From NCBI RefSeq assembly GCF_011207455.1, contig NZ_CP048877.1, positions 2,100,576 to 2,164,575 of the forward strand: 64,000 nt of DNA, given 5' to 3'. Position 1 is the stretch's first letter. Each line of letters starts with the position of its first letter. The stretch is from Thermosulfuriphilus ammonigenes. GTDB lineage: Bacteria; Desulfobacterota; Thermodesulfobacteria; Thermodesulfobacteriales; ST65. Below the pieces are notes generated by a model that had not been told where the DNA came from, ran no database searches, and saw only the letters and a program-made list of their open reading frames with translations. Position numbers and translations under genes: made by a program. Shown here piece by piece: positions 1 through 64,000 of this stretch.

Positions 1-194
1 CTGCCGTCAAGGCGGCGGGGGCTGTCCACTCCGATATGGAACGGGGCTTTATCCGGGCCGAGGTTATCTTCTGGGAAGATTTAGTTCGTCTGGGGTCATA
101 TCAGGCGGCCCGAGAAGAGGGGCTGCTGCGTCTTGAGGGCCGGGACTATATCGTTCAAGACGGCGATGTGGTCATCTTTCGCTTCAAGGTTTAA
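1..194 (+). CDS. ychF: YchF-type OBG GTPase/ATPase, C-terminal end (partial)
   Basis: Only the last 64 codons are in the window; the 5' part lies to the left. The translated tail contains [13 protein letters not shown], then [12 protein letters not shown] and a closing [13 protein letters not shown]. This is the conserved C-terminal TGS domain signature of YchF, a ribosome-associated nucleotide hydrolase of the OBG family. The P-loop and G domain cannot be seen here. The stop at 192-194 is followed 3 nt later by the next start, so the gene probably heads or belongs to the ybeY-pdxJ-acpS-nnr-tsaE run. The identification rests on the family signature and is secure. Confidence 0.9.
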
Positions 195-197
195 AAA

Positions 198-1403
198 ATG
201 GCGGTGATCGTCCATAACCGCTGGGGGCGGGGGGTGCCGGTGAGAAAACTCCAGGCCCTTTTAGAGAGGGCTCTGGGGATCCTTGAGCTTCCCCCCGAAA
301 CTGAGCTGGCCCTGGTCCTCACCACCGATGAGGATATAACCAGGCTCAATAGAGAGTATCTGGGCCGCGACCGACCGACTAATGTCCTCTCCTTCCCCCA
401 GGGGGGGGAGATTCTTGGAGACATCATTGTCTCGGTGGACACGGCCAAAAGGGAGGCCCGTAAGCTCTCTTGTCCCTTGTTAGAACGCCTTCTTCACCTC
501 GCCATCCACGGACTCTTACATCTTTTGGGTTACGACCATGAGCTTGGGGAGAAAGAGGCCCGAAGGATGGCCCACGCCGAGGGCCAGCTCCTTAAGGCCC
601 TGGTTGGCCGGGACTTTGGCCTTCTTAAGAATATATACGAGATCTTTCCAGAAAGGAGGCTGGATGTGGCGAAGTTAGCCGTAAATGTAGATCATGTGGC
701 CACTGTAAGGGAGGCCCGTAAGGTGGACTACCCTGATCCCGTTCAGGCTGCCACTTTGGCCATCCTCGGCGGGGCCCATGGTATCGTTGTCCACCTGAGG
801 GGAGACCGGCGTCATATTCAGGACCGCGATGTCCGCCTTCTGCGTCAGATTGTTACCTCGAGGCTCATTCTGGAGATGGCCGCTACCGAGGAGATGATCT
901 CCTTTGCGGAGGAGGTAAGACCTGACCAGGTAACCTTAGTCCCGGAGCGACGTCAGGAGGTGACCACCGAGGGAGGGCTGAACCTTAAAGGACGGGTCAA
1001 AAAGATCGCCCCCGTAGTCTCTCGCCTCAAGGAGGCGGGTATCGAGGTGAGTATCTTCATCGATCCGGATCCGGCCCAGATTAGACAGGCAGCCAAGGTG
1101 GGGGCTGACATTGTTGAAATCCATACCGGCCATTACGCCGAGGCCCGGGGGAGGGAAGCCGTGGCCGAAGAACTGGCCCGTGTGGAGGAGGCGGCTAAGC
1201 AGGCTCGAGATCTGGGGCTTATGGTTCACGCCGGTCATGGTCTCCACTATGACAACATCTCTTCAGTGGCCGCTATTGCCGAGATAGAAGAATTCAGTAT
1301 CGGTCACGCCATTGTCTCTCGGGCCATATTTGTGGGGTTCAAGGAGGCTGTGGCCGAGATGAGGGCCCTTATTGAAAAGGCGGCCCTTTTTAGACAAAGA
1401 TGA
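198..1403 (+). CDS. YbeY endoribonuclease - PdxJ pyridoxine 5'-phosphate synthase in one reading frame
   Basis: One open frame of 401 codons carries two unrelated enzymes. Residues 1 to about 140 are YbeY (16S rRNA maturation endoribonuclease), with TNVLSFP and the zinc motif [11 protein letters not shown]. Residues from about 157 to the end are PdxJ, which condenses 1-deoxyxylulose 5-phosphate with 3-amino-2-oxopropyl phosphate to pyridoxine 5'-phosphate. PdxJ landmarks are [15 protein letters not shown] near its start and [10 protein letters not shown] near the end. There is no stop between the halves, but a strong Shine-Dalgarno AAAGGAGG and an in-frame GTG sit exactly where PdxJ normally begins. 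The frame may yield a fusion, a free PdxJ, or both. The stop overlaps the acpS start (ATGA). Confidence 0.85.
652..668 (+). promoter_or_regulatory. Internal ribosome-binding site and GTG start inside ybeY-pdxJ
   Basis: AAAGGAGG at 652-659 is followed by a 6-nt spacer and GTG at 666-668, in frame with the upstream YbeY codons. Such a strong, well-spaced site inside a coding frame, exactly at a domain start, suggests that pdxJ was or still is translated separately. Confidence 0.6.
666..1403 (+). CDS. pdxJ: PdxJ, possible separate product from an internal GTG start
   Basis: This is the alternative reading of the second half of the YbeY-PdxJ frame. Starting at GTG 666 gives a 245-residue protein beginning [11 protein letters not shown], which is how stand-alone PdxJ proteins usually begin, and the length is normal for the family. 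AAAGGAGG lies 6 nt upstream. Phosphate- and substrate-binding segments [20 protein letters not shown] and [10 protein letters not shown] are present. Whether the cell makes this shorter protein in addition to or instead of the 401-residue form cannot be told from sequence. Confidence 0.55.
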
Positions 1404-1774
1404 TCCTGGGGTTGGGGGTAGATATAGTTCAGATCTCCAGGATTGAGGCGGCCCTCAAGCGCCATGGCAGGCGCTTTGAGAATCGCCTTTTTACCGCTGA
1501 GGAGCTGGCCTATTGCCGAAAGCGGCCCCGGCCGGCCCTCCACCTGGCTGGCCGCTTTGCCGCCAAGGAGGCGGCTTCTAAGGCCCTGGGAACGGGTATG
1601 AGAGGGGTCTCCTTCAGGGAGATAGAGATTATCCGTGAGCCTTCTGGTCGCCCGGGGCTTAGGTTCCATGGCCGGGCAGCTGAGGTGGCCCGGGCCCTTG
1701 GCGTCCGCACAGCCTTTGTTTCGCTTTCTCATGAGCAAGGTGTGGCTGTGGCGGTGGTCGTTTTGGAGGGATGA
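1400..1774 (+). CDS. acpS: Holo-[acyl-carrier-protein] synthase AcpS
   Basis: AcpS transfers the 4'-phosphopantetheine arm of CoA to a serine of apo-ACP, activating it for fatty acid synthesis. The 124-residue length is normal. The N-terminal [13 protein letters not shown] carries the Mg-binding Asp, and [16 protein letters not shown] carries the second metal-binding Glu; both are intact. The start ATG overlaps the pdxJ stop (ATGA) and the stop overlaps the next start, so translation is probably coupled across pdxJ-acpS-nnr. The acpS-pdxJ adjacency is common in bacteria. Confidence 0.95.
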
Positions 1775-3390
1775 AGATGTACCTTTTTACGGCTCAGGAG
1801 ATGCAATCTCTGGACAGAGCCACTATTGAGGATCTGGGTATCCCCGGGCTTATCCTTATGGAGAACGCCGGCCGAGGAGTGGCTGAGCTTGTCTGCCGCC
1901 GCTTTTCCTCTGGCGCTCGGGTGGCCATCCTGGTGGGTCCGGGGAACAACGGAGGCGATGGTCTGGTCATTGCCAGGCATCTTAAGGCCCGCGGATTTGA
2001 GGTTACAGCCTATCTTCTGGCCCCGGAGGAGAAGTTTCGTGGGGATGCAGCCGTAAACCTCAGGGCGGCCCGGGCCCACGGAGTGGCCCTGGTAGCCATC
2101 CTTAAAGATTCTCTCCTTCCTCTTCTTGAGGCCGGTCTTGGGCAAGCCGAGGTCATCGTTGATGCCCTCTTTGGCACCGGCCTCAGGCGGCCTATCCAGG
2201 GGCGATTGGCCCAGGCCCTAGAGATGGCCAATAGATCTCCTGCCTACCGGATAGCTGTGGACATGCCATCTGGGATCTGTGCCGATACGGGTAAGGTCCT
2301 GGGGGTGGCCTTCAGGGCCCACCTTACGGCCACCATGGCGGCCCCCAAGCTGGGGCAGGTACTTTTCCCAGGGGCAGAATATGTCGGCCAGCTGAAGATA
2401 ATAGACATTTCCATGCCCCAAGATCTCATCTCTCGGCAGGCCAAACCCAGATATCTGCTTGATCCAGATCTTCTCCGGCCATGGCTTCCTCGGCGTCCTC
2501 CGGAGGGGCACAAAGGGACCTTCGGGCACGTGCTTGTAGTGGCCGGCTCTCCAGGCAAGACGGGGGCGGCCGCTCTTGCGGCCATGGGGGCCCTAAGGGC
2601 TGGGGCCGGTCTGGTGACGGTAGCCGCCGGTAAAGGGGTGAATTCCATCCTGGAGACCAAATTGACGGAGGCTATGACCCTTCCCCTTCCAGAGACTTCA
2701 GAGGGATCCCTGGCCCCAGAGGCCATCGAGCCTATTTTTTCCTTCAGCAAACGGCTACGGGCCGGTGTCATTGGCCCTGGTATGGGCCTTCATCCGGGCA
2801 CCAAGGATCTGGCCAGGAAGATCATCCTGGAGTTTCCCCACCCCCTGGTGGTGGATGCCGACGCCCTGACGGTGGTCGCGGAGATGGGGCCCCAGATGCT
2901 TGGCCAGAGTCCGGCTCCCAGGGTCCTTACCCCCCATCCGGGTGAAATGGGCCGGATCTTTGGCCTCAGTGCCCGGGAGATCCAGGCCGGGCGCTTGAAA
3001 TATGCCCAAAGTCTGGCCCAGGTTACCGGGGCGGTGGTGGTCCTTAAAGGGGCCAGAACACTGATCGCCGAGGCGGAGGCCCTGGCCATTAACCCTACAG
3101 GGGGGCCGGGGATGGCTACCGGAGGCTCGGGAGATGTGCTCTCGGGCATCATTGCGGCCCTTCTGGCCCAGGGGCTCCCGGCCTTCTGGGCGGCCTCTCT
3201 GGGGGTTTATATACACGGTCTGGCCGGAGAGGCCCTGGCCGAGGAGAGAGGGCCGTTCGGATTTTTGCCCACAGAGCTGGCGGACCGCCTTCCCAAGACC
3301 ATCCGGGAGTTCATCTCCCTACAGGAGTTATCACTAAAATTAGGAGACGGCCTGCTTGGAGAAGATAACTGTCGTCAGCCAAAGCCCTGA
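1771..3390 (+). CDS. nnr: Bifunctional NAD(P)H-hydrate repair enzyme (epimerase + dehydratase)
   Basis: This is a two-domain metabolite-repair protein of 539 residues, the usual size. Residues 1 to about 215 are the NnrE/YjeF-N epimerase domain (GPGNNGGDGLVIARHL, DALFGTGL, VDMPSGICADTG), which interconverts R- and S-NAD(P)HX. Residues from about 230 are the NnrD/YjeF-C dehydratase domain, related to ribokinases (HKGTFGHVLVVAGS, HPGEMGRIFG, GGSGDVLSGIIAALLAQG), which returns S-NAD(P)HX to NAD(P)H using ADP or ATP. The ATG overlaps the acpS stop. The last 35 nt overlap the start of tsaE, a neighbour often found beside nnr. Confidence 0.95.
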   Translation: MKMYLFTAQEMQSLDRATIEDLGIPGLILMENAGRGVAELVCRRFSSGARVAILVGPGNNGGDGLVIARHLKARGFEVTAYLLAPEEKFRGDAAVNLRAARAHGVALVAILKDSLLPLLEAGLGQAEVIVDALFGTGLRRPIQGRLAQALEMANRSPAYRIAVDMPSGICADTGKVLGVAFRAHLTATMAAPKLGQVLFPGAEYVGQLKIIDISMPQDLISRQAKPRYLLDPDLLRPWLPRRPPEGHKGTFGHVLVVAGSPGKTGAAALAAMGALRAGAGLVTVAAGKGVNSILETKLTEAMTLPLPETSEGSLAPEAIEPIFSFSKRLRAGVIGPGMGLHPGTKDLARKIILEFPHPLVVDADALTVVAEMGPQMLGQSPAPRVLTPHPGEMGRIFGLSAREIQAGRLKYAQSLAQVTGAVVVLKGARTLIAEAEALAINPTGGPGMATGGSGDVLSGIIAALLAQGLPAFWAASLGVYIHGLAGEALAEERGPFGFLPTELADRLPKTIREFISLQELSLKLGDGLLGEDNCRQPKP

Positions 3391-3802
3391 GGAGACTAGA
3401 TCTCTGGCCCGTCAGATAGGCGAGGGCCTTAAGGGAGGGGAGATCGTTCTCCTCTACGGTGATTTGGGGGTGGGCAAGACGGTTTTTGTCCAGGGACTCG
3501 CCGAGGGGCTAGGGGTGCCTGAAGACTACTATGTAGTCAGTCCCTCCTTTTCTTTGATAAATGAGTATCCCGGTCGTCTTCGCCTCGTCCATGTAGATCT
3601 TTACCGCCTTGAACCTGCCCAGGTGGAGGATCTGGGCCTTGAGGATTACCTTGAAAAAGACTCGGTGGTAGCTATCGAATGGGCCGAAAGGCTTCCTTCG
3701 GATTTAATCCCAGAAGAGGCCATCCTGGTGCGTATGCAATACCTTAAGGAAGACCAGCGACGTCTGGAGATTACTCTACCACCCAGACAGCACACCCCTT
3801 AG
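3356..3802 (+). CDS. tsaE: tRNA threonylcarbamoyladenosine biosynthesis ATPase TsaE
   Basis: TsaE is the P-loop ATPase that works with TsaB and TsaD to form N6-threonylcarbamoyladenosine at position 37 of ANN-decoding tRNAs. The Walker A motif GDLGVGKT lies near residues 33-40, followed by SPSFSLINEY and the HVDLYRLE and IEWAERLP segments typical of the family. The length of 148 residues is normal. The chosen start is TTG 3356, with TAGGAG about 10 nt upstream, inside the 3' end of nnr. The last 32 nt overlap the convergent universal stress protein gene. Confidence 0.92.
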   Translation: MEKITVVSQSPEETRSLARQIGEGLKGGEIVLLYGDLGVGKTVFVQGLAEGLGVPEDYYVVSPSFSLINEYPGRLRLVHVDLYRLEPAQVEDLGLEDYLEKDSVVAIEWAERLPSDLIPEEAILVRMQYLKEDQRRLEITLPPRQHTP

Positions 3803-4223
3803 CATAGTGAACCACTTTATTAGAGACGCTGCCAAAGAGGAACTCCTCGGCCTTGGAAACACCACGGCGGCCAACAACAACAGTGCCAAATCTTCCGCTG
3901 GTCTGCTCCTCCAGGATGACCCGGGCCACCGATTCCCTTGTGGGCCTGACCTTGATTATTACCTCTTCTCGGGGAATTCCGGCGGCCTCAAGCCGGTCTT
4001 TGGCCTTTTCAAAGACTTGAAGCATGGCCTTCTCATGGGCCTCCTTGGCCTTTTGCCGCTCGCCTTCATCGGGAAACAGGTCTGCCGGGGGCTCCTTAAC
4101 TACATGAAAGAGCTCTATAAAGATTTCCTTCTGGCCTCCCAGCATCTGGGCTACATATTCTACGGCCCTCATGGCGTTTTCTGAGGGGTCAAGGGCGATT
4201 AATATTCTCTTAGGTGGATACAT
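3771..4223 (-). CDS. UspA-family universal stress protein, ATP-binding type
   Basis: This is a single Usp domain of 150 residues. The N-terminal ILIALDPSENAMRAVEY and the C-terminal G-x2-G-x9-G-(S/T) pattern (GRRGVSKAEEFLFGS) mark the ATP-binding subclass. A long acidic/basic helix around residues 50-80 is somewhat expanded. ATG 4223 is preceded by AAGGAGGG at good spacing. The gene overlaps the upstream kinase-like gene by 14 nt, so the two are probably co-transcribed and translationally coupled, and its 3' end overlaps tsaE convergently. A specific role is not known; a link to phospho-signalling is an inference from the neighbour. Confidence 0.9.
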   Translation of the reverse strand: MYPPKRILIALDPSENAMRAVEYVAQMLGGQKEIFIELFHVVKEPPADLFPDEGERQKAKEAHEKAMLQVFEKAKDRLEAAGIPREEVIIKVRPTRESVARVILEEQTSGRFGTVVVGRRGVSKAEEFLFGSVSNKVVHYAKGCAVWVVE

Positions 4224-5217
4224 GTCTGCCCTCCTTGGCCATTTTTACTACTGGGGCCAGGTCTTCCAGTAACTCTTCTACTGATTCATAGAAGACCTCG
4301 GCCCCCGTAGAAAAATGCATCAGGACGTAATTTAGCTCCTGGGGAATGTAGGGAAAAAGTTTTTTAAGGTTCATGATTCGCCAGCGGTAGATGAGGCTGA
4401 AATCGGATTCATCTATTCTTTGGGCCACCTCTTTCCCCAGCTCCTCGGCCACTCTGGCCGGGGTATAGATCCCCCCGCCGGCTAGAAACAGGAGAATGCT
4501 TCCTAGACCAAAGATGTCTAGACCAAAGGGATTTTCTTGATAGTCGAAGTTGTAGTCGAAATCTATCCATTTGGGAGTCATGGTCTCTGTTTCTAAATAA
4601 AGATGGTCTCTGCGGACGTCTCCATGGCGTTCTCCGTGGGCGTGAAGGAAGGCCAGGGCCCGGGCGCCGATGAGGAAATATTCCAGGAAGCGGGGGAAGT
4701 GATCCCGAAAGTAGCGGTAGTGGTCAAGGGCAAGCTGGGCCACAAAATAATCGATGGGCTTTCCCCGAATGATTTCAATGACCCGAACCGGATTGCCCCG
4801 AGTGTCCCGGACGGTGAAGCCCTGCATGAAGTTAGGGTGCCCTCGGACGAGATCCAGGATACGGGCCTCCTTTTCCGGGCTACGATAGCAAATGATGGTA
4901 ATCTCTCCCAGTTTGAGGGGAAAAGATTCGTGAAAGGTGAGCTTTACGATCCGGTGTTCGCCCGTTTCTAACTCTATGGTGCGCTTGACCCAGTACTTCG
5001 GTTCATCCATACCAAAACGGCGCTCTTTTTCCTCCCTGAGGACAAGGTAATGCCGCTTGCCGATGCAAATAATGTCATAGGGATTGATGCGCATAAAGTC
5101 ACTGGTGTCGGTAAAAAGACGCGGTTTTTTCCCGGGCGGAAGATAGGGGGTGGCTAGCTCCAATATCTTTTTATCAGGCATCATTACATAAGATGATACT
5201 TGTGGCCGAATTATCAA
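4210..5217 (-). CDS. Divergent protein-kinase-like protein
   Basis: The 335-residue protein follows the order of an ePK/ABC1-type kinase fold with altered signature residues. IVKL (about residue 90) resembles the ATP-anchoring lysine strand. EKEARILDLVRGHPN looks like the C-helix Glu and following turn. HGDVRRDHLYL (about residue 198) sits where HRD-x4-N is expected, and WIDFDYN (about 218) replaces DFG. FGLDIFGLGSILLFLAGG matches the F-helix DxxxLG segment. No membrane segment or extra sensor domain is seen. The TTG start at 5217 is uncertain; ATG 5184 is the main alternative, and neither has a strong Shine-Dalgarno. Substrate and activity are unknown; the coupled UspA gene is a candidate partner. 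Confidence 0.65.
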   Translation of the reverse strand: MIIRPQVSSYVMMPDKKILELATPYLPPGKKPRLFTDTSDFMRINPYDIICIGKRHYLVLREEKERRFGMDEPKYWVKRTIELETGEHRIVKLTFHESFPLKLGEITIICYRSPEKEARILDLVRGHPNFMQGFTVRDTRGNPVRVIEIIRGKPIDYFVAQLALDHYRYFRDHFPRFLEYFLIGARALAFLHAHGERHGDVRRDHLYLETETMTPKWIDFDYNFDYQENPFGLDIFGLGSILLFLAGGGIYTPARVAEELGKEVAQRIDESDFSLIYRWRIMNLKKLFPYIPQELNYVLMHFSTGAEVFYESVEELLEDLAPVVKMAKEGRHVST

Positions 5218-5276
5218 CGCCTATGAAAAGGGGCCTTGCCTGATAAGACTAAAATCTGCCTGGAGGATTCCGGCCA

Positions 5277-5300
5277 GGGGGGCCAAAAAGACGGCCCCCC
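5277..5300 (-). terminator. Hairpin after the multihaem cytochrome gene
   Basis: GGGGGGCC / GGCCCCCC (8-bp GC stem, 8-nt loop) lies 5 nt past the cytochrome stop. On the minus strand no T-tract follows; on the plus strand TTTTCTT follows. It may be a weak or processing-type terminator for the cytochrome operon. The same stem sequence recurs at 26111-26130. Confidence 0.55.
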
Positions 5301-5305
5301 TTTTC

Positions 5306-7015
5306 TTACTTGGCCGGATGTTTGAATTGGGGGTGCTTCCGATCGTAGGTCTTCCTCTCCTTGTGACAGCCCACCAGACAGCTTCCTCCGGTATCGGTGA
5401 GCTGGAAACGGAGCTCCTTCCGCAGACCGCGATATTCTGTCTTCTCACGGATGTGTTTGGGCTGGTTGCTGGCGTGGATGGCATGGCAGGCCTTACAGGA
5501 GTTGCCGTTTTTGCGCCTTACGTGGGCGTAGTGGAGGTTATAATTTCCATCTCGGAAGTTGGTCAGTACAGTGGTGAACTTGACCTCGATGACATTTTTA
5601 TTGTGACAGCTGTAGCACAGATCGTACTTGCCAGGGTGGTAATCAGTTAGAAAGCCCGGCGGGAAATCCCGCACCAAAAGGCGCCTGAAGGCTGACCCGT
5701 GGGGATTATGGCAGGCATCACAGGTTCCATCCTGGACCGGACCATGAAGGTATTGGGCGTTGCGGACCTCTCGCCCCAGATCCTTATGGCAGGAGAAGCA
5801 AAGGTCGGCCTCAAAGTCCTTAAGAAGGGCCTCATAATTGGAGGTGTGTGGCTGGTGACAGTCCACACAGCGTCCGGCCTCTACTGAAGGATGGCGGTAT
5901 TTGGCCTCCTTAATAGTGGCGATAACCTCAGGGTTTAGCTTTTTATGGCAAGAGATGCATAGCTGCCCGCTGGGCTTAAGGAGCTGATAGCGATAGTCGG
6001 AGCTATGAGGATCATGACAATTGGCACAGCTCTCCGCCACCGGTTGGTGGACATGGGCCATGGAGAATTCTTCTTTACGGTCTTCATGACAGGTGAGACA
6101 TATCTTGCCGCCTTTAAGCGGAGCAGAGAGCAGGTGATCATAGGCCGAACCGTGATGATTGTGGCAGGCGATACACTCCCCATCGGCTACCGGGCCGTGA
6201 GGGTAGCGGCGGTTAAAAAGCCTTCTTTCGTGGCATTGAAAGCAGACACTACTTACATTGCCCTCACCCTTGAGGTGGAACTCCATTTTGGACCCGTGGG
6301 GATCATGGCAATTGAGGCAGTCATCCTTTCCGGGAGGGTGAACCACCCGCTGTTCAAATTCGGCCTTTGTCCCCTCATGGCAGATGAAGCAAAGCTCCCT
6401 TCCCTGGCGGACCAACTGGTTCCGATTACTTGACCCGTGAGGGTTGTGGCACTGAATACACTCGTTGTTCTTAAGAGGTCCATGAAGATGAGGGGCTTCT
6501 TTTATCTCTTGGTGACATCCACCGGTGGTGCAGTTGCTGGCCACCGGCAGGGTGAGGGAAAAGTCAAGCCGCCCTTTTCTTTTGGGATGGCATTCGGAAC
6601 AGTCAAGGCGAGTCGGAAGACTGTGAACATAAAGCCTTTTAAAGCCTGCGGGCGGTTTTTCCCCTTTGGGGGCGTAAAAGATCTGGACTTCTTTCTTTAA
6701 ACCCTTGGCCTCAATGGTGACCCGGTTAAGGCCTTTCTTCAGGGTGATAACCACCCCAAAGGCTCCGTCTTTCAGGGGAACAACATTTGTCTCCCCTGAA
6801 GAAACCTTAACCCCTTCTATCTTGACCTCTTTTGTCCCGGGCAATTGGAGAATTCCGGCGATGTAGATCTGGCTCTGATCTACCCAGACCTTATCAAGGG
6901 GAGGATAGAGCTGGAGGGCGTTGGTGGTCTTTCCCTCGGCTGGAGGGGAAAGAAATGCCAGTGTCAAAATGAGGCCCATCAAGGTCAGAAGGCTTTTGAA
7001 TGTTTTTCTTTTCAT
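5306..7015 (-). CDS. Periplasmic multihaem c-type cytochrome (up to 16 haem sites, doubled-CXXCH type)
   Basis: The protein has 14 CX2CH haem-binding motifs plus a CX4CH (CTTGGCH) and a CX3CH (CLVGCH). Most are arranged as the paired C-x2-C-H-N/D-P-H-G/S repeats of the doubled-CXXCH family. ATG 7015 follows GAGGGGAAAAG and opens an evident signal peptide (MKRKTFKSLLTLMGLILTLAFL, cut near PPAEG); a longer upstream frame exists but would remove this arrangement. Residues about 35-130 before the first haem form a beta-rich, haem-free domain. It is probably an electron carrier or respiratory reductase partner in the periplasm. It is co-transcribed with the upstream TlpA/TPR gene, 40 nt away, which suggests a role in cytochrome assembly or the same respiratory process. 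Confidence 0.9.
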   Translation of the reverse strand: MKRKTFKSLLTLMGLILTLAFLSPPAEGKTTNALQLYPPLDKVWVDQSQIYIAGILQLPGTKEVKIEGVKVSSGETNVVPLKDGAFGVVITLKKGLNRVTIEAKGLKKEVQIFYAPKGEKPPAGFKRLYVHSLPTRLDCSECHPKRKGRLDFSLTLPVASNCTTGGCHQEIKEAPHLHGPLKNNECIQCHNPHGSSNRNQLVRQGRELCFICHEGTKAEFEQRVVHPPGKDDCLNCHDPHGSKMEFHLKGEGNVSSVCFQCHERRLFNRRYPHGPVADGECIACHNHHGSAYDHLLSAPLKGGKICLTCHEDRKEEFSMAHVHQPVAESCANCHDPHSSDYRYQLLKPSGQLCISCHKKLNPEVIATIKEAKYRHPSVEAGRCVDCHQPHTSNYEALLKDFEADLCFSCHKDLGREVRNAQYLHGPVQDGTCDACHNPHGSAFRRLLVRDFPPGFLTDYHPGKYDLCYSCHNKNVIEVKFTTVLTNFRDGNYNLHYAHVRRKNGNSCKACHAIHASNQPKHIREKTEYRGLRKELRFQLTDTGGSCLVGCHKERKTYDRKHPQFKHPAK

Positions 7016-7055
7016 CTTTTCCCCTCGGGCAATAGATCTTTGATGGCCATTCATC

Positions 7056-8084
7056 TTAACTTCCCTGCCCCATGGTTTCCTGAAGTAGCTCATAGGCCTT
7101 GCGGAAATATTTAGAGGCCAGCTTTAGCCGACCGGTTTCTTGATAAAGGATACCCATCCAGTAGTGTATCTCTGGATTGCGGCGATTACTGAGGAGGAGA
7201 AGGTTAAGATCCTCCAGGGCTCCTTCTTTGTCTCCTCGAGCCGCCCGGAGCAGGGCCTGACAGATCTTGGCCTGCACCACATTGGGGTCGAGTTCCAGAC
7301 TTTTCTTGATTAGCCCCTCGGCCTCTTTAAGACGTCCTAAGTCCAGATAAAGACAACCCAGCTGGGCGTAGGCCGGGGCAAAATAGGGATTAAAGCGGAT
7401 GGTTTCCTGAAACTCCTTGATGGCGGCACTTTTCATCCCCCGCCGGCGCATCTTGAGGCCTAACTTAAAGTGGAGACGGGCCTTCTTTTCCCGTTCGGAT
7501 TTTTTAAGACTGCGGGGGTAAAACTCGGCCAGGATCTCCTCTCGAGTCTTCTCCCCGGTAAGAACCAGGATCTCGCCCTGTATTCTTTTGATAAGTTCTC
7601 GGGCATATCCCATGCCGGCGGCGATCCGGCCGTCTTTATCGACGATAAGGACGGAGGGAGTGACAAAGAGTCCCAGGGTACTATAAGCCTGCTGAAGGCT
7701 ATCAAGATAGACGGGCAGATCCAACCCGGCGGCTACAGTTACCCCTCGGATCACCTTGGGGGGATCGCCCTGGACGTTAATGGTCAGGACTACCACCCCC
7801 CGGTTTTCAAAAAAATCCAGATTTTGCTGGAGCTCTCGGAAGAACTTGATGGTCAGCTTCTTCTTTCGGGGGACGTCAGCTCCCCAGAAGATAAGGACCA
7901 GAGGATGCCCCTTGAGTTTGGCCAGAGAGACCTTTTTGCCGCTTTCAAAGTCCACCACCGTAATGTCTGGAAGCGGATCCCCGATCTCTACCGAACGGAA
8001 GGGAAAGGCAAAGGAGGTGTTCCAGCAGAGTAGCCCGATCAGAAAAGCAAAAGTCAGAGCCGGGATGATAGTTCTTTTAATCAA
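7056..8084 (-). CDS. Exported TlpA-like (redoxin-fold) protein with C-terminal TPR repeats, lacking redox cysteines
   Basis: TTG 8084 follows AAGGAGGG and begins a signal peptide (MIKRTIIPALTFAFLIGLLC...SFA). Residues about 33-175 resemble TlpA/AhpC-TSA thioredoxin-fold proteins (GDPLPDITVVDFESGKKVSL, LVLIFWGADVP, TPSVLIVDKDGRI). Where the CXXC should follow FWG there is ADVPRKK, so no disulfide chemistry is expected. Residues about 200-335 contain about four TPR repeats (for example FAPAYAQLGCLYLDLGRLKE). It may be a periplasmic scaffold or chaperone for the following multihaem cytochrome, by analogy with redoxin/TPR cytochrome maturation proteins. That function is an inference. Confidence 0.8.
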   Translation of the reverse strand: MIKRTIIPALTFAFLIGLLCWNTSFAFPFRSVEIGDPLPDITVVDFESGKKVSLAKLKGHPLVLIFWGADVPRKKKLTIKFFRELQQNLDFFENRGVVVLTINVQGDPPKVIRGVTVAAGLDLPVYLDSLQQAYSTLGLFVTPSVLIVDKDGRIAAGMGYARELIKRIQGEILVLTGEKTREEILAEFYPRSLKKSEREKKARLHFKLGLKMRRRGMKSAAIKEFQETIRFNPYFAPAYAQLGCLYLDLGRLKEAEGLIKKSLELDPNVVQAKICQALLRAARGDKEGALEDLNLLLLSNRRNPEIHYWMGILYQETGRLKLASKYFRKAYELLQETMGQGS

Positions 8085-8300
8085 GACGACCCTCCTTAAT
8101 TAATAATATTCTTAAGGGTTGGTTGTTTGTTGGATAAATAACGACTTTATTGGTCAAGTTTTGCCAATTATCTCCATACAAAATAAACATTTTCTTCTTG
8201 AAGCTTATAGAAGTTCTGGTTCTAGTTGTCAATTTTAATTTCTAATTCTCCGGTATCTGTCAATGGCATGATTCCGGGCAGGGTGGTGTTTCGGCTGGTG

Positions 8301-8333
8301 TGTCAAAAAAGACGACATGTCTTTTGGTTGACA
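8301..8333. promoter_or_regulatory. Two-tiered inverted repeat (candidate operator) upstream of the first sigma-54 activator gene
   Basis: Inner arms AAAAGAC (8307-8313) and GTCTTTT (8319-8325) are perfect around GACAT. Outer arms TGTCAA (8301-8306) and TTGACA (8328-8333) are also complementary, and the right outer arm doubles as the -35 hexamer. Such placement suits a repressor or autoregulatory site. The rest of 8085-8300 is AT-rich and shows no gene. Confidence 0.5.
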
Positions 8334-8357
8334 CTTTCAACCTGTCTGGTGTATCCT
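8328..8357 (+). promoter_or_regulatory. Sigma-70-type promoter for the response regulator at 8388
   Basis: TTGACA (8328-8333) and TATCCT (8352-8357) are separated by 18 bp, 30 nt before the ATG. The -35 is a perfect consensus; the -10 is fair. Confidence 0.55.
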
Positions 8358-8387
8358 TAATCTGCATTTAGTGGGAGGTTTTTCTCT

Positions 8388-9800
8388 ATGGCCAACGAAT
8401 CCATCCTGGTCGTTGATGATTCCGAGGCAGTTCTTTCCAGTATCTCGGAGACCCTTCTCGCCCAGGGCTATGAGGTGGACATGGCCCGGGATGGGGAAGA
8501 GGCCATCAAGAAAATCGATTCTCGTTTTTATGATTTAGTCCTTACAGATCTCTCTATGCCCAAACGGGGAGGGATGGAGGTTCTTAAACATGTTCGGGAG
8601 AGTTGCCCCGAGACGATGTGCGTTATAATTACCGGCTTCGGCACCATTCGTAACGCGGTAGAAGCCATAAAACTGGGTGCCTTTGATTATCTTACCAAGC
8701 CTGTCAAGACGGATGAGATCCTAATCGTTATCGAACGGGCCCTGGAGTGGCGAGATCTTAAGCGGGAGAATCAGGCCCTTAAGACCCAGCTTAGAGCCCA
8801 GTATCGTTTTGACCGCATCATTGGCAAAAGTGAGCGCATGCAAGAGGTCTTCCGAATGATCGAGCGGGTAGCGGCCACGGATTCAACCGTTCTTATCCTC
8901 GGCGAGTCCGGGACCGGTAAAGAGCTTATTGCCAACGCCATCCATTACGCCAGCGATCGTCGAGAGGGGCCGTTTATTCCTGTAAACTGTGGAGCTATTC
9001 CCGATGAGCTTCTGGAAAGTGAGCTCTTTGGCCATGAAAAGGGGGCCTTTACCCATGCCATAAGGACTAGAATTGGCCGCTTTGAGCTGGCCAATAAGGG
9101 GACCATCTTTCTGGACGAGATTGCCGAAATGAGCCCCCGACTCCAGGTAAAGTTACTTCGGGTCCTCCAGGATCGAGCCTTTGAACGTGTTGGGGGGGTA
9201 AAGACCATCAAGGTTGATATCCGAATTATTGCCGCCACCAACCAAGACCTTGAGAAAATGGTTCGCGAGGGCCGTTTTCGGGAAGACCTTTACTATCGCC
9301 TTAATGTCATTCCCATCCACGTCCCCCCACTCCGGGAGAGGAAAAGCGATATTCCTCTTCTGGTTCAGGCCTTCCTGGAGCGTTTCTCTAATAAGAGGGG
9401 CCGGCGGTCTACCATGCGGATTACCGATGAGGCTCTGGGTTGCCTTATGCGCTATCACTGGCCGGGTAACGTACGGGAGCTGGAAAATCTCATCGAGCGC
9501 TTAGTGATTCTCTGCCCTTCGGATACCATTACGGTTAAGGATCTGCCAGACTACATTCTCGGCCAGGTTGACACCCCGGAGGCCTCACCGGAAATAGAAA
9601 TCCCAGATGAAGGGATCAGTCTTTCGGCGGCGGTGAGCGAATTCGAGCGAAAGCTGATTATTCAGGCCCTCAATAAAACCGGGTGGGTCAAAAACCGGGC
9701 CGCTCAACTCTTGCGGGTTAATCGCACTACCCTCATCGAAAAGATGAAAAAGCAAAAACTATACGGTCCCCCCAAGGTCAGTCGGGCGTCAAACAATTGA
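8388..9800 (+). CDS. NtrC-family sigma-54-dependent response regulator (GAFTHA variant)
   Basis: The 470-residue protein has a receiver domain at residues 1-120 (VVDDSE, phospho-acceptor Asp in LVLTDLSMP, Thr in ITGFG, Lys in LTKP). An AAA+ domain spans about 140-375 (Walker A GESGTGKE, NCGAIP, Walker B TIFLDEIAE, WPGNVREL). A Fis-type helix-turn-helix lies near 430-455 (NRAAQLLRVNRTTLIEKMKK). The sigma-54-contacting loop reads GAFTHA instead of GAFTGA. No sensor kinase is adjacent. Its position at the head of the flagellar region, and the sigma-54 promoters downstream, suggest a flagellar master regulator of FlrA/FleQ or FlrC type, but this is an inference. Confidence 0.92.
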   Translation: MANESILVVDDSEAVLSSISETLLAQGYEVDMARDGEEAIKKIDSRFYDLVLTDLSMPKRGGMEVLKHVRESCPETMCVIITGFGTIRNAVEAIKLGAFDYLTKPVKTDEILIVIERALEWRDLKRENQALKTQLRAQYRFDRIIGKSERMQEVFRMIERVAATDSTVLILGESGTGKELIANAIHYASDRREGPFIPVNCGAIPDELLESELFGHEKGAFTHAIRTRIGRFELANKGTIFLDEIAEMSPRLQVKLLRVLQDRAFERVGGVKTIKVDIRIIAATNQDLEKMVREGRFREDLYYRLNVIPIHVPPLRERKSDIPLLVQAFLERFSNKRGRRSTMRITDEALGCLMRYHWPGNVRELENLIERLVILCPSDTITVKDLPDYILGQVDTPEASPEIEIPDEGISLSAAVSEFERKLIIQALNKTGWVKNRAAQLLRVNRTTLIEKMKKQKLYGPPKVSRASNN

Positions 9801-9839
9801 CACTCCGGAGGCTACTTTTCCCCATCCTCCCCTGAAGAG

Positions 9840-9875
9840 AGGCAAAAAACTCCCTCCTTCTAGGCAAAAAATTCC
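9840..9875 (+). repeat. Pair of 14-bp direct repeats upstream of the TPR gene
   Basis: AGGCAAAAAACTCC (9840-9853) and AGGCAAAAAATTCC (9862-9875) differ at one base and are 22 bp apart, about two helical turns. They abut the possible -24/-12 element and could be an activator site. Confidence 0.45.
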
Positions 9876-9891
9876 TGGTATCTTCCTTGCT
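9876..9891 (+). promoter_or_regulatory. Possible sigma-54 promoter before the TPR gene
   Basis: TGGTATCTTCCTTGCT has GG and GC dinucleotides exactly 10 bp apart and a TTGC -12 block; the -24 block is TGGTA rather than TGGCA. The expected start site (about 9902) would leave only about 3 nt before the ATG and would exclude the AAGGGG Shine-Dalgarno. It is therefore doubtful. Confidence 0.35.
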
Positions 9892-9904
9892 TTAAGGGGC
9901 TGCG

Positions 9905-11848
9905 ATGCTGAAGTCCCTTTCTTTTGCTGTATTTTGTCTCCTTTTTTTGGCCTCTGGGGCCAGGGCTCAATCCCCGTATCTCCTTCTGGCCGAGGTCAAG
10001 GAGCAGTACAATCAGGGTCATTTAGACACGGCTCTGGTGATTTGTGACCGTCTTTTAGGGATGCCCATCGATGAGCCCCTTTTGGAAGAGGCCCTCTTCC
10101 TTAAAGCCTACATTCTGGCGGACAAGGGAGAGACCGAAGAGGCCAAAAAGGTTCTCAAGGAGGCTGTGGGAAAGTTTCCCGACAGCCATCATCTTCCTCG
10201 AGCCTATTTCTATCTGGCCAGAATCTTCAAGGCCGAAGGCGATTGGAGCTCGGCTCTAGGGTATCTTCGCCTCATAAGGAAACATTATCCCGAAAGTGAG
10301 GTAACCCCTGAGGCCGCCCTCCTTGAGGCCGATCTTCTTTTGGAAAAGCGGCGCTACCGAATGGCTGAAGAGCTTCTCAACTGGCTCATCCAGAGGGCCA
10401 GAGAGAGACCAGCTGTGGTGGCTCAGGCGGCAGTTAAACTCCTTGATCTTTACCATCAATTGGGCCGGGAGGCCGAAATAGGGCGTTTGCTTGGCCGCTT
10501 AGGCCCCTTAGATAGGCTCTACTCCTATGCCCCGGATATTCTCTACTGGCAGGGATATGTGGCCTATCGTGAGGGTCGGGTAGCCGAAGCCCAGCGTCTT
10601 TGGTTGCGATACGTCAACCTGGCTCCAGACAGCCCGAGGATAAGAAGGGTCTTTTACCTTCTGGCCGAGATGGCCCGAGAAAGTCGGGATGTCATTAAGG
10701 CCAGGCAGTTTTATGCCTATGTAGCCTCCACCTGGCCGGCCTCAAAGGAGGCTGTTTTAGCCAAGTTTCGGCTTTTCCAGCTCAAGAAAAACTTTTACGC
10801 TTTCTTCGGAGGGCCGACTCCCCAGGACATTGGGGTAATCCTGCCTGTGCTTTCCATGATCTGTGAAAAGTGGCCCGATGACCCTGTAGTCCACGAGGTC
10901 TGGCCGTTGAGGATCGAGCTGGTCCTCAAACAGAAAGGCCCCCGGGTAGCCCTGGAGCTTTCCTGGGAGTTTCTCAGTCGGTATCCGGAAAGCCCCGGCC
11001 TCAAGGAAGCCCTTTTCTGGATCAATCGCTCTTTAGTTGCCTATGATCGGCTTTTTCTTTCCCAAAAAAACTACCTGGGGCTTCTCAACTATCATTGGGA
11101 GCATTTGGATCTTATCTCCAAGGTTAGATCCCCTGAGCACTGGTATCTGGTAGGTGAGGCCTACAAGGGCCTTGATCTTTATCCTCAGGCCCGGAGGGCC
11201 TATGCCAGGGCCTGGGAGCTCAAACCCGATCCGGCTCTGACTCCAGATGTGATGGCCTCTTGGGCCGAGGTTCTGACCTCCTCAGGGGAGCTTGAGGCGG
11301 CGGCCGCCCTTATCGAGGATCTCCTGGATAAAAATCCGCGTTATCGGTCTTCACCGGCCATTTTGGCCTTAAGGGGAAGATTAGCCCTGAGGGAGAGACG
11401 CTTTGGTCTGGCTCGCGAACTCCTCCTTGAGGCCATGAGTAAGAGTGCCGACCTTGAGTCCAAGTTGCGCCTCTGGCCTCTTCTGGTAGAGGCCACCATT
11501 GGAGCGGCCGATTTTAAGGCCTTAGAGAGACTTTTTTCCCGGGTTCCCAAGAACTTTCCCCAAAAAAGACTTCTTCTCCTACTGAAGGCCGCTGGTCAGC
11601 AGGCTTTAAGCTCTGGGGAGGTTCCTTTTGCTTTGGATATCTATGAGAAGGCCCTCAAACTCCAGCCTGATGATCCGGAACTGCTTTGGTATCAAGCCCT
11701 CTGCTTTGAGCGTCTGGGCCAGGAGGCTGCTGCTGAGGAGGTCTGGCAGAAACTCTCGTCCTTAGAGACCCAGCCCTATAAGGAGCTGGCCCAGGCCATG
11801 TTAAAGGCCCGGGAGCTGGTGGATCGGGCCCGGTGGGAGGTCCTCTGA
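9905..11848 (+). CDS. Exported TPR-repeat protein of the flagellar region
   Basis: The 647-residue protein opens with a clear signal peptide (MLKSLSFAVFCLLFLASGARA, cut before QSP). The rest is almost wholly helical, with many TPR-like pairs (for example DTALVICDRLLGMP, AYFYLARIFKAEGDWSSALGYL, and near the C terminus FALDIYEKALKLQPDDPELLWYQALCFERLG). No catalytic motif is seen. The stop overlaps the next ATG (TGATG), coupling it to the second response regulator. Exported TPR proteins occur in some flagellar and gliding systems, but I cannot assign this one to a named family. A role in flagellar placement or periplasmic assembly is conjecture. Confidence 0.85.
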   Translation: MLKSLSFAVFCLLFLASGARAQSPYLLLAEVKEQYNQGHLDTALVICDRLLGMPIDEPLLEEALFLKAYILADKGETEEAKKVLKEAVGKFPDSHHLPRAYFYLARIFKAEGDWSSALGYLRLIRKHYPESEVTPEAALLEADLLLEKRRYRMAEELLNWLIQRARERPAVVAQAAVKLLDLYHQLGREAEIGRLLGRLGPLDRLYSYAPDILYWQGYVAYREGRVAEAQRLWLRYVNLAPDSPRIRRVFYLLAEMARESRDVIKARQFYAYVASTWPASKEAVLAKFRLFQLKKNFYAFFGGPTPQDIGVILPVLSMICEKWPDDPVVHEVWPLRIELVLKQKGPRVALELSWEFLSRYPESPGLKEALFWINRSLVAYDRLFLSQKNYLGLLNYHWEHLDLISKVRSPEHWYLVGEAYKGLDLYPQARRAYARAWELKPDPALTPDVMASWAEVLTSSGELEAAAALIEDLLDKNPRYRSSPAILALRGRLALRERRFGLARELLLEAMSKSADLESKLRLWPLLVEATIGAADFKALERLFSRVPKNFPQKRLLLLLKAAGQQALSSGEVPFALDIYEKALKLQPDDPELLWYQALCFERLGQEAAAEEVWQKLSSLETQPYKELAQAMLKARELVDRARWEVL

Positions 11849-13194
11849 TGGCTGGTATTCGAGTCCTGATAGTAGATGACGATCCCGACTTGAGAGAACT
11901 CCTCAGTGCCTCTCTGAGGGAGGCCGGATATCATCCCCTTACGGCGGCAACGGCCCGGGAGGCTTTAGAGGTAATCAGCGGGTCTAACGGCGGGCTGGGA
12001 GCGGTAGTAGCCGACCTTAAAATGCCCGGTGAAGACGGGCTCTGGCTCTTGGAGAGGGTCAAAGAGCGCTGGCCCCGGACCCCGATTATCATTCTTACCG
12101 GCTACGGTTCGGTGGAGTCGGCGGTCCGGGCCATGAAGGCCGGGGCCAGTGATTTTCTTTTAAAACCGTGCTCCACCAAACTCCTTCTAAAGGTGCTGGA
12201 AAAGTCTCTAACCTCAGGCCCTGGTCGGCCTCTCCTCCCTGAGGCCCCCGAGCTACTGACTAACGATCCCAAGATGTTTGCCATCCTGGAACGGATCAAA
12301 CTGGTGGCCGAGAGTAAGGCTACAGTGCTCATTCAGGGGGAATCGGGCACTGGTAAGGAGCTGGTGGCCTGTCTTATTCACCGCTTAAGTGACCGGCGCT
12401 CTGGACCTTTTGTGGCCGTTAACTGCGCCGCTATCCCGGAAAATCTTCTGGAAGCTGAGCTCTTCGGCTATGAGAAGGGGGCCTTCACCGGCGCCCAGAC
12501 CCGTAAGCCCGGCAAGTTCGAGCTGGCCCATCAGGGGACCCTCCTTTTGGACGAGGTCAGCGAGATGGCCCTTCCTTTGCAAGCCAAACTTCTACGGGCC
12601 ATCCAGGAAGGAGAGATAGACCGTTTGGGGGGACACAGACCGGTGAAGGTTGATGTCCGCATCGTGGCCACCACCAACCGAAATATGGAAGCCTATGTCC
12701 AGGAGGGACGATTCCGGGAGGATCTTTATTTCCGGCTCAATGTGATTCCGCTAAAGATTCCTCCTCTAAGAGAACGCCCCGGAGATATTCCCCTTTTGGC
12801 CGAGCACTTTGCCCGTCTGTTTGCCCGGGCTTATGGCCGGCCCTTTGAGGGGTTTGCTCCAGGAGTGATGGATTTTTTAAAAGGTCTTCCCTGGCCGGGT
12901 AACGTGCGGGAGCTGAAAAACGCCATCGAGCGGGCGGTTCTCCTTTCTCGGGAAGGGGTTATCACCCTGGGGGCCCTGTTTCCCGACGATCTTCCTGAGA
13001 CCCAGACTGATGATAAAGACCAGGACAGCAAGCTACCCCTTAAGACACTCAAGGAGCTTGAACAGGAGATGATTATCCGGGCCCTTGAGGCCTCAGGGGG
13101 TAACAGAACCAAGGCCGCTGAGATTTTGGGAATCAGCGTCCGCACTTTGAGAAACAAACTTCAGGAGCTGAGAAGTCAGGGAATTCAGCTTTAA
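11848..13194 (+). CDS. NtrC-family sigma-54-dependent response regulator, flagellar (FlrC/FleR-like)
   Basis: ATG 11848 follows GGGAGG and gives 448 residues. The receiver domain has VDDDPDL, the phospho-acceptor Asp in VVADLKMP, ITGYG and LKP. The AAA+ domain has GESGTGKE, NCAAIPENLLE, an intact GAFTGA loop, TLLLDEVSEM and WPGNVREL. A Fis-type helix-turn-helix is at the C terminus (KAAEILGISVRTLRNKLQEL). It lies 13 nt ahead of flgB, so it is probably the activator of the sigma-54 promoters at fliK, fliL and flgF, like FlrC in Vibrio or FlgR in Helicobacter. The cognate kinase is not in the window. Confidence 0.93.
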   Translation: MAGIRVLIVDDDPDLRELLSASLREAGYHPLTAATAREALEVISGSNGGLGAVVADLKMPGEDGLWLLERVKERWPRTPIIILTGYGSVESAVRAMKAGASDFLLKPCSTKLLLKVLEKSLTSGPGRPLLPEAPELLTNDPKMFAILERIKLVAESKATVLIQGESGTGKELVACLIHRLSDRRSGPFVAVNCAAIPENLLEAELFGYEKGAFTGAQTRKPGKFELAHQGTLLLDEVSEMALPLQAKLLRAIQEGEIDRLGGHRPVKVDVRIVATTNRNMEAYVQEGRFREDLYFRLNVIPLKIPPLRERPGDIPLLAEHFARLFARAYGRPFEGFAPGVMDFLKGLPWPGNVRELKNAIERAVLLSREGVITLGALFPDDLPETQTDDKDQDSKLPLKTLKELEQEMIIRALEASGGNRTKAAEILGISVRTLRNKLQELRSQGIQL

Positions 13195-13207
13195 GGGGAG
13201 GAGCAAA

Positions 13208-13624
13208 ATGAAGGGCCTCTTCGGTCAGACCATCAGATTGATTGAAAAATCCCTAGATGTTCGTCTTAAAAGGCATGAGGTTATCTCGGCCAACCTGGCC
13301 AACCTAGACACTCCGGCCTATCGGCGCAAAGATCTCCCCTTCGAGAAGGCCCTGGAGGCAGCTCTGGGAAAGTGGCCACCACTGGCCCGAACCAACCCTC
13401 GACATCTGCCAACCCCGGAGGCGGCGGAAGAGAGCCCCTGGATGGCCCTGGAGGAGGACGAATATCTTCCTCCAGATCGGGGAACCCCTAATAACGTTGA
13501 TCTTGACGAAGAGGTGGCCAAGCTTATGCGCAACCACCTCCTTTATCAATCTACCATTCAGTCTCTTATCAAGGAGTTTGAACTCTTAAGAGAGGCCATT
13601 ACCGAAGGAGGGAAGAGTCCATGA
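13208..13624 (+). CDS. flgB: Flagellar proximal rod protein FlgB
   Basis: FlgB forms part of the proximal rod between the MS ring and the distal rod. The 138-residue protein has the N-terminal rod/hook motif (HEVISANLANLDTPAYRRKDL) and the C-terminal helix typical of FlgB, with NNVDLDEEVAKLMRNHLLYQ. A Shine-Dalgarno GGGGAGGAG precedes the ATG. The stop overlaps the flgC start (ATGA). It is the first structural gene of the flagellar region. Confidence 0.96.
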   Translation: MKGLFGQTIRLIEKSLDVRLKRHEVISANLANLDTPAYRRKDLPFEKALEAALGKWPPLARTNPRHLPTPEAAEESPWMALEEDEYLPPDRGTPNNVDLDEEVAKLMRNHLLYQSTIQSLIKEFELLREAITEGGKSP

Positions 13625-14043
13625 AGCTTCTTACAGCCCTTAAACTAGCGGCAGATGGTATGGCCGCCCAGCGGGTGCGCCTGAATATCACCTCGATGAA
13701 CCTGGCCAATGCCAGCACCACCCGAACCCTTGAGGGAGGGCCATATCGAGCCAAAAGCGTGGTCTTTGTGGCCAAGCCCCTTAAGGATTTTGCCTCCAGT
13801 CTGGATGAGGCCCTGGAGACGGTCCAGGTGAAGGAGGTTGTCGATGATCCAAGCCCCTTCAAAGAGGTCTATGATCCTGGTCATCCCGATGCCGACGAAA
13901 GGGGAATTGTCCTTTATCCCAACGTCAACGTTATGGAGGAGATGGTAGATATGCTCTCAGCAGCCGGGGCCTATCAGGCCAATTTGACAGTCATCTCCAT
14001 CACCAAGTCCATGGCCCTTAAGGCCCTAGATATTGTGCGTTAG
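13621..14043 (+). CDS. flgC: Flagellar proximal rod protein FlgC
   Basis: FlgC is a rod subunit. The 140-residue protein has the N-terminal motif NITSMNLANASTTRT and the central segment HPDADERGIVLYPNVNVMEEMVDM, both diagnostic for FlgC, and ends in the conserved SMALKALDIVR helix. Length is normal. It overlaps flgB by 4 nt and is 11 nt from fliE, the usual flgBC-fliE order. Confidence 0.97.
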   Translation: MKLLTALKLAADGMAAQRVRLNITSMNLANASTTRTLEGGPYRAKSVVFVAKPLKDFASSLDEALETVQVKEVVDDPSPFKEVYDPGHPDADERGIVLYPNVNVMEEMVDMLSAAGAYQANLTVISITKSMALKALDIVR

Positions 14044-14054
14044 GGAGGCACTCC

Positions 14055-14351
14055 ATGGAGATAAAGGCCATAAAGCCGGAAGTGGTCTTTCAAGAGGTTA
14101 AAGAGCCAAAAGATCGGCCCCTTGAGCTGGGAAGGGAGTTCTCCGGCCTTCTTAAAGACTATCTCTCCAGGGTCAACGTGGCCCACCTTGAGGCCGAGTC
14201 CAAGGTGGCCGATCTGGCCTCGGGAAAAGAGGCTGATATTGTTGGCACCATGATCAGCCTGGCCAAGGCCGACCTCAAGTTTCGTCTTCTGCTTCAGACC
14301 AGGAACCGGGTTCTTTCGGCCTATGAGGAGATCATGAGGATGCAGCTCTAA
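14055..14351 (+). CDS. fliE: MS-ring/rod adaptor FliE
   Basis: FliE joins the MS ring to the rod and is among the first export substrates. The 98-residue protein is helical, with the family's EFSGLLKDYLSRVN segment and the C-terminal signature AKADLKFRLLLQTRNRVLSAYEEIMRMQL split over residues 75-98. Position between flgC and fliF is canonical. Confidence 0.94.
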   Translation: MEIKAIKPEVVFQEVKEPKDRPLELGREFSGLLKDYLSRVNVAHLEAESKVADLASGKEADIVGTMISLAKADLKFRLLLQTRNRVLSAYEEIMRMQL

Positions 14352-14363
14352 GGTGAGGTGGAA

Positions 14364-15983
14364 ATGGCCAATCTAGATCCAAAACAGGCCCTGGAACAGC
14401 TCAAAGGTCTTTACCAGTCTTTAGATCGCCGCCAGAAGATTTTGGGGGCGGCCCTCTTGCTGGTTACCATCGGAGGGCTGGTTGCTCTCATCTTCTTGAC
14501 CAACCAGCCCGAATATCGGGTCCTTTACAAGGGCCTGGCCCAGGAAGATGCGGCTGAGATCATCTCCTGGCTAAAAAAAGAAAAGGTCCCCTATCGGTTG
14601 GCAGATGGCGGGGCCACCATCAAGGTTCCCGCAGATCGGGTCTATGAGCTTCGGCTTCAGCTGGCTAGCTCCGGTCTCCCCCGCGGGGGAGGTCCCGGGT
14701 TTGAACTTTTTGATCGTCGCAGTTTGGGGACCACGGAATTTGTCCAGCATCTTAATTATCAGCGGGCCCTCCAGGGAGAGTTGGCCCGGACCATTTCAGA
14801 GCTGGAAGCGGTAGAAGAGGCCCGGGTCCACTTGGCCACCCCCAAGGAAAGCCTCTTTATTGAAGAGGAGAAAGAGCCCACCGCCGCTGTGGTTCTTAAA
14901 CTCAAAAGAGGGGCCTCTCTTAGTCGTCAGGAGGTAAAGGGTATCGTTCATCTGGTCTCTCACGCGGTCCCCGGTCTTAAGCCCGAAAACGTTACCGTGG
15001 TGGATTCAACCGGCAAAGTTCTCTATCAGGCTGAGAACCCTGAAGAACAGCTGACCCAGCGACAGGTAGCCTATCGGAAGACCCTGGAGAACTATTATCG
15101 CCAAAAGATAGAGAGCATGCTCTCAGAGGTTCTCGGCCCGGGTAAGGCTATTGCCCGGGTCTCGGTGGATCTTGACTTTGATCGAGAGATTGTCAGCCAA
15201 GAGGCATATGATCCTGATGCTGCGGCGATACGAAGTGAGCAACTAACCAGTGAGACCAAGGTCAACCAAACCGAGGGAGGAGTTCCCGGGGTCAAGGGGG
15301 CCCTGGACAAAAAACTGGAGGGAAACCTGGGAGCTAAGGGAGGCGAGACCAGGTATCAGAAGTCCTCGGCCATCAAAAACTATGAGATCAGCCGGGTGAG
15401 CCGAAAGAGGGAGGTCAGGCCAGGAAGGATCAAGCGGGTCTCGGTAGCCGTCCTTATTGACGGCACTTACGAGGAAGTTCCCGCTGAGGACGGCAAAGGC
15501 AAGGTCAAAAAATATGTTCCTCGCAGTCTTGAGGAACTGGCCCAGTTTGAAAAGATTGTTAAAGGGGCCATCGGCTATGACCCCGACCGAGGAGACAGGG
15601 TAGAGGTGGTCAGTGTCCCCTTCCAGATGGAGGAGGAAAGAAAGGCTGCCACTCCCATGTGGTTGGAGGTGGCCCACAGGCTGTCCCGTCCTCTGCTCAA
15701 CCTGGTCCTTATTGTTCTTTTCTTTGTCATTGTCGTCCGGCCCCTGCTCAAGAGCTTCCTTAAGCGAATGGAGCCCGAGCCCCTGCCGGCTGAAGGTCCT
15801 CAGGCCCTGGAGGGAGAAGGGCCCGAAGAGATCGAGTCTGAAGAGCCTACGGCTCTACCGCGGGATCTGGCCATCAGTATCGTGCACAGCCAGCCTGAAC
15901 GGGCCGCCATTTTGGTCCGAAAATGGTTGGCCGAGGAAATGATCGAAGAGGCCCTGGAAAAAGAGACCAAAAAGAAGGCCTGA
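14364..15983 (+). CDS. fliF: Flagellar MS-ring protein FliF
   Basis: FliF builds the MS ring that houses the export apparatus. ATG 14364 is chosen because AAGGTGAGG lies 6 nt upstream; GTG 14358 is an in-frame alternative with no room for a ribosome site. The 539-residue protein has a first membrane segment near residues 27-47, periplasmic ring-building motifs (YRVLYKGLAQEDAAEI, RALQGELARTISEL, ARVHLATPKESLF), and a second membrane segment near 445-465. The cytoplasmic C-terminal tail is the FliG-binding region. All typical domains are present. Confidence 0.96.
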   Translation: MANLDPKQALEQLKGLYQSLDRRQKILGAALLLVTIGGLVALIFLTNQPEYRVLYKGLAQEDAAEIISWLKKEKVPYRLADGGATIKVPADRVYELRLQLASSGLPRGGGPGFELFDRRSLGTTEFVQHLNYQRALQGELARTISELEAVEEARVHLATPKESLFIEEEKEPTAAVVLKLKRGASLSRQEVKGIVHLVSHAVPGLKPENVTVVDSTGKVLYQAENPEEQLTQRQVAYRKTLENYYRQKIESMLSEVLGPGKAIARVSVDLDFDREIVSQEAYDPDAAAIRSEQLTSETKVNQTEGGVPGVKGALDKKLEGNLGAKGGETRYQKSSAIKNYEISRVSRKREVRPGRIKRVSVAVLIDGTYEEVPAEDGKGKVKKYVPRSLEELAQFEKIVKGAIGYDPDRGDRVEVVSVPFQMEEERKAATPMWLEVAHRLSRPLLNLVLIVLFFVIVVRPLLKSFLKRMEPEPLPAEGPQALEGEGPEEIESEEPTALPRDLAISIVHSQPERAAILVRKWLAEEMIEEALEKETKKKA

Positions 15984-16005
15984 TTCTTAAAAAAAAGGAG
16001 AGGCT

Positions 16006-17022
16006 ATGCCGGAGAAACTTGATCCCAACAACCTTACCGGCCCCCAGAAAGCGGCTATTTTTTTGATCACCATGGGGGAGGAGTTTACGGCCGAGGTCTA
16101 TAAGTATCTTTCTGAGGAGGAGATCAAGCGGATCGGTATAGAGATGGCCAAGCTGGACTATATCCCGGCCGAGGTGGTCCGGCGGGTCCTGGAAGAGGCC
16201 AACGTGGAGTCCCGGGAACTGCTGGCCGATATTACCGTGCCTACCGATGAGTTTCTGGAAGAGAGTCTCCTTAAGGCCTATGGAGAAAAGGGTAAGGAAA
16301 TATTCGAAGAGATTCGTCAGGAACTGGGCCCCAAGGTCTTTGAGAAGCTCCGCAAGCTAGACCCCAAAACCATTGCCAGCTTCTTGAAGAACGAGCATCC
16401 CCAGACCATTGCCATAATTCTTGTCCATCTTGATCCCGAAAAGGCGGCGGCCATTCTTGATCTCTTGCCGGATCAGGTCCGCTCCGATGTCTTCTTGAGG
16501 ATTGCCCTTTTGGATAAGGTCGATCCGGAGATTATCGAAGAGATAAACCAGGCCCTGGAGGACGAGCTGGCCCAGATGGGTGGGACTTTTAGCCGTAAGC
16601 TGGGCGGTGTGGAAAAGGCGGCCGAGATTCTCAATAACGTTGGCCGGGAGCTGGAGGAAAAGATCATCGAGTCGGTGGAAGAGAGCAATCCCCAGCTGGC
16701 TGAGGAGATCAAAAAGCACATGTTTACCTTCGAAGATTTCCTCAAGGTGGACGATGCGGCCATTATGTCCATTCTCAAGGAGATTTCCACCGACGATCTC
16801 AAGCTGGCTCTAAAGACAGCCCCCGAGGAGCTCAAGGAGAAGTTCTTCCGCAACATGAGCGAGCGGGCGGCCCAGATGCTCAAGGAAGACCTGGAAATCA
16901 TGGGGCCGGTCAGGTTGCGAGACGTGGAACAGGCCCAGCAGGCCATTATCAAGGTGGCCAAACGCCTGGAGGCCGAAGGCAAGATTATTCTTGGTGGCCG
17001 CGGGGAGGACGTCTTTGTCTAA
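16006..17022 (+). CDS. fliG: Flagellar motor switch protein FliG
   Basis: FliG is the rotor protein that contacts the stator and sets rotation sense with FliM/FliN. The 338 residues cover all three domains: an N-terminal FliF-binding domain (LTGPQKAAIFLITMGEE), the middle domain with the EHPQTIA motif (LKNEHPQTIAIILVHL), and the C-terminal torque domain rich in charged residues (FEDFLKVDDAAIMSILKEI, MSERAAQMLKEDLE). GGAG lies upstream of the ATG. Its 3' end overlaps the fliH start by 8 nt. Confidence 0.97.
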   Translation: MPEKLDPNNLTGPQKAAIFLITMGEEFTAEVYKYLSEEEIKRIGIEMAKLDYIPAEVVRRVLEEANVESRELLADITVPTDEFLEESLLKAYGEKGKEIFEEIRQELGPKVFEKLRKLDPKTIASFLKNEHPQTIAIILVHLDPEKAAAILDLLPDQVRSDVFLRIALLDKVDPEIIEEINQALEDELAQMGGTFSRKLGGVEKAAEILNNVGRELEEKIIESVEESNPQLAEEIKKHMFTFEDFLKVDDAAIMSILKEISTDDLKLALKTAPEELKEKFFRNMSERAAQMLKEDLEIMGPVRLRDVEQAQQAIIKVAKRLEAEGKIILGGRGEDVFV

Positions 17023-17836
17023 GGTCATTAAGGGCGGAAAGGCTGAAGTCATTCCCATCAAGATCAGGGAGACGGAGGAGGAATGTTTCGCCTCCCTGGT
17101 GGCCCTGGCGAGACCAGAAGAGACCAAGGACAAGGCTCTGGAGGCAGCGGAAGAGGTGGCCTCGGCTACCTCTGAGGTTGCCGCCGAGGATGAGGAAAGA
17201 GAAGAGACCGCTGAGGCCCCTGAGGAGGAGCCCCTTGAGACCGAGGTTCAGGAGGAGCCAGACATCGAGGAGATCATCAACCAAAAGGTGGTCGAACGTT
17301 TGGCCGAGCGTCTGGCCCAGGTGGAACAGGAGGCCTATGAGAAGGGATTCGCCCAGGGGGAGAAAGACGGTCGCGAACTTGGCCTGCGGCAGTATCAGAC
17401 CATGGCCAAACGGCTGGAAAATCTTATTGAGGCCTTAGAGCGGGAAAGGGAAGGCCTTCTGGAGAAACACCAGAGGGAGCTGGTGGAACTTGTTAGGGTG
17501 GTGGCCGAGCGGATTGCCTTCTGTGAGCTCAAGAGAAGCCCTGAGGCCATCTTCTCCTGTCTGCGTGAGGCCCTAGCCCTGGTGGTGGAGAAGGCCCGGG
17601 TGACTATTCGCTTAAACCCTCAGGATCTTGAGCTTATAGAGGGCTCGGCTGGAGAGTTAGCCCTTGATCTGGGGCGCTTTCAGAAGGTGGAGTTCCGTCC
17701 TGATCCGGGGATAAGTCGTGGAGGTTGCCTTCTGGAGACGGATTTCGGGCTTATTGACGCCACCTTAGAGCATCGCCGGGAAGAACTTTTTAAGGCCCTC
17801 GATAGAGCCCTTGAGGAAAATGAAGATGGATCTTAA
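17015..17836 (+). CDS. fliH: Flagellar export ATPase regulator FliH
   Basis: FliH is the peripheral stalk-like partner of the FliI ATPase and anchors it near the C ring. TTG 17015 is chosen because GGGGAGG lies 6 nt upstream; longer frames begin inside fliG without a ribosome site. The 273-residue protein has a long acidic N-terminal stretch (residues about 25-90, very Glu-rich), the repeated small/charged helix EKGFAQGEKDGRELGLRQ (GxxxG-like, typical of FliH), and a C-terminal domain related to V-type ATPase subunit E. The long acidic N-terminal region is more extended than in enteric FliH. Confidence 0.88.
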   Translation: MSKVIKGGKAEVIPIKIRETEEECFASLVALARPEETKDKALEAAEEVASATSEVAAEDEEREETAEAPEEEPLETEVQEEPDIEEIINQKVVERLAERLAQVEQEAYEKGFAQGEKDGRELGLRQYQTMAKRLENLIEALEREREGLLEKHQRELVELVRVVAERIAFCELKRSPEAIFSCLREALALVVEKARVTIRLNPQDLELIEGSAGELALDLGRFQKVEFRPDPGISRGGCLLETDFGLIDATLEHRREELFKALDRALEENEDGS

Positions 17837-19142
17837 TCGCCTTATAGATGCGGCTCGTTCAGCCCGTATCATCTCTTCCTGTGGCCGGGTAACCAGAGTG
17901 GTGGGGATGCTCATCGAAGGTGAGGGACCGGGGATCGCCATCGGAGGGCATTGTGAGATCGAGGTCGAGGGGAGCCCTCCGATTATGGCCCAGGTGGTGG
18001 GTTTTCGGGGCAACCGTATCCTCCTCATGCCCCTTGGAGAGATGGAGGGCATCAAACCCGGAGGCCGTATCTATTTGGGTGAAGAGTTGGGGGTTCCGGT
18101 GGGAGAGGATCTCCTGGGCAGGGTTCTTGACGCCCTGGGAAGGCCCTTAGATGGTGGCCGCCCTCCCCGCCTAACCAGCCGGTATTCGCTTTACAATCGC
18201 AGCCTCAATCCCCTTAAAAGGGCCAGGATAAGTCAGCCACTTGACGTGGGTATCCGGGCTATAAATGGGTTACTTACTCTTGGTAAGGGGCAACGGGTGG
18301 CCATTATGGCCGGCTCTGGCGTGGGGAAGAGCACTCTTTTGGGAATGATCGCCCGATATACCACGGCCGACGTTAGCATCATCGCCCTGATCGGAGAAAG
18401 GGGCCGGGAGGTAAGGGAATTTCTGGAAAAGGAGCTGGGTCAGGAGGGTCTTTCCCGTTCGGTAGTGGTGGTAGCAACTTCAGATCAGCCCCCTCTCCTT
18501 CGGCTCCGCGGGGCCTATCTGGCCACAGCTATTGCCGAATATTTCCGGGATCAAGGGAAAGATGTCCTTCTGATGATGGACTCAGTAACCAGGTTCTGCA
18601 TGGCCGGCCGGGAGGTCGGATTGGCCGTGGGAGAGCCTCCAACCTCCCGGGGCTACACCCCTTCGGTCTTTGCTCAGCTTCCCAAACTCCTGGAGCGGGC
18701 TGGCAATAAAGAAGGAGCGGGTAGTATTACTGGGATCTACACGGTTCTGGTTGACGGAGATGACTTTAACGAGCCGGTGGCCGATGCCGTGCGTTCTATT
18801 GTTGATGGCCACATTGTTCTTTCTCGAGATCTGGCCAATCAGGGACACTGGCCGGCCATAGATGTTCTGGCCAGTATCAGTCGGGTAATGCATGATATCG
18901 TTGATAAGACCCACTGGGAGGCCAGAGCTCGTCTTATCCAGGTGTTGTCCACCTATCGGCGGGTGGAGGATCTCATCAATATAGGGGCCTACGTCCGGGG
19001 AAGTAATCCAGAAATCGACTACGCCATTAAGATGATCGGAGCTATCAACCAGTATCTGCGTCAGGATATCATCGAACGGGCCAGTTTTGAGGAGAGCCTG
19101 GAGAGGCTTAAATCCATGATGCTTGGAGTGAAGAAGAAGTGA
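17826..19142 (+). CDS. fliI: Flagellar protein export ATPase FliI
   Basis: FliI is the F1-beta-like ATPase of the flagellar type III export apparatus. ATG 17826 is preferred over TTG 17811 and ATG 17820 because GAGG lies 9 nt upstream; it gives 438 residues, a normal size. Walker A AGSGVGKST, the EAR-like LIGERGREVREF segment, Walker B LLMMDSVTRFC and PTSRGYTPSVFAQLP are all present and intact. The gene starts within the 3' end of fliH and overlaps fliJ by 4 nt (GTGA). Confidence 0.97.
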   Translation: MDLNRLIDAARSARIISSCGRVTRVVGMLIEGEGPGIAIGGHCEIEVEGSPPIMAQVVGFRGNRILLMPLGEMEGIKPGGRIYLGEELGVPVGEDLLGRVLDALGRPLDGGRPPRLTSRYSLYNRSLNPLKRARISQPLDVGIRAINGLLTLGKGQRVAIMAGSGVGKSTLLGMIARYTTADVSIIALIGERGREVREFLEKELGQEGLSRSVVVVATSDQPPLLRLRGAYLATAIAEYFRDQGKDVLLMMDSVTRFCMAGREVGLAVGEPPTSRGYTPSVFAQLPKLLERAGNKEGAGSITGIYTVLVDGDDFNEPVADAVRSIVDGHIVLSRDLANQGHWPAIDVLASISRVMHDIVDKTHWEARARLIQVLSTYRRVEDLINIGAYVRGSNPEIDYAIKMIGAINQYLRQDIIERASFEESLERLKSMMLGVKKK

Positions 19143-19585
19143 GGTTCCGTTTCCGTTTTGAGACCCTTTTGCGTCTCCGCCGCCAGGAAGAGGAGATGAT
19201 CCGCCACGAGCTGGCTCAAGCCATGGCCGAATGGGAACAACTGACCGAGAAAATCACCCGCGCCCGTCTAGAGCTAAAGGAAGAGATGGAAAGGCTTAAG
19301 GGGAACCTTCTCTGGGCCCAAGAAGTTCAGGATCTCGGCCTTGGTCTGGACTCTCGCCTGGCAAATATCGAAAACTTAGAGGAGACCCGCCGCCAGCTAG
19401 TCCGAAAGATAGAAGAGACCAGGGAGAGACTGATAGAGGCCAGCAAGAGACGCAAAATTCTGGAACGCCTTCGAGAGAGGGACCTTCTGGCCTTTCGCAA
19501 AGAACAAGAAGCCCTCTGGCAGAAGGAGATAGATGAGCTGGTTGTCTTACGTCACGGACGGGAGGAAGGCCATGAGAGGGTATAA
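19139..19585 (+). CDS. fliJ: Flagellar export protein FliJ
   Basis: FliJ is the small coiled-coil stalk of the FliI hexamer and a chaperone escort. The 148-residue protein begins MRFRFRFETLLRLRRQEEE, the standard FliJ opening, and is a continuous coiled coil rich in Glu, Arg and Leu. It starts with GTG overlapping the fliI stop and its last 14 nt overlap the motE-like gene. Sequence similarity in this family is weak, so the call relies on position, length and the N-terminal motif. Confidence 0.9.
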   Translation: MRFRFRFETLLRLRRQEEEMIRHELAQAMAEWEQLTEKITRARLELKEEMERLKGNLLWAQEVQDLGLGLDSRLANIENLEETRRQLVRKIEETRERLIEASKRRKILERLRERDLLAFRKEQEALWQKEIDELVVLRHGREEGHERV

Positions 19586-20132
19586 GCTTTTAATCCTTAC
19601 AGTGGCTCTCTTGAAGGCCACTCTGGCCGTGGGGGTGGCTTATCTTTACTGGGCTGGCTATATTCAGTTTTCTTTTTCCGGCCCCACGCCGGCCCTGGCC
19701 AAAAACGAATCTTCCTCCGCCGCCGTTCTGCCGCCGGGGATGGAGTGTAACCAAAAACTCTTTGAAGACTTACGGCTTAAGCGACTTGAGCTAGAAGAGA
19801 GAGAAAAGGAGCTCCGGCTCAAAAAAGAGGAGCTTCGACTCCTAAGAGACCAGGTGGACAAGCGTTTGGCCGCTCTGGCCGAACTGGAACAGGAAATCGA
19901 TGGAAAGCTCAAAGAGCTTAAGGCCATAAAAGACGAGCGATTCCGGCTTCTGGTGAAGATTTACAGTAACATGAAGCCAAAGAAGGCGGCTCCCCTGCTT
20001 TCTAAGCTGGATGTTGACACCCTGACCAAGCTTTTTCAGGCTATGCCCACCGATCAGGTAAGCAAAATTCTGGCGGCTATGGACCAGGAGGTCGCCGCAA
20101 AGGTCTCGGCCAAACTTTCCGGCCAGCCGTAA
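19572..20132 (+). CDS. motE: MotE-like periplasmic coiled-coil protein (MgtE-N domain)
   Basis: ATG 19572 follows GGAGGAAGGCC and gives 186 residues. A single N-terminal membrane segment (YKLLILTVALLKATLAVGVAYLYWAG) is followed by a Lys/Glu/Leu coiled coil (residues about 65-120). The C-terminal MgtE-N-like domain reads IYSNMKPKKAAPLLSKLD...LFQAMPTDQVSKILAAMD. This is the architecture of MotE, a flagellar motor protein that in some bacteria chaperones a periplasmic scaffold protein. It directly follows fliJ, the usual place. It is the last gene before a strong terminator. Confidence 0.85.
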   Translation: MRGYKLLILTVALLKATLAVGVAYLYWAGYIQFSFSGPTPALAKNESSSAAVLPPGMECNQKLFEDLRLKRLELEEREKELRLKKEELRLLRDQVDKRLAALAELEQEIDGKLKELKAIKDERFRLLVKIYSNMKPKKAAPLLSKLDVDTLTKLFQAMPTDQVSKILAAMDQEVAAKVSAKLSGQP

Positions 20133-20169
20133 GGTTCCGGCAAAACTTTCCCACCCCAAAGACTCTTAC

Positions 20170-20215
20170 CGGGGAGAGGCCGAAGTAAATCCCGGCCTCT
20201 CCCCGTTTTTGCTTT
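20170..20215 (+). terminator. Rho-independent terminator after the flgB-motE block
   Basis: A perfect 13-bp stem CGGGGAGAGGCCG / CGGCCTCTCCCCG (20170-20182 with 20193-20205) around a 10-nt loop is followed by TTTTTGCTTTTCTTT. This is the strongest terminator in the window. Confidence 0.9.
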
Positions 20216-20235
20216 TCTTTCTGGGCTTTTCCTCT

Positions 20236-20251
20236 TGGCATGCTCCCTGCA
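20236..20251 (+). promoter_or_regulatory. Sigma-54 promoter for the fliK-flgD-hook block
   Basis: TGGCATGCTCCCTGCA has GG (20237-20238) and GC (20249-20250) exactly 10 bp apart, with TGGCA at -24. The expected start is near 20262, leaving about 25 nt with the AAAGGAG Shine-Dalgarno before the fliK ATG. It directly follows a terminator. Confidence 0.8.
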
Positions 20252-20286
20252 GAGAGGAGCTGTGAGACTCCAGCAAAGGAGTAGAT

Positions 20287-21762
20287 ATGGTTCAGTTAAA
20301 CGACATCCTCTACAATCTTTTTCTTTCGGGCCAGCCGGATCCAAACATCTCTTCGGGGGCTGGATCCGCCGGGGAAGATTTTTGGAAGATCCTTTCCCTG
20401 CTTCTCGGGGCTGCCTCTTCGGAGGGATTAAGTCCCGATGAGTTTGCCCAGAAGGCCGAGGAAGCTGACCTGAAAGACCTTCTTCAGGCCTTAAAGGGCT
20501 TGAAGGGACGGCTGGAAGCCGAAGAAGGCCTCAATCTTTCTCCCGCCAAAGAGACCGATCAGGTCATCGGGGATGATGATTCCCTCAGGGAGGAGGACCT
20601 CTTGGTCCTGACCATGATCCTTGGCCTCTTAAATCCGCCGAACCATAAGTCACAAGAACCGGTCGGGGAGACCTCCTTTCTGGGGGAGGCCGGCAGGGCG
20701 GGGGCCTTTCGGCCAGAGGAGATCAAAATCTCCCTTTCTGAAGGCCCGATAAAAAAACGGCCGGAATCAAAGGACCTCTTTCCCCCTTTACGGAGTGTTA
20801 AGGGATCCGCAGAAGAGGCATCTGATTTTCAAAATCCGGGGGAAACACGGCGGCCGGTAGAGGAAAAAAGCGGGGGGAAATCCTCATTCTTTGGTGAGTC
20901 GGGCCTTTCCCCGGAGAAAGCCTCAAAAGAGGCCGCTTCCCGGATACTTGAAGAACGCCCTTCTTGGAGCCTCGAGAAGAACCTGGCCGGGATGATTGAT
21001 AAAAAGGCCCTCTCGGAAAAATCGGAAAAAAAGGTCTTCCCCTCCGGAAGTAAAACTTCTCGGGAGGGAGGCAGCCCCGAAATTCCCTTTGATCAGTTCG
21101 ATTCTGAGACCCTTTTGCGAGAATCAATTCCTGAGCGCCGTCCAGAGATCAAGGCCTCCCGGGCCCAGGGGGCACCATCTCCGACCTCCTTTAGAGGGGA
21201 AAGAGGGGATGCTCTAAGTTCCGTTAAAGAAGGTCTCACTTCGACAGATCATGTCGATCTGCCTCATCCCGCAGAGCCCAATTCCTCCTTCCAGGGAGGC
21301 AAGGAGGCTCCGATGAGGGTTTCGGCCCAGGATTTTGTTCAGGCGGTAGAGAAGATCATCTTACAGACCCCTCGTCCCGCTTTTAAGAAAGTCACCCTTC
21401 AGATCCATCCTCCTGATCTGGGGCGGGTGGAACTGGAGATTCACTACCGTCAGGGCCAGGTAGAGACCTATTTTCGCGTCGAGAACCACCATGTCAGAGA
21501 GATTATCCAGGCCGGCCTTCCCCGCCTGGAACAGAACCTTGACTCCCAGGGAATAAAACTGGCTCAGACTCAGGTGGAGGTCGGGAGCTACAGTTTTTCA
21601 GGGGGAGGCCAGGGGCCTCCTGACCAGGGGGCCTCAGGGTTTAAAGACCGAAGTCAGGGTAGGGCTTCGGTCGCATCCCGGGCTGTATCCGGCGAGCCAT
21701 CTAATAAAGAAAGTCGTCCGTTGCGGCCTCACGGGGCCGGAGTGGTGGACGTCCTGGTTTAG
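20287..21762 (+). CDS. fliK: Flagellar hook-length control protein FliK
   Basis: FliK is the secreted ruler that measures hook length and flips the export gate via FlhB. ATG 20287 follows AAAGGAG. The 491-residue protein has a long low-complexity middle rich in Ser, Pro, Glu and Lys. The conserved C-terminal Flg_hook domain is at residues about 355-440 (VTLQIHPPDLGRVELEIHYR, LPRLEQNLDSQGIKLAQTQVEVG). Poor conservation outside the C-terminal domain is normal for FliK. Position before flgD and the hook genes supports the call. Confidence 0.93.
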   Translation: MVQLNDILYNLFLSGQPDPNISSGAGSAGEDFWKILSLLLGAASSEGLSPDEFAQKAEEADLKDLLQALKGLKGRLEAEEGLNLSPAKETDQVIGDDDSLREEDLLVLTMILGLLNPPNHKSQEPVGETSFLGEAGRAGAFRPEEIKISLSEGPIKKRPESKDLFPPLRSVKGSAEEASDFQNPGETRRPVEEKSGGKSSFFGESGLSPEKASKEAASRILEERPSWSLEKNLAGMIDKKALSEKSEKKVFPSGSKTSREGGSPEIPFDQFDSETLLRESIPERRPEIKASRAQGAPSPTSFRGERGDALSSVKEGLTSTDHVDLPHPAEPNSSFQGGKEAPMRVSAQDFVQAVEKIILQTPRPAFKKVTLQIHPPDLGRVELEIHYRQGQVETYFRVENHHVREIIQAGLPRLEQNLDSQGIKLAQTQVEVGSYSFSGGGQGPPDQGASGFKDRSQGRASVASRAVSGEPSNKESRPLRPHGAGVVDVLV

Positions 21763-21771
21763 GAGGATGCC

Positions 21772-22473
21772 ATGGAAATCAGCAAAGTAGCCAGCCTCAG
21801 TAACGTAGCTCAGGATTCTCAGGAAAAGGGCCAGCGGGTTCCCAAAAAGGTGCTCGACCGAGACGACTTCATGATGCTCTTCATTACCCAGCTTCAGTAC
21901 CAGGACCCTATGAATCCCATTCAAAACAACGAAATGGCCCAGCAACTGGCCCTGTTTAACCAGGTGGATCAGCTATTTAACCTCAACGAGAATTTCGAAA
22001 AGCTGGTTTCCCTGGAAGAGAGCCGGGCGGACATGGGGATGGTTTCCCTTTTGGGTCAAACCGTAACCGCCTGGGCCCAGTCTGGCCTGGTAGAGGGTGG
22101 CAAATTTATGGGAGGGGAGGTGGTTCTTGAGGAGCCGGCCAGCTCGGTAATTGTCCGGATTCTGGATGCCGAAGGCCGTCCTGTTCGCACCCTGGATCTG
22201 GGGGCCCTTCCCTCAGGAGAGCATGAGATCTCCTGGGATGGCCTGGACGAGAGAGGGGAACCGGTGGCCGATGGGGTCTATCAAATTCGGGTTGTGGCTA
22301 GTGATCCCTCCGGAGGAGCGGTTAAGGCCAAGCTCAAGACTACCGGCCGCATTACTTCAGTCTCCTTAAGCGAGAAGGGGCAGGACCTGGGCTTCAACGG
22401 CTTAGAGACTCTGGACCTCAAAGACGTTATCTCTGTCTTTAAACCGACCAAAATCAAGGAGGAGACACCATGA
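21772..22473 (+). CDS. flgD: Flagellar hook assembly scaffold FlgD
   Basis: FlgD is the temporary hook cap that guides addition of hook subunits. The 233-residue protein has the N-terminal signature DDFMMLFITQLQYQDPMNP and the Q-rich NNEMAQQLALFNQVDQL. The C-terminal FlgD tudor/fibronectin-like part includes LPSGEHEISWDGLDERG and VADGVYQIRV. Length is normal. The 3' end overlaps the next gene by 4 nt. Confidence 0.96.
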   Translation: MEISKVASLSNVAQDSQEKGQRVPKKVLDRDDFMMLFITQLQYQDPMNPIQNNEMAQQLALFNQVDQLFNLNENFEKLVSLEESRADMGMVSLLGQTVTAWAQSGLVEGGKFMGGEVVLEEPASSVIVRILDAEGRPVRTLDLGALPSGEHEISWDGLDERGEPVADGVYQIRVVASDPSGGAVKAKLKTTGRITSVSLSEKGQDLGFNGLETLDLKDVISVFKPTKIKEETP

Positions 22474-23867
22474 GCCTCCTTTCTTCCATCTATCTGGGGA
22501 AATCTGGGGTTATTACCGGAAGCCGCCAGCTCAATGTCATTGGAGACAACGTGGCCAATCTGGAAAGCACAGGCTTCCGAGGTAGCCGGGCCTCTTTCCA
22601 GGACGTCTTTCTCTCTGTCACCCAGGAGGCCTCTCCTTATGATAGTCGAGGCCTGGGGACAAACAGCGCCGATGTTCAGATCCTTTTTAATCAAGGAGCC
22701 ATTAAGGTTACGGATACCCCTACGGATCTGGCCATCCTGGGTGAGGGGTTCTTCATGGTTCGAGAGGGAGAAGAGATCCTCTACACCCGCGATGGACATT
22801 TTCGTCTGGAGGAGGATCCGACTACCGGCCTTATCAGTTTGGTAAACGCCTATAATATGCCTCTCCAGGGCTGGGATGCCGATGAAGATCCCGAGGTCGA
22901 TGAGGTTCATGATCTTACCCTTCCCCGGAGAATTTTGGGACAAGAAACCAGCAAGATTACCCTCTACGCCAATCTTGATTCTCGGGCCGCCCTTGAAGAG
23001 ACCAATGATCCCATCATTGATCGTTGGGATGGGCGCAATGACCCCCCTATCTCTAACGGGCTCTATGATTTTGTTCACACCATGCAGATCGTCGATCCTC
23101 TGGGGGACTGGCACGATCTGACCATCTACTTTGATCGCACCGATAGCAACAACACCTACGAGTACCTTATCACCATTGATCCCCAGGAGGACTGGCGCAA
23201 CCCGGGTAACCCTCAGGCTGGCTCGGGCCTCCTTATGTATGGAGAGCTTTCCTTTAATAACTCCGGCCAGCTGGTTTCTATGACCGGCTATCGGATAACG
23301 GATTTGTCCGGCACCAGGGAGCCGGTCACCCCCAACGAAGAAGGTCTGCTGACCTTTGAGGTCAACTTTACCGGGCAACCCCAGGAAATCGCCCTGGATA
23401 TGGGCATCTTCTACGACGCCGAGGGCCAGTCCTGGGAGGCCGGGGCCGTGCGAACCACCCAGTATGCCACCGCCTCGGCCATCATCTATGGGGAACAAAA
23501 CGGCTATGGGGTGGGCTTTCTGGATTCGGTCTCCATCGCTGATGATGGCACCATCTCGGCCACCTATACCAATGGGCAGACCGAGACAGTGGGTCGGGTG
23601 GCCCTGGCTGACTTTGCCTCCCTGGATGTTTTGGACCGGGTGGGGGGCAATATGTTCCGGGCCCCGGTGGACTACGAACCGACCATCTTTCCTCCGGGCA
23701 AGGACTACCCGGGTAGTATCCAATCTGGAGCCCTTGAGAGATCCAACGTGGATTTGGCCTCGGAGATGGTTCAGCTCATTAGTGCCCAGCGGGCCTTTCA
23801 GACCAATATCCGTCTGATCACCACAGCCAGCGACATGCTTCAGGAATTCATCCAGGCCAAGAGATAG
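22470..23867 (+). CDS. flgE: Flagellar hook protein FlgE, first copy (465 aa)
   Basis: The protein has the hook/rod N-terminal domain (QLNVIGDNVANLESTGFRGSR), FlgE-type central domains (NQGAIKVTDTPTDLAILGEGFFMV, AYNMPLQGWDADED, LMYGELSFNNSGQLVSM), and the C-terminal helix (LERSNVDLASEMVQLISAQRAF). A length of 465 is near the typical hook protein size. It overlaps flgD by 4 nt and is followed 28 nt later by a second, longer hook gene with the same termini. The filament-facing D2 region carries an acidic DADEDPEVDEV stretch. Confidence 0.92.
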   Translation: MSLLSSIYLGKSGVITGSRQLNVIGDNVANLESTGFRGSRASFQDVFLSVTQEASPYDSRGLGTNSADVQILFNQGAIKVTDTPTDLAILGEGFFMVREGEEILYTRDGHFRLEEDPTTGLISLVNAYNMPLQGWDADEDPEVDEVHDLTLPRRILGQETSKITLYANLDSRAALEETNDPIIDRWDGRNDPPISNGLYDFVHTMQIVDPLGDWHDLTIYFDRTDSNNTYEYLITIDPQEDWRNPGNPQAGSGLLMYGELSFNNSGQLVSMTGYRITDLSGTREPVTPNEEGLLTFEVNFTGQPQEIALDMGIFYDAEGQSWEAGAVRTTQYATASAIIYGEQNGYGVGFLDSVSIADDGTISATYTNGQTETVGRVALADFASLDVLDRVGGNMFRAPVDYEPTIFPPGKDYPGSIQSGALERSNVDLASEMVQLISAQRAFQTNIRLITTASDMLQEFIQAKR

Positions 23868-23895
23868 TGACGATAAAAATATCTAGGAGGTAACT

Positions 23896-26100
23896 ATGGG
23901 ACTGACTGATTCCCTGTTTTCCGGAATAAGCGGTCTAAGAACCATGGGGCACGCCATGAGTGTCCTGGGAGACAATGTCTCCAACCTTAATACCACCGCC
24001 TTTAAGGGGAGCCGTATAAGCTTCCAAGACATTATGGCTCAGAGCATCAATACTGCCTCCGGTTCGGGGCAGCTGGGTCGGGGGACAACCATAAATGACC
24101 TCTCTCCGGTGTTTAACCAGGGCTCTTTTGAAACCACGGCCAGCCCTACGGATCTGGCCATTGCTGGAAATGGCTTCTTTATGGTCAAGGAGCCGGGGAC
24201 AGACAACAACATCTTTTATACCCGGGCCGGGCAGTTCCGGGTGGATCGCGAAGGCTATCTCATTAATCCGGCGGGTTATATTGTTCAGGGCTGGAACATC
24301 GACGAGGACACCAACGACATCACCGGGGCCATTACTGATATCCAGATCGCCCGAAGCTCCCCCCCGGTAGAGACCTCTCTGGTGGATGTGATCACCAACC
24401 TGGATGCCCGGGAGGAGCTAGATACAGTAACCGTTGAGCTTGAGGGAGATATCACCACCGGTTCGGGAACAGCCAGTCAGTCAACTACTTTTGTGGTCAG
24501 GGACATAAGCGGTCAGGATTACAAAATCTATACCTATCTCTACTATGACGCCGACAATCAGCTATGGGATTATGAAATCAGGCTAAATGACGCTTCGGGT
24601 AAAATACTGGCCAGCGGTGAAGATGTGAGCACCACCAAGGCCTCCTTCACCCTTCCGGACTCCCAGGAAACCATAGTGGTTGATTGGTCCGGAGTTCTCC
24701 ACACCTCGGATACAGACAGTCTTTCTGCCCCCGGAAGGACCGGTTTGATAACCCTGGCGGGAACCATCAGCGCCAATACCTCAGCCGCTACCGTAATTAC
24801 GGTTACCGACTCCTCAGGAAACAGCCACAGTATCCATGTGACCATAAGCGGTACCGGAAGCACCTGGGCCTACACCATCTCTGAGGTCACCTCGGGCACG
24901 ACCATCGTCCTGGCCAGTGCCGTGACTGTAGCGGAGACGGACGCTTACTTTTACCTAAATGGCACCGATCAGAGAGTAAACATCGACTGGTCCAGTTTGA
25001 ATATTACAACTACAGCAGGTGATAGTACAATCGATAGGGTTAATACCTATAATCTTACAGAAGTTTCGACTCTTTATGACGCCTGGAATGCAGAAAATGA
25101 TTCTCCTCTCTCTTCATCTGACTATACCTATCGAACAACTTTGACAATATATGATTCTTTAGGCACACCGCATGAGATAACCATTTACTATGACACCACC
25201 ACACGGGAGAATGTCTATGAATTTCTGGTAACCTGCGATCCAGGTGAGGATCAGCGTGATTTTACCAGCGACACCACTGATCCTTACCCTGTCTATGCTC
25301 AGGATTCGCAAAGCGGCATGGAGAGGATAGTCCAGTCGGCCAGCACCCACTTGAGGCGTAAAAAGGGCGTTCTCATGTACGGTCGGCTGGAGTTTGATAA
25401 TCAGGGAAATGTAAAGAAATTCTACGAGACCTATCGAGTAAACCCTTCCACGGGCGAGCTGGTCCAGATAGTAGACGAAGACGGCTCTCCGGTTTCGGAT
25501 CCTGCTGACGGATTCTCGGCTCTGGGAGACAATGGATATCCAGTCTTTCTGGCGGATTTTCTCGGGATCGAGCTTGACCTTGCTGATTCCGGGGCCCTGG
25601 AGGAGGCCCAGGCGGATATTCAGGATATCGAACTCAACATGGGCTACTACTATCGAGACTCCTGGCGTTCGGAGAGCGTGCGAACCACCCAGTACGCTAC
25701 CAGTTTCTCCACCATCTTTTATGACCAGAATGGATTTGGTCCGGGCTTCCTGGAGACGCTCTCAGTAGATAACGATGGGGTGATCACCGGACACTACTCC
25801 AACGGCCGGATCATTCCTCTGGCCAAGGTGGCCCTGGCCAACTTCAATGCCCCGGAAGGGCTGGCTAAGGTGGGAGGCAATCTCTATCGAGAGACTACCG
25901 CCTCCGGACCTCCCATTACCGGTGAGCCCCGAACCAATGGTTTGGGTTCCATCGCTCCCAACAGCCTTGAGCAATCCAACGTGGATCTTGGTGAGCAGTT
26001 CGTCAAGATGATCACCACCCAGCGAGGCTTCCAGGCCGATGCTCGGGTGATCACCACTACTGACCAGATGCTGGAGGAGCTTATAAACGTCAAGAGATAA
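23896..26100 (+). CDS. Flagellar hook protein FlgE, second, long copy (734 aa)
   Basis: The N-terminal SGLRTMGHAMSVLGDNVSNLN and C-terminal LEQSNVDLGEQFVKMITTQRGF match FlgE and are similar to the preceding gene, so this is a paralog. At 734 residues it is some 270 residues longer. The extra length includes two related beta-rich modules at about 198-265 and 300-368, each ending in a pattern like VVDWSGV / VNIDWSSL. DNA of about 25000-25250 is more AT-rich than its surroundings. Either protein could be the main hook subunit; the longer one may be surface-exposed. AGGAGG precedes the ATG. Confidence 0.9.
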   Translation: MGLTDSLFSGISGLRTMGHAMSVLGDNVSNLNTTAFKGSRISFQDIMAQSINTASGSGQLGRGTTINDLSPVFNQGSFETTASPTDLAIAGNGFFMVKEPGTDNNIFYTRAGQFRVDREGYLINPAGYIVQGWNIDEDTNDITGAITDIQIARSSPPVETSLVDVITNLDAREELDTVTVELEGDITTGSGTASQSTTFVVRDISGQDYKIYTYLYYDADNQLWDYEIRLNDASGKILASGEDVSTTKASFTLPDSQETIVVDWSGVLHTSDTDSLSAPGRTGLITLAGTISANTSAATVITVTDSSGNSHSIHVTISGTGSTWAYTISEVTSGTTIVLASAVTVAETDAYFYLNGTDQRVNIDWSSLNITTTAGDSTIDRVNTYNLTEVSTLYDAWNAENDSPLSSSDYTYRTTLTIYDSLGTPHEITIYYDTTTRENVYEFLVTCDPGEDQRDFTSDTTDPYPVYAQDSQSGMERIVQSASTHLRRKKGVLMYGRLEFDNQGNVKKFYETYRVNPSTGELVQIVDEDGSPVSDPADGFSALGDNGYPVFLADFLGIELDLADSGALEEAQADIQDIELNMGYYYRDSWRSESVRTTQYATSFSTIFYDQNGFGPGFLETLSVDNDGVITGHYSNGRIIPLAKVALANFNAPEGLAKVGGNLYRETTASGPPITGEPRTNGLGSIAPNSLEQSNVDLGEQFVKMITTQRGFQADARVITTTDQMLEELINVKR

Positions 26101-26110
26101 AGTCTCTAAA

Positions 26111-26135
26111 GGGGGGCCAAAAGGCCCCCCTCTTG
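26111..26135 (+). terminator. Terminator-like hairpin after the second hook gene
   Basis: GGGGGGCC AAAA GGCCCCCC forms an 8-bp GC stem with a 4-nt loop, 10 nt past the stop. The following TCTTGG is a poor T-tract, so strength is uncertain. Confidence 0.6.
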
Positions 26136-26246
26136 GTGTCAATCCTTTGACCGGTTGGGGTTCCTTGACACATCTTCCCACGAGGTTTTCCCTCCTTTAA
26201 CCCCTGTTTTCCCCCTAGATTTGGTCTTTTGGGTCGCCTTTGCTGG

Positions 26247-26262
26247 TGGCATAGCCGTTGCT
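26247..26262 (+). promoter_or_regulatory. Sigma-54 promoter for the fliL-fliA block
   Basis: TGGCATAGCCGTTGCT is an excellent -24/-12 match, with GG and GC 10 bp apart and a T-run after it. The expected start near 26273 leaves about 25 nt, with GGGGGAAG as Shine-Dalgarno, before the fliL ATG. It differs from the flgF promoter at only two positions in 16. Confidence 0.88.
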
Positions 26263-26297
26263 TTTTCTTAAGGTGCTGAATCTTTCAGGGGGAAGAA

Positions 26298-26774
26298 ATG
26301 GCAGAGAAGAAAGAAAAGCAGGGCAAAAAGGGTGGTAAAAAGCTTCTTATTCTCATCATTGTGGCGGTAGTTGTTCTCATTGGCGGTGGAGCAGCTGCCT
26401 ACTTCCTTTTCTTTGCTAAAAAGGAGCCTCCACCAGAGGAAGAGGTTCAGGCCCCTGTGGAGGAGAAGGCCGAGATTGGTCCCTTTCTGCCTCTTGATCC
26501 CTTTGTAGTTAATCTGGCCGGTCCCGGGCGACGCTATCTCAAGGTTAAGGTGACCCTGGAGATGGCCGACAATGCCGCCTACGATGAGGCCCAGGACCGG
26601 ATTCCCCAGGTGATGGACGCCATCCTCATGGTTCTCTCCAGTAAGACTCCGGAAGAGGTTACCAGTGTCGAGGGCAAGATAGAGTTGCGGGCCGAGATGA
26701 TCACCAAACTCAACCAGGTTTTGGGGCCCGGCAAGGTTCGTAATGTCTATTTTTCTCAGTTTGTTGTCCAGTAG
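26298..26774 (+). CDS. fliL: Flagellar basal-body-associated protein FliL
   Basis: FliL surrounds the stator and supports motor torque. The 158-residue protein has a Lys-rich cytoplasmic N terminus, one membrane segment (residues about 18-39, LLILIIVAVVVLIGGGAAAYFLFF), and a periplasmic stomatin-like domain (FVVNLAGPGRRYLKVKVTLE, ending LGPGKVRNVYFSQFVVQ). Length and order (fliL-fliM) are standard. A second, larger FliL-like gene lies at 36729. Confidence 0.95.
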   Translation: MAEKKEKQGKKGGKKLLILIIVAVVVLIGGGAAAYFLFFAKKEPPPEEEVQAPVEEKAEIGPFLPLDPFVVNLAGPGRRYLKVKVTLEMADNAAYDEAQDRIPQVMDAILMVLSSKTPEEVTSVEGKIELRAEMITKLNQVLGPGKVRNVYFSQFVVQ

Positions 26775-26776
26775 CC

Positions 26777-27754
26777 ATGACTAAGATCCTTTCTCAAGAT
26801 GAAATAGACGCTCTTCTTTCTGGTCTTGATGAGGGAGAAATCGACACCTCTCCCAAGGAGGAGGCTCCCTCGGAAGAGGTAGTCCCCTTTGATTTTGCCA
26901 ACTACACCATCTCGGCCAAGGTTAAGATGCCTGGCCTGGAGGTGGTTAATGACCAGTTCAGTCGGGGGTTTCGTTCAGGGCTCTCTTCCATGCTCCGGCA
27001 GATGGTAGATACCTCCACCGTGCCCATCGAACTGGAGAAGTTTCGGGACTTTATCAAGAGGATTCCGGTACCGGCCAGTCTTCATATCTTCAAGATGGAG
27101 CCCTTGAGGGGACATGCCATTTTTATGATCGAATCCCGGCTGGTCTTCTTTCTGGTGGAGCGTTTTCTGGGGGGAAGCGGCAAGGGTACGGCCAAGGTGG
27201 AAGGCCGGGAGTTCACCCCTATTGAACAGCGCCTGATTCGCCGGGTGGTTAACCTGGCCCTTCAGGAGCTGGAGAAGGCCTGGAGAAACTTTGTCCCCAT
27301 CAAGACCCGTTATGTCCGGAGCGAGATTAATCCCCAGTTTGCCCGGATCGTCCAGCCGGACGAGAACGTGGTCGTCTGTAAGTTCGAGCTGGATCTGGAG
27401 GACCTTACCGGAGAGATTGCCTTTTGTCTGCCCATGGCCATGCTCCAACCCATTAAGCAAAAGCTCTACACCCCCTTCCAGACTGAGGAGATGATGGATC
27501 CTTTCTGGCGTAAACAGCTGGAGGAGATCATCCGCTCGGTGGAGGTGGAGGTAGTCGTTCCCCTGGGGCAGGTGGAGATCACCGGTCAGGAGCTACTGGA
27601 TATGGCTGTGGGAGATGTGATCCAGCTTGATCACCCTATAGATGAACCCCTTCTGGCCCTTATTGAAGGGCGGCCCAAGCTTTTGGGACAGCCCGGTGTC
27701 TATCGCGGCCAGAAGGCCTTTCAGGTCACAGACTTTATAGAGAAGGAGTCCTAG
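26777..27754 (+). CDS. fliM: Flagellar motor switch protein FliM
   Basis: FliM forms the C-ring wall and binds phospho-CheY. The 325-residue protein begins with the CheY-binding peptide ILSQDEIDALLSGL. The middle domain follows (LRQMVDTSTVPIELEKFRDFIKRIP, GGSGKGT), and the C-terminal SpoA domain shares its fold with FliN (VPLGQVEITGQELLDMAVGDVIQLD). It is complete and follows fliL by 2 nt. Confidence 0.97.
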   Translation: MTKILSQDEIDALLSGLDEGEIDTSPKEEAPSEEVVPFDFANYTISAKVKMPGLEVVNDQFSRGFRSGLSSMLRQMVDTSTVPIELEKFRDFIKRIPVPASLHIFKMEPLRGHAIFMIESRLVFFLVERFLGGSGKGTAKVEGREFTPIEQRLIRRVVNLALQELEKAWRNFVPIKTRYVRSEINPQFARIVQPDENVVVCKFELDLEDLTGEIAFCLPMAMLQPIKQKLYTPFQTEEMMDPFWRKQLEEIIRSVEVEVVVPLGQVEITGQELLDMAVGDVIQLDHPIDEPLLALIEGRPKLLGQPGVYRGQKAFQVTDFIEKES

Positions 27755-27755
27755 T

Positions 27756-28277
27756 ATGTCCGAGACCCTCAGCCAGGAAGAACTGGACAAGCTTTTGGCC
27801 GGAGAAGAGCAGGAAAGCCAGGACAAAGAGGCCTCCTCGGAGGAGAAGGCCGAGGCCAAGGAAGCTTCCCCTGAGGCCGGCTCCTCTGAAGACATCATGG
27901 CCGAGTGGGACAAGGCCTTCTCGGAGGCCGAGGCGGCTAAAGAGGAGCCTAAAGAGTCCCCAGAGGCCAAGGAGGCCCGGTTTCAGGAGTTTCGCGGAGA
28001 CAAATCTGGAGACGGCCGGCGTCCCTCGTTGGACTTTTTGCTGGACATACCCCTTGAGATTTCAGTGGAGATTGGCCGGACAAAGATGGTTATCAACGAT
28101 CTTCTCCAACTAGGTCAGGGTTCTATCATTGAGCTTAACAAGATGGCCGGGGAGCCTGCCGAGATCTACGTCAATCATAAGCTCATGGCCAAGGGGGAAG
28201 TGGTGGTTAACGAAAAATTCGGTGTTCGTCTGATGGAGATCATCAGTCCCCAGGAGCGAGTCAAACAGCTTGGGTAG
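27756..28277 (+). CDS. fliN: Flagellar motor switch protein FliN with FliM-like N-terminal peptide
   Basis: The C-terminal SpoA domain (residues about 90-170: LLDIPLEISVEIGRTKMVIND, LGQGSIIELNKMAGEPAEIY) identifies FliN, the lowest C-ring component. The 173-residue protein is longer than enteric FliN because of an acidic linker (residues about 15-85). Its first residues, TLSQEELDKLLAGE, closely resemble the CheY-binding peptide of FliM. ATG 27756 lies 2 nt after the fliM stop. Confidence 0.95.
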   Translation: MSETLSQEELDKLLAGEEQESQDKEASSEEKAEAKEASPEAGSSEDIMAEWDKAFSEAEAAKEEPKESPEAKEARFQEFRGDKSGDGRRPSLDFLLDIPLEISVEIGRTKMVINDLLQLGQGSIIELNKMAGEPAEIYVNHKLMAKGEVVVNEKFGVRLMEIISPQERVKQLG

Positions 28278-28279
28278 CC

Positions 28280-28579
28280 ATGGAAACCACCTTTCCCTTG
28301 ATAAAGATGCTTGCTGGTCTGGCCCTGACCCTGGCCGTGATCATCTTCCTTTACTATCTGGCCGGAAGGGTGAGGATGCTAAGGGGACTTAAAGAAGGAC
28401 CTATTCGTCTTTTGGCGGTGAGGGCCCTTACCCCCAAAAGTCATGTGGCCCTGGTGGAGGTGGCGGGCCGGAGACTGCTTTTGGGGATCGGTGAAGCCGG
28501 AGTTCGATTGATAAAGGACCTAGGGCCGGAGGAGTTCTCCCGGGCCTTAAGTGAGGCAGAGGGGCAGCATGAAGGCTAG
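28280..28579 (+). CDS. fliO: Flagellar biosynthesis protein FliO
   Basis: FliO is a small membrane protein that helps assemble the FliP ring. The 99-residue protein has a single N-terminal membrane segment ([20 protein letters not shown]) and a short FliO-type cytoplasmic domain ([29 protein letters not shown]). It lies between fliN and fliP, the standard place, and overlaps fliP by 11 nt. Confidence 0.9.
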
Positions 28580-29315
28580 GGTGTGGTTGACAGGGGTTTT
28601 CTTGTTCCTTTTGTGGCCTCAGATGGCCGGGGCTGTCACCGTGCCCTTTATCAAGATAGGGCTCGAAGGGGCTAAGGATCCCCGACAGGTCTCGATCCTT
28701 TTGGAAATCCTCTTTCTTCTTACCATCCTCTCCCTGGCCCCCTCTATCCTTTTAATGATGACTTCCTTCACCCGGCTGGTGGTAGTCTTCTCCTTCCTCA
28801 GGCACGCTATTGGCACCCAGCAGATGCCGCCCAACCAGGTCCTTATTGGTCTGGCCCTCTTTCTTACCTTCTTCATCATGGCCCCTGTTTGGCAACAGGT
28901 GAACAATCAAGCCATAAAACCCTATCTGGCCGGCCAGATGGCGCCAGATGAGGCCCTTAAGGCTGCCGCTAATCCGGTAAGAGAGTTTATGTTCCGCCAG
29001 ACCAGGGAGAAGGATTTGGCCATCTTTATCAAGATTTCCGGCCTTAAACGGCCCTACAACAAAAACGATGTTCCTACCCTGGTGCTTATCCCGGCCTTTA
29101 TGATCAGTGAGCTGAAGACGGCCTTTCAAATAGGCTTTATCCTCTACGTGCCCTTTTTGATTATCGATATGGTGGTCGCCAGCGTCCTTCTTTCCATGGG
29201 CATGATGATGCTGCCACCGGTAATGATATCTCTCCCCTTCAAGCTCCTGCTCTTTGTCCTTGTAGATGGCTGGCATCTGTTGGTGGGGTCTTTGATAGAA
29301 AGCTTTCGTCTCTAG
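28569..29315 (+). CDS. fliP: Flagellar export gate protein FliP
   Basis: FliP is the core pentamer of the export gate. ATG 28569 is chosen because AGAGGGG precedes it and it starts a cleavable signal peptide ([22 protein letters not shown]). The 248-residue protein has the conserved membrane segments and the motif [20 protein letters not shown], followed by [25 protein letters not shown] split across residues 160-185. Length is normal. Confidence 0.97.
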
Positions 29316-29325
29316 GAGGTCTGAG

Positions 29326-29595
29326 ATGAACCAAGAGGTGGCTGTAGGGATGGCCAGGCAGGCAGTTGAGATAACCCTGCTTCTTTCCCTGCCCATGTTG
29401 GGGATTGGTCTGGTGGTTGGTCTTCTGGTGAGCATCTTTCAGGCTGCCACCCAGATTCAGGAAATGACCCTGACCTTTGTGCCCAAGATTGTGGCTGTTC
29501 TTCTGGCTTTGGTCCTTTTCTTTCCCTGGATGATGGAAAAGCTGGTTACCTATACGGCGGCCCTTATTGCCGGGATACCGGATCTCATCAGGTGA
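29326..29595 (+). CDS. fliQ: Flagellar export gate protein FliQ
   Basis: FliQ is a two-helix membrane subunit that wraps the FliP/R core. The 89-residue protein has two hydrophobic hairpin segments (ITLLLSLPMLGIGLVVGLLV; VPKIVAVLLALVLFFPWMM) and the conserved SIFQAATQIQEMTLTFVPK loop. Complete and in the standard order. AGGAGGTCTGAG precedes the ATG. Confidence 0.96.
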   Translation: MNQEVAVGMARQAVEITLLLSLPMLGIGLVVGLLVSIFQAATQIQEMTLTFVPKIVAVLLALVLFFPWMMEKLVTYTAALIAGIPDLIR

Positions 29596-29599
29596 AAAT

Positions 29600-30385
29600 A
29601 TGCCCGATAGACTCCTGGCCCTTATAAGCGAGAACTTCCCCCTCTATGCCCTGCTCTTGGTTCGGGTGGGTGGGCTGGTCTTTCTCATGCCGGTTCTCGG
29701 CTCCCGTTTGGTGCCCGTGAGGATTAAGGCGGCGGCCACAATGGTCATGGCCCTGGCCCTTTTGCCAGCGGCCCGGACCCTGCCGGCTCCCAGCCTGAAT
29801 TCCCCGGCCGAAATAATACTGAATGTCTTCTTCGAGTTTCTTCTAGGGGTTACCCTGGGACTTGTTTTGCGGCTGGTCTTTGCCGGGGTGCAGTTGGCCG
29901 GCCAGATGATTGGTTTTCAGATCGGCTTTGGGGTAGCCAGCGTTATTGATCCTCAAACCGGAGTTGAATCTCTGATCCTCTCCCAGCTGGCCTATTTGGT
30001 AAGTCTGTTGATCTTCTTGGCCATAGATGGACATCATCTGGTTCTTAAGGCCCTGGGAGACAGCCTTCAGATTCTTCCCCTGGGCGCCTTTCGGCCGGAT
30101 CGCCAGGTGGTGGAGGTCCTCCTCCGCGAGGCCCAGGTGATGTTCATTCTTTCCATCAAGATTGTGGCCCCAGTGATGACGGTTCTTTTTCTGGTCCAGG
30201 TGGCCTTGGGAGTGATCTCCAAGATCGTCCCCCAGATGAACGTCATGATCGTCAGCTTCCCTCTGACCATTGCCATCGGCCTGGCCTTTTTCGCTCTTTC
30301 TCTTGAGGCCATGGCCCCCATGCTGGAGAAGGCCTTTGGGGGAGTCTGGAGGGTAATACCGGTAATCCTTAGGAGTCAGGGATAA
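29600..30385 (+). CDS. fliR: Flagellar export gate protein FliR
   Basis: FliR completes the FliP5-FliQ4-FliR1 export channel. ATG 29600, with AGGTGAAAAT upstream, gives 261 residues; a longer frame from 29567 overlaps fliQ without need. At least five hydrophobic segments and family motifs (ALLLVRVGGLVFLMPVLGS, LAGQMIGFQIGFGVASVIDP) are present. Followed immediately by flhB. Confidence 0.95.
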   Translation: MPDRLLALISENFPLYALLLVRVGGLVFLMPVLGSRLVPVRIKAAATMVMALALLPAARTLPAPSLNSPAEIILNVFFEFLLGVTLGLVLRLVFAGVQLAGQMIGFQIGFGVASVIDPQTGVESLILSQLAYLVSLLIFLAIDGHHLVLKALGDSLQILPLGAFRPDRQVVEVLLREAQVMFILSIKIVAPVMTVLFLVQVALGVISKIVPQMNVMIVSFPLTIAIGLAFFALSLEAMAPMLEKAFGGVWRVIPVILRSQG

Positions 30386-31465
30386 ATGCCTGAGGAGAGC
30401 TTTGAAGAACGAACAGAAGAAGCGACGCCGCGAAGGCGACAAGAGGCCCGGGAAAAGGGTCAGGTGGCCAAAAGCCGGGAACTTTCCTCCGTGGCTGTGC
30501 TTCTGGCTGGCCTGGGGATCCTTCTCTTTATGGGGTCTTTTCTTCGCCTTCAACTGGAGATGGCCATGATCCACTTTTTGGGTCTTCCTTACAGTCGGGA
30601 GCCATTTGATCTGGCCACTATGGGGCTGGTAAGTCAAGATGCCGGCCAGGTCCTCTTCACCTGCCTGGCCCCGGTCTTTTTGATTCTTTCGCTGGTGGCC
30701 TTTCTGAGCAACTTCCTCCAGGTCGGCGCCGTCTTCTCCACCGAACCCCTTGTACCCAAGCCTGATCGAATTAATCCCCTGGAAGGGATAAAACGCCTTG
30801 TTAGCCGGCAGGCCATTGTGGAGCTGATAAAGTCCATGGCCAAGGTGCTGTTTGTGGCCTTTGTGGCCTGGCGAACCATAAAAGGGGAATTTCCCCGGCT
30901 CCTTCCCCTGATGGATATGTCACCTCTGGAGATTGGCCAGGAGATCTTCGACATGTCTGGGGAGCTTGTCTTTAAGATTCTTCTGGCCCTGGCCCTTATC
31001 GCTGTATTTGATTTTTTCTATCAGCGTTTTGAATACGAACGAAACCTGCGGATGACCAAACAGGAGGTGAAAGAGGAGTTTAAGCAGACCGAGGGCGATC
31101 CCCATGTGAAGTCTCGTATTCGCTCCATTCAGCGGGAGATGGCCCGGAAACGGATGATGGCCGAGGTCCCTCAGGCAGATGTGGTTATTACCAACCCCAC
31201 TGAACTGGCGGTGGCCCTCAAGTATGTACCCGGGGAGATGGAAGCTCCCAAAGTGGTGGCTAAAGGGGCCGGGTATCTGGCCCGTCGGATAAGGGAAATC
31301 GCCAGAGAAAACGGTGTTCCGGTGATCGAGAACAAGCCTCTGGCTCAGGGCCTCTTTCGTCAGGTGGAGGTCGGAGACTTTATTCCTGCCGAACTGTATC
31401 AGGCGGTGGCCGAAATTCTGGCCTATGTCTATCGCCTAAAGGGTAAAAGGCCGGGGGGTAATTGA
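30386..31465 (+). CDS. flhB: Flagellar export switch protein FlhB (NPTE cleavage site)
   Basis: FlhB controls the change of export from rod/hook to filament substrates through self-cleavage. The 359-residue protein has the N-terminal ERTEEATPRRRQEAREKGQVAKSREL opening (residues 7-32), four membrane segments, and the cytoplasmic domain. The cleavage motif, usually NPTH, reads N270-P-T-E273 (VVITNPTELAVALKY). Asn and Pro, which carry out the cyclisation, are intact. The ATG follows the fliR stop directly and the stop overlaps flhA. Confidence 0.96.
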   Translation: MPEESFEERTEEATPRRRQEAREKGQVAKSRELSSVAVLLAGLGILLFMGSFLRLQLEMAMIHFLGLPYSREPFDLATMGLVSQDAGQVLFTCLAPVFLILSLVAFLSNFLQVGAVFSTEPLVPKPDRINPLEGIKRLVSRQAIVELIKSMAKVLFVAFVAWRTIKGEFPRLLPLMDMSPLEIGQEIFDMSGELVFKILLALALIAVFDFFYQRFEYERNLRMTKQEVKEEFKQTEGDPHVKSRIRSIQREMARKRMMAEVPQADVVITNPTELAVALKYVPGEMEAPKVVAKGAGYLARRIREIARENGVPVIENKPLAQGLFRQVEVGDFIPAELYQAVAEILAYVYRLKGKRPGGN

Positions 31466-33564
31466 TGCCGGAGACTCAGGGAAGGTTTCTGCCAGCGATA
31501 GCCGGGATCCAGATAGATCCCACCAATATCTTTTTGGCCTTGGGAGTGGTGGCCATCCTTCTTATTATGGTTACCCCCCTTCCACCGACCCTGATGGACT
31601 TGCTGTTGGCCTTCAACATCACCTTTTCTCTCTCCATCCTGCTTATCTCCATGTACATCATCAAGCCTCTTGATTTTACGGCCTTTCCGGCCCTGCTTCT
31701 GGTGACCACCCTTTTCCGTCTCTCTCTCAACATTGCCTCCACCAGGCTTATTCTCCTCCATGGTCACGAAGGCCCGCAGGCGGCCGGTAAAGTAATCATG
31801 GGGTTTGGTCAATTTGCCGTAGGCGGAAACTATGTCGTGGGGGCCATTGTTTTTGCCATTCTGGTGATCATCAACTTTGTGGTCATCACTAAAGGGGCCG
31901 GCCGGATCGCTGAAGTGGCTGCCCGTTTCACCCTGGATGCTATGCCCGGCAAGCAGATGGCCATCGATGCCGATCTGAACGCCGGTCTTATTGACGAAAC
32001 GGAGGCCAAACGCCGCCGGGAACAGATCGCCAAAGAGGCAGAGTTCTATGGGGCGATGGACGGGGCCAGCAAATTCGTACGCGGGGAGGCCATTGCTGGT
32101 CTGATCATCATGGCCATTAACGTCTGCGGTGGTTTGATTATTGGGGTGGCCCAACAGGGGTTGCCCCTGGCTGAGGCAGCCCGTTCCTACACCTTGCTTA
32201 CCATTGGAGACGGTCTTGTCTCTCAGATCCCAGCCCTCATTGTCTCTACCTCTGCCGGTATTATCGTCAGCCGGGCCGCTGCTGAAGCCAGTATGGGCCG
32301 GGATTTTGCCCGTCAGTTCGCCCTTCAGCCCCAGGCTCTGGCTGTAGCCGCGGCGGTGGTTTTCTTCTTCGGGCTGGTCCCCGGTATGCCCACCTTTCCC
32401 TTTGTCGTGCTTTCGGCCGGTATGGGAACCTTGGCCTGGATCGCTTACCGGGAAAAGAAGGCCCTTCCAAAGCCTGAGGAAGAAGAGGCCGAGGAGGTTC
32501 CGGCTGTCCCTGAGGAGGAAAGTATCGAGGCCCTCATCGCTTTAGACATGCTGGAGCTTGAGGTGGGCTACGGACTTATTCCCTTGGTCGATGAGGATCA
32601 GGGCGGCGATCTTCTAGAACGGATACGCTCCATTAGAAGACAGTTTGCCCAAGAGCTGGGCATTATCGTTCCCCCGCTTCACGTCCGGGACAATTTGCAA
32701 CTTAAGCCAGGAGAGTATGTCATCCTCATCAAGGGCGTGGAGGTGGCCCGGGCCGAGCTGATGCCGGGTTATCTCCTGGCCATGGATCCCGGCGATGCCA
32801 AGGCCAAAATAGAAGGAATTCCCACCCAGGAGCCGGCCTTTGGGCTTCAGGCTTACTGGATCCGTGAGGACCAAAAGGACGAAGCCATCATGGCCGGCTA
32901 CACCGTGGTGGATCTTTCCACCGTGGTGGCCACCCACCTGGCCGAGGTGATCAAGGCCCATGCCGATGAGCTCCTTGGCCGACAGGAGGTCCAGCGTCTT
33001 CTGGACACTCTGGCCAAGACCCATCCCAAGGCTGTTGAGGAGTGCCTCAATGTTCTTAATCTGGGCATTATCCAGAAGGTCCTCCAGAATCTTTTGCGGG
33101 AGCGGGTCTCCATCCGGGATCTTTTGACCATTGTGGAGACCCTGGCCGACTATGGCGCTATGACCAAAGATCCGGACATTCTTACCGAGTATGTCCGCCA
33201 ACGTCTCTCCCGTCTGATTGTCAAGCCGTATCTGGATCAGAATCAGACCCTGTCAGTTATCTCCTTAGGGGAGGATATGGAAGAAGTTCTTCGCCAGGCC
33301 ATTCAGAAGACGGATCAGGGAACCTTTATTTCCCTTGATCCTCGCCGGGCTCACCAGGTGGTGGCGGTTCTGCGGCAGGTATATGAGCGGATGCTGGCCC
33401 AGGGCAAACAACCGGTCCTTCTCTGTTCTCCCACGGTTCGCCGCCACGTCCGTCGCCTTTTGGAGCGTTTTCTCCCCTTTGTGGCCGTTCTTTCTCACGC
33501 GGAACTGCCCCCAAACATCAAGGTAGAAGTCTTGGAGGTGGTGAGGTTGGGCCATGAAGATTAA
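31465..33564 (+). CDS. flhA: Flagellar export gate protein FlhA
   Basis: FlhA is the proton-driven export gate with a nonameric cytoplasmic ring. ATG 31465 overlaps the flhB stop (TGATG) and gives 699 residues, normal for the family. Eight membrane segments lie in residues about 15-330, with the FHIPEP-type loop (RIAEVAARFTLDAMPGKQMAIDADLNAG, residues about 150-177). The C-terminal half is the soluble domain that docks chaperones. It overlaps flhF by 11 nt. Confidence 0.97.
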   Translation: MPETQGRFLPAIAGIQIDPTNIFLALGVVAILLIMVTPLPPTLMDLLLAFNITFSLSILLISMYIIKPLDFTAFPALLLVTTLFRLSLNIASTRLILLHGHEGPQAAGKVIMGFGQFAVGGNYVVGAIVFAILVIINFVVITKGAGRIAEVAARFTLDAMPGKQMAIDADLNAGLIDETEAKRRREQIAKEAEFYGAMDGASKFVRGEAIAGLIIMAINVCGGLIIGVAQQGLPLAEAARSYTLLTIGDGLVSQIPALIVSTSAGIIVSRAAAEASMGRDFARQFALQPQALAVAAAVVFFFGLVPGMPTFPFVVLSAGMGTLAWIAYREKKALPKPEEEEAEEVPAVPEEESIEALIALDMLELEVGYGLIPLVDEDQGGDLLERIRSIRRQFAQELGIIVPPLHVRDNLQLKPGEYVILIKGVEVARAELMPGYLLAMDPGDAKAKIEGIPTQEPAFGLQAYWIREDQKDEAIMAGYTVVDLSTVVATHLAEVIKAHADELLGRQEVQRLLDTLAKTHPKAVEECLNVLNLGIIQKVLQNLLRERVSIRDLLTIVETLADYGAMTKDPDILTEYVRQRLSRLIVKPYLDQNQTLSVISLGEDMEEVLRQAIQKTDQGTFISLDPRRAHQVVAVLRQVYERMLAQGKQPVLLCSPTVRRHVRRLLERFLPFVAVLSHAELPPNIKVEVLEVVRLGHED

Positions 33565-34654
33565 AAAATTCTACGGAAAGACCACCAGTGAGGCCCTTCA
33601 AGCCGTAAAAGAGGCCTTTGGTGAGGAGGCGGTCATCCTGACCACCCGTCGAATAAGACGCGACGGCAAATACCTTTATGAGGTCTCGGCGGCCATGGAT
33701 TTTGAGCCTCAGGGTCCTGCTCCCTCTGAGAGAAACAACAGCGTTCCTCAGCTTGAGGGGGTTCAGGCCGAGCTGGCTTCCCTTAAGGGGCTGGTGGAGC
33801 GTCTGGCCACCCATCTTCTGGGCCCCGAGGTCGAGGATGCTTCTCTTAAAGAGCTGCTGTATCGATTGGGGGCCAGCCCCAGGGTAATCAGCGAACTCTC
33901 GGCCTCTTATGGTCTGGATGGGGGCGGCCGTCCTCCGGCAGTCTGGCTAAAGCTAGAACTCTCTCGCCGTTTGAGTCATCTCCAGCCGGCGGAGAGGTTC
34001 CCCAGGTACTCAGCCTTTGTTGGCCCTTCAGGGGCCGGTAAGACAACCACGGTGGCCAAACTGGCCGCCAGATTTGCCCGCCGGGCCGGTCGTCGGGGGC
34101 TACTGGTGAGTCTGGATGATTACCGTCTGGGGGCCCACGAACAGCTGGCTCGTTTTGCTCGCCTGGCCGAGGTGGATTTTGTAGCCGCCAGGCCCGAGGC
34201 CCTGGGTGAAATTCTTAGGGAAAATGCCGATAAGGATTTCGTCATGATTGACACTCCCGGGTTCAGTCTGGAAGACGAACGTTACCCAGACCTGCTTCAC
34301 GGGATATTCCAGGGCGATCTTCCCGTCAGGGCTCACCTGGTGCTTCCAGCCACGGCGGGGGCGGGCTTTTATTCGCGACTTTGGCGCTTTTACCAGGATC
34401 TGCCCTTGTGTGGTCTTATCTTCACTAAGACCGACGAGGCCGAGACCTTTGGGGTACTGCTGGAGCCGCTCCTTTTCTGGAATCAACCGGTTAACTTTAT
34501 CACCACGGGGCAACGGATCCCCGAAGACATCCAGGTAGCCAGCGGTCGGAGACTTCTGGCTCTGGTCTGTCGTCATCTGGACGAATTGGCGCTAGAGGTG
34601 GGAAATCATGAATCAGCTGACAGGATCTTGGCGACCTATGAAACCGCCCATTGA
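33554..34654 (+). CDS. flhF: SRP-type GTPase FlhF (flagellar placement)
   Basis: FlhF sets where and whether flagella form, usually at a pole. The 366-residue protein begins with the FlhF N-terminal motif (MKIKKFYGKTTSEALQAVKEAFG EEAVIL, in two parts). It has the SRP GTPase domain with G1 GPSGAGKTTTVAKLA, G3 MIDTPGFS and the LIFTKTDEA segment. An N-domain-like helical part precedes G1. It overlaps flhG by 47 nt. Confidence 0.95.
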   Translation: MKIKKFYGKTTSEALQAVKEAFGEEAVILTTRRIRRDGKYLYEVSAAMDFEPQGPAPSERNNSVPQLEGVQAELASLKGLVERLATHLLGPEVEDASLKELLYRLGASPRVISELSASYGLDGGGRPPAVWLKLELSRRLSHLQPAERFPRYSAFVGPSGAGKTTTVAKLAARFARRAGRRGLLVSLDDYRLGAHEQLARFARLAEVDFVAARPEALGEILRENADKDFVMIDTPGFSLEDERYPDLLHGIFQGDLPVRAHLVLPATAGAGFYSRLWRFYQDLPLCGLIFTKTDEAETFGVLLEPLLFWNQPVNFITTGQRIPEDIQVASGRRLLALVCRHLDELALEVGNHESADRILATYETAH

Positions 34655-35486
34655 AACTGGTTGGCAGAACAGTTTGGAGGCAAGCCCCCGGGTAATCTCC
34701 TTTACCAGCGGTAAAGGAGGGGTGGGGAAGACCAACATTGTGGCCAATTTGGCCCTTTCCCTGGCCAAGTTGGGCAAAAAGGTCCTGATTTTTGATGCCG
34801 ATCTGGGTCTGGCCAATATAGATGTCCTCCTGGGGCTGTCGCCGAAGTTCAACATCAATCACGTCTTTAGCGGACAGAAGTCGCTTCTTGATATCCTGGT
34901 TGACGGACCCGGGGGAGTAAAGATTCTCCCAGCCTCCTCAGGGGTTGAGCAACTCTGCCGCCTCAGTGAAAGCCAGAAACTCTTTCTCCTGGGGGAGTTC
35001 GATCATCTCGGTCGCTTTTTTGACCTTCTCCTCATCGATACCTCAGCTGGGATTTCAGAAAACGTGGTTTACTTTAATTTAGCCGCTCAGCACCGGGTGG
35101 TGGTGGTCACCCCAGAGCCCACCTCCATTACCGATGCCTATGCCTTGGTTAAGGTCATGACCACCCGCTACGGGACCAAAGATTTCTTTATTCTGGTCAA
35201 TCAGGTTCGCTCTGCCCGGGAGGCGGCCCGGGTCTATGAGCAGATCTTAAGGGTGACGGATCGATTCCTGGGGCCCTCAGTCAGCCTGCGCTATTTGGGG
35301 GCCCTGCCCAAAGACAATAAACTCTGTCGGGCGGTCAGGAACCAGAAGGCCGTGGTCGATGTCTATCCAGATTCGGCCATTAGCCGGACTTTTTCTGACC
35401 TGGCCCGCAAACTGTTGGAAGAGGAGATGGGAGACTATGTTGACGGGAGCATCAAATTCTTTGGTCGAAGCCTACTGGGGGTATAA
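34608..35486 (+). CDS. flhG: MinD-like ATPase FlhG (flagellar number)
   Basis: FlhG (FleN/YlxH) limits flagellar number by acting on FlhF and the regulators. The 292-residue protein has the deviant Walker A FTSGKGGVGKTNI, FDADLGLANIDVLLGL and LIDTSAGIS. The N-terminal DQAxxLR motif that stimulates FlhF GTPase activity in studied FlhG proteins is not visible; the first 25 residues read like a short basic extension. Start ATG 34608 lies inside flhF; the 3' end overlaps fliA. Confidence 0.93.
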   Translation: MNQLTGSWRPMKPPIETGWQNSLEASPRVISFTSGKGGVGKTNIVANLALSLAKLGKKVLIFDADLGLANIDVLLGLSPKFNINHVFSGQKSLLDILVDGPGGVKILPASSGVEQLCRLSESQKLFLLGEFDHLGRFFDLLLIDTSAGISENVVYFNLAAQHRVVVVTPEPTSITDAYALVKVMTTRYGTKDFFILVNQVRSAREAARVYEQILRVTDRFLGPSVSLRYLGALPKDNKLCRAVRNQKAVVDVYPDSAISRTFSDLARKLLEEEMGDYVDGSIKFFGRSLLGV

Positions 35487-36276
35487 ACAAGCCATGAAGA
35501 AAACGGTCGCCAAGAAAGATCGAGAAAAATTCAAACTGGGCAAGGTGGATAAAAAGACCCGGGATGAATTGATTATTGAGTACGCTCCCCTTATCAAATA
35601 CATCGCCGGCAAGCTGGCCCTTAAGCTCCCTCCCAATGTCTCTGTAGATGACCTTATTAGTGCCGGAGTCATGGGGCTGATCGATGCCATCAATAAGTTT
35701 GATCCGGCCAAGAACATCCAGTTTAAGACCTATGCCGAGTTTCGTATCAGGGGAGCCATGCTTGATGAGTTGCGTTCCCTCGATTGGGTGCCCCGTTCTA
35801 TCCGTAAGAAGACAGCCGAGCTAGAGAAGGCCTATGCCAAGCTGGAAAAGGAGCTGGGCCGTCCGGCCGAAGACGAGGAGGTGGCCAAAGAGCTGGGATT
35901 AAGCCTTGATGAATTTTATCGTCTTCTGGAAGAAACCAAGGGGGCTACCTTTATCGATATCGAGACTATCCGGCGGAAGATGCCCGATCTTAACGAGGAG
36001 GATATCTTTGATCTTATTGCCGACCCTGAGCAGGAAGATCCCTTTGAAACTATTCAGTTTGGCGAACTAAAAGACGTCTTAGCCGAAGCCATTGAATCCC
36101 TTCCAGAGAAAGAGCGCCTGGTGGTGGCCCTCTATTATTATGAGGATCTAACCATGCGAGAGATCGGTGAAATCATGGGTTATACCGAAAGTCGTATCTC
36201 TCAGCTTCACACCAAGGCCATGATGCGTCTCCGGGCCCACCTGGCCAATGTGCTTGATCCCAATGAGTGGAGCTAG
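35437..36276 (+). CDS. fliA: Flagellar RNA polymerase sigma factor FliA (sigma-28)
   Basis: FliA directs late flagellar genes. The 279-residue form from ATG 35437 has upstream GAGGAG and keeps SLVEAYWGYKQ, which fits the usual FliA lead-in; ATG 35494 is an alternative. Region 2 (RDELIIEYAPLIKYIAG, DLISAGVMGLIDAINKFDP, FKTYAEFRIRGAMLDELRS), region 3 and region 4 (LTMREIGEIMGYTESRISQLHTKA) are intact. It overlaps flhG by 50 nt and belongs to the block driven from the fliL sigma-54 promoter. Confidence 0.94.
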   Translation: MLTGASNSLVEAYWGYKQAMKKTVAKKDREKFKLGKVDKKTRDELIIEYAPLIKYIAGKLALKLPPNVSVDDLISAGVMGLIDAINKFDPAKNIQFKTYAEFRIRGAMLDELRSLDWVPRSIRKKTAELEKAYAKLEKELGRPAEDEEVAKELGLSLDEFYRLLEETKGATFIDIETIRRKMPDLNEEDIFDLIADPEQEDPFETIQFGELKDVLAEAIESLPEKERLVVALYYYEDLTMREIGEIMGYTESRISQLHTKAMMRLRAHLANVLDPNEWS

Positions 36277-36342
36277 GGGAGTAAATTTTAAAAATAGCCG
36301 CTTCTGACCGATAAAGACCAAAAAGTCCCGAGGAGGAAGCTT

Positions 36343-36726
36343 ATGCCTGCGGATCCCAACATGAAGATCCTGATAGTCGATGACTTCGCCACCATGAGGC
36401 GAATTGTCAAAAATATTCTCTCTCAGCTGGGCTTTAAGAACTTTCTGGAGGCCGATGACGGTTCCACAGCCTGGGAGATTTTGCAGAAAGAAAAGGTCGA
36501 TCTTATCGTTTCTGACTGGAACATGCCCAAGATGACGGGCCTTGAACTACTTAAGAAAGTTCGGGCTGATGAGCGCTTAAAGGATATCCCCTTCCTTATG
36601 GTTACCGCTGAAGCCCAGAAGGAAAATATCATCGAAGCGGTCAAGCACAAGGTCAGTCAGTATATAGTGAAGCCCTTTACCGCTGAGACCATGGGGGAGA
36701 AGATCAAAAAGATCTTTGGTGATTAA
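36343..36726 (+). CDS. cheY: Chemotaxis response regulator CheY
   Basis: CheY carries the chemotaxis signal to FliM/FliN. The 127-residue single receiver domain has the acidic pair in LIVDDFATMRRIVKNIL, the phospho-acceptor Asp in LIVSDWNMPKMTG, Thr in MVTAEAQKENI and Lys in VKPFTAETM, with the pattern typical of CheY rather than other receivers. AGGAGGAAG precedes the ATG. No cheA, cheW or receptor gene is in the window. Confidence 0.95.
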   Translation: MPADPNMKILIVDDFATMRRIVKNILSQLGFKNFLEADDGSTAWEILQKEKVDLIVSDWNMPKMTGLELLKKVRADERLKDIPFLMVTAEAQKENIIEAVKHKVSQYIVKPFTAETMGEKIKKIFGD

Positions 36727-36728
36727 CC

Positions 36729-37664
36729 TTGGCTGAGGAGAACAAATCTCCCAAGGAGGAAGAATCTTCCCCTCAGGCTGTGGAGGAAACCTCCTCGGAA
36801 GAGGAGCTGGGTTTTGACCTCTCAGAGGTAGATCTTTTCGGCGATGAAGAAGGGGCCTCTAAAGAAAAGGAGGCCCCTTCACCATCCTCTTCTGAGGCCC
36901 TGGCCGAGGCCGAAACATCCCCGGAGGGAGAAAAGCCGGAGGAGGCAGCCCCTGATCCTTCTTCTGGACCGGCCCTTGACGATCTCCCGGAGGATCTAAA
37001 CTTCTCCGAAAGCGACAGCCCCAAGGAGCCATCTTCAGATGTCAAGGGGGAGACTTCCAAAAGCCCGGAGGCCAGCAAGGAAGAAGAAACAGATCAGGGC
37101 TCATCTAAGGGGCGGAGGATTCCTCTTCCCTCATTTTCCCTTAAAGACGTGGCTTTATGGGCGGGGGTGTTTTTTTCTCTCCTGGGAATCATCTCTGGGA
37201 TTCTGGTAATTCAGCGTATCTATCACCAGGCCAAGCAGGAGCCCCCGGTGATGGCGGCCGATCAAAAAAAGTCTCCCAAAGAATCGCCGGAATCCACTGT
37301 CCAGCCTCCCCCCAAGCCTTCACCTCCTGCTTCTCCCCTTGAGCAGCCGGTGGTTCTCACCTATGATCTTCCCTTGCGCACCTTTCTCCTTCCCTATCGG
37401 GATCATGCCGGTCGCTACGTCTTCGTCAAGGTTTCAGTAACCCTCCTTTTTGACACCCGGAGAGACTATCTTATGGCCAAAGAGCAAGAGGTCTTTTTAA
37501 GAGAGACGGTCTATGAGATAATCTCTCAAATTCCCCTTTATCTTTGGCAGTCTAAGGAGGGAATGGCCACCGTAGTGAAGACCCTTAAGTCAGGGCTCAG
37601 GCCCCAGAGAATAAGGGGAATCAGGATCAAGGATATCTCCATTATGGGCGAAATATTTAAATAG
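36729..37664 (+). CDS. Second FliL-like membrane protein with long acidic N-terminal region
   Basis: The 311-residue protein has about 135 residues of low-complexity, Glu/Ser/Pro-rich cytoplasmic sequence, one membrane segment (VALWAGVFFSLLGIISGILVI, residues about 140-160), a Pro-rich spacer, then a FliL/stomatin-like periplasmic domain (YVFVKVSVTLLFDTRRDYLMA, IRGIRIKDISIMGEIFK). This is the topology of FliL but twice the length. The TTG 36729 start, 2 nt after cheY, has only a weak ribosome site. The stop codon lies in a 14-bp tandem repeat. Confidence 0.75.
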   Translation: MAEENKSPKEEESSPQAVEETSSEEELGFDLSEVDLFGDEEGASKEKEAPSPSSSEALAEAETSPEGEKPEEAAPDPSSGPALDDLPEDLNFSESDSPKEPSSDVKGETSKSPEASKEEETDQGSSKGRRIPLPSFSLKDVALWAGVFFSLLGIISGILVIQRIYHQAKQEPPVMAADQKKSPKESPESTVQPPPKPSPPASPLEQPVVLTYDLPLRTFLLPYRDHAGRYVFVKVSVTLLFDTRRDYLMAKEQEVFLRETVYEIISQIPLYLWQSKEGMATVVKTLKSGLRPQRIRGIRIKDISIMGEIFK

Positions 37665-37678
37665 AAATATTTAAATAG
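37651..37678 (+). repeat. Perfect 14-bp tandem duplication across a stop codon
   Basis: AAATATTTAAATAG occurs twice in tandem (37651-37664 and 37665-37678). The first copy supplies the last codons and TAG stop of the FliL-like gene; the second lies outside. It looks like a recent slippage duplication. Confidence 0.85.
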
Positions 37679-37704
37679 AAGACTTAAAGATTGGGTGGGT
37701 TGTC

Positions 37705-37866
37705 ATGGATTCCCTTATCTCCAAAGTCAGACCGGTGATCCCTCAGCCGGCCCTTAAGTCGGAGAGGGATCGGGTCATTAAGAAAAGATCCCAAGAAGAA
37801 AAGAGGGAAGGGGATCGCCGCCGGGCCAAAAAGGGAAAGAAGAGGCGTCTGGATATAACCATCTAG
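37705..37866 (+). CDS. Small very basic protein, 53 aa
   Basis: ATG 37705 opens 53 codons starting MDSLISKVRPVIPQPALKSE and ending with a run rich in Arg and Lys (RRRAKKGKKRRLDITI). There is no strong Shine-Dalgarno (GGGTGGGTT about 7 nt upstream is the only purine-rich stretch). It fits neatly, without overlap, between the FliL-like gene and the next gene, and the strand and spacing suit an operon member. Function unknown; similar short basic ORFs occur in some flagellar operons. It could be spurious. Confidence 0.6.
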   Translation: MDSLISKVRPVIPQPALKSERDRVIKKRSQEEKREGDRRRAKKGKKRRLDITI

Positions 37867-37868
37867 TT

Positions 37869-38237
37869 ATGGAGCCGGTCTCTCTTCTTTTTCTGGTCCA
37901 GCTTGTCTTTGATCTTCTTCTCCTGGCCCTGGTTTTTATGCTTTATCGGCGTCTGGGGCGGCTGGAAAGGTCTGATCCAGAGAGGATTAGCTCTGCCCTT
38001 AAAGAGGTCGAGAGGTTGACCAAAAAGCTTGAAAAAAACCTGGCCGAAAAGAAGGTCCTCCTTGATCGCCTCCAGAAGCTATCCGGCGGAACGGCCTCTA
38101 CGGGCTTTAAAGAAAAGGTAAGGGATCTTTATTCTCGAGGGAAATCGCCAGCCGAGATTGCCAATCAGCTAGAGCTCACTCAAGGTGAGGTGGAGATTAT
38201 CCTTTCTCTTATTAAGGGGGAAAAGCCTGCCCCTTGA
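37869..38237 (+). CDS. Membrane-anchored coiled-coil/HTH-like protein (DUF2802-like)
   Basis: The 122-residue protein has an N-terminal membrane segment (VSLLFLVQLVFDLLLLALVFML), a charged coiled coil (residues about 35-70), and a C-terminal helix-turn-helix-like part (VRDLYSRGKSPAEIANQLELTQGEVEIILSL, over residues 86-116). This pattern recalls DUF2802 proteins found beside flagellar and chemotaxis genes; the call is from memory of that pattern. It is the last gene before a terminator. Role unknown. Confidence 0.7.
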   Translation: MEPVSLLFLVQLVFDLLLLALVFMLYRRLGRLERSDPERISSALKEVERLTKKLEKNLAEKKVLLDRLQKLSGGTASTGFKEKVRDLYSRGKSPAEIANQLELTQGEVEIILSLIKGEKPAP

Positions 38238-38245
38238 TCCACCTT

Positions 38246-38270
38246 AAAGCGGAAAAAAATTCCGCTTTTC
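38246..38270 (+). terminator. Rho-independent terminator after the fliL-DUF2802 block
   Basis: AAAGCGGAA / TTCCGCTTT makes a 9-bp stem (38246-38254 with 38260-38268) around AAAAA, followed by TCCTTCCC. It lies 9 nt after the stop codon. Confidence 0.7.
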
Positions 38271-38337
38271 CTTCCCTTTGGTCCGACCGTTTTGGTTATT
38301 CTCCTTTGAAATTGAGCCTTCTCTAGACTTCCTTCTC

Positions 38338-38353
38338 TGGCATAACGGTTGCT
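38338..38353 (+). promoter_or_regulatory. Sigma-54 promoter for the flgF block
   Basis: TGGCATAACGGTTGCT matches the -24/-12 consensus, with GG and GC 10 bp apart, and differs from the fliL promoter at only two positions. The expected start site, near 38364, is only about 6 nt from the flgF ATG. Confidence 0.82.
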
Positions 38354-38369
38354 TTCAGTTTTTAACGCT

Positions 38370-39110
38370 ATGGTCAGCATCAAGGTCAATCCCCGTCTCG
38401 GTTTACTTGAGGCCGCTGAGGCCGCTGAGCTTTTGGAAAGGCGTCTGGCCGTTACCACTAATAATTTGGCCAATCTCTCCACTACGGCCTACAAGAAAGA
38501 CCGTCTGGCCTTTCGGGAAGTCCTCATGGAGAAATACGACGGAGAGCTCAGGACGTTCAAGGAAGTGACAGAGGTGACGGATTTCCAACATGGGCCTTTG
38601 GTAAAGACGGACAATCCTCTGGATATGGCCATCATCGGTGAGGGTTTCTTTAAGGTGGAGACTCCCGCCGGTATCCGTTACACCCGGGATGGAGGCTTTG
38701 TTGTTGATGATCAGTATCGCCTGGTGACCAGACATGGCTATCCGGTGTTGGCTGGTGGGGCGCCGGTAATCTTCCAGCGAGGAGCAAAGGTGGCTATTGC
38801 CGAGGACGGAAGCATTTCCCTTGACGGGGCCATTATTGGTCAGCTGGACGTGGTGCGTATTAGGGATCAACAGGCCCTGGTTAAGGAAGGAAAGAATCTC
38901 TTTCGCCTTAAAGACCCCAACCTTGAAGAGCCGGTAGAGAATCCTCAGATAAGAACGGGTTATCTTGAGGGCTCTAATGCTGATGCCCTGGAAGAAATGC
39001 TGTCCCTCATAGATATTCAACGTCAGTACGAGTTCAACCAGAAGGTCATGCAGCAGATAGACGAGCTGGATGGCCGTTTATTAACCGAGGCCGGCCGCAC
39101 CGGCGGCTAG
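38370..39110 (+). CDS. flgF: Flagellar proximal rod protein FlgF
   Basis: FlgF is a rod subunit. ATG 38370 gives 246 residues with NNLANLSTTAYKKDRLAFRE about 30 residues in, where the family expects it, followed by PLDMAIIGEGFFKVETPAGIRYTRDG and a C-terminal LEGSNADALEEMLSLI helix. No Shine-Dalgarno precedes this ATG, and the sigma-54 start site would leave a leader of about 6 nt. A longer frame from 38349 would begin inside the -12 element. The FlgF/FlgG pairing supports the call. Confidence 0.9.
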   Translation: MVSIKVNPRLGLLEAAEAAELLERRLAVTTNNLANLSTTAYKKDRLAFREVLMEKYDGELRTFKEVTEVTDFQHGPLVKTDNPLDMAIIGEGFFKVETPAGIRYTRDGGFVVDDQYRLVTRHGYPVLAGGAPVIFQRGAKVAIAEDGSISLDGAIIGQLDVVRIRDQQALVKEGKNLFRLKDPNLEEPVENPQIRTGYLEGSNADALEEMLSLIDIQRQYEFNQKVMQQIDELDGRLLTEAGRTGG

Positions 39111-39125
39111 GCAGGAGGAGGTCTT

Positions 39126-39908
39126 ATGCTACGTGGGCTATGGTCAGCGGCAACCGGGATGCAGGCCCAACAACTCAAACTCGACGTGGTGGCCAACAAT
39201 CTGGCCAACGTCAATACCTCAGGGTTTAAGAAGAGCCGGCCGGATTTTGAGGATCTTCTCTACCAGGAACTGAAGCTGGCCGGGGCCCAGAATGCCCAGG
39301 GTTACACCATCCCTGTGGGCATGGAGATCGGCATGGGAGTGCGGCCGGTGGCTGTCCAGAAAATCTTCTCCCAGGGTGATTACGAACAGACCACCAATGA
39401 ACTGGATTGGGCTATAGAGGGAAGGGGATTCTTTAAAATTATCTCCAATGGAGAGGAACTTTATACCCGGGCCGGGGCCTTCAAGCTTGATCGCGATGGC
39501 TACGTAGTCACTCCCAACGGAGATCGCCTCCAACCCGAGTTTGCTGTTCCCGCAGGTACAGTGCGTATCCAGCTGACCTCTGACGGAATTCTTTCGGCCC
39601 TTGATCAGAATGGAAACGTCCTGGCCCAGACCCAGATCCTTATCTATGACTTTCCCAATCCCGCCGGTCTTTACAGCATCGGTCGCAACCTTTATCGGGC
39701 CACAGTGGCCTCTGGAGACCCGATTGAGGCTGTTCCTGGCCAAGATGGCCTGGGTACTCTGGCCCAGGGATATCTTGAGAAATCAAACGTGGATGTAGTG
39801 GAAGAGATGGTTCAGATGATCATTACCCAGAGGGCATATGAGGTCAACTCCAAGGCCGTGCAGACGGCCGACGCTATGTTGGAGCTGGCCAATAACCTCA
39901 AGCGTTAG
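39126..39908 (+). CDS. flgG: Flagellar distal rod protein FlgG
   Basis: FlgG forms the distal rod. The 260-residue length is exactly typical. Motifs: MLRGLWSAATGMQAQQLKLD, VVANNLANVNTSGFKKSRPD, DYEQTTNELDWAIEGRGFF and LEKSNVDVVEEMVQMIITQR. The ATG follows GGAGGAGG. It is followed by flgA. Confidence 0.97.
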   Translation: MLRGLWSAATGMQAQQLKLDVVANNLANVNTSGFKKSRPDFEDLLYQELKLAGAQNAQGYTIPVGMEIGMGVRPVAVQKIFSQGDYEQTTNELDWAIEGRGFFKIISNGEELYTRAGAFKLDRDGYVVTPNGDRLQPEFAVPAGTVRIQLTSDGILSALDQNGNVLAQTQILIYDFPNPAGLYSIGRNLYRATVASGDPIEAVPGQDGLGTLAQGYLEKSNVDVVEEMVQMIITQRAYEVNSKAVQTADAMLELANNLKR

Positions 39909-39918
39909 GGGTGATGAT

Positions 39919-40617
39919 ATGGTCAAGGTCCTATCCCTCCTTCTCTGTCTGCTACTTGGAGGAACTGCTACCGCTGAGACCTTGAGTAAGGAGTATTTTG
40001 AGCATCTCTTCCGGGAAAGGATTATGGCCCAGCTACCCTATGATCCTCAAGACATCGAGATCACCCGTTTCCAGTGCCAGCCAAAGGAGGTGAGCCTTCC
40101 CGAAGGGCAATTCACCGTTCAGGTGAGCCAGATGGGGGCCATAGTCCGTCCAGGGTTGGTGACCATGCTGGTTGATATAACCTCCCGGGGGCGGCTGGTA
40201 AGAAGGGTCCGTCTCCTGGGCCGCCTGGAGATCTACCAGAAGGTTCCTGTCCTCAAGAGGGATCTTCCTCGTGGCAGTGAAATTACCTCTCGAGACCTTT
40301 CTTTGGTCCGTTTTCCTCTAAGTCGTCTGCCTCAGGATCTGATCACCGATCCGGAGGAGCTAAAGGGCAAGATTCTTAAAAGATCTCTTAGAGCCGGGCT
40401 ACCTCTGAGATCAAGTTTTCTTCGGGCCCGCCCCTTGGTGCATCGGGGAGAAATGGTGACCATTGTGGCTGAATCTGGAAGCCTGAGGGTGACGGCTCTG
40501 GGAGAGGCCCGGGAGGATGGGGCAAAAGGAGAGATAATCCGGGTTCGGAATCTGGCCTCCCGGAAGGAGATTATGGCTCGGGTGGCCGGGCCCAATCTGG
40601 TCAAGGTGAGGTTCTAA
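39919..40617 (+). CDS. flgA: P-ring assembly chaperone FlgA
   Basis: FlgA is a periplasmic chaperone for P-ring (FlgI) assembly. ATG 39919, with GGGGTGATG upstream, gives 232 residues and begins a signal peptide (MVKVLSLLLCLLLGGTATA). The C-terminal SAF-like domain is seen in VPVLKRDLPRGSEITSRDL, LKRSLRAGLPLRSSFL and VHRGEMVTIVAESGSLRVT. The ending RNLASRKEIMARVAGPNLVKV is the FlgA signature. Confidence 0.93.
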   Translation: MVKVLSLLLCLLLGGTATAETLSKEYFEHLFRERIMAQLPYDPQDIEITRFQCQPKEVSLPEGQFTVQVSQMGAIVRPGLVTMLVDITSRGRLVRRVRLLGRLEIYQKVPVLKRDLPRGSEITSRDLSLVRFPLSRLPQDLITDPEELKGKILKRSLRAGLPLRSSFLRARPLVHRGEMVTIVAESGSLRVTALGEAREDGAKGEIIRVRNLASRKEIMARVAGPNLVKVRF

Positions 40618-40618
40618 G

Positions 40619-41335
40619 ATGAAAGCCTTCAGCCTTCGTTTTCTTCGTGGCCCTGCGGCTGTCATGGTTCTGCTCCTGGCCTGGGGATGCACTCCCTCCA
40701 GGCAGGCTGGCCCACCTCCGGTAACTCCACCACCACTTGCCTTTCCGGCTCCGCCACGTGAACGTCCGCCGGAGGGCTCCATTTTTGCCGGCGGCTCTTC
40801 GGCCTTTCTCTTTGAGGACCTTAAGGCCCGGCGGGTAGGAGATGTTGTTACCGTCAGGATCGTTGAAAGCTATCTAGGGACCAACAACGTTTCATCCAAG
40901 AGCCAGCGTAAATCAAGCACGGAGGCCGGGGTGTCGGCCCTTCTGGGCTTTGAAAAGGCCCTTGAGTCAGCTAACCCCCGATTTTCGGCCAGCAAGATGT
41001 TCGGGGGCAGCATGACCAATACCTATGATGGCTATGGTCGCCAGAGCCGTCAGTCTCAGATCAAGGCAGAGATCACTGCCCGGGTTACGGAAGTCTTGCC
41101 TAACGGGAACCTGGTGATTCAGGGGGTGCGGGTGGTCAAACTCTCCGATGAGTATCAATACCTGACCATTTCAGGGATTATTCGCCCGGAGGATATCGCC
41201 CCTGATAATACCATTCTCTCCACCAAGGTCTCCGATGCCCATATTGAGTACTCTGGCACGGGTTCAGCCACTGAGAGCGGAGGGGTTGGTATCGGCTGGT
41301 TGGCTAGAATACTGCAAATTATCTGGATGTTTTAG
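40619..41335 (+). CDS. flgH: Flagellar L-ring lipoprotein FlgH
   Basis: FlgH forms the outer-membrane L ring, so the cell has a Gram-negative envelope. The 238-residue protein has a lipoprotein signal with lipobox LAWGC (Cys near residue 20). Diagnostic motifs are LFEDLKARRVGDVVTVRIVE, VLPNGNLVIQGVRVVKLSDE and YLTISGIIRPEDIAPDNTI. The ATG is 2 nt after the flgA stop. Confidence 0.97.
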   Translation: MKAFSLRFLRGPAAVMVLLLAWGCTPSRQAGPPPVTPPPLAFPAPPRERPPEGSIFAGGSSAFLFEDLKARRVGDVVTVRIVESYLGTNNVSSKSQRKSSTEAGVSALLGFEKALESANPRFSASKMFGGSMTNTYDGYGRQSRQSQIKAEITARVTEVLPNGNLVIQGVRVVKLSDEYQYLTISGIIRPEDIAPDNTILSTKVSDAHIEYSGTGSATESGGVGIGWLARILQIIWMF

Positions 41336-41337
41336 CC

Positions 41338-42435
41338 ATGAAGAGGATTTTTATCTTGTTCACAGTCTTGGGGGTTCTGTTCTTGACCTCGGCTGAAGCG
41401 GCCAGACTTAAAGACCTGGCCAATATCCAGGGGGTCCGCTCCAATCAGCTTATTGGATACGGTCTGGTAGTGGGGCTCAAAGGCACGGGAGATGGCAACC
41501 AGACGCAGTTTACCGTGCAGTCCATTGTCAACATGCTAAAGCGCCTGGGAGTGACTGTAGATATGGCCCAGGTCAAGGTCAAAAACGTGGCCGCCGTCAT
41601 GGTTACTGCAGAGCTTCCGGCCTTTGCCAAAGTGGGACAGAAACTCGATGTTCTGGTCTCTTCTCTGGGAGACGCCAAAAGCCTTCAAGGAGGAACCCTT
41701 CTTCTTACTCCCCTTAAAGGTGCTGATGGCCAGGTCTATGCCCTGGCTCAGGGGCCAATCTCCATTGGGGGGTTTGCCGCCGGTGGCGCTGCTGGAGGAG
41801 GGGTGCAGAAAAATCACCCTACTGCCGGCAGGATTCCCGGTGGAGCTACCGTGGAGAGGGAGGTTCCGGTAGATCTCCTCCATCGTCAGGAGATTACCCT
41901 GGCTCTAAGAGACTATGACTTTACCACGGTTACCAGGGCCACGGAGGTCATAAACGCCTACCTTGGGGCCCCCTATGCCCGGGCCTTGGACGGAAAGACC
42001 ATTTCAGTTCGAATTCCCGACCAGTATCGCCATAACATCGTTGGGTTTATCGCCGAGGTAGAGCGTCTGGAAGTCAACCCCGACACCGTGGCCAAGGTGG
42101 TCCTTGATGAGAGAACGGGCACGGTGGTCATGGGGGAAAACGTTCGAATTTCCAAGGTAGCCATTGCTCACGGCAACCTGAGTATTCAGATCAAAGAAAG
42201 ACCCAGAGTCAGTCAGCCGCCGCCTTTTTCTCCGGGGGCCACCGTGGTTGTCCCCGAGAGTCAGGTTTCGGTAACCGAGGAGGGCAATCGGATAGTGGTT
42301 CTTGAAGAAGGGGCCAGTATCGGAGAGCTGGTTCGGGCGCTTAATGCGGTAGGGGCTACCCCCCGAGATCTTATTGCCATCTTTCAGGCCATAAAGGCCG
42401 CTGGGGCCCTTCAGGCCGAGCTTAAGATCATCTAG
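41338..42435 (+). CDS. flgI: Flagellar P-ring protein FlgI
   Basis: FlgI forms the periplasmic P ring. The 365-residue protein starts with a signal peptide (MKRIFILFTVLGVLFLTSAEA) and carries ANIQGVRSNQLIGYGLVVGL, GTGDGNQTQFT, KVKNVAAVMVTAELP and the conserved DERTGTVVMGENVRI. Length is normal. Follows flgH by 2 nt. Confidence 0.97.
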   Translation: MKRIFILFTVLGVLFLTSAEAARLKDLANIQGVRSNQLIGYGLVVGLKGTGDGNQTQFTVQSIVNMLKRLGVTVDMAQVKVKNVAAVMVTAELPAFAKVGQKLDVLVSSLGDAKSLQGGTLLLTPLKGADGQVYALAQGPISIGGFAAGGAAGGGVQKNHPTAGRIPGGATVEREVPVDLLHRQEITLALRDYDFTTVTRATEVINAYLGAPYARALDGKTISVRIPDQYRHNIVGFIAEVERLEVNPDTVAKVVLDERTGTVVMGENVRISKVAIAHGNLSIQIKERPRVSQPPPFSPGATVVVPESQVSVTEEGNRIVVLEEGASIGELVRALNAVGATPRDLIAIFQAIKAAGALQAELKII

Positions 42436-42444
42436 GGAGGAATG

Positions 42445-42765
42445 ATGAAGCCAGAGGTGGTGGAAGGCACTGTTTTTGATGGAGTGGAAAGGATTCGCCA
42501 TCTGGCCCGTAGGGACCGGGCCGCGGCCCTTAAGGAGGCCTGCCAGGATTTTGAGGCCTTTTTCATCTATCAGTTACTCAAGGATCTGCGGCGAACCATT
42601 CCTAAGGGAGACTTCCTGCCTCAGGCTCCGGGTAAAGAAGTTTACCAGAGCCTTTTTGATCAGGAGGTGGCCAGAGAGATATCCCAGTCCGGGGGGCTGG
42701 GGCTGGCTGATGTGCTTTACCGACAGCTTTTACCATCTATAAAGGAGGAGAAACATGGGCGCTGA
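42445..42765 (+). CDS. flgJ: Rod-binding protein FlgJ (N-terminal domain only)
   Basis: The 106-residue protein corresponds to the rod-capping N-terminal domain of FlgJ (ALKEACQDFEAFFIYQLLKDLR, YQSLFDQEVAREISQSGGLGLADVLYRQL). The peptidoglycan hydrolase domain of enteric FlgJ is absent, as in many bacteria, so another enzyme must open the wall. ATG 42445 is favoured because GGGAGG lies 4 nt upstream; ATG 42442 is adjacent. It overlaps flgN by 11 nt. Confidence 0.92.
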   Translation: MKPEVVEGTVFDGVERIRHLARRDRAAALKEACQDFEAFFIYQLLKDLRRTIPKGDFLPQAPGKEVYQSLFDQEVAREISQSGGLGLADVLYRQLLPSIKEEKHGR

Positions 42766-43117
42766 TCCCAGGCAGATGGAGGACGTAGGCTACCTGTTTC
42801 GCTGTCTTAACCGGGCCCTGGATGAGGAAAAGGAGGCCATTATTAGGGCCGATGTCCCTACTCTTACCAGGTTGGCCAAACTTAAGGAGGATCTGGCCCG
42901 GAGGATATCCCAAAGCCCTCAGAGATTAGAGGGGCCGCTACTTTCAGAGATCCGGGCCAAGGCCGTCCGTAATCGGCGGTTGGCCGAGGCCGGACTTGAG
43001 GCGGTGGAAGAGGCCTTGGGGTTTCTGGAGAAGGCCCTCTCGGAGACCGAGGCCTATTCTCCCGGGGGAAAGAAGAAAAATCTCAAGCGCCCCCGTTTCA
43101 TTAGCCGACAACTATAA
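42755..43117 (+). CDS. flgN: FlgN-type chaperone for FlgK/FlgL
   Basis: FlgN escorts the hook-filament junction proteins to the export gate. The 120-residue helical protein has the FlgN layout: CLNRALDEEKEAIIRADVPTL near the N terminus (the ...E..AL...D...L pattern) and a long C-terminal coiled coil. It sits directly before flgK, its client. The family is poorly conserved, so position carries much of the weight. GGAG and a short spacer precede the ATG. Confidence 0.8.
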   Translation: MGADPRQMEDVGYLFRCLNRALDEEKEAIIRADVPTLTRLAKLKEDLARRISQSPQRLEGPLLSEIRAKAVRNRRLAEAGLEAVEEALGFLEKALSETEAYSPGGKKKNLKRPRFISRQL

Positions 43118-43131
43118 AGTAGGAGACCACT

Positions 43132-46100
43132 ATGGCCGGTATCTACAGTGCCTTGAACATCGCCAAAGGAGCCATCATCAACGCTCAAACAGCGGTACAC
43201 GTTACCGGTCAAAATGTAGCTAACGTCAATACCGAAGGATACAGTCGGCAGGAGGTGGTTTCGGCTCCCTATCCTCCAACTCCTACCGCGGTGGGCCCCA
43301 TTGGAAATGGGGTCAAGGTGGAGCAAATCCGCCGCTATTTTGACGCCTTCACCAACATGAATCTCAATCTTCGTCGCAGTGATCTGGGGCTTCTTGAGGC
43401 TCAGAAGGGTGGTATGCGCCTAGTAGAGTCTCTCTTCAACGAGACAGGAGACACCGGTCTGGCCCGCATGATGGATGACTTCTTTGCCGCTTGGCAAGAT
43501 GTGGCCAACCGTCCAGAAGGAATCTCCGAACGTCGAGCCCTGATAGAAAAGGCCCGGGTACTTTCGGAGGCCATAAGCGAGAAATATAATCAGCTCATCG
43601 GTCTAGAGAGCGATATTGGCCTAAAACTTCAGGATGTAGTCAAAGAAATCAACCAGATCGCTGCCCAAATTGCGGATCTTAATCGTCAGATAACGGCTAT
43701 AGAGAGTGAAAATCGACAGGCAAATGATCTACGTGATCAGAGGGATAAACTTGTAGCCCGCCTCTCGGAGCTGGCTGAGATTCGTTATTTTGAGACCAGC
43801 CAGGGGGCTTATGCCATCATTCTGGGTAAAGGATACAACCTGGTAGATATTGATTCTTATTGGCAGCTTAATTTGGACGGAAACGATGTCTATTGGCAGG
43901 GACACTCTGGAGAGATGGCCCGGCTGACCAGTGAGGAGGTTTCCAAAGGGGAGCTGGGAGGCTGGCTTAGAATCCGAGAGATGATCTCCGATGATTGGAA
44001 CTATGAGAGACTCACCTCCACCAAGACGGTCTATGATCTGGACGGCAGTCCTCTGGCTGATGATACCCGGTGGGTGGAACTGGGTCTTTCGGGAACCATT
44101 ACCTTTGATTTCTCCGGCACGGATCATGACGGCCAGAGTGTTTCGGCTACAGTCTCCATTGATCTGGCCGCGAATCCTGACTCTACGGTCAGGGATCTCC
44201 TAGATGAGATCGAAAAGGCCTACAATTATCAGGTAACCGCCTATTTAGATAATGGCCGTCTGATAATAAAAGACGCCCAAAGAGGGCCCGGGGCCCTGTC
44301 TTTTAGCCTGGATCGCTCACCCACTCAGGTTTATTTTGGCCGCTTTGACGACGAAGGGCTCAACCATCGCCTGGAAGAGCTTAACCTGGTGGGCAAATTC
44401 CAAATTTGGGCCCGGGAGCTTATCCGGGCTGTAAATCAGGCCCACAGTCAGGGGGTGGGGCTTGAGTTCTATCAGGGCCAGCTGAAGGGTCTGTACCAGA
44501 CCGGTGGCACCGGTCCATTAAAGAGCCTTCCCTTTTACCACGACATTAAGCCAGATGGTTCTTTCTTCCTCTGGATTAAGTCTCAGGATATGGGACTTGT
44601 CCCGGTAAAGGTGAATCTCTCCCTTCTCCCCACCTCTACCATTAATGATCTAGCCAGCCAGATAAACTCCAGCATTGATCAAGCGCTTTCACGCCTGGGG
44701 CTCTCCAATACCGAAACAGTGTCGGCCTCCTTTGTAGACGGCCGCCTGGTCTTTACGGCCCAAGATGGCTACAGCTTTGCCTTTTCTAACGACGCCTCGG
44801 GCATCCTGGCGGCTACCGGCATAAACGTCTTCTTTGATGGGTGGGATGCTGGAAGCATTGAGATCAATCAGACCCTTTCTAAGGATCCGGAGCTTATTGC
44901 CGCTGCCAGGCTGGATCGGCAGGCCTGGCGCAGTGAGGATCAGATCTTTGGTAGATATGTCAGCCGAGACTCCATTGATACCGATCCGGCCAGTATCAAA
45001 CGCTTTAACGCCTCTCAGACCATTACTGTCCGTTTCTATGATGCTGAGGGGAACAGGGTTCTTATAGATACCGACTCTGGCCAGCAGATACCCGAGCTTT
45101 CGGTAACGGTTACGACCGGAGAGACCATCGCCGAGGTGCTGGAAGATCTTGATAACCTCGAAGGTCTAAGAGCCTACATAAATGGTAATGATGAGGTAGT
45201 TATTGCCCTTGATCCCAATGTGGACAAGCCGTATGCCTACTTTGAACTGGGGCACGTTGATCCGCCGACCAATAGCAGCGACGATGTCCTTTACTTTTTG
45301 AGAGATATAGGTCTCAATGCCCCTCAATATCTTTCTTCTAGGGGACGGAAGGAAAGCGATCAGTATTTTAGCACCCCTTCTGGCGTCAGTATAAACGAGG
45401 GAGCGGATATTGAACTTACCTTTACCTTTCTCGATGCCCAAGGAGAGGTTTTGGGGTATCGAACCATCACTGTGGCCGATGGTACGGATCTAGCCACCCT
45501 GGCCACCACTATAGACAACTTAAGTGAACTCAGAGCGGGCTTCACCGATGGCTCCTCCGGCCGGCTTTATATCTCCTTGGAGAATCCTCCCGAGGGGACT
45601 CTTTCCTTTGCTATTTCGGTAAGTGGAGGAGATGGCGATAGCAATATCGATCTTTCTGGTGGAGGCGTTCTTACCTTTTCCGATGTTTCTGATCGCCAGA
45701 TATCCTCGGGCCTTGAACATCTGGTTAGGCCCCAGCAGTATATAGCTGACATTTCTGGTTATAATTCAGCAGATCTAGTCTTTTCTGGAACTTTGGCCAT
45801 CCGCTTCTTTGATGATCAGGGTCGGGAAATAGGTAGCCCGTTATCGTTTTCCGCCTCTTCCCTTAGCGATGTTAACACCAATGGCCGGGTGGATCTTGCC
45901 GATCTCCTGGCGGCTATGGATGCCAGCTCGGCCCTTAAGGCTTACGAAGACAACGGTCAGATAGTCATCGCCTTGGATTCTCCCCCTTCGGATACGGCCT
46001 ACTTTGTTATTGAGGGCAACGCCAATGGGAGCCCCTGGGGGGAGATTGCCCTCTCGGAGTTTGGTTCGGGAGACTCGGTATGGCTTAAGTTTTCCATGGG

Positions 46101-47121
46101 AGGGCTTGAGAACTGGCTTTTTTCGGAAGACGGGGCCCTTGATTCTGACAGTGATAGTAATACCGTAGATCCCTTCAGGATCGATCTTTCCACAGACAAG
46201 GGATCAATCCAGATCGTTCAGGCCTATAATGATGAGGCCAATGCCCGTTATGGACTCTCGTCTTTTGTGGACGAGGATGGTCATTTGGTGGTCAAGACTT
46301 CGGGACTCTACGATACAGAAAGTTTTGTAGTCACTGACGCCTGGCCCCGGCGGGCCTTTACTACCACCTTCTCAGCCGATCAATTTGATGGCGACAGCTA
46401 TTGGTTTTATCTGTCTGAGGCTCAGGTTTCCTCCTCAGATACCTTTGCCGCCCAGACCCTTACCATCTCCTACCGGGATTCTTCCAATACCGAGACAGCC
46501 ACAGAGACCATCAGTGTTTCTGCCGGTGACACCCTCTCGACCATTGTCTCTGCCCTCAATGCCCTTGACCATGATGGAGATGGAACGGCCGACTTTTCTG
46601 CCGAGATTACCAGTGATAACCGTCTGCTTATTAAAATTAATGATCCGGATCAGGATAACGATCGAGTGGATGATTTTGTTCGTTTTCAGATATCTACCAG
46701 TATCACCAGCACTGCCGGGAGCCTTCCGGTCTATTTAAATCGGCGTCGTTATATTCAGGACTTAGGGCTGGCCTATCAGCTACAGGGGTTTTCAGCTCAA
46801 CCTGCTGATAATCGCAACGCCTTGGCCTTGGCCGCTACCGCTACGGAGACCAGAGCCAACCTCGATGAGGCTAATCTTTCAGACTATTATGATTCTCTGG
46901 TGGGGCAGGTGGGAATTGTCAGTCAGGGCTTCAACCGGGATTACGAATTCACCTCTGATCTGGTCAATCAACTTCAGATGATCAGGGATTCTGTCTCCGG
47001 GGTCTCTTTAGATGAGGAAATGGCCAATTTAGTCAAATTTCAGCACGCCTTTGCCGCGGCGGCCAAGATTATGACCATCTCCGATGAGATGCTTGATGTC
47101 CTGGTCAATGCCAAGAGATAG
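43132..47121 (+). CDS. flgK: Hook-filament junction protein FlgK, unusually large (1329 aa)
   Basis: N- and C-terminal domains are those of FlgK (HVTGQNVANVNTEGYSRQEV; QLQMIRDSVSGVSLDEEMANLVKFQHAFAAAAKIM in the last 55 residues). The typical length is about 450-650 residues; here about 700 extra residues fill the surface-exposed middle. They contain seven or so related beta-rich modules, starting near residues 321, 476, 629, 758, 886, 1023 and 1108. Each has a strand like TVRFYDAEGNRV, a GxT(L/I)xxLxxxL helix and a strand like GRLYISLENPP. No frameshift is seen. Chaperone gene flgN lies just upstream. The enlarged junction may carry surface adhesion or shielding functions, an inference. Confidence 0.92.
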   Translation: MAGIYSALNIAKGAIINAQTAVHVTGQNVANVNTEGYSRQEVVSAPYPPTPTAVGPIGNGVKVEQIRRYFDAFTNMNLNLRRSDLGLLEAQKGGMRLVESLFNETGDTGLARMMDDFFAAWQDVANRPEGISERRALIEKARVLSEAISEKYNQLIGLESDIGLKLQDVVKEINQIAAQIADLNRQITAIESENRQANDLRDQRDKLVARLSELAEIRYFETSQGAYAIILGKGYNLVDIDSYWQLNLDGNDVYWQGHSGEMARLTSEEVSKGELGGWLRIREMISDDWNYERLTSTKTVYDLDGSPLADDTRWVELGLSGTITFDFSGTDHDGQSVSATVSIDLAANPDSTVRDLLDEIEKAYNYQVTAYLDNGRLIIKDAQRGPGALSFSLDRSPTQVYFGRFDDEGLNHRLEELNLVGKFQIWARELIRAVNQAHSQGVGLEFYQGQLKGLYQTGGTGPLKSLPFYHDIKPDGSFFLWIKSQDMGLVPVKVNLSLLPTSTINDLASQINSSIDQALSRLGLSNTETVSASFVDGRLVFTAQDGYSFAFSNDASGILAATGINVFFDGWDAGSIEINQTLSKDPELIAAARLDRQAWRSEDQIFGRYVSRDSIDTDPASIKRFNASQTITVRFYDAEGNRVLIDTDSGQQIPELSVTVTTGETIAEVLEDLDNLEGLRAYINGNDEVVIALDPNVDKPYAYFELGHVDPPTNSSDDVLYFLRDIGLNAPQYLSSRGRKESDQYFSTPSGVSINEGADIELTFTFLDAQGEVLGYRTITVADGTDLATLATTIDNLSELRAGFTDGSSGRLYISLENPPEGTLSFAISVSGGDGDSNIDLSGGGVLTFSDVSDRQISSGLEHLVRPQQYIADISGYNSADLVFSGTLAIRFFDDQGREIGSPLSFSASSLSDVNTNGRVDLADLLAAMDASSALKAYEDNGQIVIALDSPPSDTAYFVIEGNANGSPWGEIALSEFGSGDSVWLKFSMGGLENWLFSEDGALDSDSDSNTVDPFRIDLSTDKGSIQIVQAYNDEANARYGLSSFVDEDGHLVVKTSGLYDTESFVVTDAWPRRAFTTTFSADQFDGDSYWFYLSEAQVSSSDTFAAQTLTISYRDSSNTETATETISVSAGDTLSTIVSALNALDHDGDGTADFSAEITSDNRLLIKINDPDQDNDRVDDFVRFQISTSITSTAGSLPVYLNRRRYIQDLGLAYQLQGFSAQPADNRNALALAATATETRANLDEANLSDYYDSLVGQVGIVSQGFNRDYEFTSDLVNQLQMIRDSVSGVSLDEEMANLVKFQHAFAAAAKIMTISDEMLDVLVNAKR

Positions 47122-47132
47122 GGGGAGATATC

Positions 47133-48071
47133 GTGCGGGTGACCATGAATACAGTTTATGACAATATCCTTAACAACCTTAATCGGCTAACCGAGAGGCT
47201 AGACAAGATTAACATGTCGGTCTCTTCGGGTAAGAGATATTCTCGACCCTCGGATGCCCCCAGCGATCTTGTCCATGCTCTAGGTTATCGTAAGGCCTTA
47301 AGGGAAATTAGCCAATATCGGCGTAACATTTCCGACGCCAAAGGTCATCTGGCCACCATGGAGACGGCCTTAGAAAAGATGCAGGAGCAGGTTATTAGGG
47401 CCAAGGAGCTGGCCATCCAGGGGGCCAATGATACCGAAAATGAGGCCAGCCGAAAGATGCTGGCCAACGAGCTGAGAAACATTCTCGATGAGGTGGTCTC
47501 TCTCAGTAACACTCAGCACAACGGTCGCTACATATTCGCCGGCACCAAGACCGATGGATATCCGCCGGGAGAAAAGCCTTTCATGCTGGAGACCATCCTG
47601 GCAGGAGATGTGCAGACTATGGAGGTTCGCTACCAGGGGGGCAGTGAAGACCTTTATTACGAATATGCCCCGGCTAAAAAGATCGTTGTTGCCAGAAATG
47701 GCGAGGAGGCTATTGCCCGCTCGGGAGTATTTGAGACCCTTATTGGTCTGATTCAAACCTTAGAGAACAACAACGAAGAGGATCCTCAGCTTGAGGCCGA
47801 ATCCATCCAAACCCATATCTCACGTCTGGACGAGGTCCTTGACTATCTTAACGCTCAAAGGGCTGATATCGGGGCCCGGATGAATCGTCTGGAGATCAAA
47901 GAGACCGTCTATGACGATCTAGAACTTACTAATAAGGAAAACCTGTCCGCCGTAGAGGATACGGATCTGCTTGAGGCTATCGCAGAGCTCCGGGCCAAGG
48001 AGACTGCCTACCAGGCTGCCTTGTCCTCGGCGGCCAAGGTAATGAACCTGAGTCTGGTGAACTATCTGTAG
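47133..48071 (+). CDS. flgL: Hook-filament junction protein FlgL
   Basis: FlgL is the second junction protein. The 312-residue protein starts with GTG 47133 (GGGGAGA upstream); ATG 47145 is an alternative. Motifs: NTVYDNILNNLNRLTERLDK, SSGKRYSRPSDAPSD, HNGRYIFAGTKTDGYPP and the C-terminal helix AELRAKETAYQAALSSAAKV. Unlike FlgK it is of normal length. Confidence 0.95.
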   Translation: MRVTMNTVYDNILNNLNRLTERLDKINMSVSSGKRYSRPSDAPSDLVHALGYRKALREISQYRRNISDAKGHLATMETALEKMQEQVIRAKELAIQGANDTENEASRKMLANELRNILDEVVSLSNTQHNGRYIFAGTKTDGYPPGEKPFMLETILAGDVQTMEVRYQGGSEDLYYEYAPAKKIVVARNGEEAIARSGVFETLIGLIQTLENNNEEDPQLEAESIQTHISRLDEVLDYLNAQRADIGARMNRLEIKETVYDDLELTNKENLSAVEDTDLLEAIAELRAKETAYQAALSSAAKVMNLSLVNYL

Positions 48072-48109
48072 CGAAACTGTAGTTTAAAAAGAAGCCATGG
48101 AGGGCCTAG

Positions 48110-48319
48110 ATGCTTGTTTTGACCAGGAGAGAGGGCGAATCCATCGCTATTGGAGATGAAATCGAGGTTACAGTCTTGGAGATCAGGGGGCGTAATGTCC
48201 GTTTGGGTATCAAGGCTCCTCCAGAGATGCCCGTTCATCGTCTGGAAGTATATCTCCGGATTCAGGAAGAAAACCGCCGGGCCGCTGCTGAGGCGCCGGA
48301 AACTATTCCTGAGATTTAA
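48110..48319 (+). CDS. csrA: Carbon storage regulator CsrA
   Basis: CsrA is a small dimeric RNA-binding repressor that blocks translation, classically of flagellin. The 69-residue protein starts MLVLTRREGESIAIGDEIEV and has GRNVRLGIKAPPEMPVHR, all canonical. GGAGGG precedes the ATG. It is paired with fliW, which encodes the protein that binds and inhibits CsrA, so the pair probably couples flagellin synthesis to hook completion. The flagellin gene lies outside the window. Confidence 0.96.
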   Translation: MLVLTRREGESIAIGDEIEVTVLEIRGRNVRLGIKAPPEMPVHRLEVYLRIQEENRRAAAEAPETIPEI

Positions 48320-48341
48320 GCCCACGGAGGTTTAAGGGAAA

Positions 48342-48806
48342 ATGATTATAAAGACGACCCGTTTTGGGGAGATAGAGATAGATGAGAATAAAATTATCTT
48401 TTTCCCCCGGGGGATATTGGGGTTCCCTGACCAGAGACGCTTTGTTCTTCTGCCTCACCGAGAAGATTCTCCCTTCTGCTGGCTTCAGGCAGTGGATGAC
48501 CCGGACCTTACCTTTGTGGTTGTTAACCCCTTTGTTATAAATCCGGATTACAAACCGGAGTTCAAGGATGAGGTCCTTGGCGGCCTAGAGATAGAAGAGG
48601 GTGATGTTATTGACCTGCTTTCAATTGTCACCGTCCCGCGAGAAAATCCTCAGGCCATGACAGCCAATCTTCTAGGGCCAATTGTTATCAACGTGAGCAA
48701 ACGTCTGGCCAAGCAAGTGGTTTTAGACCCCCATAAGTATCCACTCAAATATCCCCTTCTCTCGGGAAAGAGAGATAGAGATGAGGGCAGCGAGGCCGTG
48801 GGTTAG
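48342..48806 (+). CDS. fliW: Flagellar assembly factor FliW
   Basis: FliW binds either flagellin or CsrA and so relieves CsrA repression when flagellin is exported. The 154-residue protein has the family motifs IIFFPRGILGFPDQRRFVLL, SPFCWLQAVDDPDLTFVVV and LGPIVINVSKRLAKQVVLD. It follows csrA by 22 nt, the conserved arrangement, and ends the flagellar region; its last 4 nt overlap the convergent cupin gene. Confidence 0.95.
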   Translation: MIIKTTRFGEIEIDENKIIFFPRGILGFPDQRRFVLLPHREDSPFCWLQAVDDPDLTFVVVNPFVINPDYKPEFKDEVLGGLEIEEGDVIDLLSIVTVPRENPQAMTANLLGPIVINVSKRLAKQVVLDPHKYPLKYPLLSGKRDRDEGSEAVG

Positions 48807-49069
48807 CCTAATTTGTAGTGTTTGCGAACGGCCTTCTTTACCACCCAGGTGCAGTCCAGCCCCTTGGGAAAGGTGACCAGATCTCCTGGCTCGATATGAA
48901 CTTCACCCTCTGAAGTTTTGACCACTACCTCCCCTTCAAGGATATAGCAGGTCTCGTCTTCTGGATAGTGCCAGTCGAAGGTGGATGGTTCGCACTGCCA
49001 GATGGGCCACGTCTCTACCGCCATTTCCTTTAAGGTTTTCTCGTCAGGGCGTTCCTTTTTGATCTTCAT
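48803..49069 (-). CDS. Small single-domain cupin protein
   Basis: The 88-residue protein is a minimal beta-barrel cupin of the DUF861/Cupin_3 type. Motif 1 resembles DWHYPEDETCYILEGEV and motif 2 IEPGDLVTFPKGLDCTW; the trailing VRKHY may add a metal ligand. The first motif has one His and Glu residues in the positions of the usual G(X)5HXH ligands. Similar proteins are often annotated as ethanolamine-utilisation or glyoxylate-related cupins, but no such pathway genes are nearby. It is probably co-transcribed with the flavodoxin-fold gene upstream, 9 nt away. Confidence 0.85.
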   Translation of the reverse strand: MKIKKERPDEKTLKEMAVETWPIWQCEPSTFDWHYPEDETCYILEGEVVVKTSEGEVHIEPGDLVTFPKGLDCTWVVKKAVRKHYKLG

Positions 49070-49078
49070 TGGTCCTCC

Positions 49079-49654
49079 TTAGCCATAAAGTTTTTTGAGG
49101 AGCCAAGCCATGTTCTCTCCCAGAATTTTCATGGTCCGAAGACCCTCTTCGTCATCTTTAACCTCTCCTGGTTTAAGACCCCGGCCAAGATTCCAGTAGA
49201 TGGAGCCAACGACGATCATTTGGCCAATGAGGAAGAAGTGATTAAGGGAATCGAATACGTGGATGGCACCACCGCGTCTTACAGCTACCACCCCTGCGGC
49301 CACTTTTCTTCTAAAGAGGTCTCCATTTACCCTGGCTACCATGCCACAGCGTTCAATAAGGGCTTTCATGTTAGCGGAGACATCGGCAAAATAAGTGGGA
49401 GAGCCGAGGATGATCCCTTGGGATTCTCTGATTTTGGTGATGTAGTCATTTATGGGGTCATTCTCCACAGCACAGCGGCCATCTTTGCGCTCCAGGCATT
49501 GATAGCAGGCGATACATCCTGGAATGACCTGGCCGGCCAGCTGGATATGCTCTGTCTCTATACCGTGGGATTGAAGAACCTCTAAGACCGTATTGATCAT
49601 CAGGGCCGTGTTGCCGTCTTTTCTGGCGCTTCCATTAAAGGCAGTGACCTTCAT
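49079..49654 (-). CDS. NADPH-dependent FMN reductase / iron-sulfur flavoprotein family
   Basis: ATG 49654 follows AGGAAAAT with AGGAGG further upstream and gives 191 residues. The flavodoxin-like FMN site is seen as FNGSARKDGNTALMI near the N terminus and GSPTYFADVSANMKALIER in the middle. A CIACYQCLERKDGRC segment (residues about 47-61) has the compact cysteines of the iron-sulfur flavoprotein family, which could bind a [4Fe-4S] cluster, although the spacing is only partly typical. Likely a cytoplasmic redox or oxidative-stress protein. It forms an operon with the cupin gene. Confidence 0.88.
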   Translation of the reverse strand: MKVTAFNGSARKDGNTALMINTVLEVLQSHGIETEHIQLAGQVIPGCIACYQCLERKDGRCAVENDPINDYITKIRESQGIILGSPTYFADVSANMKALIERCGMVARVNGDLFRRKVAAGVVAVRRGGAIHVFDSLNHFFLIGQMIVVGSIYWNLGRGLKPGEVKDDEEGLRTMKILGENMAWLLKKLYG

Positions 49655-49760
49655 GATTTTCCTCCTTAAGAGAGCTGTCTCCTTATACCTTATAATTCTT
49701 GGGCCAGCCAAGATGAGACAGTCTCTCTATTTATTTGTTTCCCGGCCGGTTTGGAGGTAA

Positions 49761-49778
49761 TAAAAATTTAAATTTTTA
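49761..49778. promoter_or_regulatory. 18-bp AT palindrome in the speE leader
   Basis: TAAAAATTTAAATTTTTA (49761-49778) is a perfect palindrome just before the speE Shine-Dalgarno AGGAGGTGAG, and is preceded by a second GGAGGT at 49753-49758. It may be an operator or an RNA hairpin affecting speE translation. Confidence 0.45.
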
Positions 49779-49791
49779 CCAGGAGGTGAGT

Positions 49792-50649
49792 ATGCCCAAG
49801 GGGCCGGTGCTTCAGATCGGAGAGCTTATGACCGAAGGCACCTATCACTGCTATCAGGGGGAACTAGTCCACACCGAAGGCGGGCTACAGCAGGTTTTTG
49901 TCCTGGATAATCCCTTCTGGGGAAGAATGTTAATCATTAATGGGGTGGTTCAACTGACCACTCGAGATGAATTCATATATCATGAAGCTATGGCCCACAC
50001 TACTGTTCAACTTTTTCCTGAAGGCCGGCCCCTTGATGTTCTCATCTGTGGTGGTGGTGATTACGGGGTTTCTAGAGAGTTGACCAGGTATGCTGATGTC
50101 CGTCAGGTGGTCATTGTTGATATAGACCCCATTGTCCCTCGGGTGGTTGAAAGATACATCCCTCAGCTTCTTCCTGAAGATCGTAGTCGGGTAGAGCTTA
50201 TTACAGCCGATGCCTTTAAAGTGGCCGAAGAGTTCGCCCGGGAGGGCCGGACCTTTGATATCGTTATTGTCGATTCCACCGATCCAGACATAACCACTGA
50301 AGACGTTGAGCTTTCTAACCCCCTCTTTTCAGTAGAGTTTCACCGTCTCCTGGCTACTGTTGCCCCTGAAGGAGTGGTGATCCAGCAAGCGGCCACCCCC
50401 TTCAGTTTGGGGCCTGTACTTACCCGGACTTATCGGGCCTTCTGCCAGGCCTATGGTCCGGAGAGGATCTTTGTCTTCAGAGCTGACGTTCCAGCCTATG
50501 GTAGCGAGACGGCCTTCGTGATGAAAAGTTCTACCCTTACCCCTCAGGAGCCGGTAAGAAGAAGCCATCCCCCAACCCGCTACTACTCCCATGAGATTCA
50601 TCGGGCCTCTTTTGTCCTTCCTCGATACTGGGAGGAACTTCTTAAGTAG
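49792..50649 (+). CDS. speE: Polyamine aminopropyltransferase (spermidine synthase-like)
   Basis: The enzyme transfers an aminopropyl group from decarboxylated S-adenosylmethionine to an amine acceptor. ATG 49792 follows AGGAGGTGAG; the upstream in-frame sequence is leader. The 285-residue protein has the N-terminal beta domain and the Rossmann core with DVLICGGGDYGVSREL, VVIVDIDPIVP, VELITADAFK and FDIVIVDSTDPD. DSTDP is the catalytic-Asp motif. The glycine-rich loop reads GGGDYG rather than the common GGGDGG. No S-adenosylmethionine decarboxylase gene is near. Thermophiles often use branched or long polyamines, so the acceptor could be other than putrescine. Confidence 0.9.
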   Translation: MPKGPVLQIGELMTEGTYHCYQGELVHTEGGLQQVFVLDNPFWGRMLIINGVVQLTTRDEFIYHEAMAHTTVQLFPEGRPLDVLICGGGDYGVSRELTRYADVRQVVIVDIDPIVPRVVERYIPQLLPEDRSRVELITADAFKVAEEFAREGRTFDIVIVDSTDPDITTEDVELSNPLFSVEFHRLLATVAPEGVVIQQAATPFSLGPVLTRTYRAFCQAYGPERIFVFRADVPAYGSETAFVMKSSTLTPQEPVRRSHPPTRYYSHEIHRASFVLPRYWEELLK

Positions 50650-50667
50650 AAAAGGTCCTGGTAACAG

Positions 50668-51354
50668 GTGCATTGGACAGCCTTCCGAGAACTGATTCTA
50701 TACGAAGACAACCACCTCTTGGTGGTCAACAAACCGACAGGCCTCCTCAGCCAAGGAGATATTACTGGAGAAAAATCCCTCTTTTCTCTGGCTAAATCCT
50801 ATCTCAAGGAGGCCTATAAGAAGCCAGGGAACGTTTATTTAGGGTTGGTTCACCGTCTTGATCGGGTAACTTCGGGGGTGGTTGTCCTGGCCAAGACTTC
50901 CAAGGCGGCTCGGCGTCTGGTTGAGCAGTTCAAAAAGAAAGAGGTAGTAAAGACTTACTTAGCCGTGGTCCGGGGAGATCCTCCAAATTATGGGAGGCTT
51001 GAGGGATATCTTCTTTATGATGATTTTCGCCGCAAGGTGCTAGTCTTTTGGAAGCCACGCTCCGGGGCTAAAGAGGCCAGCCTTGAGTTTCGTGTACTTA
51101 GAAAAGATCGCGGGCAGAGTCTCCTTGAGGTCCGGCCCCTTACCGGGAGAAAACACCAGATCCGGGCTCTTTTGGCCTCGGCGGGATGGCCCATTGTTGG
51201 AGATCGACGCTACGGTCTGAAATCTGGAGGTCCTATTTTACTTCATGCCTTCTGTATAGAACTTGTTCACCCTGTAAGGAAGGAGAAGTTGCTTTTTATC
51301 GCTCCCTTGCCAGGATATTGGCCCCCGAGGCTCAGGCCAGAGAAAGAGGGGTAA
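50668..51354 (+). CDS. RluA-family RNA pseudouridine synthase
   Basis: The 228-residue protein has the RluA/RluD catalytic core without an S4 domain. Motif I is HRLDRVTSGVVVLAKT, whose Asp is the nucleophile. It also has NKPTGLLSQGD near the start and LTGRKHQIRALLASAGWPIVGDRRYG. It modifies uridines in rRNA or tRNA; the target cannot be inferred. The GTG 50668 start is supported by LILYEDNHLLVVNKP beginning at once in the usual place; the ribosome site is weak. It follows speE by 18 nt. Confidence 0.92.
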   Translation: MHWTAFRELILYEDNHLLVVNKPTGLLSQGDITGEKSLFSLAKSYLKEAYKKPGNVYLGLVHRLDRVTSGVVVLAKTSKAARRLVEQFKKKEVVKTYLAVVRGDPPNYGRLEGYLLYDDFRRKVLVFWKPRSGAKEASLEFRVLRKDRGQSLLEVRPLTGRKHQIRALLASAGWPIVGDRRYGLKSGGPILLHAFCIELVHPVRKEKLLFIAPLPGYWPPRLRPEKEG

Positions 51355-51421
51355 AAATTTCCGCTACCAGCCCTCAGAGCCGATTCTATATAATAAAGCT
51401 TAAAGTTTAGTTGGGGTTGAA

Positions 51422-51450
51422 TTGACATTACCAAAGAATTCATATATTTG
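51422..51450 (+). promoter_or_regulatory. Sigma-70-type promoter before the 171-aa gene
   Basis: A consensus TTGACA (51422-51427) is followed after 17 bp by TATTTG (51445-51450) in an AT-rich stretch. It lies 44 nt before the ATG. Confidence 0.5.
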
Positions 51451-51493
51451 AGCTAAAAATATACTTAGCCATACTTAAGGATACAAGAAATTG

Positions 51494-52009
51494 ATGTCAG
51501 AAAAGAGAGAAAAGACAGTCTTTATTTATCGTGAACCTTCGGAATCCTCTCAAAAAGTCGAAGACCCTCGATTTTTGGCCCAGAGGTTGGTTAACCAGGC
51601 TACCACCCTGATTAAGACCTACACTACGGGCCAGGAAGAGGACAAAAGGCTTAAGATCTCTCTGGGAATCGTCCTTGGTTTGGCCTATTTTGTGGAGCGT
51701 TGGCAACGTCTGGTAGGCTTCGGCAAAAGGGATCATCGTTCTTGGCAGAAGGCCTTTTTGAAGGGACTTTGTGAAGAGTTAAGTCAGCTTTGGCCTAAGG
51801 GACCGGGTTTAAACGAGTATCTGGCTACTTATCTAGAGACTAATTACGACCTTTTGGCCCGGGAGCTTGACGCCTTCCCTCTGCCCTTGGGGGAGAGACA
51901 GCAGGCCCTGGTTCATCTGGGCCGGCTTATCTTTGAAGGACAAGGGCTCGAAAAGGATTTCGCTACCCGAGCCGGTGAAGTCCTCAAGGAGTTTTTTAAT
52001 CCTCCCTGA
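51494..52009 (+). CDS. Hypothetical protein, 171 aa, unrecognised
   Basis: I do not recognise a family. The protein is soluble and mostly helical, with a basic start (MSEKREKTVFIYREP), the central segment LKISLGIVLGLAYFVERWQRL, and the acidic C-terminal part GLEKDFATRAGEVLKEFF. It has no Cys and no signal peptide. ATG 51494 has AAGGA about 11 nt upstream and a plausible promoter. It is convergent with glyS and overlaps its 3' end by 14 nt. Codon and base use match the neighbours, so it is likely a real gene. Confidence 0.7.
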   Translation: MSEKREKTVFIYREPSESSQKVEDPRFLAQRLVNQATTLIKTYTTGQEEDKRLKISLGIVLGLAYFVERWQRLVGFGKRDHRSWQKAFLKGLCEELSQLWPKGPGLNEYLATYLETNYDLLARELDAFPLPLGERQQALVHLGRLIFEGQGLEKDFATRAGEVLKEFFNPP

Positions 52010-54068
52010 TCTTCGAAAGATCAGCTATCATCAGGAAAAGTTCGGCAATGGCTTTGAGAAGGGCCAATCGGTTGTGGCGAATGTCCTCCTCTTCCACCAT
52101 AACAAAGACCTGGTCAAAAAAACGGTCGATGGGCTCCTTGAGCTCAAGGAGGCCGGCAAGGGCTTCGTCATATTTTTTCTCTAGTATCAGAGGGACTACT
52201 CGCTCGTGGACTTGAATAAAGGTTCTGTGGAGTTCCTTTTCTGCCTCCTCAAGAAGGAGAGCCTGGTTGAGGGGAGGAAGCTCTCCCTGTTTTTTGATTA
52301 TATTCATCACCCTCTTGAAGCCTACGGAAAGAGCGGCAAACTCTGGACGTTCATAAAAGGAAGAAAGGGCTAATAGTCTCTGTCGAGTGTCTTCAAGGTC
52401 ATCAAAAGAGACAGACGTTACGGCCTCGACCAAGTCGGACCTAAAGCCCCTGCTTACCAGTTCTCCCTGAAGCCGACGGCCTATAAACCCCATGACCTCC
52501 TCAAGGACTTCCTCTTGAGAACGATTCAGACGATCCGCAAGGAGCAAAAAGGCCTGGCCTAAAAGGTCCTTGAGGGATAGATGAAGCCTCAACTTCAGGA
52601 CAGTGTTGATAATACCCAGGGCCTGACGTCTTAACCCAAAAGGGTCAGCAGTTCCAGAGGGACGCTCCCCGATACCAAAGAAGGCACACAGGGTGTCGGC
52701 CTTATCGGCTAAGGAGATGATGGCCCCGATGATAGTCTCCGGGAGTTCCCCTCCCGCCTTGGTGGGGAGATAGTGTTCGTAAATGGCTTGGGCCACCTCC
52801 GGGGGTTCGCCACTTAAAAGGGCGTACTCTCTTCCCATAACCCCTTGAAGAGAGGGAAACTCCTGGACCATTTCTGTCATTAGGTCGGCTTTAGAAAGCC
52901 AAGCGGCCCGTTTAACAAGGTCTATTTTGTCTGGGGCCAGGCGTTCGGCTAGGTAGGCCGAGAGGGCCTTGATTCGAACCACTTTTTCATAAAGGCTGCC
53001 AAGTTCTTCGTGGAAAGAGACCCCTTTAAGCTCCTCTACCCGGGCCTCAAGGGGGATTTTTTTGTCTTCTTCAAAGAAGAAGCGGGCGTCTTCTAGTCGG
53101 GCCTTAAGAACCCGTTCGTGGCCCCTGATAAGGGCTTCTGGGTTCCGGGGACGAGTGTTGTTAACCGCGATGAAGCGGGCCATTAGTTGGCCTTTATCAT
53201 TGATCACGGCAAAATATCGCTGGTGTTCGGCCATAGCCGTAATAAGAACAGCCCGGGGAAGCTCTAAAAAGGTCTCGTCAAATTGACCGCAGATGGCGTA
53301 GGGATACTCAACCAGGTTGGCGTTTTCCTCAAGGAGATCTTTATCTTCCAGAACTTGGCCACCGACATCCCGAGCCCGATCTTTTATTTCATCAAGGGTC
53401 ATGGCCAAACGTTCGGCCGGATCCACGATAACATAGGCCTCACGAAGTTTGCGGACATACTCCACCAGCGAGCCTATCTCTATAGGAGCTGGGGCCATAA
53501 AACGATGACCATAGGTAATGTTAGAGGCCACAAGACCGGCGATCTCCACCGGAACTACCTCTCGGCCAAAGATGGCCAAAAGCCAGCGAATGGGACGAGC
53601 AAAACGCCAGGAGAGATCACCCCAGCGCATAGATTTGGGAAAGGGAATTTCGCTGACCAAACGGGGCAAAAGCTCAAGGAGAAGCTCTGGAGTCTTTTTT
53701 CCGGGGATGCGTCTTTCAAGAAAAAGATATTCTCCCCGGGGGGTTTCTTTGATCTTCAACTCCTCCACCGAGACCCCGTGGGATCTGGCAAATCCCAAGG
53801 CGGCCTTAGTCGGTCGGCCATCTTCATCAAAGGCAATCTTTTTTGGAGGGCCAAGGATGCTCTCTGAACGATCAGCCTGTTTTTCGGCCAGGTCGGCTAT
53901 ATAAAGGGTGAGACGCCTGGGAGTCCCTAGGGTGCTGATTCCGGAAAACTCAAGACCGGCTTCTCGGAAGAGACCGGCCGCCAGCTGCTTCATCGCTTTT
54001 AGGGCTGGAGACAAAAAACCGGCGGGAATCTCTTCGCAGCCTATTTCAAACACCAGATCTCGGACCAT
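51996..54068 (-). CDS. glyS: Glycyl-tRNA synthetase beta subunit
   Basis: The beta subunit of the bacterial alpha2beta2 glycyl-tRNA synthetase, which recognises tRNA-Gly. The 690-residue length is typical. Motifs: FEIGCEEIPAGFLSPAL at the N terminus, FPKSMRWGDLSWRFARPIRW, LVEYPYAICGQFDETFLELP and the HD-like/anticodon-binding C-terminal part (GIGERPSGTADPFGLRRQALG). It follows glyQ after 1 nt, so the pair forms one operon. Confidence 0.97.
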   Translation of the reverse strand: MVRDLVFEIGCEEIPAGFLSPALKAMKQLAAGLFREAGLEFSGISTLGTPRRLTLYIADLAEKQADRSESILGPPKKIAFDEDGRPTKAALGFARSHGVSVEELKIKETPRGEYLFLERRIPGKKTPELLLELLPRLVSEIPFPKSMRWGDLSWRFARPIRWLLAIFGREVVPVEIAGLVASNITYGHRFMAPAPIEIGSLVEYVRKLREAYVIVDPAERLAMTLDEIKDRARDVGGQVLEDKDLLEENANLVEYPYAICGQFDETFLELPRAVLITAMAEHQRYFAVINDKGQLMARFIAVNNTRPRNPEALIRGHERVLKARLEDARFFFEEDKKIPLEARVEELKGVSFHEELGSLYEKVVRIKALSAYLAERLAPDKIDLVKRAAWLSKADLMTEMVQEFPSLQGVMGREYALLSGEPPEVAQAIYEHYLPTKAGGELPETIIGAIISLADKADTLCAFFGIGERPSGTADPFGLRRQALGIINTVLKLRLHLSLKDLLGQAFLLLADRLNRSQEEVLEEVMGFIGRRLQGELVSRGFRSDLVEAVTSVSFDDLEDTRQRLLALSSFYERPEFAALSVGFKRVMNIIKKQGELPPLNQALLLEEAEKELHRTFIQVHERVVPLILEKKYDEALAGLLELKEPIDRFFDQVFVMVEEEDIRHNRLALLKAIAELFLMIADLSKIRED

Positions 54069-54069
54069 T

Positions 54070-54945
54070 TCAGAACCTCCTGGAAAGCAGCGGAAAGCCT
54101 GTTTCCTCTCGTTTGCTCAACCACCCTTCGGCTACCCTTTTGGCCAAGGCCCTAACCCTGGCGATATAGGCCGTTCTTTCGGCATGGCTAATAGCCTTGC
54201 GGGCGTCAAGAAGGTTAAAGGTATGACTGCACTTAAGGCAATAGTCATAGGCGGGGAGCACCAGACCAAGATCCACTAAGCGGAGACACTCCCGCTCAAA
54301 ACGCTCAAACATTTCCCGGAGCATGGATATATCCGCCTCTTCAAAGTTGTAAATGGAATATTCCACCTCGGCTTGATGATGGATGTCACCATACTTGATC
54401 CCGGGGGCCCACATAATTTCAAAAACATTATCTATGCCCTGAAGGTACATGGTGATTCTTTCCAGACCATAGGTGATTTCTACAGACACGGGACGACAAT
54501 CGATTCCGCCTACCTGTTGAAAGTAGGTAAACTGGGTGATCTCCATCCCGTCTAACCAGACTTCCCAGCCCAGTCCCCAGGCCCCCAAAGTGGGAGACTC
54601 CCAATCATCCTCAACAAAGCGGACATCATGATCTTCTAGCTTGAGTCCGAAAGCCCGAAGGCTGTCTAGGTAAAGATCTTGAACATCGTCAGGAGAGGGC
54701 TTGATGATGACCTGATACTGGTAGTAGTGCTGAAGTCGGTTGGGGTTCTCCCCATAGCGTCCATCGGCCGGTCGGCGGGAGGGCTGAACATAGGCCACAC
54801 GCCAGGGTTCGGGCCCTAGGGAGCGCAGAAAGGTGGCCGGGTGGAAAGTTCCGGCACCGACTTCGGTATCATAGGGCTGAACTATTAGGCATCCCTTATT
54901 TTTCCAGTAATGGTTAAGGGTCTCAATGACATCCTGAAAATACAT
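54070..54945 (-). CDS. glyQ: Glycyl-tRNA synthetase alpha subunit
   Basis: The catalytic alpha subunit of the heterotetrameric glycyl-tRNA synthetase. ATG 54945 has GAGGAG upstream and gives 291 residues beginning [14 protein letters not shown], the family's usual start. Class II motifs are present ([41 protein letters not shown]). The promoter region, only 21 nt on, meets the left end of an IS630 element, which may affect its expression. Confidence 0.97.
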
Positions 54946-54965
54946 TGGCTGACTCCTCAAGATAT

Positions 54966-56111
54966 TATTAATCAGAGCACAAAATAGTCGACATCAATCT
55001 AAGGCATATCTTACCATCGGAGCACGAAAGTAACTCCTCACTATCTCCGGCTGCCTCTGCGTGCTCATAAGATAGCTGCGTACATTACCCTCCATCTCCT
55101 CCATATTCCGCTTCCGGCGCCTCCCCCCCGCATTCGTCTTCACATCCTGGTTCAAATACTCATCCGGATTAAGCTCCGGACTGTATCTCGGCAAATAATG
55201 CAGTTCCAACTCGTCCTCTTTGCCCTTCAACCACTCCTTAATCCTCTTTGCCCGATGCACACGGTGATTATCCACTATAAGATAAATCTTCCGCCCCTTT
55301 TCTCGTGATCTTATCAGCCTTCTTAAAAATTCAAGAAAAACTTCTGTCGTAAATCTCTCCCTAAAAATCATAAACTTAAGCTTCCCCCGGTTGTTGATGG
55401 CAGAAATCATATTGAATCGAAATCTCTTGCCGCTCACCTCCACCACCGGTGTCTCTCCCCTCGGCGCCCAACTCCTCCCCGCTTGATGATCTGACCTGAT
55501 CCCTGTCTCATCTCCCCACCAAATCTCTGCCCCTTCCTCCTTGGCCCTCTTCCTTATCCGGGGATACTCCTTCTCAAGCCAGGCCTTTACTTCCTTCGGA
55601 TTTCTTTCATAGGCCCGTTTCAAAGGCTTCTGCGGCGTGAAATTCCATCGCCTCAAATACCGGCCCACCGTCCATATCGAAAGCCTTATCCCAAACTTCC
55701 TCTCTATCAGTTGCCCCACCGCCTCCCTGGTCCAAAGGGAAAAGGGAAGCTTCAACTGATCAGGACAACGGTCCCGGATGATGCTACAAATGGTAGCTGC
55801 TTGCCAGCCCAAAAGTTTTCCTCCCTTAGGACGTCCGCGAGGCTTGATTTTAAGGGCTTCCTCCCCACCTTGGCGATAAAGTTTTAGCCAGTAAGTCACA
55901 GTGGTTCTGGCTATTCCCAACATTTGGGCCACTTCTTCCTGGGTTTTTCCTTGTTCCAACACGGCGTGGACGGCTCTAAAACGCAAGGCCTCCTGAGCTT
56001 TGGGAGGAAGTTTACGGGCGTCTATTCTGGGAACTTTTGGAGTGCTAAAGTCCATATCCTTGTATACCAGGGATTTGCCCTATTGTCGAGTGTTTTCTGC
56101 TCGAATTAATA
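54966..56111. mobile_element. Complete IS630-family insertion sequence
   Basis: The element has one transposase gene bracketed by 28-bp terminal inverted repeats that match at 23 of 28 positions. Left is 54966-54993 (TATTAATCAGAGCACAAAAT...) and right is 56084-56111, read on the minus strand (TATTAATTCGAGCAGAAAAC...). Both outer ends start with TA, as expected for IS630/mariner elements that duplicate a TA target. The transposase stop codon directly abuts the left repeat. It separates glyQ from the tRNA-Glu gene. Confidence 0.9.
54994..56055 (-). CDS. IS630-family DDE transposase
   Basis: The 353-residue protein is full length for the family. An N-terminal helix-turn-helix pair (TQEEVAQMLGIARTTVTYWLKLY) and a winged segment (IERKFGIRLSIWTVGRYLRRW) bind the ends. 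The catalytic DDE domain shows WWGDETGIRSDHQAGRSW, IYLIVDNHRVHRAK and LPRYSPELNPDEYLNQD, with all three acidic residues in place. No frameshift is seen, so the element may be active. AAGGAT precedes ATG 56055. Confidence 0.95.
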   Translation of the reverse strand: MDFSTPKVPRIDARKLPPKAQEALRFRAVHAVLEQGKTQEEVAQMLGIARTTVTYWLKLYRQGGEEALKIKPRGRPKGGKLLGWQAATICSIIRDRCPDQLKLPFSLWTREAVGQLIERKFGIRLSIWTVGRYLRRWNFTPQKPLKRAYERNPKEVKAWLEKEYPRIRKRAKEEGAEIWWGDETGIRSDHQAGRSWAPRGETPVVEVSGKRFRFNMISAINNRGKLKFMIFRERFTTEVFLEFLRRLIRSREKGRKIYLIVDNHRVHRAKRIKEWLKGKEDELELHYLPRYSPELNPDEYLNQDVKTNAGGRRRKRNMEEMEGNVRSYLMSTQRQPEIVRSYFRAPMVRYALD

Positions 56112-56173
56112 CCTATTGATCCGGCAGGCGGCATTTTATATGGCCCTGGCTTCGAAGACAAGCTACTAGCTTC

Positions 56174-56202
56174 TTGACAGCCTCTAGGGGGCTGGTTAAA
56201 TT
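56174..56202 (+). promoter_or_regulatory. Sigma-70-type promoter for tRNA-Glu
   Basis: TTGACA (56174-56179), then 16-17 bp, then TTAAAT/TAAATT (56196-56202), 22 nt ahead of the mature tRNA. A perfect -35 box. Confidence 0.7.
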
Positions 56203-56223
56203 GGCCACACTCACGGCCGCGGC

Positions 56224-56299
56224 GGTCCCATCGTCTAGTGGCCTAGGACACCGGCCTCTCACGCCGGAAACCGGGGTTCGAGTCCCCGTGGGACCGCCA
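56224..56299 (+). tRNA. tRNA-Glu (CTC anticodon)
   Basis: A 76-nt cloverleaf with encoded CCA. The acceptor stem GGTCCCA/TGGGACC pairs perfectly. The anticodon arm CCGGC-CTCTCAC-GCCGG gives anticodon CTC (codon GAG). The T arm CGGGG-TTCGAGT-CCCCG is perfect. The discriminator base is G. It lies between the IS630 element and the AT-rich cytochrome region. Confidence 0.97.
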
Positions 56300-56385
56300 A
56301 GTTTTCTGCTCCACCTCCCAGAGATAAACTTTTCCCTTGGTGTTTATCCCTTGAGGTTTTAGGCTACCAGGATAATTAAAGAGTT

Positions 56386-56676
56386 ATGGGCTTTGAAGAA
56401 AAGCTTAAGGGCCTGAACGATCAGGAGAGGGCCATAATCTTTGATCTTCGCCAAAATGGCCCCGACTGTGCCAAGTTCATCTCTCGCCGTTTAGGACTTG
56501 AGCTTGGCCTCACCATGGAAATTCTGAGAGATCTAGAGAGAAAGGCCATTTTAGAGAGAGTTTCCGGCACATTTCTCAAGAAGAAGGGGTTAAGACGCCC
56601 CAAACACATGAACCATACCTATTATCGCCTAACGCGTCCCATGCGGATCTTTTTCCGCCGAACCTCGCTCAAGTAA
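56386..56676 (+). CDS. Small winged-helix-like protein (DUF2250-like)
   Basis: The 96-residue protein has a helix-turn-helix pattern (GPDCAKFISRRLGLELGLTMEILRDLERKAILERV) over residues 25-60, followed by LKKKGLRRPKHMNHTYYRLTRPMRIFFR. The order of helix, wing and the terminal basic TYYRLTR segment recalls DUF2250 proteins of thermophiles; I have not been able to confirm this. It may be a small DNA-binding regulator. Its ATG lies 86 nt past the tRNA; the ribosome site is weak. It is convergent with the cytochrome b gene, 2 nt apart. Confidence 0.75.
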   Translation: MGFEEKLKGLNDQERAIIFDLRQNGPDCAKFISRRLGLELGLTMEILRDLERKAILERVSGTFLKKKGLRRPKHMNHTYYRLTRPMRIFFRRTSLK

Positions 56677-56678
56677 TC

Positions 56679-57290
56679 TTACTCATATCCTAGGATCATG
56701 GCCTTAAAATGGGAGTAGACAGTGTGTCCTAAGGTGGCCAGATAAAGATGGGCCAGGAGGAAACAAATAAAGATATAAGCAAGTATAATATGAACTCCAT
56801 CCACAACTCGGACACCGCCTAGAATATCAATTACCGGCCGGAAGAAGTTAATGTTCCATAATAAGACGCCACTTATAATTTGAAGAGGCAGAAAGATAAC
56901 CATGATAATAAAATAGGCTGTTTTCTGTAGAGGGTTAAATTTGGCCTCCGGTTTAGGTTCAAAGGGAGCTGGATCTCCGAGGAAATAACCGAAAAGGTAG
57001 TAATATGCTTGCGAAGGAATCCCCTTTAAAAAATCTTGTTTCGTTGGAATGTACTGTTTTTTGAAATCTTTATTTATAAGATATGTTGAATACCATGATA
57101 AGTAATCCAATAATACTATAAAGCCAAATAAATTATGATAATGAATTGCTCTTTTAAGGTTGCCGAACAGGTTAAATAAATCAGGAAATCTTATCTGTAT
57201 TCCAGTAATTATTAACATGACTATGCTTATGGCATGTACCCAATGATAAATTCTTACCCATATTGGATTTATAATTTCTTTTGTCTTCAT
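56679..57290 (-). CDS. Cytochrome b561-like integral membrane protein
   Basis: The 203-residue protein has four membrane segments and the His pattern of the cytochrome b561/formate dehydrogenase gamma/thiosulfate reductase b family. RIYHWVHAISIVMLIITGIQI has the first ligand, HYHNLFGFIVLLDYL the second, and VDGVHIILAYIFICFLLAHLYL the later ones. It probably passes electrons between the quinone pool and the periplasm. It follows the multihaem cytochrome gene by 23 nt and is AT-rich like it. The closest functional assignment (quinol oxidase or reductase partner) is an inference. Confidence 0.88.
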   Translation of the reverse strand: MKTKEIINPIWVRIYHWVHAISIVMLIITGIQIRFPDLFNLFGNLKRAIHYHNLFGFIVLLDYLSWYSTYLINKDFKKQYIPTKQDFLKGIPSQAYYYLFGYFLGDPAPFEPKPEAKFNPLQKTAYFIIMVIFLPLQIISGVLLWNINFFRPVIDILGGVRVVDGVHIILAYIFICFLLAHLYLATLGHTVYSHFKAMILGYE

Positions 57291-57313
57291 CTTTATATCA
57301 CCTCAGGTTTTTT

Positions 57314-59296
57314 TTATTTTTCTTCTTTCCTTCTTTTTCTTATTTTTATGGTAACTATTCTGATGATAGTATGTAATCCGAAAAACAGAATTACGGAAAA
57401 TATTAAAAATATTCCAAATATGTCTAGCCATTTATACCCGATTTTTCTGATTACATATATAAACTCTTCTATATCTCTTTTGGACACCCTTTTTTCGCCT
57501 AGTAGGTAGAAGTCGCTGGTGATTGGTATTGGATGGATGGCTACTAATATACTTTTATCTACGTCTATGGTGCTTATTGTTCCACCCGGTTCTGGAACTT
57601 CTAAAACAAGTTTGGAGTAAAACTCGGCTCGTGGAGAATGGCATATAGAGCATTGCTTGGCCTTTGTCCCTTTATCTGTATAGTTATGGGATGGCTTAAG
57701 AACTAATACATTTACACCTAAGTCTATTTTCTCCCAATTTCTTTCTTCTTTTTTGTCGCGGAAAGAATTTAATAGTTTAATAAAGAATATTATTTCTCGA
57801 TCTTCTAAAAAACCATCGTCATTTTTATCTATAAAGCTTATTAGATCTTGATTGCTTAGTTTGTTCTTGTCTTTTCCAACTAGAAAGTCTATTATATCTT
57901 CATAAGTAAGTCGCCATTCTTTCCCTTTTTTGTCTATTGCTCTTAAGTAAAATACTATGCCCTTTTTAGCTTTTGGAGAATGACACATTGTACATTCAAG
58001 AAATTTGAAGTGAATACGACGTTGTGGTAGCCAGTCATGTTTTCTTTCTATATTTTTATGGCATTTTGTGCAAATTTTTTGGCGTTCTTCTGCGCTTAGT
58101 TGTGAAAATGGTATGCTCGAATGTGGATCATGACAGCCAAAACATATTTTTTTGCTTACTCTATAATGAAGGCTGTTTTTGTATTCTGCCATGATCTCTT
58201 CATGACATTTTTCACATACTGGAGGTCCTAGAGTTTTTACTGAGAAACCTTCTCCAGTTCTTAGAACTTTGAGGTCAGCATGGCACTCTATGCATTCAAT
58301 TCCGTTTCTTCCATGTACAGTATCCCAGTAATAGTCTTTTGTTGGAATAGGAGGTATTTTAGCTATAATAGATTTATCTACACGGACAGTGGTCCATTTC
58401 TCTTTCTCTGGAATTTTTAGAAATATTTCTTGATAGAATGGTGCTTTAGATGTATGGCACATTGTACAATCTTTGATGTGTTCAACTTCATCTGTAAAAT
58501 TATGATATGGCGTTAAAATAAGAATTTGTTCTTTTAGTCTTGGCTTTCCGATTTTGCTTTTTTCTATTTTAGAAAATAATGTTTTAACTTCTTCAATTTG
58601 GATGATGCGGTCTCGATTGGTGTCGATATTTTCTTCTATCTTAGAGGTTTTAAGTATTTGGCTTAATTCCTTATAAGTTAATACTCTATTGCCAACTCCT
58701 CCTCTATCAACAGATATAAAGAACTCTAAAGCCTTTTTGGCTTTTGGAGCATGACATACAGTACATTCTAAATATTTAAAATGATATTCCTGTTGAGGAA
58801 GCCAATTATGCTTTACATCCTTGTGACATTTTAAGCAAATAGCTATCCGTTTTTTTAACGAAAGCTCTCGGAAACTCTGAGTATAGTGTGGATTGTGACA
58901 TTCGTAACACAGCCGCTTACTTACTCGAGCATGTTTACTTTCTCGGTATTGATCAACTATTTCTTGGTGGCAGCTTGAGCAATCCACAGCACCCATCCGC
59001 TGGGGATGAGGTATCTCACTTATTTCGGTATGACAATCAAGGCAGTCTAGCTCTCCATGAACCGAGGTCTCAAAACGAGAGGCCTCCACATAAAGGCTAA
59101 TTCCTCCCTTCCGAACGGCCTTTTTTCCCGGAGTTGGTACCACCATCTCTAGGCGTTCTTCGGGAGACAGGTGAAGGATATCTTTGCTTCCGTGACACCC
59201 GAGACAGTCTTCTTTGTCAAGAGCAAAAAGATCGCTAGTTAAGATATTAGTAGATATGAATAAAAAGAAGAGAATTTGAACTATTTTTCCGTTCAT
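57314..59296 (-). CDS. Membrane-anchored 13-haem cytochrome c with two EF-hand loops
   Basis: The 660-residue protein has a signal peptide (MNGKIVQILFFLFISTNILT...) and 13 CX2CH motifs. It has one C-terminal membrane segment (WLDIFGIFLIFSVILFFGLHTI, residues about 623-645) with a Lys/Arg-rich tail. Two halves repeat the same order: CSSCHQEIVDQYRESKHARV / CEKCHEEIMAEYKNSLHYRV, then HNPHY / HDPHSS, WLPQ and ECTVCHAPKAKK / ECTMCHSPKAKK, then an EF-hand. Loop 1 is D-T-N-R-D-R-I-I-Q-I-E-E (near 223) and loop 2 D-K-N-D-D-G-F-L-E-D-R-E (near 488). It probably forms a periplasmic electron conduit with the downstream cytochrome b. GGGAGGGG precedes the ATG. Much of the gene is AT-rich compared with its neighbours, suggesting transfer. 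Confidence 0.9.
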   Translation of the reverse strand: MNGKIVQILFFLFISTNILTSDLFALDKEDCLGCHGSKDILHLSPEERLEMVVPTPGKKAVRKGGISLYVEASRFETSVHGELDCLDCHTEISEIPHPQRMGAVDCSSCHQEIVDQYRESKHARVSKRLCYECHNPHYTQSFRELSLKKRIAICLKCHKDVKHNWLPQQEYHFKYLECTVCHAPKAKKALEFFISVDRGGVGNRVLTYKELSQILKTSKIEENIDTNRDRIIQIEEVKTLFSKIEKSKIGKPRLKEQILILTPYHNFTDEVEHIKDCTMCHTSKAPFYQEIFLKIPEKEKWTTVRVDKSIIAKIPPIPTKDYYWDTVHGRNGIECIECHADLKVLRTGEGFSVKTLGPPVCEKCHEEIMAEYKNSLHYRVSKKICFGCHDPHSSIPFSQLSAEERQKICTKCHKNIERKHDWLPQRRIHFKFLECTMCHSPKAKKGIVFYLRAIDKKGKEWRLTYEDIIDFLVGKDKNKLSNQDLISFIDKNDDGFLEDREIIFFIKLLNSFRDKKEERNWEKIDLGVNVLVLKPSHNYTDKGTKAKQCSICHSPRAEFYSKLVLEVPEPGGTISTIDVDKSILVAIHPIPITSDFYLLGEKRVSKRDIEEFIYVIRKIGYKWLDIFGIFLIFSVILFFGLHTIIRIVTIKIRKRRKEEK

Positions 59297-59418
59297 ATTA
59301 CCCCTCCCTGGGAATTATCTATCATAAACATTTCTTTTTGTCAAAAACTTTACAGTAAATTTTGTCAAGATAAAAAGTTGGAAATTCAAGGTTGGAGGAT
59401 GTTGAAACCCTGATTTGA

Positions 59419-59447
59419 GGAGCTGAAAAAATGGGGAGCTGAAAAAA
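59419..59447 (+). repeat. Two 13-bp direct repeats in the greA upstream region
   Basis: GGAGCTGAAAAAA occurs at 59419-59431 and 59435-59447, 16 bp apart. The rest of the non-coding stretch 59297-59612 holds a T-rich segment and the greA promoter, and no gene is seen there. Confidence 0.5.
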
Positions 59448-59546
59448 CCGGGGGATTTCTAGTGATAACTGATTCCGTTAAATTTTTCCCGAGGAAGATT
59501 TTCTCTTTTCTAGATCACTTAAGGGCGTCCAGGGAAAATCTTGACC

Positions 59547-59575
59547 TTGATTAATAAAATCTATGGCAATAGAAT
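59547..59575 (+). promoter_or_regulatory. Sigma-70-type promoter for greA
   Basis: TTGATT (59547-59552), 17 bp, then TAGAAT (59570-59575), 38 nt before the ATG. An overlapping TTGACC at 59541 could serve a different spacing. Confidence 0.5.
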
Positions 59576-59612
59576 ACAAACCTTCATTCAAACGAGGGCG
59601 GAGGTGAGTTTT

Positions 59613-60086
59613 ATGATGGAGCGGATCCCCTTTACTAAAGAAGGATTCGATGCCCTTAAAGATGAATTGCGTCGTTTACAGAACATTGAACGCCCCAAGG
59701 TAATCAAGGCTATTGAAGAGGCCCGGGCCCACGGAGATCTCTCGGAAAACGCCGAATACCATGCGGCTAAGGAGCGTCAGGCCCATCTGGAGGGCAGGAT
59801 CCAAGAACTACAGGATCGTCTCGCCCGGGCAGAGGTTATAGAACCCCAGAATGATCCTCCGGATCGGGTTATCTTTGGGGTTACCGTGCGACTTTTTAAC
59901 CTCGATACCGAAGAGGAGGTAGAATACAAGCTCGTTGGTCCCTATGAATCTGACGTCTCTGAAAGTAAAATCTCAGTGACCTCTCCTCTGGGTCGGGCCT
60001 TAATCGGACGCTCGGTAGGAGACGAGGTGGAGGTCAAAACCCCCTCGGGGATTAAGACTTATGAGATTTTGGATATTACTTACTGA
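59613..60086 (+). CDS. greA: Transcription elongation factor GreA
   Basis: GreA stimulates transcript cleavage in backtracked RNA polymerase. ATG 59613 (or 59616) follows GGAGGTGAG and gives 157 residues, the usual length. The N-terminal coiled coil has MTKEG-type IPFTKEGFDALKDELRRLQ and the catalytic tip DLSENAEYHAAKERQ. The C-terminal domain has SPLGRALIGRSVGDEVEVKTP. It is complete. Its stop overlaps the next ATG. Confidence 0.97.
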   Translation: MMERIPFTKEGFDALKDELRRLQNIERPKVIKAIEEARAHGDLSENAEYHAAKERQAHLEGRIQELQDRLARAEVIEPQNDPPDRVIFGVTVRLFNLDTEEEVEYKLVGPYESDVSESKISVTSPLGRALIGRSVGDEVEVKTPSGIKTYEILDITY

Positions 60087-60529
60087 TGGACGACAGGGAT
60101 CGGGCTATTCTTCAGATTCTACAGGAGGGAATCCCTCTGGTCTCGAAGCCCTTTGAGGAAGTAGCTCAAAGGGTAGGGTTGACCGAAGTCGAGGTCAGAG
60201 AACGTCTGGCTGCTCTCCAGAAAAGCGGCCATCTGCGACGTCTAGGGGCCAACTTTGATTCCCGGAGGTTGGGTTTTGTAACCACTCTTTGTGGGGCCGA
60301 AGTTCCGGCCCATCGTTTAGAAGAAGTGGCTCGGCTGGTCTCTAAATATGATCAAGTAACCCATTGTTACAGCCGGCGGCACCGCTTCAATCTTTGGTTT
60401 ACCTTGGTATGTCGGGACTGGCAGGAGGTAGAAAAAATCTTGACCGAGATTTTTCACCAGACAGGAATTAAGGTCTATCACTTCCCGGCCTCAAGAACCT
60501 TTAAACTCAAAGCCACCTTTAAGCTATGA
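60086..60529 (+). CDS. Siroheme decarboxylase family protein (AhbA/AhbB, Lrp-like)
   Basis: The 147-residue protein has an Lrp/AsnC-type winged helix (DDRDRAILQILQEGIPLVSKPF, LTEVEVRERLAALQKSGHLRRLGA) and a ferredoxin-like domain with VTHCYSRRHRFNLWFTLVC, the region that in AhbA/AhbB binds the tetrapyrrole. The family removes two acetate side chains from sirohaem in the alternative haem pathway of sulfate reducers; related NirD/L/G/H act in haem d1 synthesis. Only one subunit is present here; a partner is not in the window. It starts in the greA stop (ATGA) and overlaps the next gene by 4 nt. Confidence 0.85.
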   Translation: MDDRDRAILQILQEGIPLVSKPFEEVAQRVGLTEVEVRERLAALQKSGHLRRLGANFDSRRLGFVTTLCGAEVPAHRLEEVARLVSKYDQVTHCYSRRHRFNLWFTLVCRDWQEVEKILTEIFHQTGIKVYHFPASRTFKLKATFKL

Positions 60530-61098
60530 GTCTCACCCCAGAAGAAAAGAAGGCCCAGGCTACAGCTGTTATTCGGGAAAAGATGGCCCGGGCCCAAGAA
60601 CTTTTTACCCGCTTTGGTCAGGACTTTTTATCCGAGGAGGGAATTGTCCGGCTCCTTAGACGTTATCGTCAGGGTATCGAGCGTTCCAACCAGGCCATGG
60701 CCCAGGTGGGAACCTTTGCAGAGTGTAAGGTTTGCTCCGTAGATGAGGGCCGAGGCTGTTGCAAGGTGGGGCTGGAAAACGAAACCACGGTGATCATCCT
60801 TCTCCTCAATCATCTTCTGGACCATCCTGTTCCCCAAGAAAGAGAGGTGGAAGAGGGGTGTTTCTTTGTCGGGAAGCAAGGCTGCCGGCTTCTGGCTAAG
60901 CCCTATCTTTGCCGGGATTATTTCTGCCGGCGTCACTTTGAAAAGATTGCCAAGGAAAAGATGATCTTCGTTACCCAAGAACTCCATCAGGAGCTGGAGA
61001 CTTTATACCTCCTGGAGGAGGCCCTTATCAAGCGGCTAAGAGAAAGATTGGGCGGGTTCCTTCTTGATTTTCAGACAAGAAACTACCCTTGGTGGTAA
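60526..61098 (+). CDS. Cys-rich protein, paralog 1 (YkgJ-like cysteine pattern), unknown function
   Basis: The 190-residue soluble protein has eight or more cysteines arranged as C-x2-C-x7-C-C (CKVCSVDEGRGCCKVGLE, residues about 67-85), then GCFFVGKQGCRLLAKPYLCRDYFC (about 112-135). The N-terminal and C-terminal parts are long helices. The same constellation, with ILLLN between the two Cys clusters, occurs in the convergent neighbour. It resembles the zinc- or iron-chelating YkgJ/UPF0153 pattern, and could hold an Fe-S cluster. It overlaps the AhbA/B gene by 4 nt, so it is probably in that operon, and its 3' end overlaps paralog 2 by 16 nt. Confidence 0.8.
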   Translation: MSLTPEEKKAQATAVIREKMARAQELFTRFGQDFLSEEGIVRLLRRYRQGIERSNQAMAQVGTFAECKVCSVDEGRGCCKVGLENETTVIILLLNHLLDHPVPQEREVEEGCFFVGKQGCRLLAKPYLCRDYFCRRHFEKIAKEKMIFVTQELHQELETLYLLEEALIKRLRERLGGFLLDFQTRNYPWW

Positions 61099-61574
61099 AA
61101 GGGCAGGCCCTTTATTCTTTCAGAAAGGAGATAGGTAAGCTCTGCTTCCTCTCCCCAGGCATTTTGGAAGCGGATTATCTCGTTTAGGGGAATCTTTTCT
61201 TTTATCCTCAAGCAAAGATGATTGCGACAAATTATGGGGCGGGCCAGGATCTTGCAGCCCTTGGTTCCCAAGAAAAAGCAACCATTGGGGTCTTCTCGCT
61301 TGCAAGGTAGTTTGACCCCTAGGAGAAGATTTAAGAGGAGAATGGAGACCTCTACATGGCGCTCGAGTCCAGTTCCACAACAGGTGAGACCGTCTTCCTC
61401 GGGGCAGGAAGCGCAGATTTGAGAGATGCCGGTGGAAAAAAGGGCCCGATTGGTCTGCTCTATAGCCTGCTGGTAACGGTTAAGATCCGGAAAAAGGGCC
61501 TCCCGGAGGTGGTCACCGTGATGCCTGAAGAGGGTTCGGGCCAGGTCCAATCTTTTGAGGATTATTTCCTCCAT
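61083..61574 (-). CDS. Cys-rich protein, paralog 2 (YkgJ-like cysteine pattern), unknown function
   Basis: The 163-residue protein shares with the convergent gene the order C-x2-C-x7-C-C-x2-GLE (CASCPEEDGLTCCGTGLE, residues about 53-70), VSILLLNLLLG, then GCFFLGTKGCKILARPIICRNHLC (about 97-120). The N-terminal helix NRYQQAIEQTNRALFSTG matches RRYRQGIERSNQAMAQVG in paralog 1. Overall similarity is modest, so the copies diverged long ago or one was acquired separately. No promoter or neighbour gene on this strand identifies its role. A start at ATG 61574 is the only long choice. Confidence 0.8.
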   Translation of the reverse strand: MEEIILKRLDLARTLFRHHGDHLREALFPDLNRYQQAIEQTNRALFSTGISQICASCPEEDGLTCCGTGLERHVEVSILLLNLLLGVKLPCKREDPNGCFFLGTKGCKILARPIICRNHLCLRIKEKIPLNEIIRFQNAWGEEAELTYLLSERIKGLPFYHQG

Positions 61575-61619
61575 GGCCCAAGGATAACATCTGTTTAAGG
61601 GAGCTCAAGGAGGAGGAAG

Positions 61620-62654
61620 GTGTCTGAAGGCAGCCTTGACTGGCAGCTTTTAGCTCGCCTCTGTGAAGCCCCTGGTGTCTCAGGGGCCGAAGAGGCGGTG
61701 GCTGAGGTTTTTCTTGAAGCCCTTAAGCAAAACTTTTCGGAAATCGAGTCAGAAAGGGATAATCTAGGAAACATTGTCTTTCATCTTCCCGCTCCCGGAC
61801 AAAGGCTTCTTCTTGACGCCCATCTAGATGAGGTGGGGTTTATGGTCCGCAAGGTGGAAAAGGGGGGTTTTGTTCGGGTGATCCCTATCGGAGGCATTGA
61901 CCCTCGGGTCTGTTATGGTCAGCAGGTGGTTATCTGGGGAAAGGAGCCTCTTTACGGAATCTTTGCTACGACTCCGCCCCACCTTAGCGTTAAGAAGCCC
62001 AGTGGAGAAGTACCGCCTGTAGAAGAGATGATTATCGACACCGGCCTTGGGGATCAAATTCTGGATCTTGTCTCGACAGGAGATCCGGTTACCTTTGCCT
62101 CCGGTTTTCGTCTGTCCGGGCCGGCGATTATGGCCCGGGCCCTTGATGATCGTCTTGGTCTCTTTGTAATGGTTGAGGCTCTAAAGAGGGTTCGTCAACC
62201 GGCCTATGACCTCTATTTAGTAGCCAGTGTCTCCGAAGAGGTGGGTCTTAAGGGGGCCCAGGTGGTGGGAGAAAGGATCCGTCCTCATCTGGCCATCGCC
62301 CTCGAAGGAACAGTGGCCAGCGATCTACCTGGTATTCCTGAGGCCCAGGTCCTGGCCCGCCTGGGAGGGGGGCCAGAGATAAGGCTTTCTGACGCCCGTT
62401 TTTTGGCGGATCGTCGCCTCACCAAGGCCCTGGTAGGAGTGGCCCAGGCCGCCGGGTTACCTTATCAGTTGGTGGTTAAAAACAAAGGGGGAACCAATGC
62501 CGCTGTCTTTCAGCTTTCAGCCTTGGGAGCTAGAGCCACCGCTATTTCCGTACCAGTACGTTATCTTCATGCCCCTTGGGGTCTGGCCATAAAGAGTGAT
62601 ATAGAGGCGGCCGTGGCCCTGGTGGCCAAGATTATCGAAACCCCCGATCTTTAG
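61620..62654 (+). CDS. M42-family metallo-aminopeptidase
   Basis: The 344-residue protein has the M42/TET aminopeptidase layout: APGVSGAEEAV at the start, the first metal ligand in DAHLDEVGFMV, the PDZ-like insert (about 70-170), then MARALDDRLGLFVMVEAL with the bridging Asp, VSEEVGLKGAQ with the catalytic Glu, ALEGTVASD, and the last His in RYLHAPWGL. These enzymes trim peptides as large tetrahedral complexes in thermophiles. GTG 61620 has AGGAGG upstream. The position where an Asp ligand (ALD) is usual reads ALEG, so one metal ligand may be Glu. Confidence 0.9.
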   Translation: MSEGSLDWQLLARLCEAPGVSGAEEAVAEVFLEALKQNFSEIESERDNLGNIVFHLPAPGQRLLLDAHLDEVGFMVRKVEKGGFVRVIPIGGIDPRVCYGQQVVIWGKEPLYGIFATTPPHLSVKKPSGEVPPVEEMIIDTGLGDQILDLVSTGDPVTFASGFRLSGPAIMARALDDRLGLFVMVEALKRVRQPAYDLYLVASVSEEVGLKGAQVVGERIRPHLAIALEGTVASDLPGIPEAQVLARLGGGPEIRLSDARFLADRRLTKALVGVAQAAGLPYQLVVKNKGGTNAAVFQLSALGARATAISVPVRYLHAPWGLAIKSDIEAAVALVAKIIETPDL

Positions 62655-62718
62655 TCCTGGCTTACTTGGGCCGGTTAAATCTTGACAATCTCTTCGCCCT
62701 GGGCCAGAGTTACTGCCC

Positions 62719-63459
62719 ATGAGGCCTGATGGTCGTCGTTCCGATGAGTTAAGGGCGGTTTCCATAAGACGCCGTTTTATCTCTCACGCAGAAGGTTCGG
62801 TTCTTATTGAGATGGGAAAAACCAGAGTTATCTGTACGGTCTCGGTGGAGGACCGGGTTCCTCCCTTTTTAAAAGATACCGGTTCGGGGTGGATAACCGC
62901 TGAATATGCTATGTTGCCTCGTTCGACCCTTACCCGATCTCAGAGAGAAGTGGGCCGACCCCGGGGAAGAACCTACGAAATCCAGCGCCTTATTGGCCGG
63001 TCGTTGCGGGCGGTGGTGGATCTAGCCAAGTTGGGAGAAAGAACGTTGTGGGTGGACTGTGACGTCATTCAGGCCGATGGCGGTACCAGGACAGCGGCCA
63101 TAACTGGAGCCTATGTGGCCCTCAAAGATGCCGTGGACTTCCTGAGACGCAAAGGTCTTATAGAAGATGATCCCGTTCGAGAGGCCCTGGCGGCGGTAAG
63201 TGTGGGAATCATAGACGGGGAGATCCGGCTTGACCTCTGCTATGAGGAGGATTCCGTGGCCGAGGCCGATGCCAACTTCGTCATGACCGAATCCGGAGGA
63301 ATAGTAGAGATCCAGGTTTCGGCGGAGAAGGAGCCGTTTTCCTGGAAGAGTTTCGAAACTATGAAAGAGCTGGCCTGGAAGGGAATAAAAGAGCTTTTAG
63401 AACATCAGAAAAAGGTCCTCATGGAAAATGGCTCAGGTAATCATTCTTTCAACCCATAA
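62719..63459 (+). CDS. rph: Ribonuclease PH
   Basis: RNase PH is a phosphate-dependent 3' exonuclease that finishes tRNA ends. The 246-residue protein starts [16 protein letters not shown] and has [30 protein letters not shown] (residues about 73-102), [20 protein letters not shown] and [20 protein letters not shown] with the catalytic Asp residues. Complete. It overlaps the next gene by 32 nt; the rph-rdgB pair is common. Confidence 0.97.
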
Positions 63460-64000
63460 TCAAGGAAAGGTTCGAGAACTTCGGGCCCTGCTGGAGGGGT
63501 TGCCTGTTGAGGTCTGGGGTCTGGAAGGCTTTGACATCCCTCCGGTGGTCGAAGATGGGGAGACCTTTCTGGAGAACGCCTTAAAGAAGGCCCGGACCGT
63601 GGCCTTGGCCACCGGGTTTACGGCTCTGGCAGATGACTCTGGTCTGGAAGTAGAGGCCCTCTCCTGGGCCCCCGGAGTCTATTCGGCCCGGTACGCAGGC
63701 CCTTCTGCCACTGATGCTGATCGCAATGCCAAGCTCCTTGAGGCCTTAGCCGGGGTGCCCTTTGAGAGACGTCGGGCCCGCTTTCGCTGCGTGGCTGTGG
63801 TCTATCATCCTTCTTTCCGCTGGTTCGCTGTGGAAGGGGTCTGTGAGGGATATATTGCTGAGGCCCCTAAGGGAGAATATGGTTTTGGCTATGATCCTAT
63901 CTTTTACCTTCCAGAATTCGGGAAGACCATGGCCGAGCTTCCCCCAGAGGTAAAAAACAAGATCAGCCATCGGGCTCGGGCCATGGAGAAGGTCCGACAG
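63428..64000 (+). CDS. rdgB: XTP/dITP diphosphatase RdgB (3' end outside the window)
   Basis: RdgB removes non-canonical purine nucleotides (XTP, dITP) from the pool. ATG 63428 starts [15 protein letters not shown], and the sequence continues with [38 protein letters not shown] and [10 protein letters not shown], the family's active-site segments. 191 codons are visible to the window edge with no stop; the full protein is usually about 195-205 residues, so only the end is missing. It starts inside rph. Confidence 0.95.

Follow-up and report, generated by a model that had tools for sequence, protein, structure and literature searches.

In Geobacter, CbcBA operates between menaquinone and the periplasmic cytochromes, and a reverse role has been proposed for the CbcBA of Seep-SRB2 (PMC10553843, PMC12307469). 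The Geobacter pair is part of Cbc5, the product of the cbcEDCBA gene cluster (PMC11434368). Complexes of the CbcBA type are a mark of low-energy extracellular and syntrophic respiration. Calcium is known from other multihaem systems: NrfA is a multihaem electron-transfer protein with Ca2+ (PMC8840924), and in simulations of MtrCAB the Ca2+ bound to MtrB alters haem-haem distances (PMC12076491). A literature search found no paper that treats CbcBA and calcium together, and EF-hands go unmentioned in the CbcBA papers queried; the main CbcBA paper, of 2021, was outside the reach of the search, which leaves this absence unproven.

The 64,000-nt stretch of the Thermosulfuriphilus ammonigenes genome analysed here (the window) carries a pair of adjacent genes (Table 1) that we identify, on the basis of their homology, gene order and haem count, as encoding a CbcBA-type inner-membrane quinol/cytochrome-c oxidoreductase with a tandemly duplicated CbcA. 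To the whole reading, in which this complex would be a quinone-periplasm electron conduit with Ca2+ most likely in a structural role, we give a probability of roughly 0.8. An earlier note on this DNA had proposed a quinone-periplasm conduit, and membership of the CbcBA family with its b561 partner bears that part out.

Table 1. Features of the CbcBA locus and its flank, in window coordinates
Feature	Position	Strand	Basis or remark
IS630 transposase	54994-56055	(-)	one of five genome copies, 99-100% identical
tRNA-Glu	56224-56299		
CbcB-like cytochrome b561, 203 aa	56679-57290	(-)	PF01292 (Ni_hydr_CYTB), E 1.1e-23; four family-invariant His
CbcA-like 13-haem cytochrome c, 660 aa, 1+6+6 haems	57314-59296	(-)	ORF and family-profile match
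CbcA unit 2, residues 319-658: six haems, EF loop 2, membrane anchor	57323-58342	(-)	domain match
C-terminal transmembrane helix of CbcA, ~residues 619-653	57338-57442	(-)	hydropathy peak 2.45; C-terminal helix in unit model
EF-hand loop 2, DKNDDGFLEDRE, residues 490-501	57794-57829	(-)	pattern; helix-loop-helix, pLDDT ~80 in unit model
CbcA unit 1, residues 68-323: six haems, EF loop 1	58328-59095	(-)	domain match
EF-hand loop 1, DTNRDRIIQIEE, residues 225-236	58589-58624	(-)	pattern and unit comparison
Putative signal-type hydrophobic stretch, CbcA N-terminus, ~residues 1-25	59222-59296	(-)	hydropathy only

The CbcA-like protein begins with a single haem motif that is followed by two six-haem units, with CxxCH at residues 31, 85, 106, 130, 154, 178, 277, 335, 361, 385, 409, 435 and 549 (n = 13). 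The two units are 38% identical to one another (E 3e-60) and the family profile of the CbcA unit matches the protein twice (759.6 bits), in keeping with the duplicated 13-haem cytochrome with two EF-hand loops that had been described from the sequence. That description placed each loop after a haem cluster; each half does have its loop, but the loop lies inside the cluster, between the fifth and sixth CxxCH of the unit. The EF pattern appears twice in only 0.02% of shuffles of the protein, and the remaining ORFs of the same loci, 146,065 aa in all with 11 other multihaem ORFs among them, have no match to it. Hydropathy and the unit model agree on a membrane anchor at the C-terminus, as is typical of the CbcBA type and as the earlier note had also read it. 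The gene for the partner, likewise correctly recognized as b561-type, lies 23 bp downstream of the CbcA ORF; its family-invariant histidines are H16, H52, H167 and H181, and since four invariant histidines suffice, CbcB probably carries two b haems. Modeling of CbcA was of uneven quality. The AlphaFold2 model of unit 2, built from four sequences only, is poor overall (pLDDT 54.8), with the EF part forming a helix-loop-helix between strands at pLDDT ~80; the full-length CbcA model reached 35.5, and Foldseek found no match to the unit model at E <= 0.001.

With a profile built from 11 CbcA units, the unit was found in 45 of the 395 genomes searched in this phylum. At least one EF-hand loop is present in the CbcA of every one of the 45 genomes, just ahead of the last haem motif, and when all loci were scored, 44 had CbcB either as a same-strand neighbor of CbcA or in fusion with it, the sole exception being a locus cut by a contig end. 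A single-sequence scan of genome contigs gave one locus. At three loci (L062, L063 and L067) a 7-haem CbcA is followed in turn by CbcB, a multihaem protein with 9-12 haems, an ORF with 1 haem and one more ORF, which is the gene order of the Geobacter cbcEDCBA cluster, so that the link to the G. sulfurreducens CbcA is one of gene order and haem count. The window protein, with 13 haems, departs from the seven of the Geobacter-type single-unit form; because haem number varies in the CbcA family (7, 13 or 25), we class it as a duplicated variant, distinct from the Geobacter form. This distribution rules out the undescribed system that the earlier note had suspected, since the haem-EF-haem arrangement with a b561 partner belongs to a known and common family. 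At one locus, CbcA and CbcB are fused in a single 575-aa protein (L066:4920-6647). Another, beside a duplicated CbcBA, encodes a 636-aa multihaem c plus b-type membrane protein with a CbcL-like layout (L009:2085-3995, (-)).

The best match in the PDB is 28pb_A, named 'Cytochrome c' (E 1.7e-27). This protein is a single unit with an EF loop, DTNNDNYISLAE, at the place equivalent to the window loops. The CbcA of L063 shares 65% identity with it and that of L061 66%, and on that account it is probably itself a CbcA; window CbcA is ~27% identical to this type of single unit.

The 13-haem form with two EF loops is, on present sequence comparisons, an old tandem duplication common to several other families. 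Besides the window, it occurs in family f13 (four genera), f82, f80 and one f56 genome, and the loci L017, L055, L056, L057 and L009/L054 all share the duplicated layout and the CbcB partner, with CbcA identities to the window protein of 58% (L017) and 60% (L009); these loci have a GC of 49-59%, well above the 35.6% of the window gene. In a quick tree of moderate support, the first and the second unit of the window protein each cluster with their positional counterparts from other proteins, which implies that the duplication is older than the spread of the 13-haem form. Window CbcB falls nearest L009 and f13, and not with relatives from its own order, in a tree whose smallest groups lack strong support. 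These own-order relatives (L019-L023 and L060) have the C-terminal EF unit and CbcB, as in the window; their chains differ in carrying 13 or 25 haems with one EF loop, and in an N-terminal part that is a different extension with no tandem copy of the EF unit. The 25-haem chains with a single C-terminal EF loop (L021:4793-7504 and L060:3418-6132) are apparently fusions with the 12-haem neighbor that L020 and L023 encode separately.

The AT-rich CbcBA copy was probably acquired horizontally, as had been suggested earlier from its low GC and its position beside a tRNA and an insertion sequence, both of which are as described. The GC content of the CbcA and CbcB genes is 35.6% and 34.8%, respectively, against a genome mean of 51.9% (436 sampled 1-kb windows), and 57001-58000 is the lowest of these at 31%. 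A GC near 35% in a 52% background, together with the finding that no CbcBA lies within 1.5 kb of greA in 23 relatives, is the basis for this view. The sampled duplicated relatives range from 41 to 59% GC, all higher than the window copy. In 13 of the 23 relatives greA keeps an Lrp/AhbA-like neighbor. The 23 greA neighborhoods gave no clean empty site, and in relatives DUF2250 is not found within 1.5 kb of greA or the tRNA. The five IS630 copies, nearly identical as they are, point to an element that was recently mobile. The module was rejected as cargo of this element, a tRNA and a DUF2250 gene standing between the two and IS630 being one of five copies. No direct repeats were seen to flank the module, and scans for promoters and terminators stayed close to shuffled expectation. 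The host genome has many other multihaem ORFs, including 26-haem, 16-haem and 14-haem proteins, which could be partners of CbcBA. Those with 26 and 16 CxxCH are adjacent (L127:8413-10458 and 7247-8443) in a large cytochrome cluster with 8- and 5-haem ORFs nearby; the window also holds a 595-aa ORF with 14 CxxCH and no EF loop (5306-7093, (-)).

The EF loop is, as judged from alignments, a nearly invariant hallmark of the whole CbcA family and no oddity of a single gene. Among 57 units, position 12 is Glu in 57 and position 1 is Asp in 56 (the lone exception is unit 2 of G382), while position 3 is Asn or Asp in 55/57 and position 5 is Asp, Asn or Ser throughout (57/57). Position 6 is Gly in most units (35/57) but Arg in loop 1 of the window. 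Filtering at 80% identity left 51 non-redundant units in an alignment of 237 columns, in which Glu 12 (51/51) ranks 20th and Asp 1 (50/51) ranks 24th, as conserved as the Cys and His of the haem motifs; positions 2, 7, 10 and 11, which are not ligands, belong to the more variable columns. Conservation, the unit model and profile matches thus agree on the pattern D-x-[DN]-x-[DNS]-x-x-hydrophobic-x-x-x-E with flanking helices. Through the loop segment, the family profile matches EF-hand proteins in the PDB (EhCaBP, calbindin, calmodulin and oncomodulin; E 3e-8 to 9e-4), and the single window sequence scores 14.2 bits with the Pfam EF-hand model, under the cut-off of 25.4. What the earlier note had called an unusual design is therefore real as to EF-hand loops in a multihaem protein, but the loop is a property of the family in all 45 genomes. 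This family-wide loop, which that note missed, is the most interesting part of the finding: it offers a simple sequence marker for CbcA, and the conservation of its key ligands at the level of haem ligands suggests a calcium requirement in CbcBA complexes that has gone unreported.

From the architecture, family, conservation and pairing, which are read from sequence, one can sketch how calcium binding, haem ligation, the path and direction of electrons, and the physiological role might fit together. CbcB would exchange electrons with the quinone pool, and CbcA, held at the membrane by its C-terminal helix, would relay them along its 13 c haems in the periplasm toward soluble or outer cytochromes, or carry them in reverse. 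Each unit contains six conserved histidines outside the CxxCH motifs (80, 122, 137, 163, 172 and 265 in unit 1; 328, 377, 392, 420, 429 and 537 in unit 2), and this number, one per haem, suggests that the six haems of each unit are bis-His ligated. The last of these in each unit, H265 or H537, belongs to the EF-hand insert and stands just ahead of the final CxxCH. The predicted Ca2+ would, by analogy with other multihaem systems, most likely be structural, locking the EF insert that would hold one haem ligand and with it the geometry or potential of the unit's last haem. In three single-unit proteins this last His is replaced and the EF loop is kept, so the loop is not there for placing that His alone.

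The canonical loops adjoin the last haem of each unit, and the MtrCAB simulations cited above offer a precedent for a calcium effect on haem spacing; both would suit the calcium-responsive switch of the earlier note, in which reversible binding at the EF loops shifts the potential or docking of that haem and quinol-periplasm flow follows periplasmic or environmental Ca2+. Yet the ligands are near-invariant in every lineage, which favors a constitutive, permanently occupied structural site, and single loops, unlike pairs, are atypical of cooperative sensors. Moreover, marine or groundwater habitats hold millimolar Ca2+, enough to saturate most EF-hands. The switch is thus unsupported, and we regard it as improbable. 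One degenerate loop in 57 might be taken to mean that these are vestigial loops or a mere fold motif with no metal bound, but the conservation of ligand positions 1, 3, 5 and 12 while their neighbors 2, 7, 10 and 11 vary freely makes this a very improbable account. Least credible of all is a dedicated reductase module of the thiosulfate, hydrogenase or formate type, in which CbcB would be the b561 subunit, for the similarity of CbcB to the b subunits of thiosulfate reductase and hydrogenase stays under curated cut-offs throughout, no catalytic subunit lies next door, and its partner across loci is consistently CbcA. Filing the pair under thiosulfate reductase was rejected because the matches fall under the curated cut-off, as was the decahaem DmsE/GSU2203 family (75.3 of 192.2 and 61.6 of 325 bits).

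With a CbcBA-type conduit and structural calcium as the preferred reading, a bolder extension is conceivable, though we offer it as speculation with the odds against it: every CbcA might depend on Ca2+ through an EF-hand by the membrane-proximal haem, CbcBA respiration near the thermodynamic limit might be calcium-dependent, and each of the two sites of a duplicated CbcA might tune or gate its own haem cluster.

Set against the described systems, the locus resembles Geobacter CbcBA in its CbcA unit, its C-terminal anchor and its b561-type CbcB downstream, and the 7-haem relatives with Geobacter-type gene order likewise place an EF loop between their last two haems. It differs in that CbcA is duplicated, with 13 haems and two EF loops, an example of conduit lengthening by duplication of a whole EF-containing unit, and in that the cbcC-D-E neighbors are absent. 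The predicted CbcA calcium site is also unlike those of other multihaem systems, for the NrfA site is no EF-hand between haem motifs, and in MtrCAB the Ca2+ site of MtrB is on the porin.
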